Shown here piece after piece: positions 1 through 38,516 of a DNA stretch of 38,516 bases. The DNA is from Acidobacteriaceae bacterium (GTDB lineage Bacteria > Acidobacteriota > Terriglobia > Bryobacterales > Bryobacteraceae). Under the pieces are notes generated by a model. It was not told where the DNA came from. It worked only from the letters and a program-made list of their open reading frames with translations, and ran no database searches. The DNA is taken from contig JADCJL010000051.1 in the NCBI GenBank assembly GCA_020247055.1, positions 1 to 38,516 of the forward strand, given 5' to 3'. Numbering within the stretch: the stretch's first letter is position 1; each line of letters begins with the position of its first letter. A program made the translations under genes and the position numbers.

Positions 1-1
1 G

Positions 2-898
2 ACGATCCGGCAGTTTTTGGATCGGGACATTAACGCGGCGCCGATTGGCGCGGGTCCGACGGGGGTGCCGCTGAATGCGCGGTTCGGCCGTTTGATTGAG
101 ACGCTGATGTGGGACGGGTGGGGGCAGTCGAACTACCACTCGATGCAGGTGGCGGTGAACAAGAACCTGTCGAAGGGGTTGTTTATGAAGGGCGCTTACA
201 CGTGGTCGAAGTCGATCAACATGTCGGACGACGACGGGTGGGCGGGACTGCCGCTGACGAATCTGGAGTCGTCGATTCGCCGGAACCGCGCGGTGGCGGG
301 GTATGACCGGACGCATATGTTCGTGATGAGCTGGGTGTACGAGCTGCCGGTGGGCAAGGGCAAGGCGCTGGCGTTGAAAGGCCTGGCCGACAGCGTGTTG
401 GGCGGTTGGCGCGTGAACGGCATCTATTCGGCGTACAGCGGGACGCCGTTTACGGTGTCGGCGGCGACGACGTCGTTGAACGCGCCGGGTTCGTCGCAGA
501 CGGCGGATCAGGTGGGGCCGCTGGTGAAGACGGGGGCGGTGGGTCCGGGTACGCAGTATTACTCGATTTCGGCGTTTCGTGATCCGAACATCGGGCGGCC
601 GGCGGGGACGTTCCGGTTTGGCACGATGGGCCGGAACGCGGTGCGGGGACCCGGGTTCCAGAAGGCGGATCTGGCGCTGTTCAAGGACTTCCGGATTGGA
701 GAGAAGTTCATGCTGCAGTTCAAGGCCGAGGCGTTTAACTTCACGAATACGCCGCGGTTTGGGAATCCGGCGGCGAACGTGAGCGCGATGGCGGTGAACG
801 CGGCGACGGGTGAGGTGACGAACCCGAACAACTTCATGGCGATTACGAGTGCGAGCGAGGAGCGGAAGTTCCGGTTCGGGCTGCGGTTGTCGTTCTAG
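2..898 (+). CDS. TonB-dependent receptor, Oar-like, C-terminal part (5' end outside window)
   Basis: This is the 3' end of an outer-membrane TonB-dependent receptor. The reading frame is open from base 2, so the real start lies upstream of the window; the first possible start inside it (a TTG) falls in the middle of a barrel strand. The visible 298 residues show the alternating barrel strands and the conserved block YDRTHMFVMSWVYELPVGKGK followed by LGGWRVNGIYSAYSGTPF. The same block appears near the C-terminus of the complete receptor at 19156-22644. The protein ends in an aromatic residue after basic and hydrophobic positions (LRLSF), the usual outer-membrane beta-barrel end recognised by the BAM machinery. 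Large receptors of this type are abundant in Solibacter-like acidobacteria and are thought to import oligosaccharides. The substrate cannot be told from this part. An intrinsic terminator follows directly. Confidence 0.9.
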   Translation, partial: TIRQFLDRDINAAPIGAGPTGVPLNARFGRLIETLMWDGWGQSNYHSMQVAVNKNLSKGLFMKGAYTWSKSINMSDDDGWAGLPLTNLESSIRRNRAVAGYDRTHMFVMSWVYELPVGKGKALALKGLADSVLGGWRVNGIYSAYSGTPFTVSAATTSLNAPGSSQTADQVGPLVKTGAVGPGTQYYSISAFRDPNIGRPAGTFRFGTMGRNAVRGPGFQKADLALFKDFRIGEKFMLQFKAEAFNFTNTPRFGNPAANVSAMAVNAATGEVTNPNNFMAITSASEERKFRFGLRLSF

Positions 899-916
899 GA
901 GTTGGGTTGGGTAAGG

Positions 917-955
917 CGGGGCGCGCTTCGGTAACGAGGGGCGCCCCGTTTTTTT
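917..955 (+). terminator. Rho-independent terminator after the TonB receptor fragment
   Basis: An 8-bp perfect GC stem (CGGGGCGC at 917-924 pairing with GCGCCCCG at 941-948) encloses a 16-nt loop and is followed at once by seven T residues (949-955). It lies 19 bp past the stop codon of the receptor. The next gene, on the minus strand, converges from 1014, and there is no comparable A-tract for the reverse direction, so it most likely serves the plus strand. Confidence 0.85.
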
Positions 956-1013
956 CTGGTGGGTGGTGCCTGGGCGGTTGGGGCGGCAGACCGCGCGGGC
1001 GGCACGGTTGGGT

Positions 1014-2861
1014 TCAGCTCAACTGGGGAATGCGCCAGAGGGCGACGGCTTGATGGGCCATCCAGTTTTGGTGGGCCGCGATGCGATCCGGGGTCCACTC
1101 GGCATGGTCGGCGGCGAGTTTGCTGGTGATGGCGAAGCTGGATTGTGCGAAAACGGATCGCTTGGCGCCGTATTCGCGATTGGCGAGGTCGCCATTGCGG
1201 TTGGCCTCAAGCAGGGTCATGTTGCCCAGGCGGTAGAGGAGGGCCTCGGCGTCGTCGTTCCCGATGCCGCCCCAGCCGTCGGGGGCGTTTTGCGGCAAGA
1301 CGTGTTCGATGTTGAAGGTGGCGCTGGCGAAGTCCAGATCCTGGCCGGAGAGGTGCTTTTCGATGGCGCAGAGGAGGAACCGGACGACTTTGTTGTTGCG
1401 GGAATCGGTGGTGCGGATGGTTTTGTTCGGGAAGGCCGAGCGGAAGACTTGGTCTTCGGGATAGATGCTACGCAGGCGTGGGAGGGCGTCGGTGAGGGTG
1501 GTGAGCTGGCCGTTGGCAATGCCCTCGGCGACCTCGTTGTATCGCCGCTCCTGTTCCCCGGTGCCGTAGGAGCAGATGACGTTGAACCGCGTCGAGATGA
1601 CCACGGTGGCGCGCAGCAGGGCGGTGAAATCGGCCGGAGCGAAGGTACGCCGGGCGGCCAGGAGCAGGGGAAAAGGCTGGCGCACGCGGAATAGTTTTAG
1701 CGTTGCAGCCAGGCGCTTGTCTTCCGGGCTCCAGTCGGAGGGCTCGGGCGACGACAGGGCGAGGTAGGTATCGAGGTCCTCTTCGATTTCGCGGAGGAGT
1801 TCGAAGGCCACCTGCCGGGTGCGTACGGCGGAACGAATGGTTTTGAAGAGATCGGAATGGCGGGCGAAGGGGTGTCGGCTGTTCCAGTGGGCGCGAAGAA
1901 AGTCCGGGAAGTTCTCGGCCTGGAGGCGACCGACGACGAACTCCCAGCGGTCTTCGAGAGAACGGAGTTCGGGATCGGACTCGGCGCCGGAGTCGAGGAG
2001 GGAGAACAGGTAGTTCTTGAGCAGATCCGTGGCCGAGAGGCGGACGCGGCGGGCGTTGAGCGTTTCGAAGACCTTGTAGGCATTGAGTTCGTCGGTAACG
2101 GTGATGACGGTGAAGAACAGGCGGTCGCTGAGGTCTTCGCCCAGTTGGGCGAGGCGCATGCCTTCGTTACCGGCAGTTGCTATGAGGTGTTCGCTGACGC
2201 GCTGGTCAAACCATGCGAACGCCTTGCGCAGGGCGTGTTCCGAGGCGCGGAGACCGCGCTGGGGGAGGCGGCCGAGCGGTGCGAGATAAGTTTGAAAGTA
2301 GTAGTTGTTGTTGCGATTGAGGGTGAGTTTGGGACGGGCGACGAGGGTGACGGGATCGAGGTAGCCGATGTAGGTTTGCCGCATCTGGTCGAGCCGGCGC
2401 TGGTTCGAGGCGGCATCGTTGCCGGCGTCGATCAGACGTTGGAGGTTTTTCAGAATGGCCAGCAGCAGGATGGTGATGGTGGTGAGGCGTTGTTGGCCAT
2501 CGATGACGTCAAAGGTTTTGTCATCGGCGGACTGGAGGACGAGATAACCGAGGTAGTGGGCAGTTTCGCCATCGGTCTGGAGCGTGCCCTGAACATCCTG
2601 CCACAGCTCCTCCCAGTCGTCCTGGGTCCAAGTGTAGTCCCGCTGGAAGCGGGGGATGGGGTAGGTAAGGCCGTTGCCGAGGAGCTTCCGAAAGGTGTTG
2701 TTTTCGATCTTGAAGGGAGTAGTCGACGCCGGTGGGGGTGGTGATGAGGAAGGCGCCGGTTTCGGTGCGGCGGGGGGGCGGTGGATTGCTGGAGTTCGAT
2801 GGATGCGATGCGGAGGAGGAGGGCGATGACTCCGTCGTCGTTGCCCGGATCGTGGGTCCAC
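1014..2861 (-). CDS. DUF262-DUF1524 (GmrSD-like) nuclease with a displaced 5' end
   Basis: The protein combines an N-terminal DUF262 (ParB/sulfiredoxin-fold, NTP-using) domain with a C-terminal DUF1524 HNH-type nuclease domain, as in GmrSD type IV restriction enzymes, which cut modified DNA. Counting from the GTG at 2861 (615 aa), the DUF262 core begins at residue 51 (FKIENNTFRKLL). The signature DGQQRLTT is at 121-128 and FETLNARRVRLSATDLLK at 265-282. The nuclease signature IEHVLPQ is at 518-524, followed by RLGNMTLLEANRN. All expected motifs are intact. The first 50 codons are not typical of the family: they read low-complexity proline/arginine sequence out of frame through a decayed heparinase fragment (2715-2930). 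No ATG, GTG or TTG lies in frame between 2861 and codon 51, so either the gene borrows the GTG at 2861 or it has lost its start. The nuclease assignment is firm; whether it is expressed is uncertain. Confidence 0.85.
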   Translation of the reverse strand: MDPRSGQRRRSHRPPPPHRIHRTPAIHRPPAAPKPAPSSSPPPPASTTPFKIENNTFRKLLGNGLTYPIPRFQRDYTWTQDDWEELWQDVQGTLQTDGETAHYLGYLVLQSADDKTFDVIDGQQRLTTITILLLAILKNLQRLIDAGNDAASNQRRLDQMRQTYIGYLDPVTLVARPKLTLNRNNNYYFQTYLAPLGRLPQRGLRASEHALRKAFAWFDQRVSEHLIATAGNEGMRLAQLGEDLSDRLFFTVITVTDELNAYKVFETLNARRVRLSATDLLKNYLFSLLDSGAESDPELRSLEDRWEFVVGRLQAENFPDFLRAHWNSRHPFARHSDLFKTIRSAVRTRQVAFELLREIEEDLDTYLALSSPEPSDWSPEDKRLAATLKLFRVRQPFPLLLAARRTFAPADFTALLRATVVISTRFNVICSYGTGEQERRYNEVAEGIANGQLTTLTDALPRLRSIYPEDQVFRSAFPNKTIRTTDSRNNKVVRFLLCAIEKHLSGQDLDFASATFNIEHVLPQNAPDGWGGIGNDDAEALLYRLGNMTLLEANRNGDLANREYGAKRSVFAQSSFAITSKLAADHAEWTPDRIAAHQNWMAHQAVALWRIPQLS

Positions 2862-2930
2862 ATCTTGGGGGTGGTTCGCGTCACCTCGTTCCAGCCGGTC
2901 CAGTTGCTGGTGAGGGGCGGGGCGGGAACG
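2715..2930 (-). pseudogene. Decayed copy of the heparinase gene 3' end
   Basis: On the minus strand this stretch repeats two parts of the heparinase gene at 8563-11103. The first (about 2770-2930) reads LTSNWTGWNEVT, then WTHDPGNDDGVI and SIELQQSTAPP. It matches heparinase LTIDWTGWKEVT, WTHYLGNDDGVI and SIELQQTTGAP, encoded at about 8928-9085. The second (about 2715-2770) reads RRTETGAFLITTPTGVDYS and matches the heparinase C-terminus RRTEDGAILIT...TPTGVEYS (about 8569-8658), with 27 bases missing inside. About 270 bases that separate the two parts in the intact gene are also missing, and the parts are in different frames. An identical 22-base run occurs at 2824-2845 and 8976-8997. The relic stops exactly where the DUF262 homology begins, and both copies have the same orientation. 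The alignment was made by eye. Confidence 0.85.
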
Positions 2931-2988
2931 GGTGAGGCGGACCGCCGTCTATTCCTCGGCGGCCCCGGGGCCCCGCCTGTAGGGGATC

Positions 2989-3009
2989 GACCTCGGACGT
3001 GCCGAGGTC
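2989..3009 (-). terminator. Hairpin downstream of the MBL gene
   Basis: An 8-bp perfect stem (GACCTCGG at 2989-2996, CCGAGGTC at 3002-3009) with a 5-nt loop lies about 30 bp past the stop codon of the MBL gene on the minus strand. A G-run (2982-2985) and a C-run (3009-3012) can extend it with a bulge. There is no T-tract, so it may be a Rho-assisted terminator or a 3'-end stabiliser. A second self-complementary run, GGCCCCGGGGCC, lies at about 2961-2972. Confidence 0.5.
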
Positions 3010-3040
3010 CCCACTACCGGCCGGGCCGTTCGGAAAAGGG

Positions 3041-4564
3041 TTACGGAATCCGCAGGTGATAGTCTACGCAGAGCGGGTCGGCCTCGTCGACGGCGTCGAC
3101 AAACTGTTTCCAGGTTTGCGGGCTTAACCCGGCCGGATTCGATTCGCGGACACAACTTTTGCCGGGATCGGCGTAGAGCACCCGGCCTTTGGCCTGGGCT
3201 GCCAAGGCCGGCACCAGTTTGGCCGCGGGCATGTCCCAACCCTGTTTGGTCGACGCAAACTCGGTGTCGGTAGGCACGGCGGCGACCAACTCCGGACTGG
3301 TCATCCTGGCGAGTCCGGCGCGGAGTGTGGCGTTGCCGCTGCCGTGGTGGCCGACCTTGTAGAAGACGGTGCGGGCCAGAAGATCGCCGGCGGTGACGCG
3401 GGCGCCATTTCTTAACTGGAAGACACGGTTCTGCCAACTCTTCCAGCTTTCCAGTTCGGAATCGCCGACGAACAGAAGCACCTTGCCCGAGGCAACCAGT
3501 TCGATGGCGAGGACGAGACTGGTGTTGTTGATGGAGTTATCCAGTTGCAAGGCAAGCGACGCGGCCGAATGCAACCAGTCGTTATCGATCCGGCGCCAGG
3601 GCTCGTCGCGATAGCGGCGGGTGAGTGGCCAGATGGGATCGCTTGCCGTGTCCGTGCTGGCCGACTGTTTGAACATCTCCTCTTCGGGCCAGGCGAGGGA
3701 GATATCGAAGGGACGAACGCGATCGGCCGCGGCCTGTTCTTCGGTATTGGCGGTGGCGTCCGAAGCTCCGAGGAGCGCGGAGGCCCAGGCGAAGGCGGCG
3801 CCATCTTTTGGATTCCTGCTCTTGTTGTCCTTTTCGTCTTTAAATCCCTCTTCGTGGGGCGTCCGACCCTGGCGGAGAGCATCGCGATCCTTGGGTGGGG
3901 CAAGCACATAGACGCGCAGTCCTCCGGGGATCCAGTCGCGCTCCAAGACGTCACCCGGCTCGAGAAACCTGTCTCCGGGCTTCCGCTGATTGGTGACGAA
4001 CTGCATGGCCTGATCGCTGCGTTCGGAGAAGTTCGCGGCTCCGAGGGCACCGGAGAAATCCATGACCTTCGCCGCGGCGACGCCACACTCCCGATCGTAG
4101 GCGCTTTCCGAGGTCATCATGCGGGTAACGGCCATGCCGACCGCTGCGGCCATGGCGTTCGTCTTTTTCTTGTTTTCGGTGGCGATGGTTTGGTCCGGGT
4201 CTTCTGTCCATGCCGCCCAGACTTCGTCGGGCTTTAACCCGCTAAACTGCTCCTGGGCGAAGAAGAAGCCGGCGACGTGGTCCCAGTGTTCATGGGTGGC
4301 CACGAGGGCGTTCACGCGATTGCCGGTGGTTTTCCGGATATGGGAGGCGATGTTATTGAGCCGATCCTTTTGGCCGGGGGTGCCGATGAAGACGCCACAG
4401 TCGATCAGGATATGGTTTTCTTTGCCGGCATGGGGAAATGTCAGGAGCCAGCAATCGCCGAGTCCCGGGCGGTACATGCGGATGCGAACCGAAGCGTTAG
4501 CCGCTTTTTTCCTGGGAGGGGTCTTCTTGCCGGGAGTGGTGGTCTTTTTTGTGGCGTTAGGCAT
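3041..4564 (-). CDS. ComEC-like metallo-beta-lactamase-fold hydrolase
   Basis: This 507-aa protein has the metallo-beta-lactamase fold of the ComEC/Rec2 hydrolase branch. The opening motif GLGDCWLLTF is at residues 34-43. The metal-binding motif HEHWDH is at 91-96, giving ligands H91, H93, D95 and H96. The later ligand regions are VGDSE (D368) and KVGHHGSGN (H406/H407), preceded by NNTSLVLAIELVASGKVLLF, which is typical of ComEC-type domains. A charged insert of about 250 residues separates the two halves. The N-terminus is a lysine-rich tail (residues 5-20) without a signal peptide or membrane segments, so it should be cytoplasmic. The start codon overlaps the end of the S8-gluzincin gene by 8 bp and a good ribosome site (GGAGGAAGG) lies inside that gene's end, indicating translational coupling. 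The substrate is unknown: relatives include nucleases, nucleotide phosphodiesterases and other hydrolases. Confidence 0.85.
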   Translation of the reverse strand: MPNATKKTTTPGKKTPPRKKAANASVRIRMYRPGLGDCWLLTFPHAGKENHILIDCGVFIGTPGQKDRLNNIASHIRKTTGNRVNALVATHEHWDHVAGFFFAQEQFSGLKPDEVWAAWTEDPDQTIATENKKKTNAMAAAVGMAVTRMMTSESAYDRECGVAAAKVMDFSGALGAANFSERSDQAMQFVTNQRKPGDRFLEPGDVLERDWIPGGLRVYVLAPPKDRDALRQGRTPHEEGFKDEKDNKSRNPKDGAAFAWASALLGASDATANTEEQAAADRVRPFDISLAWPEEEMFKQSASTDTASDPIWPLTRRYRDEPWRRIDNDWLHSAASLALQLDNSINNTSLVLAIELVASGKVLLFVGDSELESWKSWQNRVFQLRNGARVTAGDLLARTVFYKVGHHGSGNATLRAGLARMTSPELVAAVPTDTEFASTKQGWDMPAAKLVPALAAQAKGRVLYADPGKSCVRESNPAGLSPQTWKQFVDAVDEADPLCVDYHLRIP

Positions 4565-7500
4565 ATCCTTCCTCCTGGTTGGACGTGGCCGAGGAGTCGT
4601 GAATCATGGCGAAACGCGAGCCGGGGCCGGCGAAGGGAGTGTTGGTGAAGTAAGTGGATCCTAAACCGCGGCCCGCGGCGCGGAACCGGGCAATTTCCGC
4701 CTGGCGAAGGGAGCTACGGAGGCTTTTGCGCGCGAGGAAGCGGATTTCACCGGTATCGCAGTTGGCGATGATGGTGGAGCCTCCTTCGCAGCCATCGGCT
4801 GCCACGTGTTTGATCCAAACGATGACGTCGCGTCGCGTCATGCCGGAGTCGTCCTGCCGTTCGGCGAAGTTGAGGGCGTGGATTTCAAACTGCGGGTCGG
4901 CGGCCTCGGACTCCCAGATGCCGAGTTCCCTGGCCAGGGTCTGCTGGAGCGGTTTTGGCATTTCTTGGAGCGCGTCTTCCAACAGATTGTGCAGAATGGC
5001 TCTTTCCTGCCGCAGGAGCTGGTAGACTGCTTCGCGAGGCTGCAGTTGGGAGTTCAGACGCTGTCTGCGGGCGGCGGTTGTTGTTACTGCAGCGGCCTTG
5101 CGGGGTTTCGGGAGCCAGGCCTTTAGAATGTTCTGGTCTGGTATGGGCCAGGCGACGGGATCGGTTTCGCGGGAGATCCGCCGGACGATCTCGCCGAGGA
5201 GGCGGCGGCGGGAGAGCAGTTTTGCGCCGGAGGGGGCCTGGCCGAGCGCAGCTATACTTGCGGCGGTGGGCGGATGCCACTGCAGAGGTCCTTCGGACAT
5301 GGTGCGAACATCGCGGGGGTAGATGCCGCGTTGGCGGAAGGCTTCGATGAACGCCGGGCGGTAAGCATGCGGATCGGCGGGGAACAGATCGACGTCGGCG
5401 GTGATGACGGCACGGAGGAAGTCGCCGAAGTTGAGGTCGACCGGGGGACAGTAGTCGATGGCGCGGACGCAAATTTGCAGGACATGGTCGGCGGCCTTCA
5501 TGGCTTCGTCCGCAAAGCGATTGATCAGATCGGGATGCAGATCGCCTTTGCCGAGAACTCCGGTGCCATTGGAGGCGATGCGGCGGAGATCGGCGATGCG
5601 GCGGTTATAAATAGTCACGAAGGCATCGAAGACGGCGGCGACGAGGATGGCTCCGCGGTCGTGGGGTTCCTCGGTATTGGCGAGTAAGTTGGGGTCGGGG
5701 TCGGATCCGATGTAGCTGCGGAGAGCGCCGTGGAGTCCGGCGCCGAGGCCGAATTCCTGGGCCAATTCGACCAGGTAGCTGCGCTTACGGAGATCGCCAT
5801 GGGTGCGCGCTAACTCATGGGTGAGGATGGAGGGCAGCGCGAAGTGTTGGAACAGGGCGACGATATCGGCGAAGGCCTCGTGGAAGTCGAGCATATCGTT
5901 GTTGGTGGGCGTGGTTAGTCCTCGGGCCATGCCGTCGAGCAGGGCGTGGGAGGTTTCGTGGGCGATGACGTCGTGCGAGAGGCAGGTGAACACCATGCCG
6001 CCGGGATTGATGGTGCCGATGTCCAAGGGCTGGGCGGGGAAGTATCCGAACAGCAGCGCTTTCTTGAGCGGGTTGTAATAGGCGTTGCGGTCGCGGAGGG
6101 CGTGCGGATAGATGCGTAAGCGGGGGACATAGGCGACTTCCCGACGGCCCTCGACGACCGGAGACCACAGGGCACGGCGTCCCAGTGCTTTCTCGAAGGT
6201 GCGAATGGTCCGCATGGCGACGGCGTAGACCATCTGTTGATGGAACTTGGGATTTCCTTCGTCCGGGTGGAGGCCGTGGTTGGCGATGGCGCGGGGGTCT
6301 TCGAGATCGAGAGGGGCGTAAAAGCAGCCGCTGGCGGGGTCGTGATCAATGACCTCGATGTACTCTCCGGTGGGTCCCGGGGCGAGTTTTTCCCACGGGA
6401 TGGCAATGGGAATGGTGGCGATGCTGGATGTTTCCGGGGAACGGCTGGCGGCCGGATCAAAGGCGAAGACGTGGAGGCGCCGTTCGGTGGGCGGCTTGGG
6501 GTAGAACTGCCCTTTCCCTCCGGATGGACTCGCCGGAGGTTGGGGAGCGCCGGGTTGCCGGTAGGAGTTCCTGAGCTCGGCTTTCAGCCGAGCAGAGGCG
6601 AACGGGCTTTCGAGGGCGGCTTCGAAGAAGCGCTCGATTTGATTTCGGTTGTCGAGTTTTGCGGGGTCCGGCAGGGCCTGTTCGAGGTTGGGATCGCGGT
6701 GCATCAGTTGGGTGAGTTCGAGATTGAAGAGTTCGTCCAGCTTGCTCTTCGGGGTTGGCGCGGCGCGGAAGAGTGTACCGCGCAGTAGTTCGAAGAACGC
6801 GAAGGCCGCCGAATCCGGTTTCTGCTGCCGCAGACTGGCCCGGGCCTGGGCCGTGGCCCTGACGCTGAGGGAGTTGAAGGCTTTGACGACGCCGCGCCCG
6901 AAGTATTTTCGCGATTCGGGAAGCGAGCCATCTGCTTTTGCAAAGAGCGCCGCACGGACCATTTCCACCCGCTGCCAGGGATCCCAGCCGGCGATGGATG
7001 CTTTGTGTTTCTGCAGCCAGAGCGCGGCGGCGGCGGCGACCTGGGGGGTGGCGGAGGAGGTGCCCTCCCCGTCCCAATCGACGATATCTTCGCTACCGAT
7101 TTCCGCCCAGGGGATGTTGGGGGTGAAGGCGGCGATGGCGGTATCCATTTTGCTATCCGGGCCGAAGTTGCCGGACATGGTGCCGAGGGGGAGGTTGTAG
7201 GGCGTGAAATCGGCCATGATGCCGCAGGCGGCCAGGACTCGATGGAAGCGCGCGGGATACACGATGCTTTTGGGAAGACCGAAGTTGTTGCCGGCGGCGG
7301 TGACGAGCAGGATGCCGCTGTCGTAGGCCTGGTTGACGACGTCGGCCCAAGCGGAGGAGGCGACGCCGCCCATACTCATGGACAGAAGGTCAATGGCCGT
7401 GTTGGGGTTGCCTTGCAGCGTCATCAGGTAGTTGAGCGCGTCGACGAAGGCGCTGGTGCGGAAGAGGACGACCGAAGTGGCGATGCGGAGGGGGATTACC

Positions 7501-8171
7501 TCGATGCCCGGGGCGCCGCCGAGGAAGTCGCCGGAGGGAGTAGGCGGCCGAACGTTTTCAAGACGCCTGCCGGCCAGAATGCCGATGGTAGCGGTGCCGT
7601 GCCCAGGATTTTGCAGAAAGCCACCGCGGTCCGGATCGGTGGCGGTGGGGGAGCCGTCCCCGGTGAAGTTTCTTTGCAGGTCTTTGCGCAGATGTTCTGG
7701 CATGGCCTGGTGGTGGAAATCAAAGCCGACATCAAGAATGGCGGCGCGGACGGGCTGTGGATTGGAGATGGCCGCGCGGGCACTGCCCAGTTGCGAGAAG
7801 TTGTCGCCGAGGTGCCAGGCAAAGCCGGGTCCTTGGGGAAAGTTAGTTGATTGTTGATTGACGATGCCGCGATCGTTTTCGGGGCCACCGGCAAAGAGTC
7901 CGCGTTGGCGGCTGGGGGTGGGCAGGACAATGAGGTTTTCGCAATCCGGTTCGACGGGGGCGCCGGATTGCACGGCCTGTTCATAGGCGGCGTCCCAAAG
8001 CTCGGCGATCGTGGCCTGGCCGCCGGCTTCGAACACCTGCCATGCCTTCGGGTCGGCCGCGACTCTGTGGGGTGATTCTTCGAAACGAAACGTATTGCCG
8101 GCCGCGCCGAATCTGAGGGATGGGATGGTGACTTGGCCGCGAACCAGTAGCCGGGCTTTTTGCGTGCGCAT
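4557..8171 (-). CDS. Intracellular dual protease: subtilisin (S8) fused to a gluzincin metallopeptidase
   Basis: This 1204-aa protein carries two proteolytic domains. In the S8 domain the catalytic triad is D147 (AILDVG), H191 (GHGTATIGILAG) and S372 (GTSSATP), with the oxyanion Asn at N295 (TAAGNN). After a linker of about 200 residues, a thermolysin-like gluzincin domain shows HETSH at 738-742 and the third zinc ligand in EAFAD (E765). It is followed by EEPHDRGAILVAAVFDAF, a conserved block in these metallopeptidases. About 250 residues of unassigned sequence follow. The chosen ATG at 8171 has AAAGGAG eight bases upstream; the frame stays open to 8519 but that extension is low-complexity and reads through hairpins. 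There is no signal peptide, which is odd because S8 and M4-like enzymes are mostly secreted zymogens. The first 140 residues could act as a pro-domain or sensor. The MBL gene overlaps its 3' end. Function unknown. Confidence 0.85.
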   Translation of the reverse strand: MRTQKARLLVRGQVTIPSLRFGAAGNTFRFEESPHRVAADPKAWQVFEAGGQATIAELWDAAYEQAVQSGAPVEPDCENLIVLPTPSRQRGLFAGGPENDRGIVNQQSTNFPQGPGFAWHLGDNFSQLGSARAAISNPQPVRAAILDVGFDFHHQAMPEHLRKDLQRNFTGDGSPTATDPDRGGFLQNPGHGTATIGILAGRRLENVRPPTPSGDFLGGAPGIEVIPLRIATSVVLFRTSAFVDALNYLMTLQGNPNTAIDLLSMSMGGVASSAWADVVNQAYDSGILLVTAAGNNFGLPKSIVYPARFHRVLAACGIMADFTPYNLPLGTMSGNFGPDSKMDTAIAAFTPNIPWAEIGSEDIVDWDGEGTSSATPQVAAAAALWLQKHKASIAGWDPWQRVEMVRAALFAKADGSLPESRKYFGRGVVKAFNSLSVRATAQARASLRQQKPDSAAFAFFELLRGTLFRAAPTPKSKLDELFNLELTQLMHRDPNLEQALPDPAKLDNRNQIERFFEAALESPFASARLKAELRNSYRQPGAPQPPASPSGGKGQFYPKPPTERRLHVFAFDPAASRSPETSSIATIPIAIPWEKLAPGPTGEYIEVIDHDPASGCFYAPLDLEDPRAIANHGLHPDEGNPKFHQQMVYAVAMRTIRTFEKALGRRALWSPVVEGRREVAYVPRLRIYPHALRDRNAYYNPLKKALLFGYFPAQPLDIGTINPGGMVFTCLSHDVIAHETSHALLDGMARGLTTPTNNDMLDFHEAFADIVALFQHFALPSILTHELARTHGDLRKRSYLVELAQEFGLGAGLHGALRSYIGSDPDPNLLANTEEPHDRGAILVAAVFDAFVTIYNRRIADLRRIASNGTGVLGKGDLHPDLINRFADEAMKAADHVLQICVRAIDYCPPVDLNFGDFLRAVITADVDLFPADPHAYRPAFIEAFRQRGIYPRDVRTMSEGPLQWHPPTAASIAALGQAPSGAKLLSRRRLLGEIVRRISRETDPVAWPIPDQNILKAWLPKPRKAAAVTTTAARRQRLNSQLQPREAVYQLLRQERAILHNLLEDALQEMPKPLQQTLARELGIWESEAADPQFEIHALNFAERQDDSGMTRRDVIVWIKHVAADGCEGGSTIIANCDTGEIRFLARKSLRSSLRQAEIARFRAAGRGLGSTYFTNTPFAGPGSRFAMIHDSSATSNQEEGYA

Positions 8172-8562
8172 GGAGAAGCTCCTTTCGGGAGTATACAGCG
8201 AAGATCGATTTGAAATCGTGAAAATTGCCTTGTTTTTTGGCGCGGATTTCTTGCTGGGTTTCTTACTGGGTCCCCAGTGCATCCGCAGCGGGCATGCGCG
8301 GGGTTGGGGGTAGGGGCCGGAGGCGGCGTGCCTCCGAAGCACCACGCGCACAACGGACTCGCTTCGTCCGGCAGGCCGGGCCGAAGCGGCCTGTGCGCTT
8401 TTATGGCTTTCGCCATGGCCGTACGCGAGCGGGGAGATCGGCTTTCGTGCTGGTGGGGAGATCGTCGCGGCAGTGCCGCGGCCGGTTCGCGGTCCAGGGA
8501 ATCGGGTTTTCAGGAGCAATGTGCCGCAGCCGGGGCGGGCGCACCGGGCCGGCTGGCTGCGA
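8172..8562 (-). other. 391-bp intergenic region rich in hairpins, between heparinase and the dual-protease gene
   Basis: No gene is convincing here. The region holds several inverted repeats. CGGAGGC/GCCTCCG lies at 8318-8336 (5-nt loop). A three-way-junction-like structure at 8346-8398 has an outer stem GCGCACA/TGTGCGC with inner stems CGGAC/GTCCG (8354-8370) and CAGGCCG/CGGCCTG (8372-8393). On the minus strand a 5-bp stem is capped by a GAAA tetraloop (8403-8416), and near 8470 there is a GCGGCA-G-TGCCGC palindrome. These could end heparinase transcription, form a leader for the protease operon, or be a REP-like repeat. The protease-proximal 100 bp are AT-rich and contain the promoter. Confidence 0.55.
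8190..8218 (-). promoter_or_regulatory. Putative promoter and 13-bp palindromic operator of the S8-gluzincin/MBL operon
   Basis: Reading the minus strand, a -10-like TATACT occupies 8195-8190 and the ribosome site AAAGGAG follows just before the ATG at 8171. Ten bases upstream of the -10, at 8206-8218, is a perfect odd palindrome, CGATTT-C-AAATCG. It covers the usual spacer between -35 and -10, and no good -35 box is visible, as expected for a controlled promoter. The stretch is clearly more AT-rich than its surroundings. The protein that binds it is not identified. Confidence 0.45.
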
Positions 8563-11103
8563 CTACTGGCGGGAGTATTCGACGCCGGTGGGGGTGAAGC
8601 GGATGGTGTCGGTCCAGTTGGGGGCGGTGATGAGGATGGCGCCGTCTTCGGTGCGGCGGAAGCCGGTGATTTCGGGTTCGGCGCCGTAGGGTTCGAGGAG
8701 GGAGAGGAACTCGGTTCCAGCGCCGCGGCGGCGGGCCAGGACGTAGGGGACAGGTTTGGTTAAGTCCTCGCCGAGGCCGTTGCCGGTGACTACCTGCGTA
8801 CCCGGTTCGCCCAACATCCAGAGGCGAAGGCTTTGGATCGGCACCTCGAACGCGGCGACCCGGAGGGGGTCTGCGGTCTCGTAGAGCAGGTCGATATCGT
8901 CGACGAAAAAAGCTCCTTCGGCCGGGGCACCGGTGGTCTGCTGGAGTTCGATCGATACGGTGCGGAGGGGAAGGTCGATGACTCCGTCGTCGTTGCCGAG
9001 ATAATGGGTCCAGGTTTGGGGGTTGGTGAGGGTTACCTCCTTCCAGCCGGTCCAATCGATGGTGAGGAGCGGGGCGACGAAACGTTCGTCGGTGGTGTCG
9101 TTAACGCGGAGGGCGATGCGGTGGCGGGAACCGTCGCCGTAGAGCATCAGGCGGAGGCCGGCGGGCCGGTGGTCCGGCTGGGGAAGGTTGGTGAGGTTGG
9201 GGGTCGAGTAGAGTAAATAGCCAGGGCCGCTGAACCGGTAGTCGAGGCGGCCGGCGCCGGTGCCGGAGGCGGCTTGTTCGCGGGTGGTGGCGAAGGCTCC
9301 TTTGACGTTGGTGGTGCTGGCGTAGACAGAGCCGTAGGCGCCGAGGCGGGCGCGGGCGCCGTCGAAGCGGAGCTGCCAATCGGCGTCGGCGGCGGCGGAG
9401 CGGTTGGCGGTGAGGTGCTGGTAGCCCATGGTGCGGGGCAGGGGCGGGGCGGGGACGAGGGGTAGGGAGGTGAGGACTTCACCCTGGTTGTGGTAGGCCC
9501 AGTCGAATTGATGGAGCTGCTGATCGGTGGCGGTGGCTTCGAACAGATCGAGGGTGTAGTCGCTGGTGTGGAGGAGGGAGCGGGTGAGGCGGACGTGGGG
9601 GTAGGCCTCGCCGGCCGTGGCGCGGACGAAGGAGAAGTTGGATTCGAACCGGCTGGCGAGCAGCTGGCCGGTGGCGGCGGCCTGGGTACGTTCGTCGACG
9701 GTGATGGTGTTGTGGGCGATGGTTTGCTGGTCCCAGGTGGCGTGGGTGGGGGCGCCGTAGGCCTGGGTGCCGGGGTCGATGGCGAGGATGCCGCCGCGGG
9801 CGTAGGAGACGAAGTTGAGCTTGTCGTAGTGGCCGTGGCCGCCGCCGTGGGGGCCGTACTTGAGGATCACGGTATGGTCGGAGGGGGCGGGGGCGCGGAG
9901 GACGGCGTAGCCCGAGTCGGGGAAGAGGGCACTCGTGAGGGGGGCGGGCGAGGCGGCGGGGAGTTCGGGGACGCCGAACAGAAGGGCTTCGCGGCCGCGG
10001 GCGCGGGAAGCGGCGAGGAGGGCGAAGAGGGGATCGCCCCAGCGGGCGTAGGCGGATTCGTACCAACGGCTGTAGTTTTGGAGGTTGACGGTAACGGCGT
10101 CGTTGAAGGGCGGGAGGGTGCCGCCGGGGAGGGCGAATCGCAGGGGAGCGGAGAAGAGGCCTTGGAAGGATGGCTCGGCGAAGAGGCTGATGTCGCCGGC
10201 GCGGGCGGCGAGTTCGGCGGTTTGCCAGAGGGCGTCGAGGGCGTAGTAGTGATAGGTAAAGCTGCCTTCGTACCAGAAGCCGTCGGGGGTTACGGACTGA
10301 CGAAGTTGGAAGCGGAGGCCGCTGGGGCCGTCGAGAGCCTGGGAGAGGAGGGGGCTGTCGTTGAGGGTGACGGCAACGGCGGCGAGGGCGGCGTTGTGCC
10401 AGGACTGCCAGTTGGAGATGCCGGCGTCGTGGCGGAGGATGGTGGCGGCGGCTTCGCGGAGCAGGTGGCGTTCGATGCGGGCGGATTGATCGGGAGAGAG
10501 AATGCCGGCACCCTGGAGGAGATCGAAGGCCCAGGCGAGGGGGAGGAGCCAGATGGCTTCGTCGAGGGTTTGGGCGTGGACGCGGGCGCCGGAGCGGGTG
10601 TTGCGGTTGTCGCGGTCGTGGAGGGGGAAAGCGGGGTAGCGTTCGGCGTAGGCGTTGAGGATCCAGGCGGCTTTTTCGGCGTAGGTGGTGTTGCCGGTAA
10701 GGCGGTAGGCGAGGGCGAGGTCGCGAGCGGCGTTGGCGAGGGCATCGTGGCGGTTGGCGTAGATGACCTGGTCGTAGGGCCAGCCGGTGAGGTGGCGGTT
10801 GTCGCTGGGGCAGACGTGGCCGTTGGGTGGTTCGAAGCGGAGGGGAACGCCGGTGGAGGGGCAGACGTACCAGTGGGGCCACTGGCCGCCTTCAGGGGGG
10901 AGGGCGAGTTCGCGGAGGCCGAAGCGGGAGAGGTGGGACTGGGGCCAGGAGTCGGCGGTATTGATGAGGGTGGCGCGGACGGCGGCGGCCCAGCGGTATT
11001 GATTGATGCTTTCCTGGAGGCGGGCGAGGTCGGCATCGGGAAGGAGCCGGGACTGGGCCGCTAAGGGGCCGAGGCTGACAACAGCGAGGAGGACGAGGCG
11101 CAA
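8563..11103 (-). CDS. Heparinase II/III-family polysaccharide lyase, exported
   Basis: This 846-aa protein starts with a signal peptide (MRLVLLAVVSLGPLAAQ) and continues with an alpha/alpha-toroid alginate-lyase/heparinase-type domain. The motif ISNWQSWHNAALAAV is near residue 233 and FWYEGSFTYHYYALDALW near 280; they carry the Asn, His and Tyr residues typical of these lyases. The heparinase II/III-like beta domain has GGHGHYDKLNF near 425, then DPGTQAYG and AHNTITVDE. A C-terminal beta-rich region (about 670-780) probably binds carbohydrate. Such enzymes cleave uronate-containing polysaccharides by beta-elimination in the periplasm or outside the cell. The start is a TTG five bases after the stop of the upstream reductase-like gene, so the two are probably cotranscribed. 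The last 175 codons are partly repeated at 2715-2930. The codons are almost all C- or G-ending. Confidence 0.9.
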   Translation of the reverse strand: MRLVLLAVVSLGPLAAQSRLLPDADLARLQESINQYRWAAAVRATLINTADSWPQSHLSRFGLRELALPPEGGQWPHWYVCPSTGVPLRFEPPNGHVCPSDNRHLTGWPYDQVIYANRHDALANAARDLALAYRLTGNTTYAEKAAWILNAYAERYPAFPLHDRDNRNTRSGARVHAQTLDEAIWLLPLAWAFDLLQGAGILSPDQSARIERHLLREAAATILRHDAGISNWQSWHNAALAAVAVTLNDSPLLSQALDGPSGLRFQLRQSVTPDGFWYEGSFTYHYYALDALWQTAELAARAGDISLFAEPSFQGLFSAPLRFALPGGTLPPFNDAVTVNLQNYSRWYESAYARWGDPLFALLAASRARGREALLFGVPELPAASPAPLTSALFPDSGYAVLRAPAPSDHTVILKYGPHGGGHGHYDKLNFVSYARGGILAIDPGTQAYGAPTHATWDQQTIAHNTITVDERTQAAATGQLLASRFESNFSFVRATAGEAYPHVRLTRSLLHTSDYTLDLFEATATDQQLHQFDWAYHNQGEVLTSLPLVPAPPLPRTMGYQHLTANRSAAADADWQLRFDGARARLGAYGSVYASTTNVKGAFATTREQAASGTGAGRLDYRFSGPGYLLYSTPNLTNLPQPDHRPAGLRLMLYGDGSRHRIALRVNDTTDERFVAPLLTIDWTGWKEVTLTNPQTWTHYLGNDDGVIDLPLRTVSIELQQTTGAPAEGAFFVDDIDLLYETADPLRVAAFEVPIQSLRLWMLGEPGTQVVTGNGLGEDLTKPVPYVLARRRGAGTEFLSLLEPYGAEPEITGFRRTEDGAILITAPNWTDTIRFTPTGVEYSRQ

Positions 11104-11108
11104 GGGGT

Positions 11109-11615
11109 TCAGGAAACCATGGTATCGTTTCGGCGGAGGAGCGAGAAGGCGATCTCGCGGCCGTAGCCTTCAAGCATGGCGAGGGAGATCCAGAGGAGGG
11201 CTTCCGGGTCGTCGCCGCAGTAGAGGATGGTGACGGGGGCGCCGGAGAAGGTGGGATTTTCCATGATGTTGTAGCCGATGGTATTGAAGGCTTTGACGAC
11301 GCGGGCGCCGGGGGCCCAGGCGGCGACCTGTTCGGCGCCGGAGGTGGTGTTGGCGAACTCGAGGCCGGCGAGGGCGGGGAGGAGGGGGTTGGTGGCGTCG
11401 ATGAGGATTTTGCCGTTCCAGGGGAGGTTGGCGACGGCGTCGCGGGTAGCGGGCCAGGGGGTGGCGAGGAGGACGATGTCGCTTGAGGCGACGAGGGCGG
11501 CCATGCGGGGGGAGTCCGGTTCGCGGGAGGCGAACAGGACGGGGTGGCCGGCGGCGGCCCAGCGGCGGCCGAGGGCGCCGCCTACGTTACCTGATCCGAG
11601 GATTCCGATTTGCAT
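11109..11615 (-). CDS. NAD(P)-binding F420-reductase-like oxidoreductase, shortened
   Basis: The protein (168 aa) belongs to the NADPH:F420-reductase-like family (COG2085 type). It opens with the Rossmann motif MQIGILGSGNVGGALGRRWAAAGH, and FASREPDS should contact the NADP phosphate. The blocks ATPWPAT, LIDATNPLLP, TTSGAEQVAAWAPGARVVKAFNT and the C-terminal WISLAMLEGYGREIAFSLLRR are characteristic. From memory of the family (about 205-215 aa), two pieces are missing in frame. One lies between residues PRMAALV and ASSDIVLL (about 18 aa). The other lies between CGDDPEA and LLWISLA (about 25-30 aa, normally containing the DLGFE.VDAGPL segment). The frame remains open, so it is either a compact functional form or a decaying gene. 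The ATG at 11615 is preferred over 11642 because the Rossmann strand begins there. It is divergent from the TetR gene. Confidence 0.8.
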   Translation of the reverse strand: MQIGILGSGNVGGALGRRWAAAGHPVLFASREPDSPRMAALVASSDIVLLATPWPATRDAVANLPWNGKILIDATNPLLPALAGLEFANTTSGAEQVAAWAPGARVVKAFNTIGYNIMENPTFSGAPVTILYCGDDPEALLWISLAMLEGYGREIAFSLLRRNDTMVS

Positions 11616-11649
11616 AGTATGGCTTCGGTCTGCGGGTTGCAATCTTTAC

Positions 11650-11665
11650 GATACTGTGTCGTATC
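11650..11665. promoter_or_regulatory. Palindromic operator between the reductase-like gene and the TetR gene
   Basis: The 74-bp divergent gap contains GATAC (11650-11654), six bases, then GTATC (11661-11665), flanked by TTTAC on the left and TAAA on the right, which extends the symmetry. This layout fits a TetR-family dimer site. It overlaps the region where both divergent promoters must lie, so the TetR protein at 11690 probably represses both itself and the reductase/heparinase unit. Confidence 0.6.
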
Positions 11666-11689
11666 TAAAATGATTGTCAAGATGGGAGG

Positions 11690-12280
11690 GTGGCAAGGGA
11701 GAAGAGTCAGGCGCGGGGTCCGGGGCGGCCGCGGGATGTTGAGGCCGAGGCGCGGATTCTGCAGGCGGCTTTGCGATTGCTGGCGGAGCAGGGGTACACG
11801 CGGATGTCGCTGGACGGAGTGGCGGAGGAGGCGGGGGTGAGCAAGCCGACGATCTACCGGCGCTGGTCTTCGAAGGCGGATTTGGCGACGGCGGCGCTGC
11901 GGACGATCCAGACGGGGGAGCCGGTGGTGGCGACGGGTTCGACGGCGGGGGATTTGACGGCGGCGCTGCAGAGCTTTGCGCGGTCGCTGCTGCGGCCGAA
12001 CGAGATGTCGTTGATTGGTACGGTATTGGCCGAGGAGGCGCATACGCCGGAGTTGCTGGTGCTGTTTCGCGAGCGGCTGGTGGCGAACCGGCGGGCGCAG
12101 TTGCTGGGGATCTTGCGGCAGGCGCAGCGGGGTGGGGAGTTGCGGTCGGGTGTGAGTCTGGATGCGGCGGTGAACCTGCTGGTGGGGGCGTTTTATGCGC
12201 GGTATCTGGCGTCGTCGACGATTCCGCCAGGGTTTGCGCGGGAGTTGGTGGAGGTGGTTTGGCGGGGGCTGGCGAAGTAG
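11690..12280 (+). CDS. TetR/AcrR-family transcriptional regulator
   Basis: This 196-aa protein has the TetR N-terminal DNA-binding domain: GRPRDVEAEARILQAALRLLAEQGYTRMSLDGVAEEAGVSKPTIYRRWSSKADLATAAL. The helix-turn-helix is at about residues 38-58 (MSLDGVAEEAGVSKPTIYRRW). The C-terminal helical ligand domain ends with HxxGAFYARYLAS-like sequence (LVGAFYARYLASSTIPP), as in the AcrR subgroup with a TetR_C_11-type domain. The start is a GTG; no ATG is in frame and a G-rich GGGAGG lies just before it, so the exact start is less certain. The gene is divergent from the reductase-like gene with a palindromic site in between. The ligand is unknown. Its third-codon positions are overwhelmingly G, in line with the other plus-strand gene at 2-898. 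Confidence 0.9.
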   Translation: MAREKSQARGPGRPRDVEAEARILQAALRLLAEQGYTRMSLDGVAEEAGVSKPTIYRRWSSKADLATAALRTIQTGEPVVATGSTAGDLTAALQSFARSLLRPNEMSLIGTVLAEEAHTPELLVLFRERLVANRRAQLLGILRQAQRGGELRSGVSLDAAVNLLVGAFYARYLASSTIPPGFARELVEVVWRGLAK

Positions 12281-12342
12281 GGACGGTCCCCAGGCGGGGT
12301 CTTCCGCCGGTGGGCCGGCCGGAGGCCGTCCTCTCCGCGGAG
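12281..12342. terminator. Structured convergent intergenic region, probable bidirectional terminator
   Basis: Between the convergent TetR and PQQ-propeller genes, GGACGG (12281-12286) can pair with CCGTCC (12326-12331). Inside it lies a hairpin GGCGG/CCGCC (12293-12297 and 12304-12308, 6-nt loop). A perfect 10-bp palindrome CTCCGCGGAG follows at 12333-12342. No T-tract is present, so it is not a classical intrinsic terminator. The remaining 47 bp to the next stop codon hold nothing recognisable. Confidence 0.4.
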
Positions 12343-12389
12343 CCGGGGTTTCGTGCGGGGATTCGGCAGCGGCCGCGGGGAAGTGCGGA

Positions 12390-13595
12390 TCAGGACTGGA
12401 TGCGGTAGAGGTGGCGGTCGCCGCGCAGGTAGAGCGCTCCGCCGGAGACAGCGAGGGAGGCGAGGGTTCGTTCGCCGATTTCGTTGCGGGCGACCTCCTG
12501 GTAGGCGGGGCCGGGGGTGAGGACGGTGCATTCGCCCTCTTCGCTAAGGAAGTAGATCTTGCCACCGGCGTAGACGGGGGAGGCGGAGTGGTTGCCGCCG
12601 ATGCGATGCTGCCAGGCGAGTTTGCCGGATTTGGCGTCGAGACAGGTGGCGACGCCGTTGTCGCTGACCATGTAGAGCAGGTCATCGACGACGAGGGGGG
12701 AGGGGGTGAGGGGAACGGAGCGGGGAAAGGTCCAGGCGACTTCGGATTGGGTGACGTTGCCGCGGCCGCCGGGGCGGACCGCAAACAGGACGGGCTGGAA
12801 GAAGCCGGAGCAGATGTAGACGAGGCCGTGGGCGTAGACGGGGCGGGGGACGTTCGAAAAGCCGGAGCCGTACTCGATGTACCAGAGCTCTTTGCCGGTG
12901 CGGGGATCGTAGGCGTAGGCGTAGTGGGCGCCGGGGCTGATGAGTTGGGGCTGGCCGTCGGCGGAGATGACGAGGGGGGTGGTATAGGCCTGGTTGCCTT
13001 TGCCGCGGGGCGTCTTCCAGCGAACGCGGCCGGTGGCGGTGTCGAGGGCGACGACGAACTGGGCATCGAAGCCGTCGCAACTGATGATGAGGAGGTCTTC
13101 AAAGAGGGCGGGGGAGCCGCCGGGGCCGTGCTGGGGTTCGTAGCGGAGGACCTGCTTCCAGAGGATTTCGCCTTTGGTGTTTAGGCAGGCGGTGCCGAAG
13201 AAGCCGTAGTGGACGTAGAGGCGGTCGCCCTGGACGATGACGGTGGGCGAGGCGTAGCTATTTTTGGCGTGGACGCCGGGTCCGGCGCCGGCGGCGCGGA
13301 AGACTTCGGTATCGAGGGTGACTTTGCCGGAGGCGGTGTCGAGGGCGAGGAGGCGGAGGGAGGTATTTTTGTCCGTGGCCGTGGTCAGGTAGAGCCGGTC
13401 GCCGGCGATGGCGGGGCTGGACCAGCCGGAGCCGGGGAGGGGGGATTTCCAGCGGACGTTTTTAGTGTCGGTCCAGGTGGTGGGGAGACCTTGTTCGATG
13501 GAGTGGCCCTGGCCGCCGGGGCCGCGGAACTGGGGCCAGTCTTCGGCGTAGAGGGGTGCGGCGAGGAGGTGGGTGAGCAGGGAGCGGCGGTGCAT
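12390..13595 (-). CDS. Exported PQQ-like beta-propeller (BamB-like) protein
   Basis: This 401-aa protein has a short signal-like N-terminus (MHRRSLLTHLLAAPLYA) followed by the start block DWPQFRGPGGQGHS common in this group. Repeated propeller blades show the W-type closing motif: VRWKSPLPGSGWSSPAIAGDRLYL, LLALDTASGKVTLD, CLNTKGEILWKQ, VVALDTATGRVRWK, AYDPRTGKELWY and CLDAKSGKLAWQ. The fold is an eight-bladed PQQ-like (quinoprotein-type) propeller; no dehydrogenase active site is recognised, so it is more likely a structural or binding protein than an enzyme. It is the last gene of the rimO-to-PQQ operon and starts 6 bp after the cinA stop codon. Its role in that operon is unclear. Confidence 0.9.
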   Translation of the reverse strand: MHRRSLLTHLLAAPLYAEDWPQFRGPGGQGHSIEQGLPTTWTDTKNVRWKSPLPGSGWSSPAIAGDRLYLTTATDKNTSLRLLALDTASGKVTLDTEVFRAAGAGPGVHAKNSYASPTVIVQGDRLYVHYGFFGTACLNTKGEILWKQVLRYEPQHGPGGSPALFEDLLIISCDGFDAQFVVALDTATGRVRWKTPRGKGNQAYTTPLVISADGQPQLISPGAHYAYAYDPRTGKELWYIEYGSGFSNVPRPVYAHGLVYICSGFFQPVLFAVRPGGRGNVTQSEVAWTFPRSVPLTPSPLVVDDLLYMVSDNGVATCLDAKSGKLAWQHRIGGNHSASPVYAGGKIYFLSEEGECTVLTPGPAYQEVARNEIGERTLASLAVSGGALYLRGDRHLYRIQS

Positions 13596-13601
13596 GGGTT
13601 T

Positions 13602-14825
13602 TCAGGGGTGGAGGAGTGTTTTGCGGAGCCAGTCGAGGGCCTGGATGACGGCGAGGCCGCGGACGCGGTGGCGGTCGCCGAAGAGTTTGAGCTGACGGCA
13701 GTGGACGTGTTGGGGGGTGGCGAGGCCGGCGAAGCAGAGGCCGGCCTGGTCTCCTTCGGCGTAGCCGGTGAGGGAGAGGGCGTAGGTGGCGCCGGTGCGT
13801 TCGCGGGCGGCCTGGGCCATGGCGAGGGCGACGGGTTCGGAGACGGCGGAGTGGGCGGCCAGCAGGGCCGGGTCGACGCCGAGGAGTCTGGTCTTCATGG
13901 CGTCGGTGTAGGTCTGGAAGCCGCCGGCGTAGTAGGCGCTGGAGCCGGAGGTGTCGGTGATGCGGCCGCCGAGGAGGCCGGCGGTGATGCTTTCGGCGGT
14001 GGCGAGGGTCGCGTGTTGCGCGAGCAGAAGGCGGCCGACGGTTTGTTCGAGGGTGGCGCCATCGGAGCTATAGATGCGATCGCCGAGGAGGGCGACGATG
14101 GGATCGGCGACGGCGGCGAGGAGGCGTTCGGCTTCGGCTTCGTCGTCGGTGCGGGCGCGGAAGTGGATGTGCACGTCGCCGGGGGCGGCGAGGATGGTGG
14201 TAACGGGATTGGTGAACTGGGTGTAGACGGGGGCGATGAGGGAGTCGAGATCGCTTTCGCCGATGCCGGCGACGCGGTACCAGCGGGTGCGGATGACCGA
14301 GGGGGGGATGAGTTGGCGGAGGCGGGGCAGGATCTGATCCTGGACCATGGGCTTCAGTTCGCGGGGGGGGCCCGGGAGGAGGGCGACGTAGCGGCCGGGC
14401 GCGGGGGAGAGCCAAAGGCCGGGTGCGGTGCCGTTGGGATTGGCGAGAACCTCGGCGCCGGCGAGGACGTTGGCCTGGCGGCGGTTGTTCTCGCTCGGGG
14501 TACGGCCGAAGCGGGAGAAGCGTTCGATGATGGCGTTCCAGATGGCGGGGTCGAAGTGCTGGGTAAGGCCGAGGGCGGCGGCGCAGGCGTCGCGGGTGAC
14601 GTCGTCTTCGGTGGGGCCGAGGCCGCCGGTGAGGAGGACGAGTTCGGAGCGGGAGGAACTGGACCGGATTTCGTTGGTCAGGCGGGTGCGATCGTCGCCG
14701 ATGATGCATTTGGCGACGACTTCGATGCCGAGGTCGTTGAGATGCTGCGTGAGATAGAGCGAATTGGTATCGACCTTTTCGGGGGTCAGTAGTTCGCTGC
14801 CTACGGCGATGATTTCGGCGTTCAT
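13602..14825 (-). CDS. cinA: CinA-family nicotinamide mononucleotide deamidase / competence-damage protein
   Basis: This 407-aa protein has the standard CinA architecture. The N-terminal MoCF-like (COG1058) domain, residues 1-170, opens with MNAEIIAVGSELL and carries LLTGGLGPTEDDVTRD around residues 65-80. The C-terminal CinA domain, from about residue 250, carries ATAESITAGLLGGRITDTSGSSAYYAGGFQTYTDAMKTRLLGV and ALSLTGYAEGD. The family hydrolyses ADP-ribose or deamidates NMN in pyridine-nucleotide recycling. Length is normal for bifunctional CinA. The C-terminal motif usually reads TGIAGP; here it is TGYAEG, a small deviation. It starts 6 bp after the IPT/NHL gene and stops 6 bp before the PQQ gene, so it is in the middle of an operon. 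pgpA-cinA neighbourhoods are common in bacteria. Confidence 0.92.
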   Translation of the reverse strand: MNAEIIAVGSELLTPEKVDTNSLYLTQHLNDLGIEVVAKCIIGDDRTRLTNEIRSSSSRSELVLLTGGLGPTEDDVTRDACAAALGLTQHFDPAIWNAIIERFSRFGRTPSENNRRQANVLAGAEVLANPNGTAPGLWLSPAPGRYVALLPGPPRELKPMVQDQILPRLRQLIPPSVIRTRWYRVAGIGESDLDSLIAPVYTQFTNPVTTILAAPGDVHIHFRARTDDEAEAERLLAAVADPIVALLGDRIYSSDGATLEQTVGRLLLAQHATLATAESITAGLLGGRITDTSGSSAYYAGGFQTYTDAMKTRLLGVDPALLAAHSAVSEPVALAMAQAARERTGATYALSLTGYAEGDQAGLCFAGLATPQHVHCRQLKLFGDRHRVRGLAVIQALDWLRKTLLHP

Positions 14826-14831
14826 GGGAGT

Positions 14832-15863
14832 TTAGTAGAGCGGGCGGCCGGTGATGCCGACGTCAAGGCGGTAGAGGGTGTTGGTGGTGGTGATGGCCAT
14901 GGCGCCGGAGGGCGTGAAGGCGAGGCCGACCATGCCGGGACCGGAGACGAATAGGGAGGGTTCGCGGTCCGGCGTGAGGCGAACGATGCCGCGGCGGCCG
15001 GCGTGGGAGGCGGCGACGTAGAGGTTATCGTCGATGTCGAAGGCGAGGCCTTGGGGACGGCCGAGGCCGCGGAAGAAGACTTCGACTTCGCCGTCGCGGG
15101 AGATGCGGTGGACGCAGTCGTAGCTCGATGTGGTGGGCCCGGTGACATACAGATAGCCGGCGGGGCCGAAGGCGAGGTGGTAGGCGGCGACGGAGGGTTC
15201 GATGGTGGCGAAGACGTAGATCTGGCGGTCGCGAGAGATTTTGAAGATGGTGCCGGAGCGGTCGCCGACGTAGAGGTTGTCGTCTTCGTCGAAGGCGAGG
15301 CCGGTGGCGACGCCCATGCCTTCGACATAGACGGACATTTCGCCGCGGGGGGAGACTTGATAGACGATGCCTTCGTGGCGGGAGGAGACGTAGAGGTTGC
15401 CGTCGGCGTGGAAGGCGAGACCGGTGGCGTTCATGATGTCAGAGAGGAAGGGCTGGGCGCCACTGTCGCGGGGGTCGATGCGATAGACGCTGACGGGGGT
15501 GGACTGGCCGCGGGAGCCGGAGAAGGTGGTGAAGATCTGGCCGGAGTGATCGACGGCGGGGCTCGAGACGGGGTGGAGGCCATCGGCGAGAGCGATGCCG
15601 ATGTCGCATTGCCAGGCGGGGAGGCTGACGTGGGGTCCGCTGGCGACCATGAGTTCGCCGGTGGCGTCCTCGGGGACGCGGGCAATGACAAGGGAGTCAG
15701 AGCCGACGACGATGGGGGCGAAGTTCTCGCCGAGGAGGACCCGGGGCCGCGCCGCTTTAGCAAAGCCTTTGCCGCGGATGCGGAGCTCCCCGCCGGGGAT
15801 GGCGGCTTCCGGGGAGACGTGGGAGATTTGGGGGGCGGCGTCGGAGATCTTGCGGGGGGGCAT
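14832..15863 (-). CDS. IPT/TIG plus NHL-type beta-propeller protein
   Basis: This 343-aa protein begins with an immunoglobulin-like IPT/TIG domain (residues about 10-90: PQISHVSPEAAIPGGELRIRGKGF). A six-bladed NHL/SMP-30-like propeller follows, with repeats ATGLAFHADGNLYVSSRHEG, ATGLAFDEDDNLYVGDRSG, AYHLAFGPAGYLYVTG and PQGLAFDIDDNLYVAASH. Repeats of this type bind ligands or form lactonase-like scaffolds; no active site is evident. The frame is open up to 16094, but that stretch overlaps pgpA in another frame and looks like a shadow, so the ATG at 15863 was chosen. With that start there is no signal peptide, which would make it cytoplasmic. It lies 17 bp after pgpA and 6 bp before cinA. Its function in this housekeeping operon is unknown. 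Confidence 0.8.
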   Translation of the reverse strand: MPPRKISDAAPQISHVSPEAAIPGGELRIRGKGFAKAARPRVLLGENFAPIVVGSDSLVIARVPEDATGELMVASGPHVSLPAWQCDIGIALADGLHPVSSPAVDHSGQIFTTFSGSRGQSTPVSVYRIDPRDSGAQPFLSDIMNATGLAFHADGNLYVSSRHEGIVYQVSPRGEMSVYVEGMGVATGLAFDEDDNLYVGDRSGTIFKISRDRQIYVFATIEPSVAAYHLAFGPAGYLYVTGPTTSSYDCVHRISRDGEVEVFFRGLGRPQGLAFDIDDNLYVAASHAGRRGIVRLTPDREPSLFVSGPGMVGLAFTPSGAMAITTTNTLYRLDVGITGRPLY

Positions 15864-15880
15864 GGTTGGGTAGTGAGAGC

Positions 15881-16342
15881 CTAATACAGATTGTTCCACC
15901 CGGCCACCTGCATGACAACCGCGCCGAACAGGCCGGCGAGGAGATCGTCGGCGATGATGCCGTAGCCGCCGGGGAGTTTTTCGAGGCGGCGGATGGGCCA
16001 GGGTTTGACGATATCGAAGAATCGGAAGAGGACAAAGGCCCAGAGCCAGGCCTGCCAGGAATGAGTATGCACGGCGGAGGCGAGGGTGATCCACTGGCCG
16101 AGGACCTCGTCGATGACGACGTCCTGGGGGTCTTTTCGGTTGGTGAGGCGGGCGTGGACATCGGCGGCCCAGACGCTGGGGGCGAGGAAGAGGGCCGTGA
16201 GGAGCCAGGGGGAGAGGGGGACGAGGTAGGCGAAGAGAAGGCCGCCGAGGGCGCCGGCGGTGCCGGGTCCGTAGGGGAAACGACCGCAGCCGAAAAAAGT
16301 TGCGAGGAGGGTGGCGAGGCGGTTAGCGCCGGAATTCGTCAT
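15881..16342 (-). CDS. pgpA: Phosphatidylglycerophosphatase A
   Basis: This 153-aa membrane protein removes the phosphate from phosphatidylglycerophosphate in the last step of phosphatidylglycerol synthesis. The family landmarks are all present: [18 protein letters not shown] at the start, [18 protein letters not shown] in the middle with acidic metal-binding residues, [32 protein letters not shown] near the end, and about four hydrophobic segments. Length is normal. Its start codon lies inside the 3' end of yacG (20-bp overlap), so the two are translationally coupled. Confidence 0.95.
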
Positions 16343-16502
16343 CAGATTCGAGGTTGGCCAGGTCGTTGGGGCTGAGAGGGGTGGAGATGACGTATTTTTC
16401 CTCCGCCCAGTTGCCGAGGTCGATCAGTTTGCAGCGTTCGCTGCAGAAGGGCATGAAGGGGTCGCGGAGGGTGACGGACTGCTTGCAGATGGGGCACTTC
16501 AT
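16323..16502 (-). CDS. yacG: YacG-type zinc-ribbon protein (DNA gyrase inhibitor family)
   Basis: This 59-aa gene is easily overlooked. It encodes [20 protein letters not shown], then [20 protein letters not shown]. The four cysteines (CPIC near the start, FCSERC later) are the zinc ligands of YacG. The motif FCSxRCKxIDLGNWxxE is diagnostic. E. coli YacG binds GyrB and inhibits DNA gyrase. The ATG lies 6 bp after the rimO stop codon and the 3' end overlaps pgpA by 20 bp, so it is expressed with both. The C-terminal tail is acidic ([10 protein letters not shown]), as usual for the family. Confidence 0.9.
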
Positions 16503-16508
16503 GTTGGC

Positions 16509-17918
16509 TTAGCGATGCGGCAGCGGGTTGGGGGTGGCGTGGGGCGCCAGGATCGGGAAGTGGTGCTGCGCGGAGGCCACCGGGACGCCGGTATCGATGA
16601 GGTTGCCGACAAGGTCGTAGTCGTGGGCCTCGGTGACGACGAGGCGACGGATCTGGCCGGGGGCGAGGACGCCTTCGCCGGGGTCGGAGATGTAGCAGAG
16701 GCCGTCGATTTCGGGGGCTTGGGTGGAGAGGCGGGCCTGCCAGAGGAGGTCGGATTCCGGGGAGGGGCCTTCGACGAGGACGCTCATCTCCTTGCCGAGG
16801 AGGGCCTGGTTGGCTTTGCGGCTGATTTTGCGCTGAATGGCCATGAGGCGGCGCTTGCGATTGTAGATCGTGCGGGCGTCGACTTTCTGATCGAGGTGGA
16901 AGCTTTCGCTGGTCTCTTCGTCCGAGTAGGAGAAGACGCCGAGGCGATCGAAGCGGGCGGTTTGGACGAACTGGCAGAGCTCTTCGAAGTCGGCTTCGGT
17001 TTCGCCGGGGAAGCCGACGATCATGGACGTGCGGACGGCAACGCCGGGGATGGTTTTGCGGATCGTTTCGAGGAGCTTGAGGAAGGCATCGCCGTGCTGG
17101 CCGCGCTTCATGCGTTTGAGCACGTTGCGGGAGGCGTGCTGGAGGGGCATGTCGATGTATTTGACGAGATGGGGGTGGGCGGCGATGGTTTCAAGGAGAA
17201 CGGGGGTGACGCGGTTGGGGTAGGCGTAGAGGAAACGGACCCACTTTTCGTAAGGGGTTTCGATTTCGGCGAGGCGGGCGAGAAGGGAGGCGAGTCCGTT
17301 TTTGAGGCCGAGGTCTTCGCCGTAGCTGGTGACGTCCTGGCCGATGAGGTTGATTTCGCGGACGCCGTCATCGAACAGGCGGCGGGCTTCGAGGATGACG
17401 CCTTCAAAGCGGCGGCTGCGGAACTGGCCGCGGAACTGGGGGATGATGCAGAAGGTGCAGGGGTGGTCGCAGCCTTCGGCGATTTTGATGTAGGCGTGGT
17501 GTTTGGGGGTGGTGCGGACGCGGGGTGAGCCTTCGTGATAGAGGAAGGGGGAGACGGGGTTGGCGGCCGGTTCGAGGCCTTCGCAGAGGGCGGCGATGTT
17601 GGCGAGTTCGTTGGTGCCGATGACGGCGTCGACTTCGGGCATGTTGGCGACGATGTCGGCGCGATGGCGTTCGACGAGGCAGCCGGCGACGATGAGGCGC
17701 TGGGCGCGGCCGGTTTCCTTGTACTGGGCCATTTCGAGGATGGTATCGATGGACTCTTTCTTGGCCGGGTCGATGAAGGAGCAGGTGTTGACGACGATGA
17801 CGTCGGCCTCGTCGGGGTGAGGGGTAAGTTCGTGCCCTTTCGAGACGAGATCGCCCATCATGACTTCTGAGTCGACGAGGTTTTTGGGGCAGCCGAGACT
17901 AACGAAACCAATTTTCAA
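16509..17918 (-). CDS. rimO: Ribosomal protein S12 methylthiotransferase
   Basis: RimO is a radical-SAM enzyme that adds a methylthio group to an aspartate of ribosomal protein S12. The 469-aa protein begins MKIGFVSLGCPKNLVDSEVMMG. The N-terminal cluster cysteines are C10, C46 (VNTCSF) and C80 (VAGCLVERH). The radical-SAM motif EGCDHPCTFC has C150, C154 and C157, and the C-terminal TRAM domain begins around residue 400. GCPKNLVDSE separates it from MiaB. The start is inferred as TTG at 17918, which gives the conserved N-terminus exactly; the frame stays open to 18206 but that part is antisense-like sequence overlapping the regulator gene. The ribosome site is weak. It is the first gene of the operon leading to yacG and pgpA, 13 bp after the upstream regulator gene. 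Confidence 0.93.
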   Translation of the reverse strand: MKIGFVSLGCPKNLVDSEVMMGDLVSKGHELTPHPDEADVIVVNTCSFIDPAKKESIDTILEMAQYKETGRAQRLIVAGCLVERHRADIVANMPEVDAVIGTNELANIAALCEGLEPAANPVSPFLYHEGSPRVRTTPKHHAYIKIAEGCDHPCTFCIIPQFRGQFRSRRFEGVILEARRLFDDGVREINLIGQDVTSYGEDLGLKNGLASLLARLAEIETPYEKWVRFLYAYPNRVTPVLLETIAAHPHLVKYIDMPLQHASRNVLKRMKRGQHGDAFLKLLETIRKTIPGVAVRTSMIVGFPGETEADFEELCQFVQTARFDRLGVFSYSDEETSESFHLDQKVDARTIYNRKRRLMAIQRKISRKANQALLGKEMSVLVEGPSPESDLLWQARLSTQAPEIDGLCYISDPGEGVLAPGQIRRLVVTEAHDYDLVGNLIDTGVPVASAQHHFPILAPHATPNPLPHR

Positions 17919-17931
17919 GGTGACTTTCAGT

Positions 17932-19059
17932 TTACCATTGGGGCCGTTTGGCTTTTGCGCCGGGGGCGGGTTGGGCCAGAGATTCGGCGGCACCGGCAGG
18001 GGGGAACGTGCGGGCGAGGGACGCTGATTCGCGGATGACAAGGTGGGGGCTGAAAACTTCACGCCGCGCCGGGGTATCCGGGCCGAGTTCGAGCCGTTCG
18101 AAGAGCAACTCGGCCGCCCGGCGGCCCATCTCCTGCTTCGGTTGATCCACGGTGGTGAGGGGGACGGGCAGATGTTCGACCAGACGGAGGTTGTCGAATC
18201 CGACAACGGAGAACTCCGCCGGGACTTTGACCTTTAGCGCCGCCAGACACTTGAGGATCCGGACGGCGACATGATCGTTGCCGGCAAAGCAGGCCGTGGG
18301 CGCATCGGGGTCGGCGAGGAGAGCCCGCAGTGCCGCCGTCACCTGCTCATCGGAGCGCCCGACCACATGGAAGGCACAGGGCTTCTTGCCGGGAAGGGAG
18401 CGGCGGAGGAACTCGCGATAGTGATCGTCGCGCGGATGGGCGCTTTGTTCATCGAGCGGAGGGCAGTAAGCAATCTGCCGATGGCCAAGCGAAACCAGGT
18501 AGCGCAGAGCCTGTTCGACGCCCGCCTGGTCTTCGAGCACTACGCTATCCCAGTCGGCGTTTCGCGAGGAGCTGAAGAGCAAGACCGCGGGAATGCGGGC
18601 TTGGCGAAGGAGTTCGAGCGATTTGGGGATTTCCTGGTTGGGTTGGTGGGCGAGGATGACGCCGTCCACCTTCCGGGCCGCGAGTTGCTTGAGATGGTGC
18701 TCGATGAGGTGGGGCTGATGGCGCGAGTTACACAGAATAATTTGGTAACCGCGCTGAAAGGCAGCGTATTCGATCGCTTCGGCGACTTCGGCGAAGAAGC
18801 GGTTGGTGAAGTCCGGCAGCAGAAGGGCGATCATCCGCCAAGGGACGCGGGCGCTCTCTTCGGGTACCAGCATGCCCCTGCCGGGTTGCTGTTCGAGAAT
18901 TCCTTCTTTTACCAGTGGTTCCATCGCCTTGCGCAGGGTGGGGCGCGAGGCGCCGAGAGCCTCGGCCATGGTGCGCTCGGAGGGCAGGAGAACGCCCGGC
19001 GGGTAAAAACCAGCTTGAATTTTAGACCTGATGATTTCGGTCAACTGCTTTTGGGTCAC
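17932..19059 (-). CDS. GntR-headed LacI-type transcriptional repressor
   Basis: This 375-aa regulator joins a GntR winged helix (residues 1-68: LTEIIRSKIQAGFYPPGVLLPSERTMAEALGASRPTLRKAMEPLVKEGILEQQPGRGMLV) to a LacI/periplasmic-binding-like sugar sensor (about 75-345). In the sensor, ALLLPDFTNRFFAEVAEAIEYAAFQRGY, LVSLGHRQIAYCPP, PTACFAGNDHVAVRILKCL and FSVVGFDNLRLVEHLPVPLTTVDQP are the family landmarks. The same chimera is known from Bacillus AraR, which senses L-arabinose. The start is a GTG; the nearby ATG is out of frame. The gene is divergent from a TonB receptor with an operator-like palindrome over the receptor promoter. It is therefore the likely local repressor of the catabolic locus, released by a sugar or sugar acid. 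Confidence 0.9.
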   Translation of the reverse strand: MTQKQLTEIIRSKIQAGFYPPGVLLPSERTMAEALGASRPTLRKAMEPLVKEGILEQQPGRGMLVPEESARVPWRMIALLLPDFTNRFFAEVAEAIEYAAFQRGYQIILCNSRHQPHLIEHHLKQLAARKVDGVILAHQPNQEIPKSLELLRQARIPAVLLFSSSRNADWDSVVLEDQAGVEQALRYLVSLGHRQIAYCPPLDEQSAHPRDDHYREFLRRSLPGKKPCAFHVVGRSDEQVTAALRALLADPDAPTACFAGNDHVAVRILKCLAALKVKVPAEFSVVGFDNLRLVEHLPVPLTTVDQPKQEMGRRAAELLFERLELGPDTPARREVFSPHLVIRESASLARTFPPAGAAESLAQPAPGAKAKRPQW

Positions 19060-19089
19060 GAAATTCCATTGTAGTCGATGGGGAAATGC

Positions 19090-19129
19090 TTACCAGAAGT
19101 TGACCAATGGTAAATCTGTTGGATAGACT
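19090..19129 (+). promoter_or_regulatory. TonB-receptor promoter with overlapping operator
   Basis: A -35 box TTGACC (19100-19105), an 18-bp spacer and a -10-like TAGACT (19124-19129) precede the receptor gene. TTGACCA-A-TGGTAAA (19100-19114) is a near-perfect palindrome with one mismatch and lies across the -35 box. A third copy of the half-site, TTACCA, lies at 19090-19095. A repressor bound here would block RNA polymerase; the divergent GntR-LacI protein is the obvious candidate. A ribosome site AGGAG is at 19143-19147. Confidence 0.6.
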
Positions 19130-19155
19130 GCGAAGGACCTTCAGGAGATTCCACG

Positions 19156-22100
19156 ATGAATAAACGAATCCTTGCCGCCTTGGCGCTGCTGTCGGCGGCG
19201 CTCTTCAGCCAGACTTTTACCGGGACGATTCTCGGCACGGCAACCGACTCCACTGGCGCGGTGCTGCCGGGGGTAAAGGTTATTGCAACCGAACAGGCGA
19301 CAGGGGTAGAGCGATCCACGCAGACCAACGATGCCGGGTATTTTGAGTTACCGCTGTTGCCGCCCGGGACCTACCGGGTGGAGGCGCAGTTCACGGGGTT
19401 CAAGCGCATTTCGCGGGCTAATCTGAAGCTGGACACGAGTCAGAGGATGGAGGTGCCCCTGACGCTGGAGCCTGGACAGGTGACGGAGACGATTGAGGTG
19501 AAGGGCGATGCGCCGCTACTGCAAACGGCCACATCTTCCGTGAGCCAGTTGATCGACAACAAGAAAGTGGTGGATTTGCCGTCGTCCAACCGCAATCTTT
19601 TTCAGATTGCGACGCTGACGGCGGGGGTGAATGATTTTGGGGCGAGCGCGGCGCCGGCCACCTCGGGGTCGGTGGGGTTTGGCCGTTGGTCTTCGAACGG
19701 TGGTCAGGTAAACACCAATGAGTTCATGGTGGATGGCGCCACGGCGCTGACGGCGAATATGGGGGCCGCGTCGGTCATTCCGACGATTGACGCCATCGAA
19801 GAGTTCAAGATCGAGACGAATGCCCTTGCGGCGGAGTTTGGCCGGACGGGTGGCGCCGTGCTGAACGCGATCTACAAGTCGGGCACAAACAATCTGCACG
19901 GTACGATCTACGACTTCTGGAAGAACCGGGCGCTGAATGCGAACTCCTGGTTGAATAACCGAGCGGGCAGAACCCGCGATTTTGTCAACGTCCATACCTT
20001 TGGCTACAGCGTGGGGGGGCCGGTGTGGATTCCCAAGGTGTTCAATGGCCGCAACCGGCTTTTCTTCTTCCACAACTATGAGGGCTACCGCGATGTTCTC
20101 CCGTCGCGCCAGTTGTTGAGTGTGCCAACGGCGCAGGAAAAGACGGGCGACTTTTCGCAGCGCCGCACGGCGTCCGGGGCGCTGATTCAGGTCTTTGACC
20201 CGCTGACGACGGCAGCGGTGCCCAACCAAGCCAATCGGTTTGCGCGCACTCCGTTCGCGGGCAATCAGATTCCGGCGAGCCGGCTGGATCCGGTGTCGCG
20301 GAATCTCGTGAACTACTATCCGGCGCCAAATTCGATACCGACGGATGCGTTTTCGAACGCCAACAATTACCTGGTCAATGCCAACGGGCAGAACCGCCAG
20401 AACATGTGGACGATCAAGACCGATTACAACATCCGTGACGGCGCGCGGCTGTTTGTCCGGTATACAGAAAGCGAGCAGGGAGGCGGCGCCGCGAATCTGT
20501 TTGGGTCTACGCCCGGTTGCAGTTCCTGCCTGATAACGAATAATCCGGCCGGGGCGTTTTCGCCCCGCGGGGGAGGATCGAACCTCTATGTCTATCCGAA
20601 GAACGCTGTGGTGGGTTTTTCGAGCACCCTTACCCCCACGACAATTCTCGATCTGCGCTATTCCCTGAACCGGCAGTTGTTGAGTCGTTTGCCGCAATCT
20701 TCGGGTTTTGATCTGGCCGCGGCCGGCTTCCCGGCGCAGTTTGCTTCCTCGGTCTTTTACAAGGTCTTCCCGCCCATCAGCATTCAAAACTACGAGGGAA
20801 TGGGAGCGCGTTCAAACGGCGACCTGCTGCGTCGTGGCGACCTGTCGCACTCGCTGCAGGGCAGCATTACCAAGATCGCCGGTAAGCATACGATCAAATA
20901 CGGCGGTGACGCGCGGATGTACCGTTATGCGGACATTCAGGCGAGCGACGTGACGCCGTCGTTCAGTTTCAACAGCGTCTGGACGCAGCAGGATCCGTTC
21001 GCCCCGAGCGCGACGGCCGGATGGGGATTGGCCTCCTTCCTGCTGGGCTATCCGGCAGGTGGAAACAACCGAATTCCCGGTTCGATTGCCGTGCAGTGGT
21101 TCTACCTGGCTGGTTATGTGCAGGACGACTGGCGCGTTTCGAGCCGGCTGACGCTGAACCTTGGTTTTCGCTACGACCTGGAGACCCCTTACACGGAGCG
21201 CTTCAATCGCAACACGAGCTTTGATCTGAATGTGCGCTCTGCCGCGACGCAGCGAGTAGCGTCCGCCGTGGGAGGCTTGCAGTTTATGGGCAAGGAGATC
21301 AGTTCGCGCTACCGGCAACCGCTCGACCGAAACAACTTTGGTCCGCGATTTGGTTTGGCCTACAAGGCCACGGACAAGACCGTTGTGCGCGCGGCATATG
21401 GGCTGTTCTATCAGCCGATTGTGAACACCGGATTCGGCGCGGCCACCTTCGGCGCGCTGGGCTACGACGGGGATACGCCGTTTCTGGCCAGCACCGATGG
21501 CAACCTGACTCCGGCGCGGCGCTTGAGCAACCCCTTTCCCGATGGTTTCAACCTGCCGACGGGGAACGCCGATGGGGTCAACACGTTGCTCGGCCAAAGC
21601 GTGACCACGCAGCTTCGCAACATCGTCGCGCCCTACACGCAGCAGTTCAATATCGGCATCCAGCGGCAGATGAAGGACTGGCTGCTCGATGTGGGCTATG
21701 TCGGGTCCCGGGGTGTCAATCAGTACATCAACATTCAGGGCAACCAGTTGGAGCCGATCCTGTTTGCGCGCGGCGCCGCGCTGAACGCGCAGGTGCCGAA
21801 TCCCTTCCTGGGACTGGTTCCGCGCGGCCCGTTTTCGAATGCGACGTTGAGTCAAGGGCAGTTGCTGCGACCGTTTCCGCACTTCTCGGATGTGCAGTAC
21901 AACACCGTATCGGCCGGTCAGATGAACTATAACTCACTGCAGACGAAGCTGGAGCGGCGTTTCAGCAATGGGTTTTCTCTACTTACTTCTTACGCGTGGG
22001 CCAAGAACATCGGCAACGTGGGGGAGCGTTACTGGCGGAGTACGGGCATTCAGAACCAGTACGACAATCGCGTGGAGCGCAGTCTGTCGCCCATTGACAT

Positions 22101-22644
22101 TGGTCACCGCATGACGACGGCATTCCTCTACGATCTCCCGTTTGGCAAGGGGCGCCGGTGGGCTAACTCGACCAACGCGGCGGCGAATGCGATTCTCGGC
22201 GGCTGGCAGGTGAATGGCATTCTTACGCTGCAGAGCGGGCTGCCGTTGTCGATTACGGTGCCGGTGAACAGCATTGGGTTCGGGGCGGGCCAGCGGCCGA
22301 ACAACAACGGAAAGTCCGCGCTGCTGCCCGAGGCGCAGCGTACGGCTCTCCGTTGGTTCGATACGGCGGTTTTCTCGCAGCCCGATCCGTTCACGTTTGG
22401 CAACACCGGGCCGCAGTCGCCCGACCTGCGCGGCCAGGGGATTAACAACTGGACGGTCTCGTTTTTTAAGAACACGGCGATTCGTGAGCGGGTGACGGTG
22501 CAGCTGCGTGCGGAGTTTTTCAATTTCTTGAATCACCCGCTGTGGGCGAACCCGGGGACTACAGTGAATACGCCGACCTTTGGGCAGGTGACACAGAAGA
22601 CCGGTAACCGGAGCGGGCAGTTGGCGCTGAAGCTGATTTTTTGA
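19156..22644 (+). CDS. TonB-dependent receptor, Oar-like, complete
   Basis: This 1162-aa outer-membrane receptor has a signal peptide (residues 1-19), a carboxypeptidase-regulatory-like Ig domain (about 20-105: GTILGTATDSTGAVLPGVKVIATEQATGVERSTQTNDAGYFELPLLPPGTYRVEAQFTGF) and a plug domain (about 115-230, including NEFMVDGATALTANMGAASVIPTIDAIEEFKIETNALAAEFGRTGGAVLNAIYKSGTN). A large beta-barrel ends LALKLIF. This is the Oar/SusC-like form common in acidobacteria and it should import an oligosaccharide or sugar-acid product with TonB energy. The promoter carries a probable operator of the divergent GntR-LacI regulator. The gene is followed by a hairpin (22650-22677) and then the catabolic genes on the same strand, so it is the likely uptake gate of the locus. 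Confidence 0.93.
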   Translation: MNKRILAALALLSAALFSQTFTGTILGTATDSTGAVLPGVKVIATEQATGVERSTQTNDAGYFELPLLPPGTYRVEAQFTGFKRISRANLKLDTSQRMEVPLTLEPGQVTETIEVKGDAPLLQTATSSVSQLIDNKKVVDLPSSNRNLFQIATLTAGVNDFGASAAPATSGSVGFGRWSSNGGQVNTNEFMVDGATALTANMGAASVIPTIDAIEEFKIETNALAAEFGRTGGAVLNAIYKSGTNNLHGTIYDFWKNRALNANSWLNNRAGRTRDFVNVHTFGYSVGGPVWIPKVFNGRNRLFFFHNYEGYRDVLPSRQLLSVPTAQEKTGDFSQRRTASGALIQVFDPLTTAAVPNQANRFARTPFAGNQIPASRLDPVSRNLVNYYPAPNSIPTDAFSNANNYLVNANGQNRQNMWTIKTDYNIRDGARLFVRYTESEQGGGAANLFGSTPGCSSCLITNNPAGAFSPRGGGSNLYVYPKNAVVGFSSTLTPTTILDLRYSLNRQLLSRLPQSSGFDLAAAGFPAQFASSVFYKVFPPISIQNYEGMGARSNGDLLRRGDLSHSLQGSITKIAGKHTIKYGGDARMYRYADIQASDVTPSFSFNSVWTQQDPFAPSATAGWGLASFLLGYPAGGNNRIPGSIAVQWFYLAGYVQDDWRVSSRLTLNLGFRYDLETPYTERFNRNTSFDLNVRSAATQRVASAVGGLQFMGKEISSRYRQPLDRNNFGPRFGLAYKATDKTVVRAAYGLFYQPIVNTGFGAATFGALGYDGDTPFLASTDGNLTPARRLSNPFPDGFNLPTGNADGVNTLLGQSVTTQLRNIVAPYTQQFNIGIQRQMKDWLLDVGYVGSRGVNQYINIQGNQLEPILFARGAALNAQVPNPFLGLVPRGPFSNATLSQGQLLRPFPHFSDVQYNTVSAGQMNYNSLQTKLERRFSNGFSLLTSYAWAKNIGNVGERYWRSTGIQNQYDNRVERSLSPIDIGHRMTTAFLYDLPFGKGRRWANSTNAAANAILGGWQVNGILTLQSGLPLSITVPVNSIGFGAGQRPNNNGKSALLPEAQRTALRWFDTAVFSQPDPFTFGNTGPQSPDLRGQGINNWTVSFFKNTAIRERVTVQLRAEFFNFLNHPLWANPGTTVNTPTFGQVTQKTGNRSGQLALKLIF

Positions 22645-22649
22645 CGTTA

Positions 22650-22677
22650 CCGATGGCGCCGGGGAGACCGGCATCGG
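22650..22677 (+). terminator. Hairpin between the TonB receptor and the catabolic genes
   Basis: CCGAT (22650-22654) pairs with ATCGG (22673-22677) around an inner stem GCCGG/CCGGC with a 5-nt loop and a GGC bulge. It starts five bases after the receptor stop codon and lacks a T-tract. It may lower read-through into the downstream enzymes or protect the receptor mRNA. The rest of the 110-bp gap shows an AGGAG 17 bases before the next ATG and no clear promoter. Confidence 0.45.
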
Positions 22678-22754
22678 AGGACAAAACCGGTAATGATCGA
22701 GCCCCGCGAATGTATGATGACCCGAACCCTTCAGGAGCCATAACGAAGTAAGCT

Positions 22755-24032
22755 ATGCAACGCAGCCGTCTTGATAGACAAAGTTTCGACGTGATTGTCT
22801 GTGGCGCCGGATGCGCCGGCAGCGCCGCGGCGTGGGGCGCGGCGCAGACGGGGGCGAGAACCCTTTTGCTGGAACGCCTTGGTTTTGCCGGCGGCACTCC
22901 GGTGGCCGGCATGATTCACACCCTCGACGCGGTGAACTCGTGTGTCGATCCCGCGCAGCCGGTCGTAGGCGGGTTTGTCTTCGCGCTGCTCGAAGAGTTG
23001 GGGAAGATGAGTGGACTCGGGACGGCCGATAATCCGAGCGAGGTGGTCAGTTTCCACCCCGAGTACATGAAAGTAGCGATCGACCGTCTGTTGAGCCGGG
23101 CTGGTGTTACGATTCTGTATCGGGGGACCGCCATCGGCGCGCTGCTGCGGGAGCGTCATGTCAGCGGGGTGGAAGCCTCCCTTGTTGATGGCCGCGCGGA
23201 TCTGCGAGCTGGTTGCGTCGTTGACGCTACCGGTGACGCCGAGATTGCCCATCATGCCGGCGTCGGCTGGTCGCTCAGCCCGGAACTGCAGGCGATCACG
23301 TGCCATTTCCGTTTGGGTAACGTGGCTCCGGGTTTTACCTGGCAGCAACTCGAAACGGCCTGCCAGCAGGCCATGGCGGGGTCCGCCATGCGCTATGGCG
23401 GCCCGTGGCTGATCCGGCTGAATGACCATGAGGTTTCCATCAACGCCACACGAGTGGTGGGAAATCCGATCGATCCGGCCGAACGCACGGCGCTCGAACA
23501 GAGTGCCCGTGAGGATATGCTCGCCATTAGCGCACGGCTGCGCGAACACGTCCCGGCTCTGCGCGAAAGCTACCTGCTTTCGGGCGCCACCGATCTGCAT
23601 GTCCGAGAAAGCCGCAAGATCGAAGGCGTCTATTCTTTGACCGAAGACGATATCTGGCAGCGCCGCGACTTCCCCGATACCATTGCGCTGGGAGCCTGGC
23701 CTATCGACATTCATCCGACCGATGGCTTTGTGGGCGTACATCCGCACAAAGACAACCCACCGACGCCGTACCCCATCCCGTATCGCTGTCTGGTGCCGGC
23801 GTCGGTGGATGGCCTGCTGGTCGCCGGGCGGCCGATTTCGACGACGCATCGCGCCCACGGATCGACCCGGGTGCCGGGCACCTCGCTGGCCACGGGTCAC
23901 GCCGCCGGGGTGGCGGCGGCCCTGAGCGCGCAACAACTGACGGCGCCGCGCCATGTCGATGCAGCGCAGGTTCGCCGGATTCTTCTCAAGCAGGGTGCGC
24001 TTCTCGGCAATGAGGCTTCCTTGTCGCGTTGA
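22755..24032 (+). CDS. FAD-dependent oxidoreductase (FAD_oxidored type), cytoplasmic
   Basis: This 425-aa flavoprotein has the dinucleotide-binding start FDVIVCGAGCAGSAAAWGAAQTGARTLLLER (residues about 10-40, GxGxxG plus the terminal acidic residue), then FAGGTPVAGMIH. CVVDATGDAEIAHHAGV is the second conserved block, and the C-terminal flavin block reads GLLVAGRPISTTHRAHGSTRVPGTSLATGHAAGVAAALS. This matches the FAD_oxidored group (pfam12831), often found next to sugar-catabolic genes and with poorly known substrates. No signal peptide is present, unlike the related protein at 27633-29204. The ATG used follows a stop in frame; its ribosome site is poor. It is the first enzyme gene of the catabolic run, 25 bp ahead of the Gfo/Idh/MocA gene. 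Confidence 0.88.
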   Translation: MQRSRLDRQSFDVIVCGAGCAGSAAAWGAAQTGARTLLLERLGFAGGTPVAGMIHTLDAVNSCVDPAQPVVGGFVFALLEELGKMSGLGTADNPSEVVSFHPEYMKVAIDRLLSRAGVTILYRGTAIGALLRERHVSGVEASLVDGRADLRAGCVVDATGDAEIAHHAGVGWSLSPELQAITCHFRLGNVAPGFTWQQLETACQQAMAGSAMRYGGPWLIRLNDHEVSINATRVVGNPIDPAERTALEQSAREDMLAISARLREHVPALRESYLLSGATDLHVRESRKIEGVYSLTEDDIWQRRDFPDTIALGAWPIDIHPTDGFVGVHPHKDNPPTPYPIPYRCLVPASVDGLLVAGRPISTTHRAHGSTRVPGTSLATGHAAGVAAALSAQQLTAPRHVDAAQVRRILLKQGALLGNEASLSR

Positions 24033-24057
24033 GGTTGGCCCTTACCCAGGAGTTTCT

Positions 24058-25095
24058 ATGAGGAATGATCAGATCAAAATCGCGCTGGCCGGCTGCGGCG
24101 GCGTCGTCAAACGCTACCGTCGCACTTACGCCCAACTGCCGCGGGTGCAGGTGATTGCCTGCATTGATGCCAACGAGGACGAGGCGCGATTGGCTGCGGC
24201 CGAGCTGGGGGCCGGCACGGCTTCCTCGCAGTTTGCCGATGCCTTGGCTGACGAAGTTGACGCCGTAGTGATTTCTACGCCGAACCATCTCCACGCCGAG
24301 CACGCGATCGCCGCCTTCGCGGCTGGCAAGCATGTGTTGTTGCAGAAGCCGATGGCCCGGTCGGCGGCCGAGTGCGACCGGATTCTTGCAGCGCGGGACC
24401 GGGCGGGGCGCAAACTAGGCGTCTACATGAATCTGCTGGACCACCCGTTGTTTCGGGACATTCGCGCGATGGTCGCTCAAGGCTACCTGGGCAAGGTGGC
24501 TTTGTTCAGCGCGCGGTTGGCTCACCGGGGCGGTCTGGGGTGGGGTGGCCCCGCGGTGAACTGGAGGGCGTCGCGGGAGCGCACCGGCGGCGGATCGTTC
24601 ATTCAGTTAGCAGTGCACTACCAGCACCTGATGCGCTGGCTGCTCGACCAGCAGGTGAGCGGTGTGCAGTCCATGGCGACCAACTTTGCCTGCCCCCATC
24701 TGGAAGGAGACGACCTGATGCTGGCGCAATACCGCTTATCCGGCGGCGGTCTGGGCGAGATCCAAACCTCCTGGTGTTGTCTTGAGGAGCATGTCTCTCT
24801 TCTTGGCACCCGAGGTTCGATTCACTACCGCGAAAACGCGATCGTTGAATTCACCGGGCAAACGGGTCCGTTCGATGGGGAGTACCTCCATCTGCGGGGT
24901 GACGGTTCACTCGAACGGTTCGAGAACTGCCTCGCGCCGGAATGGGACGATGCCGCCAACCCGTATAACCAGCACCGTCGTTTTTGCGAGGCGCTGCTGG
25001 CCGGAGAGGATCCGGAGGTGAGCGGCGAAGAGGCGCGCGAAGATGTCCGTCTGGTGGAAGCGTGCTACGCCGGCGTGCAAGGAGAGCTTCGATGA
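24058..25095 (+). CDS. Gfo/Idh/MocA-family NAD(P)-dependent dehydrogenase
   Basis: This 345-aa protein has an N-terminal Rossmann fold (IKIALAGCGGVVKRYRRTYAQLPRVQVIACIDANEDEA) and the family signature HLHAEHAIAAFAAGKHVLLQKPMARSAAECDRI. In the signature the usual EKP is QKP, with the cofactor-binding lysine kept. The C-terminal alpha/beta sheet domain carries FIQLAVHYQHLMRWLL, where the His would be catalytic. The family oxidises sugars or sugar alcohols or removes groups from sugars. The start at 24058 has CAGGAG five bases upstream and gives the exact Rossmann start; the open frame back to 23953 overlaps the previous gene in another frame. Its stop codon overlaps the next start (ATGA). Confidence 0.92.
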   Translation: MRNDQIKIALAGCGGVVKRYRRTYAQLPRVQVIACIDANEDEARLAAAELGAGTASSQFADALADEVDAVVISTPNHLHAEHAIAAFAAGKHVLLQKPMARSAAECDRILAARDRAGRKLGVYMNLLDHPLFRDIRAMVAQGYLGKVALFSARLAHRGGLGWGGPAVNWRASRERTGGGSFIQLAVHYQHLMRWLLDQQVSGVQSMATNFACPHLEGDDLMLAQYRLSGGGLGEIQTSWCCLEEHVSLLGTRGSIHYRENAIVEFTGQTGPFDGEYLHLRGDGSLERFENCLAPEWDDAANPYNQHRRFCEALLAGEDPEVSGEEAREDVRLVEACYAGVQGELR

Positions 25096-25865
25096 GTGCC
25101 CCAGTAGCTATTGTTACCGGCGCGGCCCGCGGAATCGGCCGCGCCACGGCCCGGACGCTTCATCGGGCGGGTTTCCGGCTCATTCTGAATGGCCGTTCCA
25201 CCGGCGAACTGCAAACGCTGGAGGCGGAGTTGCCGGGCAGCTTCGCCGTGGCCGTTGATCTGCTGGAGGCGGAGACGCCGGCGAGGCTGGTGCGGGCGGC
25301 CCTCGACCGTTTCGGCCGCTTGGACGCGCAGGTAAACGCCGCGGGTATGGCGAAGATGGCGCCGCTACTGGAGATCGATCCCGCCACCTGGCAGAGCTTT
25401 TTTGATCTCCATCTGACGGCCTCTTTCCGCTGCAGTCAGGCGGCGGCGCGGGCCCTAGTGGAGCAGAACGAGGGCGGGGCGATCGTTAACATCGGTTCGG
25501 TGGCCGCCTCGATGGCGATGTACGGAACGGGCGCCTACGCCGCGGCCAAGGCCGCGGTGGCGGCCTACTCCCGGGTTCTGGCTGTTGAGTTGGCCCCACA
25601 CCAGATTCGCGTCAACACCGTTGCGCCGGGGCCGGTGGCCACCGAACAGCTGCGCCAGGTCTACGCCGGCCCGAAGTATGCCGAACGCAGCCGCAGCATT
25701 CCGCTCAACCGCCTCGCCGAGCCGGAGGAGGTCGCCGATCTGATCGCGTTTCTCGTCTCTCCGGCAGCCTCCTACATTACCGGGCAGACCTTTACCATCG
25801 ACGGCGGCGCCTCGGCCGTTGGCTGCTACAGCTACGAAACCTATAAACGGCAGGGGCCCCAGTGA
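25092..25865 (+). CDS. Short-chain dehydrogenase/reductase (SDR)
   Basis: This 257-aa classical SDR shows the cofactor motif VTGAARGIGRA (residues 7-17), NAAG (near 82), the catalytic serine in NIGSVAAS and the YxxxK pair in GAYAAAKAAV. The RVNTVAPGPVATE block and the C-terminal ASYITGQTFTIDGGAS complete it. Such enzymes interconvert alcohol and keto groups; in sugar-acid loci they often act as gluconate-5-dehydrogenase or ketodeoxy-sugar-acid dehydrogenases. The substrate is not determined here. It overlaps the dehydrogenase before it by 4 bp (ATGA) and the transporter after it by 4 bp (GTGA), so expression must be coupled. Confidence 0.93.
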   Translation: MSAPVAIVTGAARGIGRATARTLHRAGFRLILNGRSTGELQTLEAELPGSFAVAVDLLEAETPARLVRAALDRFGRLDAQVNAAGMAKMAPLLEIDPATWQSFFDLHLTASFRCSQAAARALVEQNEGGAIVNIGSVAASMAMYGTGAYAAAKAAVAAYSRVLAVELAPHQIRVNTVAPGPVATEQLRQVYAGPKYAERSRSIPLNRLAEPEEVADLIAFLVSPAASYITGQTFTIDGGASAVGCYSYETYKRQGPQ

Positions 25866-27043
25866 GAAAGTGGCTCATTATCGGGCTGCTGTGTGCGGCG
25901 ACGACCATCAACTACGTCGACCGCCAGACTCTCTCGATTTTGAGCCCGCTGCTGCGTCAGGAGTTTCAGCTCAGCGAGCAGGATTACGCCAACATCGTTA
26001 CGGCCTTTCTGGTGCCCTACACGGTGATGTACGCGCTGGGGGGGCGTTTGCTGGACCGCCTTGGGGTGCGGCGCGGTTTAGGTTTCGCGCTGGGCTGGTG
26101 GTCGGTGGCCACGATGCTGACAGCCTGGGCCCGAGGGGCCTTCTCGCTGGGCGCTTGCCGCTTCCTGCTGGGCGTGGGCGAGCCTTGCGTGTTTCCGGCC
26201 GGGGTGAAGGTGTGCGGGGAGTGGTTTGCTGCCCGGCAGCGCGGGATCGCGAGCGGCATCTTTTCTTCGGGAAGCACCATTGGCGCCATTGCCGCTCCGC
26301 CGCTGATCGCCTGGATTACGCTGCACTTCGGCTGGCAGTATGCCTTTCTCATCCCGGGCGCTCTTGGACTACTCTGGCTGCCGCTGTGGTGGTTTACCTA
26401 TCGCGCGCCGGAGGTTTTACCGGGCGAGACCGAACCGCGTCCAGAGTGGCGTGTGCTGCTACGTCAGCGCACGGTGTGGGGGCTGATTGTGCCGCGGTTT
26501 TTCAGCGATCCGGTTTGGTACTTTTACATCTTCTGGCTGCCTGACTATCTGCAGCGGGAGCGCCACCTAAGCCTCGCCGAGATTGGCTTTTACGGATGGA
26601 TTCCGTTCCTGTTTGCTGATCTCGGGCACTTGAGCGGCGGGGCGCTGTCGGACTGGTTGGTGCGCCGCGGCGTTTCGCCCCCCGGGGCGCGCTTGTGGAT
26701 CCTCCGCGCGATCGGCATCCTGGCGCCGTTGGGTGCGCTGGTAGGTTGGGCCCCGAACGCGACCACCGCCATTGCAGTGACCTGCCTGGTTGCCATGCTC
26801 ACGCAGGCGTGGTCGACCGCCACAGCCGCACTTTGCGCCGACGTGATCCCGCGCCACTCGACGGCCTCTGTTTTCGGGATGATGGGCATGGCGGGCAGTC
26901 TGGCCGGGGCATTCTTTGCGCAGATCCTGGGTGTGGTGATTCAGAACCTGGGCTATCCGGCCGCGTTTGGCCTGGCCGCGCTCCTTCACCCGACGGCCGC
27001 GCTGATTCTCCATTTTGGGCTGCGCCCGCGGACAGAACCATGA
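25862..27043 (+). CDS. MFS transporter, ACS (hexuronate/anion:cation symporter) type
   Basis: This 393-aa inner-membrane protein has about 12 hydrophobic segments. The opening block ATTINYVDRQTLSILSPLLRQEF is the hallmark of the anion:cation symporter branch, which includes ExuT-type hexuronate and galactonate carriers. The MFS loop motif GGRLLDRLGVRRGL follows TM2 and GEPCVFPAGVKVCGEWF lies in TM4-5. The start is GTG, overlapping the SDR stop by 4 bp, and its own stop overlaps the SIS gene start by 4 bp. This points to transport of a carboxylated sugar into the cytoplasm after TonB uptake; the exact substrate is inferred from the subfamily only. Confidence 0.92.
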   Translation: MRKWLIIGLLCAATTINYVDRQTLSILSPLLRQEFQLSEQDYANIVTAFLVPYTVMYALGGRLLDRLGVRRGLGFALGWWSVATMLTAWARGAFSLGACRFLLGVGEPCVFPAGVKVCGEWFAARQRGIASGIFSSGSTIGAIAAPPLIAWITLHFGWQYAFLIPGALGLLWLPLWWFTYRAPEVLPGETEPRPEWRVLLRQRTVWGLIVPRFFSDPVWYFYIFWLPDYLQRERHLSLAEIGFYGWIPFLFADLGHLSGGALSDWLVRRGVSPPGARLWILRAIGILAPLGALVGWAPNATTAIAVTCLVAMLTQAWSTATAALCADVIPRHSTASVFGMMGMAGSLAGAFFAQILGVVIQNLGYPAAFGLAALLHPTAALILHFGLRPRTEP

Positions 27044-27591
27044 CCGAAGCCCTGAACGACGTGCTTTCCCTGTTTTCGCAACTGGGTGAACTCCGTCCCG
27101 TCCTCGATCAGGCCGCCGCTCTGGCGGCCGCCACGTTGCGCAATGGCCGGAAGTTACTTCTTTGCGGGAACGGCGGCAGCGCCTGCGAAGCGCAGCATCT
27201 GGCGGGCGAACTGGCTGGCCGCTACAAACACGACCGGCGCGCGCTGGCGGCCGTCTCGCTCAACGCGGACGGCGCCGTGCTGACCTGCATCGGCAATGAC
27301 TACAGCTTTGACGATGTCTTCGCCCGGCAGATCGAAGCGATCGGCCAGCCCGGAGACCTGCTGGTGGTTTTCACGACAAGTGGGCAATCGCCCAATGTCG
27401 TCCGGGCTCTCGAGGCGGCTAATCGGCTGGGTATCGCGTCAGTGGCGTTTCTGGGCCGCGGCGGCGGCGCGGCGCTACCGCTCGCCACGCTGGCGCTGGT
27501 GGTTCCGCATCACGATACGGCCCGCATCCAGGAGGCGCACCAGTTTTTGCTGCACTGCCTGATGGACCGTATCGAGGCAGCGTCTGTTTAA
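27040..27591 (+). CDS. SIS-domain phosphosugar isomerase, GmhA-like
   Basis: This 183-aa protein has a single SIS domain resembling D-sedoheptulose-7-phosphate isomerase. LLLCGNGGSACEAQHLAGELAGRY contains the phosphate loop and the His and Glu metal ligands. TCIGNDYSFDDVFARQIEAI, VVFTTSGQSPNVVRALEAA and the C-terminal RIQEAHQFLLHCLMDRIE, with the third ligand His, are also present. GmhA normally makes the heptose precursor of lipopolysaccharide, but this copy is translationally tied (ATGA overlap) to a sugar-acid transporter, so it may isomerise another phosphorylated sugar. It ends the tightly overlapping part of the operon. Confidence 0.88.
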   Translation: MTEALNDVLSLFSQLGELRPVLDQAAALAAATLRNGRKLLLCGNGGSACEAQHLAGELAGRYKHDRRALAAVSLNADGAVLTCIGNDYSFDDVFARQIEAIGQPGDLLVVFTTSGQSPNVVRALEAANRLGIASVAFLGRGGGAALPLATLALVVPHHDTARIQEAHQFLLHCLMDRIEAASV

Positions 27592-27632
27592 GCGAAGGCG
27601 AACCATGGCTCGAGACAGGGAGGGAACAAATT

Positions 27633-29204
27633 ATGATTCGCAGACACTTTCTTTCGACCGGCGTCGCGGCTTTGGCAGCGAGTCCGGCTGGGGCGGCACC
27701 GGCGGCTCTGGCGTGCGATGTTTTGGTCTATGGCTCCACTCCCGGCGGGATCACGGCTGCGGTAGAGGCCGCCCGGCGGGGACTCCATGTTCTGCTGGCG
27801 TGTCCCCAAACGCACTTGGGCGGCATGGCGGCAAGCGGGTTGTCGACCACGGATGCGGTTCGCACGAATGTGTTTGGCGGCCAGGTGCTCGAGTTCGTCG
27901 GGTTGGTGCGCAAACACTATCAGCAGACGCTGGGTTCGCAGCCGGAGGAGTATGCGCGCACGCGGGATGGCTGGTTCTATGAGCCTTCGGTAGCTGAAGC
28001 GGCGTTTGACCGGATGGTGGAAGGGGAGAAGATGCTCCGCCGCCTGCCCGGCCATCATCTCGTCTCGGCGACGGTCCGCAATGGCCGCATCCTCTGCATT
28101 GTTCTCGATGCGCCGGATAACAGCCGGGTCACGGTGTCCGCCCGCACCTTCATTGACGGCACCTACGAGGGCGACCTGGCTGCCGCGGCCAAGGTGCCTT
28201 ACCGGGTTGGCCGGGAAAGCCGGGAGGAGCACGGCGAGCCGTTTGCGGGAATCCACTACATGAATTGGCGGACCGGCCGGCAGATTATGACCCCCGATAC
28301 GGGCGAGGCTTCGCCCGCCATTCAGGCTTTCTGCGCGCGCTCTATTTTTACCGATGACCCGGCCCAACGGGTTCGCATTGAGAAGCCCGCGGCATACGAT
28401 CTCCATCTTCCCGACTACCTTCCCCTGCTCGACGACTTTGCTTCCGGGCGCATGAAGCGGTTTGGCCGCGGCGCACAGCTTCCGCATCGGAAATTTCAGA
28501 TGAACGGAGATATCGAGGCGCTCACGAGCACCAATCTGCCGGGGGCGAATTGGGCTTGGCCGGAGGCCGGCCGCGGCCATCGCGCCCGCCTGGCCCGGTT
28601 TCATATCGACCACATTCATGGGCTGCTCTGGTTCTTGCAGAACGATCCCCGGGTCCCCGCGGCCATCCGCGAGCCGCTCGCTCCTATCGGCCTTCATCGG
28701 GGGGAGTTTCGAGACTCCGGCCATTGGCCATGGCAGATTTACGTGCGCCAGGGCCGCCGGATCGAAGGCCGGGCTCTGGTCACCCAGCACAACTTCACGG
28801 TCAATCCGAAGACAGGCCGGACGCCCCGGGTTCCCCAGGCAATTGCGATTGGCGAACACTCTTTTGATGTCCACCCATGCCAGGACCGGCGGTTTGCCGT
28901 CGATGGCTTCATGGAGGGCGTGCTGTGGTACCCCCGGAAGGCGTTTGGTCCCGCCCAGCCCGGGCAGGTTCCGTATGGCGCGATGTTGCCCCGGCGCCTC
29001 AGTAATCTGCTGGTGCCGGTTGCCTTATCGTGTACCCATGTCGCGATGTCGGTGCTGCGGATGGAGCCGGTGTGGATGACGCTGGGCCAGATTGCCGGCC
29101 GGGCGGCCGCCACCGCCCAGGCGCAGCGGGTCGATGTTGCCGCGATCGATCCTACTCCCTTACCAGCACAGTTGAAGATCCAGGTGGACCCAGCGTCGCT
29201 TTAG
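27633..29204 (+). CDS. Exported FAD-dependent oxidoreductase (FAD_oxidored type)
   Basis: This 523-aa flavoprotein starts with MIRRHFLSTGVAALAASPAGAA, a twin-arginine-like export signal that suits a cofactor-loaded protein. The FAD fold begins CDVLVYGSTPGGITAAVEAARRGLHVLLACPQTHLGGMAASGLS. TFIDGTYEGDLAAAAKVPYRVGRES is the middle block, and NLLVPVALSCTHVAMSVLRMEPVWMTLGQIAGRAAATA the C-terminal block, typical of the pfam12831 group. It lies 41 bp after the SIS gene and has its own good ribosome site (GGAGGG). The last bases overlap the stop codon of the converging gene by 4 bp. Substrate unknown; a periplasmic sugar or sugar-acid oxidation is plausible. Confidence 0.88.
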   Translation: MIRRHFLSTGVAALAASPAGAAPAALACDVLVYGSTPGGITAAVEAARRGLHVLLACPQTHLGGMAASGLSTTDAVRTNVFGGQVLEFVGLVRKHYQQTLGSQPEEYARTRDGWFYEPSVAEAAFDRMVEGEKMLRRLPGHHLVSATVRNGRILCIVLDAPDNSRVTVSARTFIDGTYEGDLAAAAKVPYRVGRESREEHGEPFAGIHYMNWRTGRQIMTPDTGEASPAIQAFCARSIFTDDPAQRVRIEKPAAYDLHLPDYLPLLDDFASGRMKRFGRGAQLPHRKFQMNGDIEALTSTNLPGANWAWPEAGRGHRARLARFHIDHIHGLLWFLQNDPRVPAAIREPLAPIGLHRGEFRDSGHWPWQIYVRQGRRIEGRALVTQHNFTVNPKTGRTPRVPQAIAIGEHSFDVHPCQDRRFAVDGFMEGVLWYPRKAFGPAQPGQVPYGAMLPRRLSNLLVPVALSCTHVAMSVLRMEPVWMTLGQIAGRAAATAQAQRVDVAAIDPTPLPAQLKIQVDPASL

Positions 29205-30274
29205 CCGACCTCTTCGTTGGCGCGGCGGAGGAGTCCGCGCATCGACGCGATACAGTAGGCGACGCCGGCGCGGTGCATGCCGTGGTCGCCGGCGAACTCG
29301 GGGACGTGATCGGGGACGATGATGCCGTTGAAGCGGACCTGCCGCAGGGCCTTCATCACCTGGTACATATCGACGTAGCCGTCATCGGGGAAGGTTTCGA
29401 CGAAGCGGGGCAGGGGACTCGAGACGTTGCGGAAGTGGACGTCGAGGATCTTGCCCCGGCGGCCGTAGTCGGCGATCATGGCGAAGATATCCTTGCCCAT
29501 GCGATTGCCGCCCTCCATCCACGTGCCGACGCAGAAGGTGAGGCCCCAGGCCGGGGAGTTGCCGGCGATGCGTTCGGCGCGGGCGTAGCCGTCGGCGTGG
29601 ACGAATATCTTGGCAACGCCGTTCATTTTGGCCAGCGGCGGGTCGTCGGGGTGGAGGGCGAGCTTGACGCCGGCCTTTTCGGCAACCGGGAGCACGGCCT
29701 TCATGAAGTAGGTGTAGGTGGCCCAGATCTCTTCGGCGGGGTATTCCCGGTCGAAGGCGGGTTTTTCGATTTTGGCGCGGAAGTCGGTTTCCGAAAACTC
29801 GCGGGCGCGGTAGCCGCGGGGGGAGTTGACAAGAGCCGTGGTGTAGGTGTTGGCGGGGTGCCAGTCGTAGTCGGCGACCGGGATGCGGAGGTGGCCGCAG
29901 TTGGTGAGAAAGCGGCAGTATTTTTCGATGAACTCGTCGCGGCGTCCGCGGCCGAGTTGGACGTCGAGTTCGCGGTAGTTATAGTCGACGGCGGAGTAGA
30001 TCTCCATGCCGAACCGGCGGAGGCGCTCCTGGGTGGCCCTCATGAATTCGAATGAGGGGTCGGCTCCGAATTCGATGCGGGCCCAGCGGATGCCGAGCTG
30101 CTGGAGGAAGAGCAGGTCGTCGTCGGAGAGGCTGCGGATCGGCATGCGATGCGACAGCTTGGTGTTGGCCGGGTCGTACTCGTCGATTTTGCGGCCGGGG
30201 CCGCGCTGGTTGGGCAGTTGCGCGTGGAGAGCGGCGGCGGAGGCGGTGAGGGCGAACAGGCGACGGGTAAGCAT
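29201..30274 (-). CDS. Mannonate-dehydratase-like (UxuA family) protein with export signal
   Basis: The 357-aa protein has the TIM-barrel core of D-mannonate dehydratase, which turns D-mannonate into 2-keto-3-deoxygluconate in hexuronate breakdown. Landmarks are ALHPDDPPLAKMNGV, WGLTFCVGTWMEGG, KILDVHFRNVSSPLPRFVETFPDDGYVDMYQVMKAL and GIIVPDHVPEF. They keep the His, Cys, His and Asp residues that bind the metal in UxuA. Unlike the usual cytoplasmic enzyme, it begins MLTRRLFALTASAAALHAQ, a Tat-like signal peptide. It converges on the FAD oxidoreductase with overlapping stop codons and follows the propeller gene at 30306 by 31 bp on the same strand. Either it works in the periplasm or it is an exported relative with another substrate. 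Confidence 0.83.
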   Translation of the reverse strand: MLTRRLFALTASAAALHAQLPNQRGPGRKIDEYDPANTKLSHRMPIRSLSDDDLLFLQQLGIRWARIEFGADPSFEFMRATQERLRRFGMEIYSAVDYNYRELDVQLGRGRRDEFIEKYCRFLTNCGHLRIPVADYDWHPANTYTTALVNSPRGYRAREFSETDFRAKIEKPAFDREYPAEEIWATYTYFMKAVLPVAEKAGVKLALHPDDPPLAKMNGVAKIFVHADGYARAERIAGNSPAWGLTFCVGTWMEGGNRMGKDIFAMIADYGRRGKILDVHFRNVSSPLPRFVETFPDDGYVDMYQVMKALRQVRFNGIIVPDHVPEFAGDHGMHRAGVAYCIASMRGLLRRANEEVG

Positions 30275-30305
30275 CGCGGGGATTGTATCACCCGTCGTGG
30301 CGGGG

Positions 30306-33182
30306 TCAGCGGCGGATGGTGATGGTGATCGGGTCGCTTTGTTCCGCGCGGCTGAGGCTGCGGACCTGGAGCACGGCGGGACCGGGCTGCAGGGTTTCCG
30401 GGATCTGGGCGGAGATCTGACCGTCGGACGTTTGAATCAGCGGCAGCGGTAGTTCGTTGATGACGATGCAGGAGCCGCCGAGGACGGTGGGAGCAGGGAT
30501 GGTATCGGCGACGGCGGGGGTTGCGAGGCGGGAGCCATTGACGGTGATGAAGGAGCCGGGGCGGAAGTTCTGCGTGCCGTCGGTGGAGTTGACGACGCCG
30601 CGGGTACCGGTGGTGATGACCGGGCGCGGCGCGGTGCCGGTGGTGTAGACCGGAATGACGCTCAAGCCGCTGACGCCGATGCTGTAGGCGTTGCCCTGGC
30701 TATCGACGACCAACTGGCGCGGGGGGACGTTCACGCGGGCGGCGCCGAAGACGCTGAAGGTGGGGTTTTCGGGGGCGATCGCGATGACGGTTTCTGCACC
30801 GGTTTCGATGTTGACGAGTTCGATGGTGGGGCGGGCGTCGTCGCGGGTGACGCTGGTGAGGTTCTGGCGCACGGGGGTGGTCATGCGGAGGAAGCGTTTT
30901 TCGTCGAGGGGATAGACGCTGGCGACGTTGCGCTGGCCGTTGGAGACGATGGTCTGGGTGGGCGGCTGGCCGGGGGCGGGTGGCGGGCCGAACTGAGTTA
31001 CACCCGGGCGTTCGCTGCCACCGATGACAGCGAGCGAGGGGCTGAGGATGAGGCCGTTGGCAAGGAAGTAGGCGCCGTTGCCGGAGCCGGCGAGGGGGCC
31101 GAAGTAGCTGACGGGGGCCTGGTCGTAGAGCTGGCGGCTGGCGGTGTAGGTGTCGGCAAGGGCGTCGTAGAGATAGGCGTTCGAGTTGCCCGCCATGGTG
31201 AGGATGGATTCCCCGTTGGGAGTGGCGACCATGGAGATGGGGCCGGGGACGGTGACCGGGGTGACGTTGTTGGCTGGGCGGGGGGTGGCTTGGTTGCCGA
31301 TGACGCGCCAGAAGCTTCCGTTCGACATCATGAACTGGAGGCCAGAGACGCCGTAGGCGAGCGCGAGCGGGCGTACGGCGTTCTGGGCGCCGACGCGGGG
31401 AATGGGGGGGAATTCGATTTTGCTGATCGGCTTGCGGGATTCGAGGTCGACGACCGTGATGGACTCGCCGCCCGAGTCGCCCACGTACAGGATGCTGCCA
31501 TCGGGCGTCATGGCCATGGCGTGGGGAAGCTGTCCGACTTCGATGGGGTCGAGCAGCTTTTGCCGGCGGGTGTCGAAGACCTCGATCCGGTTGAAGCCGG
31601 AGTTCGATATGTAGAGGCGTCCGCGGGGTTCATCGAGGACCATGTCCCAGAGGCCTTCGCCGTTGTTGAGGGCCACGGGGATGGGGTAGATGACGCCGCG
31701 TTGATCGCGGACCCGGTAGTTCATGTAGACGCGGATGGTGTTGGGGAAGTTGATGGCATCGTTTGAGGACACCGTGACGTTGAGCGCGGTGCCGCCGCCG
31801 CCGGCGGCCGCGGTAAACAGGTTGGTTCCGGGCTGTCGGACGACGCCGCTGCGTCCGGGGTCCATGGTCATGGTGATCGTGGAAGGGGCCAAGCCGCTTG
31901 AGACCTGCATGATCAGGGCGGTGGTGGTGTTCGGAATGCTGTAGCTCAAGCGGCCTTTGCCGAGATTGGTCATCCGCACGGTGGCGCGGGCGATGCCTTT
32001 ATTGCATTCGTCGTTGGCGAGGAAGACCTGGGTGGTTTCGGGATTGAGGATGGGGTAGTCGTAGATGGTGGAGACCGGCAGGTAGAGCAGGCCGGATTCG
32101 CTGAGGGCCCAGAGGTCGTCGCCGCTGGCGGTGGAGACGATCTGGCCGAGAATGGATTCGCGCAGTTTGAGGCCGAGGCGGACGCCAAGGTTGGATGTGT
32201 TGGTCAGGTACAGGACGTTCGAAACGGGCCGGGCGGTGGTGGCGGCGGTGTTGAAGGCGCTATAGATGGTGTCGCCGGCGCGGTTGAACGAGCTGCCGCC
32301 GAGGTTGCGCTGGACGTTGAAGCCGGGGTTGAAGCCGGCGCCGACGAAGAAGGGGAGATTGGCGGTGCTCATCTGGCCGACGACGGCCAGTGTGGCGGTG
32401 TCATATAGCGTGGAGCCGGCCATAAAGCGGCTCCCATCGGGCGCCATCGAAAGAATTGTGGACTGGCCGGTGACGGTGCGGCTTTTGACGACCGTGCCGG
32501 AGGCGACCTCGTAGACGAAGAGGGTGGTTTGGGCTGCATTGGTCGTCTGGTTGATGGCGACCATGCCGATGAGGAAGCTACCGCCGGGGGTCGGGAGGAG
32601 CCGGCCGGGGAAGGCGGTGGCCGGGCGGCCGGCGAAGACGGCGGGCAGGGGATTGGGGGTGGTGATGGCGGGGGGGAAGGGAACCGAGTAGATCTGCTGG
32701 CCGGACTGCTGGGTGCGGTCGAACAGAAGGAGGGTGTTGAGGGCGTTGTTCGTGCCGGTGCCCTGGGTGGTGATGAGGGCGCGGCCATCAACGCCGACGG
32801 CGACGCCTTCGGGCCGGGCGGGGAGGGAGACGGTGTTGATGACACTTTCGGTGCCGAGGTCAATGACGGAGAGGGAGGCGCTTTGGGTGTTGGTGACGTA
32901 CAGGAAATTGTTGTCGGGCGAGATGGCCGCGGCGAGCGGAAACTGGCCAACGGTAATGCGGCTGGTGATGCGCTTGTCCGCGGTGGAGAAGACGTCGATG
33001 CGGTTGGCCGAGGAGTTGACGAGATAGAGCTTGCCGCGGATTTCATCAAGGATGACGTCGGAGGGGGTCCCGCCCAGGCTGTACACGGTGCCGAAGGTGG
33101 CTCCGGTGTTCTGCGCGACGAGCGCGGCAGAGGCCAGAAGGAGGAGGACCGAACAGCGGGCGAGGACCGATTGCAGGAGCAT
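30306..33182 (-). CDS. Secreted YVTN/NHL-type beta-propeller protein with TIGR03437-like C-terminus
   Basis: This 958-aa protein has a signal peptide (MLLQSVLARCSVLLLLASAALVAQ) and two propeller regions with YVTN-type repeats. The first (about residues 30-370) includes GGTPSDVILDEIRGKLYLVNSSANRIDVFS and AAAISPDNNFLYVTNTQSASLSVIDL. The second (about 510-860) includes GLWDMVLDEPRGRLYISNSGFNRIEVFD and AMTPDGSILYVGDSGGESITVVDL. A beta-sandwich-like section lies between them. The C-terminal 90 residues (QNFRPGSFITVNGSRLATP ... GGSCIVINELPLPLIQTSDGQISAQIPETLQPGPAVLQVRS) match the TIGR03437 Solibacter-type domain, found at the ends of many extracellular acidobacterial proteins. The ATG at 33182 is preferred to the TTG two codons earlier. 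Likely cell-surface or secreted, role unknown. Confidence 0.87.
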   Translation of the reverse strand: MLLQSVLARCSVLLLLASAALVAQNTGATFGTVYSLGGTPSDVILDEIRGKLYLVNSSANRIDVFSTADKRITSRITVGQFPLAAAISPDNNFLYVTNTQSASLSVIDLGTESVINTVSLPARPEGVAVGVDGRALITTQGTGTNNALNTLLLFDRTQQSGQQIYSVPFPPAITTPNPLPAVFAGRPATAFPGRLLPTPGGSFLIGMVAINQTTNAAQTTLFVYEVASGTVVKSRTVTGQSTILSMAPDGSRFMAGSTLYDTATLAVVGQMSTANLPFFVGAGFNPGFNVQRNLGGSSFNRAGDTIYSAFNTAATTARPVSNVLYLTNTSNLGVRLGLKLRESILGQIVSTASGDDLWALSESGLLYLPVSTIYDYPILNPETTQVFLANDECNKGIARATVRMTNLGKGRLSYSIPNTTTALIMQVSSGLAPSTITMTMDPGRSGVVRQPGTNLFTAAAGGGGTALNVTVSSNDAINFPNTIRVYMNYRVRDQRGVIYPIPVALNNGEGLWDMVLDEPRGRLYISNSGFNRIEVFDTRRQKLLDPIEVGQLPHAMAMTPDGSILYVGDSGGESITVVDLESRKPISKIEFPPIPRVGAQNAVRPLALAYGVSGLQFMMSNGSFWRVIGNQATPRPANNVTPVTVPGPISMVATPNGESILTMAGNSNAYLYDALADTYTASRQLYDQAPVSYFGPLAGSGNGAYFLANGLILSPSLAVIGGSERPGVTQFGPPPAPGQPPTQTIVSNGQRNVASVYPLDEKRFLRMTTPVRQNLTSVTRDDARPTIELVNIETGAETVIAIAPENPTFSVFGAARVNVPPRQLVVDSQGNAYSIGVSGLSVIPVYTTGTAPRPVITTGTRGVVNSTDGTQNFRPGSFITVNGSRLATPAVADTIPAPTVLGGSCIVINELPLPLIQTSDGQISAQIPETLQPGPAVLQVRSLSRAEQSDPITITIRR

Positions 33183-33279
33183 AAGCAAGTTCGCTAGTCT
33201 AACCCATTAGCATCGCAAAAGTTTCCGTGCTCGGCGCAACATCTCGCCGCCAGCCGGGTTGAAAAGGGACATCGTAATC

Positions 33280-33648
33280 GTGACCGTGAAATTGTCAGTG
33301 AGAAATGTAACCCGGGGGACGCTCGTTGCCTCCGAGGCCGATATCGCTGATACGAGCGCGAAACGGCGTGCCGGTCTGCTGTCCCGGACGGGTCTCGAGC
33401 CCGGCGAGGGGTTGTGGATTGTCCCCTGTGAGGGCGTCCATACGTTTGCGATGAAGTTTCCGATTGACGTGGTGTATTTGAACAAGACCCGGAAGGTGCT
33501 GAAGATTCGCGACCACATGAAGAAGAGCCGCATCTCGTTCTGCCTGACGGCGCATTCGGTGCTGGAGTTGCCGGCGGGCCAAGCGGCCAAGACCGGCACG
33601 GTGGTTGGCGACCAACTGGAGTTCGAAAAGCGGCAGGTGGCGTCTTGA
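33280..33648 (+). CDS. DUF192 (UPF0127) protein
   Basis: This small protein (122 aa from the GTG) matches DUF192. AKRRAGLLSRTGLEPGEGLWIVPCEGVHTFAMKFPIDVVYLNKTRKVLKI carries the family's GLM-like loop and the HTFxMxFPIDVVFL core. A C-terminal CLTAHSVLELPAGQAAKTGTVVGDQL follows. The function of the family is not established. GTG at 33280 is chosen because AAAAGGGA lies about ten bases upstream; a TTG at 33259 is the alternative. No signal peptide is seen. Its TGA stop overlaps the TTG start of the TPR lipoprotein, which ties it to the Tad operon. DUF192 genes are often seen close to Tad/Flp loci. Confidence 0.87.
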   Translation: MTVKLSVRNVTRGTLVASEADIADTSAKRRAGLLSRTGLEPGEGLWIVPCEGVHTFAMKFPIDVVYLNKTRKVLKIRDHMKKSRISFCLTAHSVLELPAGQAAKTGTVVGDQLEFEKRQVAS

Positions 33649-34622
33649 GAGCGGTCCTTTTTCTCGTGATGGCCTTGGCCGCGATGAGTTGCGCCCGGCA
33701 CCAGCAAGCCGCCCGAGCGTCCCGGCCAGCGTTGCCCCCAATGATGCGGCAGCAGGTGCTGAATGCGGTGAATGCCGGAGACGGCAACATTCGCGTGAGG
33801 CGTTTGCGTGAGCGGGTGGCCGCCGAGCCATCGAACGTGACCGTGCGGCTGGAATTGGCGGCCGAATATGGCGCGATGGGCTATCCGGATCTTGAATTGG
33901 AGCACTGCCGGATTGCGGTCGAACGATTCCCGGCGTCGGCGGCCGCCGTGGACCGGCTGGCAAAAAGCCTGCGGCGGGCGGTAGTGCCCGAACAGGCCGC
34001 GACGGTTCTGACGGGGCTCGTGGCCCAGCAGGCCAAGCCGACGCCGGAAACGTTAGCCTGGGCCGGTATTCTGCTCGACGAAGCGGAACGGTACAAAGAG
34101 GGTGAGGCGATGCACCGGCGGGCGCTCGCGCTCGAGGGGCGGCGCGATTACCTATACAACAATCTGGGCTATAACCTGCTGCTGCAGGAACGCTATGGCG
34201 AGGCCGCGGCCGCATTCCGCCAGGCTTTGGCGCTGAACAGCACCTCGATGATTGCGCGGAACAACCTGGGGCGGACATTGATCCGGATGAACCCGGCGGT
34301 CCAAATGAGCCCGGCTGATGCGATCGCGCAGTTCGAGCGGGCGGGCGACCCGGCGGTGGCGCAGAACAATGTGGCCGCCGCGCTGTATGAAAAAGGCGAT
34401 GTAGCCGGGGCGCGGAAGGCGCTTGAGGCGGCCCTTACCTACCGCCGCGATTTACCGCAAATTCTTGAAAACCTGCGGCTGGTGGCCGCCGACGACGGCA
34501 AGCCGATCGTGATGCCGCCCCCGCGCCCCGGCTTGTGGCAGACCGTGAGCCACGCATTGAAAGTAGCGTTCGGCACCCCGGACGTGCGACAACAGACAGG
34601 GACAGCGGAAGCTGCCCGCTAA
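33645..34622 (+). CDS. TPR-repeat lipoprotein of the Tad locus (TadD-like)
   Basis: This 325-aa protein begins MRAVLFLVMALAAMSCARH, a lipoprotein signal with the modified cysteine at C16. Tetratricopeptide repeats follow from about residue 60 to 290; clear ones are AWAGILLDEAERYKEGEAMHRRALAL, LYNNLGYNLLLQERYGEAAAAFRQALAL and NVAAALYEKGDVAGARKALEAAL. TadD-type TPR lipoproteins help assemble the Tad secretin in the outer membrane, which fits the Flp pilin, CpaB and secretin genes downstream. The start is a TTG overlapping the DUF192 stop codon by 4 bp. The C-terminal 50 residues are proline-rich and unassigned. Confidence 0.82.
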   Translation: MRAVLFLVMALAAMSCARHQQAARASRPALPPMMRQQVLNAVNAGDGNIRVRRLRERVAAEPSNVTVRLELAAEYGAMGYPDLELEHCRIAVERFPASAAAVDRLAKSLRRAVVPEQAATVLTGLVAQQAKPTPETLAWAGILLDEAERYKEGEAMHRRALALEGRRDYLYNNLGYNLLLQERYGEAAAAFRQALALNSTSMIARNNLGRTLIRMNPAVQMSPADAIAQFERAGDPAVAQNNVAAALYEKGDVAGARKALEAALTYRRDLPQILENLRLVAADDGKPIVMPPPRPGLWQTVSHALKVAFGTPDVRQQTGTAEAAR

Positions 34623-34641
34623 GGAAGTGACAGGAGTTCCC

Positions 34642-34830
34642 ATGATCAAACAGATTTTGCTTCGGCTTTGGAAAGAGGAAGACGGCCAGGACCTCGTCGA
34701 GTACGCGCTGATTGTGGCCGCGGTGGGCTTGGCGCTAATCACCACGGTGAATCAGCTTTCCACCGCCGTGGTCAGCCTCTATTCGTCGATTACCCAGGGC
34801 TTGACCTCGATCGGCGCCACCGGTCAGTAG
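34642..34830 (+). CDS. flp: Flp-family type IVb pilin
   Basis: This 62-aa prepilin has a short charged leader ending at G15, followed by QDLVEYALIVAAVGLALITTV. Cleavage after G15 leaves Gln at +1, with the conserved Glu at +5 (E20) and Tyr at +6 (Y21), the Flp signature, then one hydrophobic helix. It is the major subunit of the Tad pilus, cleaved by a TadV/CpaA-type prepilin peptidase outside this window. The ATG at 34642 has CAGGAG a few bases upstream, better than the codon at 34627. A serine/threonine-rich tail (STAVVSLYSSITQGLTS) could be a glycosylation target. Confidence 0.93.
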   Translation: MIKQILLRLWKEEDGQDLVEYALIVAAVGLALITTVNQLSTAVVSLYSSITQGLTSIGATGQ

Positions 34831-34842
34831 GCCGTTGCTGGC

Positions 34843-36243
34843 ATGGAGCCGCGTCCGCCGACGAGGATGGCTCGCTGGCTCCTGCCGGACTTGCGTCTGC
34901 TGGTGGCGGCAGTCACGCTGTTCTGCGCGTTAGTTCTGTATGATGCGCCGACTCAGCTGTTCCGCGACTCAGACGCCGGCTGGCACATTCGCAACGGCGA
35001 ACGGATTCTCGGCACCGGAGCGGTGCCGCGGGTAGATCCGTGGTCGTTCGCCAAGCCGGGCGAGGCGTGGTTTGCCTGGGAGTGGGGCGCGGACGTGGCC
35101 ATGGGCTGGGCGCACCAGCGCGCGGGTCTGCGCGGCGTGGTGCTGCTGTACCTCGGGCTGATTGTGCTGAGCAGTTGGCTGTGGGTCGGGCTGCATTGGC
35201 GGTACGGGGGCACTTTTGCCTTGGCTGCGTTGTTCGCGGCGCCGTTTTTGACCACGGTACAGCTGCATTGGCTGGCACGGCCGCACGTGTTTGGCTGGGT
35301 TTGCCTGCTGGCGGCGTTGCATTTGGTGGAGCGGGGCCGCCACGGGTGGCTGCTGCCGTTGGCCGTGGTCTGGGCGAACGTCCACGGCAGCTTTCTGCTG
35401 CTGCCGCTGTTGCTGGCGGCCTACGGGCTGCGAGACCGGCGGAACTGGTGGTGGGCCGGGGCGACGGCGGCGGCAACGCTCGTCAATCCGTACGGCTGGC
35501 GGGTGCATGTCCACATTGCGCACTATCTGCAGGACCATGAGCTGCTGGACCGGATTGCGGAGTTTCAGAGCTTCAACTTTCATGCCGAGGGGGCGGGTCA
35601 GGTGATGGTGGCGCTGCTGCTGGTGATGGGTGGGGCGGTCTGCGCCCTGCAGGCAGGCCGGTGGCCGCACGCGGTTTGGATGCTGGGACTGGTGGTGCTG
35701 GGACTGCGGGCGGCGCGCGGATTACCGGTGCTCGCGTTGGCTGGCCTGCCGATGGCCAACGCCGCGCTTTCGGCGGCGCTCGCCGAGCGCTGGCCGGCGC
35801 AGTTTGGTTATTTTGCCCGGCTCCGGGCTTGGGACCGGCAGGTGCACGGCGGGGCGTGGGGAGCGGTGTTGGTGCTGGGGGCGGTGCTGGCGGTGTTCGG
35901 TGCGCGGGCGGAGTTTCCAGCCGGGCAGTTTCCGGTGGCGGCGCTGGGGCATGTGCCGGCCGGGGCGCGGGTTCTGGCGCCGGACGCCTATGGCGGCTAC
36001 CTGATTTATCAGGGCCGGATGGTGTACTTTGACGGCCGCAGCGACTACTACGGGGCGGAGTTTCTCAAAGAGTACGTGCGGCTGGTAGAGGTGCGGCCGG
36101 GGTATCGCGAAATTCTCGCCAAGTATGGCTTCACGCACGCGCTGCTGCCGGCTCGCTACTCTCTCGTCGAGGCGCTCACCGCGCAGGGTTGGCGCGAACG
36201 GTACCGGGATGAAGTTTCTGTTGTGCTCGAACGGAACTTCTAG
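34843..36243 (+). CDS. Polytopic membrane protein, GT-C glycosyltransferase-like
   Basis: This 466-aa protein has a first membrane segment near residue 20, then a periplasmic loop reading LFRDSDAGWHIRNGERILGTGAVPRVDPWSFAKPGEAWFAWEWGADVAMGW. About eight to ten further hydrophobic segments follow, then a soluble C-terminal part from about residue 365 (VPAGARVLAPDAYGGYLIYQGRMVYFDGRSDYYG). An acidic motif in the first loop and a C-terminal domain after the membrane part are the layout of GT-C lipid-linked sugar transferases. I cannot name a family with certainty. It lies 12 bp after the pilin gene and 40 bp before cpaB, so it is part of the pilus operon. A role in pilin or surface glycosylation is inference. 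Confidence 0.65.
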   Translation: MEPRPPTRMARWLLPDLRLLVAAVTLFCALVLYDAPTQLFRDSDAGWHIRNGERILGTGAVPRVDPWSFAKPGEAWFAWEWGADVAMGWAHQRAGLRGVVLLYLGLIVLSSWLWVGLHWRYGGTFALAALFAAPFLTTVQLHWLARPHVFGWVCLLAALHLVERGRHGWLLPLAVVWANVHGSFLLLPLLLAAYGLRDRRNWWWAGATAAATLVNPYGWRVHVHIAHYLQDHELLDRIAEFQSFNFHAEGAGQVMVALLLVMGGAVCALQAGRWPHAVWMLGLVVLGLRAARGLPVLALAGLPMANAALSAALAERWPAQFGYFARLRAWDRQVHGGAWGAVLVLGAVLAVFGARAEFPAGQFPVAALGHVPAGARVLAPDAYGGYLIYQGRMVYFDGRSDYYGAEFLKEYVRLVEVRPGYREILAKYGFTHALLPARYSLVEALTAQGWRERYRDEVSVVLERNF

Positions 36244-36283
36244 AGGTATGCTGTGTTATTACTCACTCGATGAAGGATAGGGA

Positions 36284-37258
36284 ATGGACCGGCAGAAGCT
36301 TCTGATGATCTTCGGCGGCGCCGCGCTGGCAGCGGCCTTGCTGACGTGGTTTCTCTATTCCGCGACCGTGGCGCCAAAGACGGAAAAGCTGGTGCAGGTG
36401 CTGGCGGCCAACGGCAACCTGGCCGCGGGGACGCGTCTGCAGGCGAACCACTTCAAAAAGATAACGATGGCGGCCAAGGATGTGCCGCCGGGGGTGTTGA
36501 CGGATCCGAAGGCGGGGGTCGACCGGACGCTGCTCTATCCGTTGAGCTTGAACGAACCGGTGCTGGCGGCCCGGCTGTCGAGCGTGTCCGGGGCCGATGG
36601 CGTGGCTTCGATGATTGAGCCGGGCAAGCGGGCGGTGAGCGTTTCGGTGAACGACGCCGCGAGCGCGAGCGGGTTGATTCAGGCGCGTTCCCACGTGGAT
36701 GTTCTGTTTACCAAGCCGGGTTCGATGCTCGAAGCGGTAACAACAACGGTGATTGAAAACGTGGTGGTGCTCTCGGTCGGCCGGGCGGTAGAGCCGGTGG
36801 CGACGGCGCCCCCCGCGGGCGGCGGCAACGCGGCGGCGGCCCCGGCACCGGCGCCGACCGGCCAGAACCGCGCGGTAACGTTGTTGGTAACGCCGGAGCA
36901 GGCGCGGGTACTCGAACTGGCGAAGAACCAGGGGCGCGTGTCGCTGGCGCTGCGAAACCCTAAGGATGAATCGAAGTCGGAGGCGGCCGAGCCTCCTTCG
37001 GTGACCGCGGAAGCGATTGACCCGGGCGGCGCCTACCGCTCCCAGCGCCTGAAGATGCAGGCGCAAAATCGCCTGCGGGGCGGGATGCCGAATCTGCGGG
37101 ACGACCAGGCCTGGGCCAAGCTGATCGGCGAGGATCCCGATCCGAACAAACCCGCCGCCGCGCCGCGTCCGCCGGCAAAGAAAGAGCCACCGAAGCCCAA
37201 GTTCGTTATCGACGTCTTCCGCGGTGAGAAGCACGTGCAAGAGTCCTTTCAGGAATAG
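36284..37258 (+). CDS. cpaB: Flp pilus assembly protein CpaB/RcpC
   Basis: This 324-aa protein has an N-terminal membrane anchor (LLMIFGGAALAAALLTWFLY), a SAF domain (about residues 38-105: VQVLAANGNLAAGTRLQANHFKKITMAAKDVPPGVLTD ... LNEPVLAARLS) and the RcpC/CpaB domain (about 115-230: GKRAVSVSVNDAASASGLIQARSHVDVLFT ... ENVVVLSVGRAVEP ... VTLLVTPEQARVLELAKNQGRVSLALRNP). CpaB works with the secretin in the periplasm. The C-terminal 90 residues are rich in Pro, Ala and Lys and unassigned. A good ribosome site (AAGGATAGGGA) precedes the ATG. The secretin gene follows 11 bp later. Confidence 0.93.
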   Translation: MDRQKLLMIFGGAALAAALLTWFLYSATVAPKTEKLVQVLAANGNLAAGTRLQANHFKKITMAAKDVPPGVLTDPKAGVDRTLLYPLSLNEPVLAARLSSVSGADGVASMIEPGKRAVSVSVNDAASASGLIQARSHVDVLFTKPGSMLEAVTTTVIENVVVLSVGRAVEPVATAPPAGGGNAAAAPAPAPTGQNRAVTLLVTPEQARVLELAKNQGRVSLALRNPKDESKSEAAEPPSVTAEAIDPGGAYRSQRLKMQAQNRLRGGMPNLRDDQAWAKLIGEDPDPNKPAAAPRPPAKKEPPKPKFVIDVFRGEKHVQESFQE

Positions 37259-37269
37259 CCCGACAACCC

Positions 37270-38516
37270 ATGCGATTGAAGCCCCTCTTACTTCTATTCC
37301 CGCTGCTGTGTTGGTGTTCGATGGCATGGGGACAGGCCGGACCCGCCAAGGAGATCACGCTCACGGTCGGCCGTGGCGAACTGCTCCAATTGGAGGGCGA
37401 GGTGAAAACCGTCGCCGCCTCCGAACCGAAGATTGCCGATGTGGTTGTCGTCTCCCCGCGCGAAGTCATGGTGAACGCCAAGGGGATTGGCAAGGCGACG
37501 GTGATCATCTGGGAAGATCGCGCGCTTCCCAAGCGTTATGAGGTCAACGTCATCGGCGACCAGCAGCAGTATGATCTGGTGCGCCGCGCCGTGCAGCAGG
37601 CCGTGGGGGACAACGCCATCAGCGTGCAGGGCAACCTCGAAACGATGGTGCTCTCCGGCGCCGTGAAGACCACGGAAGAGGCCAAACGCGCCGAAGCCAT
37701 CGCTTCTACTTACAGCAAGAAGGTCGTCAATCTGCTGACGGTGCCGCCCCCGGCTGACCCGCGCCAGATCCTGCTCGAAGTGAAGTTTGCCACCGTAGAC
37801 CGGAGCGCCCTGCAGGAGATCGGCTTCAACTTCTTCTCTCGCAACTCCAAGACCCTGGGCCTCGGCAGCACCCAGCAGTTTGCCACGCCCCGCTTCAGCC
37901 AGCTGCAGTTTCAAGACCAGGAGTTCGCCAACTCGACGCTGAACTTTTCGGACCTATTGAACCTGTTCGTCTTCCGGCCCGACCTCAACATCGGCGCGAC
38001 GATCCGCGCCATGCAGGCGCGGAATCTGCTGCAGGTGCTGGCCGAGCCGAACCTCATTGCGCTGGAAGGCAAAGAAGCGAGCTTCCTGGCGGGCGGCGAG
38101 TTCCCGTTCCCCACGCTGACGGCCACCTCCACCGGTGGCGCCACGGCGCCCGTCGTCACGGTGCAGTTCAAAAAGTTCGGCGTGCAGTTGGACTTTACCC
38201 CGACGGTGACCGCTTCGGGCGGAATTCATTTGAAGGTGCGTCCGCAGGTCAGTTCGCTCGATTACGCAAACGCGGTGACGCTACAGGGGTTTCTAATTCC
38301 GGCCGTCGCAACGCGGGTGGCCGAGACCGAGGCGATCCTCAAAGACGGCGAGAGCTTTGCCGTCGCGGGTCTGATTGACAGCCGCGTGATTCAGAGCCTG
38401 AGCCGCGTGAAGTGGCTGGGGGATGTTCCGATTCTGGGCCAACTCTTCCGGAGCCGGTCAGTCCGCAAAACCAACGACGAGTTGCTCGTGGTGGTGACGC
38501 CGCGCTTTGTCCGCCC
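37270..38516 (+). CDS. cpaC: Tad/Flp pilus secretin CpaC/RcpA (3' end outside window)
   Basis: The frame from the ATG at 37270 is open to the end of the window (415 codons). A signal peptide (MRLKPLLLLFPLLCWCSMAWG) is followed by the pilus-secretin N-terminal domain (about 25-100: KEITLTVGRGELLQLEGEVKTVAASEPKIADVVVVSPREVMVNAKGIGKATVIIWE). A BON-like domain follows (about 100-165: YDLVRRAVQQAV ... VQGNLETMVLSGAVKTTEEAKRAEAIA), then the secretin domain (from about 240: IRAMQARNLLQVLAEPNLIALEGKEASFLAGGEFPFPT ... FKKFGVQLDFTPTV ... SRVKWLGDVPILGQLFRSRSVRKTNDELLVVVTPRFVR). It forms the outer-membrane ring through which the Flp pilus passes. Only the last few dozen residues should be missing. Confidence 0.94.
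   Translation, partial: MRLKPLLLLFPLLCWCSMAWGQAGPAKEITLTVGRGELLQLEGEVKTVAASEPKIADVVVVSPREVMVNAKGIGKATVIIWEDRALPKRYEVNVIGDQQQYDLVRRAVQQAVGDNAISVQGNLETMVLSGAVKTTEEAKRAEAIASTYSKKVVNLLTVPPPADPRQILLEVKFATVDRSALQEIGFNFFSRNSKTLGLGSTQQFATPRFSQLQFQDQEFANSTLNFSDLLNLFVFRPDLNIGATIRAMQARNLLQVLAEPNLIALEGKEASFLAGGEFPFPTLTATSTGGATAPVVTVQFKKFGVQLDFTPTVTASGGIHLKVRPQVSSLDYANAVTLQGFLIPAVATRVAETEAILKDGESFAVAGLIDSRVIQSLSRVKWLGDVPILGQLFRSRSVRKTNDELLVVVTPRFVR

Follow-up and report, generated by a model that had tools for sequence, protein, structure and literature searches.

A pair of overlapping genes in an Acidobacteriaceae bacterium raises the question of what a protein combining a subtilisin-like and a gluzincin-type protease does beside a ComEC-like MBL hydrolase. 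The genes, here called A and B, lie on a contig (JADCJL010000051.1) of a source genome of 6.56 Mb in 358 contigs; the whole stretch analysed, 38,516 nucleotides, is referred to as the window. The answer given here was reached by computation, from the domain anatomy, the intact catalytic residues, the lack of a signal-peptide-like start, the pairing of the genes and their joint divergence, the two insertions in B and the accessory location of the pair. We favour, with a probability of roughly 0.6, a latent switch in which the protease unlocks a gated DNase, for defence or cell death.

Two proteases and a hydrolase on an accessory segment

The features of the locus are as follows, with gene starts taken from simple ORF scripts.

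4557..8171, minus strand: gene A, a 1204-aa pro-subtilisin/gluzincin dual protease (ORF, Pfam and residue positions); ATG at 8171, stop ending at 4557
8179..8183, minus strand: AGGAG ribosome-binding site, 7 nt ahead of the gene A ATG (read directly from the sequence)
7944..8171, minus strand: A residues 1-76, subtilisin propeptide-like domain
6852..7829, minus strand: A residues 115-440, S8 catalytic domain (D147, H191, S372)
5172..6494, minus strand: A residues 560-1000, M4-like gluzincin domain, which forms the family's conserved core
5946..5960, minus strand: HExxH zinc-binding motif of A, H738-H742
5877..5879, minus strand: A E765, third zinc ligand
4677..4886, minus strand: A residues 1096-1165, predicted C-terminal domain of four strands plus a helix (structure model)
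3041..4564, minus strand: gene B, a 507-aa ComEC-like MBL, predicted to be a gated DNase, overlapping A by 8 bp (4557-4564); ATG at 4564, stop ending at 3041
4493..4564, minus strand: B residues 1-24, Lys-rich N-terminal tail (sequence and family pattern)
4277..4294, minus strand: B HxHxDH metal motif, residues 91-96
3962..4189, minus strand: B insertion 1 relative to ComEC, about residues 126-201 (comparison with ComEC)
3533..3883, minus strand: B insertion 2 relative to ComEC, about residues 228-344 (comparison with ComEC)
3707..3712, minus strand: B Pro285-Phe286, conserved island in insertion 2 and candidate protease site
3461..3463, minus strand: B D368, metal ligand
3344..3349, minus strand: B H406-H407, metal ligand region
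2715..8562, no strand: segment absent from two same-genus genomes, which have an empty site instead; its left edge is approximate (2611 by comparison with one genome, 2715 with the other)
2771..2924, no strand: decayed 154-bp piece, 81% identical to 8923-9076 within the neighbouring heparinase gene

The first half of A is a pro-subtilisin by its Asp/His/Ser triad and N-terminal propeptide, and its S8 domain is matched by PF00082 (1.9e-20, residues 144-425). The second half was matched by no Pfam family, M4 included; its profile ranks thermolysins at the top of the PDB matches, with HExxH and the downstream Glu ligand in the correct register, at marginal E values (0.014-0.022 for the best five). 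Subtilisins filled the match list in a fold search of A, so that folds other than subtilisin were barely probed. In all 25 aligned S8-fused proteins, the window's A among them, the S8 triad and HExxH...E do not vary, and all 124 gluzincin rows have HExxH, so the catalytic sites of A are not there by chance. Both lie exactly where a preliminary description of this DNA had placed them, and the 8-bp overlap it reported is confirmed. The C-terminal domain has conserved residues of its own in the S8-fused alignment (G1126, G1127 and T1129 in the numbering of residues 5-1204).

B is matched by Lactamase_B (3.2e-8) and carries all metal ligands, as had been proposed: the 54 aligned MBLs share H91, H93, D95, H96, D368, H406 and H407 without exception. 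The distance between anchors is 315 residues in B versus 124 in ComEC, and the excess of about 191 falls into two blocks. Model confidence (pLDDT) dips to 59 at residues 171-180 of insertion 1, and takes block values of 53-82 over 231-340 in insertion 2, where the Pro-Phe pair is near-invariant among relatives. Insertion 1 has no clear near-invariant residue suggesting a cut site; W119 and E121 are at its edge. Lys-rich tails are frequent among relatives of B, yet no tail of 15 aa is present in 48 of 91 MBLs. In a profile comparison with two Avs1a-like MBLs the N-terminal part alone was aligned (73% and 96%), so that this comparison does not match up the insertion positions.

The preliminary description regarded the pair as intracellular. 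A crude scan for signal peptides, using the best 15-residue Kyte-Doolittle mean in the first 45 residues and five positive controls, bears this out for A, which reaches a maximum of 0.71 versus 1.87-2.14 in the controls. Among 121 relatives taken at their first possible start none reaches the weakest control (highest 1.61, in L157), and the maximum rises to 1.83 (L034) when each of the first six starts is allowed. On another measure, based on 10 uncharged residues, the lowest control (2.00) is reached for some start by 6 of the 121; these (L034, L044, L045, L091, L092 and L093) are all S8-fused and could use a later start, so that the claim stands for the first starts and is weakened for these six. 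A membrane-helix-like hydrophobic stretch occurs somewhere in the chain in 6 of the 121 relatives. The hydrophobicity maximum of B is 1.94.

The segment carrying A and B is accessory, since it is absent from two near relatives whose flanks are about 88-93% identical to those of the window; the decayed heparinase piece sits at its left edge. This argues against a core genomic position, and the module, with this empty site and a patchy distribution, appears mobile. A Pfam scan of seven neighbours in the window recognised no defence gene and the site adjoins metabolic genes; nor was a separate sensor gene recognised. No consensus sigma-70 promoter was found, and terminator-like sites are at chance level.

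The conserved unit and its variable neighbour

Relatives of the gluzincin are not rare, being encoded in at least 568 stretches of one genome collection; the 80 loci named from it are the best of these and for that reason lean to close relatives. Of 201 related genomes 39 contain the region, as do 117 plasmid records at E 1e-5, 37 of which match at least 80% of the query. Many of the other plasmid matches are remote M4-like cousins. The closest relatives among the matches listed are in Acidobacteria/Bryobacterales bins (L089-L091, 66-75% identical). Viral contigs searched with A and with the gluzincin profile contained no relative, and phage records gave one full match besides one weak partial match. 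The full match, MT836994, is a faecal scaffold marked 'UNVERIFIED' and may be of bacterial origin.

An MBL gene follows directly 3' in 111 of the 118 assessable rows, L159 and L165 among them, of a gluzincin tree comprising 124 rows; the remaining six end at a contig end (L065, L066, L090, L103, L143 and L149). Seven assessable rows lack it, namely L047 and L048, which are the two S8-gluzincin loci without an MBL, and L056, L057, L058, L059 and L060. The tree left out 6 duplicate contigs and 6 loci with a gluzincin match below 900 nt, one of which has an MBL (L068) and five of which, remote cousins, do not (L061, L062, L067, L069 and L088). Measured from the gluzincin stop to the nearest MBL start, the two genes lie within 30 nt of each other in 102 of 107 cases. 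Gluzincin and MBL distances correlate (Spearman 0.669, n=107; best of 500 permutations 0.161), with a contribution from shared phylogeny. On plasmids, a relative of B was found in 33 records, at least 26 of which (L086 included) have a gluzincin match in the same record.

By record label the gluzincin rows cover 12 phyla, namely Acidobacteriota, Bacteroidota, Pseudomonadota, Planctomycetota, Chloroflexota, Myxococcota, Thermodesulfobacteriota, Verrucomicrobiota, Armatimonadota and Vulcanimicrobiota, as well as one Methanobacteriota MAG and one Deinococcus plasmid; as many records are metagenome bins, single labels may be wrong. The S8 fusion is present in 28 of the 124 rows and needs 7 changes on the tree, while 86 of the 91 assessable rows among the 96 without it still have the MBL. 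The conserved core is thus gluzincin plus MBL, and S8 is optional. Of the earlier proposal, a two-gene protease-hydrolase module spread across distant phyla has held up and the MBL is retained with the dual protease (25 of 27 assessable S8-gluzincin proteins), but the dual protease is not the defining unit.

What stands beside the gluzincin varies. A patatin-cluster gene adjoins 22 rows, requiring 17 changes (Pfam was run on two of the 22, L105 and L154), and patatin was identified by Pfam at two further loci (L064, L133). A cluster of 4 loci has a Tle1-like lipase neighbour (one scanned, L097: T6SS_Tle1-like_cat, 7.2e-86), and peptidoglycan-binding genes are neighbours in L072 and L087. On two Hymenobacter plasmids (L070, L076) a gene for an SMC-like protein is directly 5' of the pair (L070 scanned: LmuB, 2.8e-20), and in L120 a TPR-S domain is fused to the gluzincin. 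In the small clade of L056, L059, L060 and L065 a caspase gene takes the 5' position (3 of 3 scanned), and none of the three assessable members has the MBL. Many stand-alone gluzincin-MBL pairs have no same-strand gene close upstream.

Some plasmids carry defence genes as neighbours of the pair, L075 a CBASS cyclase and L073 two SIR2 proteins, and enrichment in defence islands had been put forward as a check. We compared, by PADLOC, ORFs beside 20 loci on long contigs with one control stretch per contig. The case side yielded 165 ORFs, of which 122 were drawn, and the control side 243, of which 125 were drawn; 118 per side were scanned after omission of four patatin-cluster ORFs from the cases (L125:11610-12905, L127:11623-12918, L131:6472-7968 and L166:11568-13400) and of the last seven ORFs from the controls. 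In this one sample there was no clear excess of defence genes, with 56 versus 53 families matched. The 25 families listed per side include, for the cases, mad3 (3 ORFs), AriA (2), PD-T4-6, mad6, PDC-S48 and MkoA (1 each) and, for the controls, mad2 (2), MTase_II, QatC, mad3 and DndA (1 each).

A protease that may unlock a putative nuclease

Most simply, the pair can be read as a protease, A, that unlocks B: B has the anatomy of a gated nuclease, and the protease family of A travels with that of B. A would be made in the cytoplasm as a zymogen, its subtilisin half held by the propeptide, until activated by a trigger, presumably phage infection or DNA damage. Activated A would then cut one or both of the inserted loops of B, and removal of this putative gate would free the metal site of what we predict to be a ComEC-type DNase core. 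Freed B would degrade DNA, on which the Lys-rich tail probably holds it, and the presumed outcome would be cell death or a growth stop. That the predicted nuclease and a protease travel together in twelve phyla (by label) suggests a defence switch. The likeness to effector-plus-protease modules pointed out in the preliminary description is supported.

As to the division of labour, the gluzincin is, judged from the sequences, more likely the direct cutter of B, since gluzincin and MBL form the near-constant pair. The S8 half is more likely an initiator or sensor, as it is optional and other genes take its position elsewhere. It is conceivable, and we advance this tentatively, that A is a two-step cascade in one polypeptide, with the pro-subtilisin as initiator and the gluzincin as the executioner by which a gated and often histone-tailed DNase is unlocked. 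With the same reserve, the cascade may represent a widespread unnamed death or defence system with an exchangeable initiator (S8, caspase, TPR-S, patatin-associated or SMC). If true, bacteria would possess an initiator/executioner protease pair within one chain.

The roles could also be reversed, the S8 half cutting B and the gluzincin acting on S8 or on other cell proteins. There is a precedent in L208, where an S8 protein (Peptidase_S8, 6.9e-41) directly precedes an Avs1a-like MBL and no gluzincin was found by tblastn in the 14-kb stretch, so that S8 alone can pair with an MBL of the gated type. This order is nevertheless rather unlikely given the many gluzincin genes that lack the fusion and keep the MBL. 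Another explanation dispenses with phages, the pair being a stress-induced proteolysis or cell-death module in which cell proteins are the targets of both proteases and the MBL serves as a housekeeping hydrolase. The metabolic genes next to the site in the window and the lack of a clear defence-gene excess in the sampled flanks would fit, but the patchy, mobile distribution, the resemblance of B to defence MBLs, its two insertions and the Lys-rich tails argue against it, and we consider it unlikely.

The lipase, patatin and peptidoglycan-binding neighbours might instead point to an interbacterial effector module, with gluzincin, lipase and nuclease delivered to competitors. Delivery is hard to reconcile with the lack of a signal-peptide-like first start in 121 relatives (by the crude scan), and the partners vary while the MBL is nearly constant, which makes this quite improbable. 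It is extremely unlikely that A processes the precursor of a peptide product, an alternative raised in the preliminary description. The S8 half does score with mycosin and PatA-type proteases, below their cut-offs, and the remote M4-like cousin L088 (Rhizobium) adjoins YcaO and TfuA genes; however, no YcaO gene is named in 17 annotated plasmid stretches and the near-constant partner is a nuclease-type MBL. Peptide maturation found no support in this subfamily.

Relation to known systems

Taken singly, the halves of A have well-known counterparts. Like pro- and intracellular subtilisins the S8 half comprises a propeptide and a catalytic domain with an intact triad, and like the intracellular ones A has no signal-peptide-like start; it differs by the fusion to a zinc protease in one chain. 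With thermolysin-like M4 peptidases the gluzincin shares the HExxH...E zinc site in register (PDB profile matches), and it differs from them by the missing M4 Pfam match, by long N- and C-terminal parts of its own and by the lack of a visible secretion signal.

With Lamassu (LmuA/LmuB) there is a likeness in B, whose best PADLOC match is the LmuA model (7e-14), and in the SMC-like gene 5' of the pair, found among the 5' neighbours scanned only at the two Hymenobacter loci. The window proteins scanned include no SMC protein, and the flanking genes scanned belong to other families. 'Lamassu-Hydrolase_Protease' is the name of a Lamassu subtype, although the name did not turn up in the literature searched. 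Nor does B attain the level of an Avs1a, scoring 30.9 bits versus a cut-off of 420 bits for NF041809.

S8 and metallopeptidase domains have been described in other conflict systems by Kaur et al. 2020 (PMC7159879), from the main text of which the terms MBL and patatin are absent. In the canu (caspase-nuclease) system (CanABC; PMC12799240), as here, the protease gene is 5' and the MBL gene 3', and the protease is not fused to a known defence core. Canu has a caspase and a partner protein, whereas the present pair has gluzincin/S8, and no Peptidase_C14 was found among nine window proteins scanned. Both kinds lie side by side in one genome (L207), where a gluzincin-MBL-patatin operon is convergent with a canu-like arrangement of a caspase, a 446-aa protein and an Avs1a-like MBL (Avs1a 3.2e-58, below the cut-off).

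The closest parallel is with the gated pro-nuclease/protease pairs of Tuck et al. 2025 (PMC12799240), where ComEC-like MBLs with two gating insertions (HamM in Hachiman, Avs1a/b in AVAST type 1, Lamassu, DRT) are unlocked by a partner that is either trypsin-like or a caspase, whereupon they degrade DNA. B likewise has the ComEC-like MBL nuclease fold with intact metal ligands and two insertions relative to ComEC, and A is a co-encoded, horizontally spread protease that diverges together with it (shared descent adding to the correlation). In the published pairs the insertions block the active site and each has a conserved residue at its cut site; in B a candidate of this kind is the Pro285-Phe286 island of insertion 2, and insertion 1 shows nothing as clear. 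The preliminary description did not draw this parallel, which supplies a possible mechanism. The differences are that their proteases are trypsin-like and fused to HamA, Avs or LmuA while A is a gluzincin with an optional pro-subtilisin, that their nuclease gene is typically upstream while the MBL is downstream here, and that no sensor was recognised in the window. The same paper mentions that proteases of 'other diverse families' are found with such nucleases too (Fig. 4A, fig. S2), and a gluzincin or S8 partner may already figure in its supplement; in the literature searched we recognised no description of such a partner for this MBL, nor of the dual-protease form. We regard A-B as a probable variant of this nuclease-protease pair that uses proteases other than the trypsin-like and caspase types, its function being predicted by analogy. 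If this is true, gated-nuclease immunity reaches further protease classes.

Repeats within the window

Two repeated sequences were noted, one of them at the left-hand end of the inserted DNA and the other inside the gene for the ComEC-like MBL protein (gene B):
2771-2924, partial and decayed copy of the heparinase gene (81% identity)
3322-3342 and 4071-4091, 21-nt inverted repeat (90%) within gene B, spacing 728 nt

Gluzincin genes in other settings

S8-gluzincin genes without an MBL gene occur at loci L047 and L048, and MR_MLE and GMC oxidoreductase genes are among their neighbours (tested in L047). The gluzincin of L059 also lacks an MBL gene, and directly 5' of it lies a single protein in which Amidase_2 and caspase C14 are fused (L059:2693-5503). 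At L165 (G219:C21:281391-287817) two tandem gluzincin cores share one 1389-aa open frame, which is followed by a third gluzincin frame. A remote M4-like peptidase in Rhizobium (L088:1-5930) is adjoined by YcaO-like, TfuA-like and adenylate/guanylate cyclase genes.

On MT836994.1 (L087), a human faecal scaffold that is recorded as phage, carries the label ‘UNVERIFIED’ and may be bacterial, a peptidoglycan-binding gene lies 5' of paired gluzincin and MBL genes.

Avs1a-like MBL genes with other partners

Genes resembling Avs1a, the MBL of AVAST type 1, directly follow an S8 subtilase gene in L208:3988-7442 (G421), where tblastn found no gluzincin in the 14-kb stretch, and are overlapped by a patatin gene at a contig end in L206:6337-8602 (G251), with no protease recognised next to the pair. 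Two convergent operons occupy L207:1816-10477 (G441), one being gluzincin-MBL-patatin, while the other, comprising a caspase, a 446-aa protein and an Avs1a-like MBL, resembles the caspase-nuclease system CanABC (canu; Tuck et al. 2025, PMC12799240).
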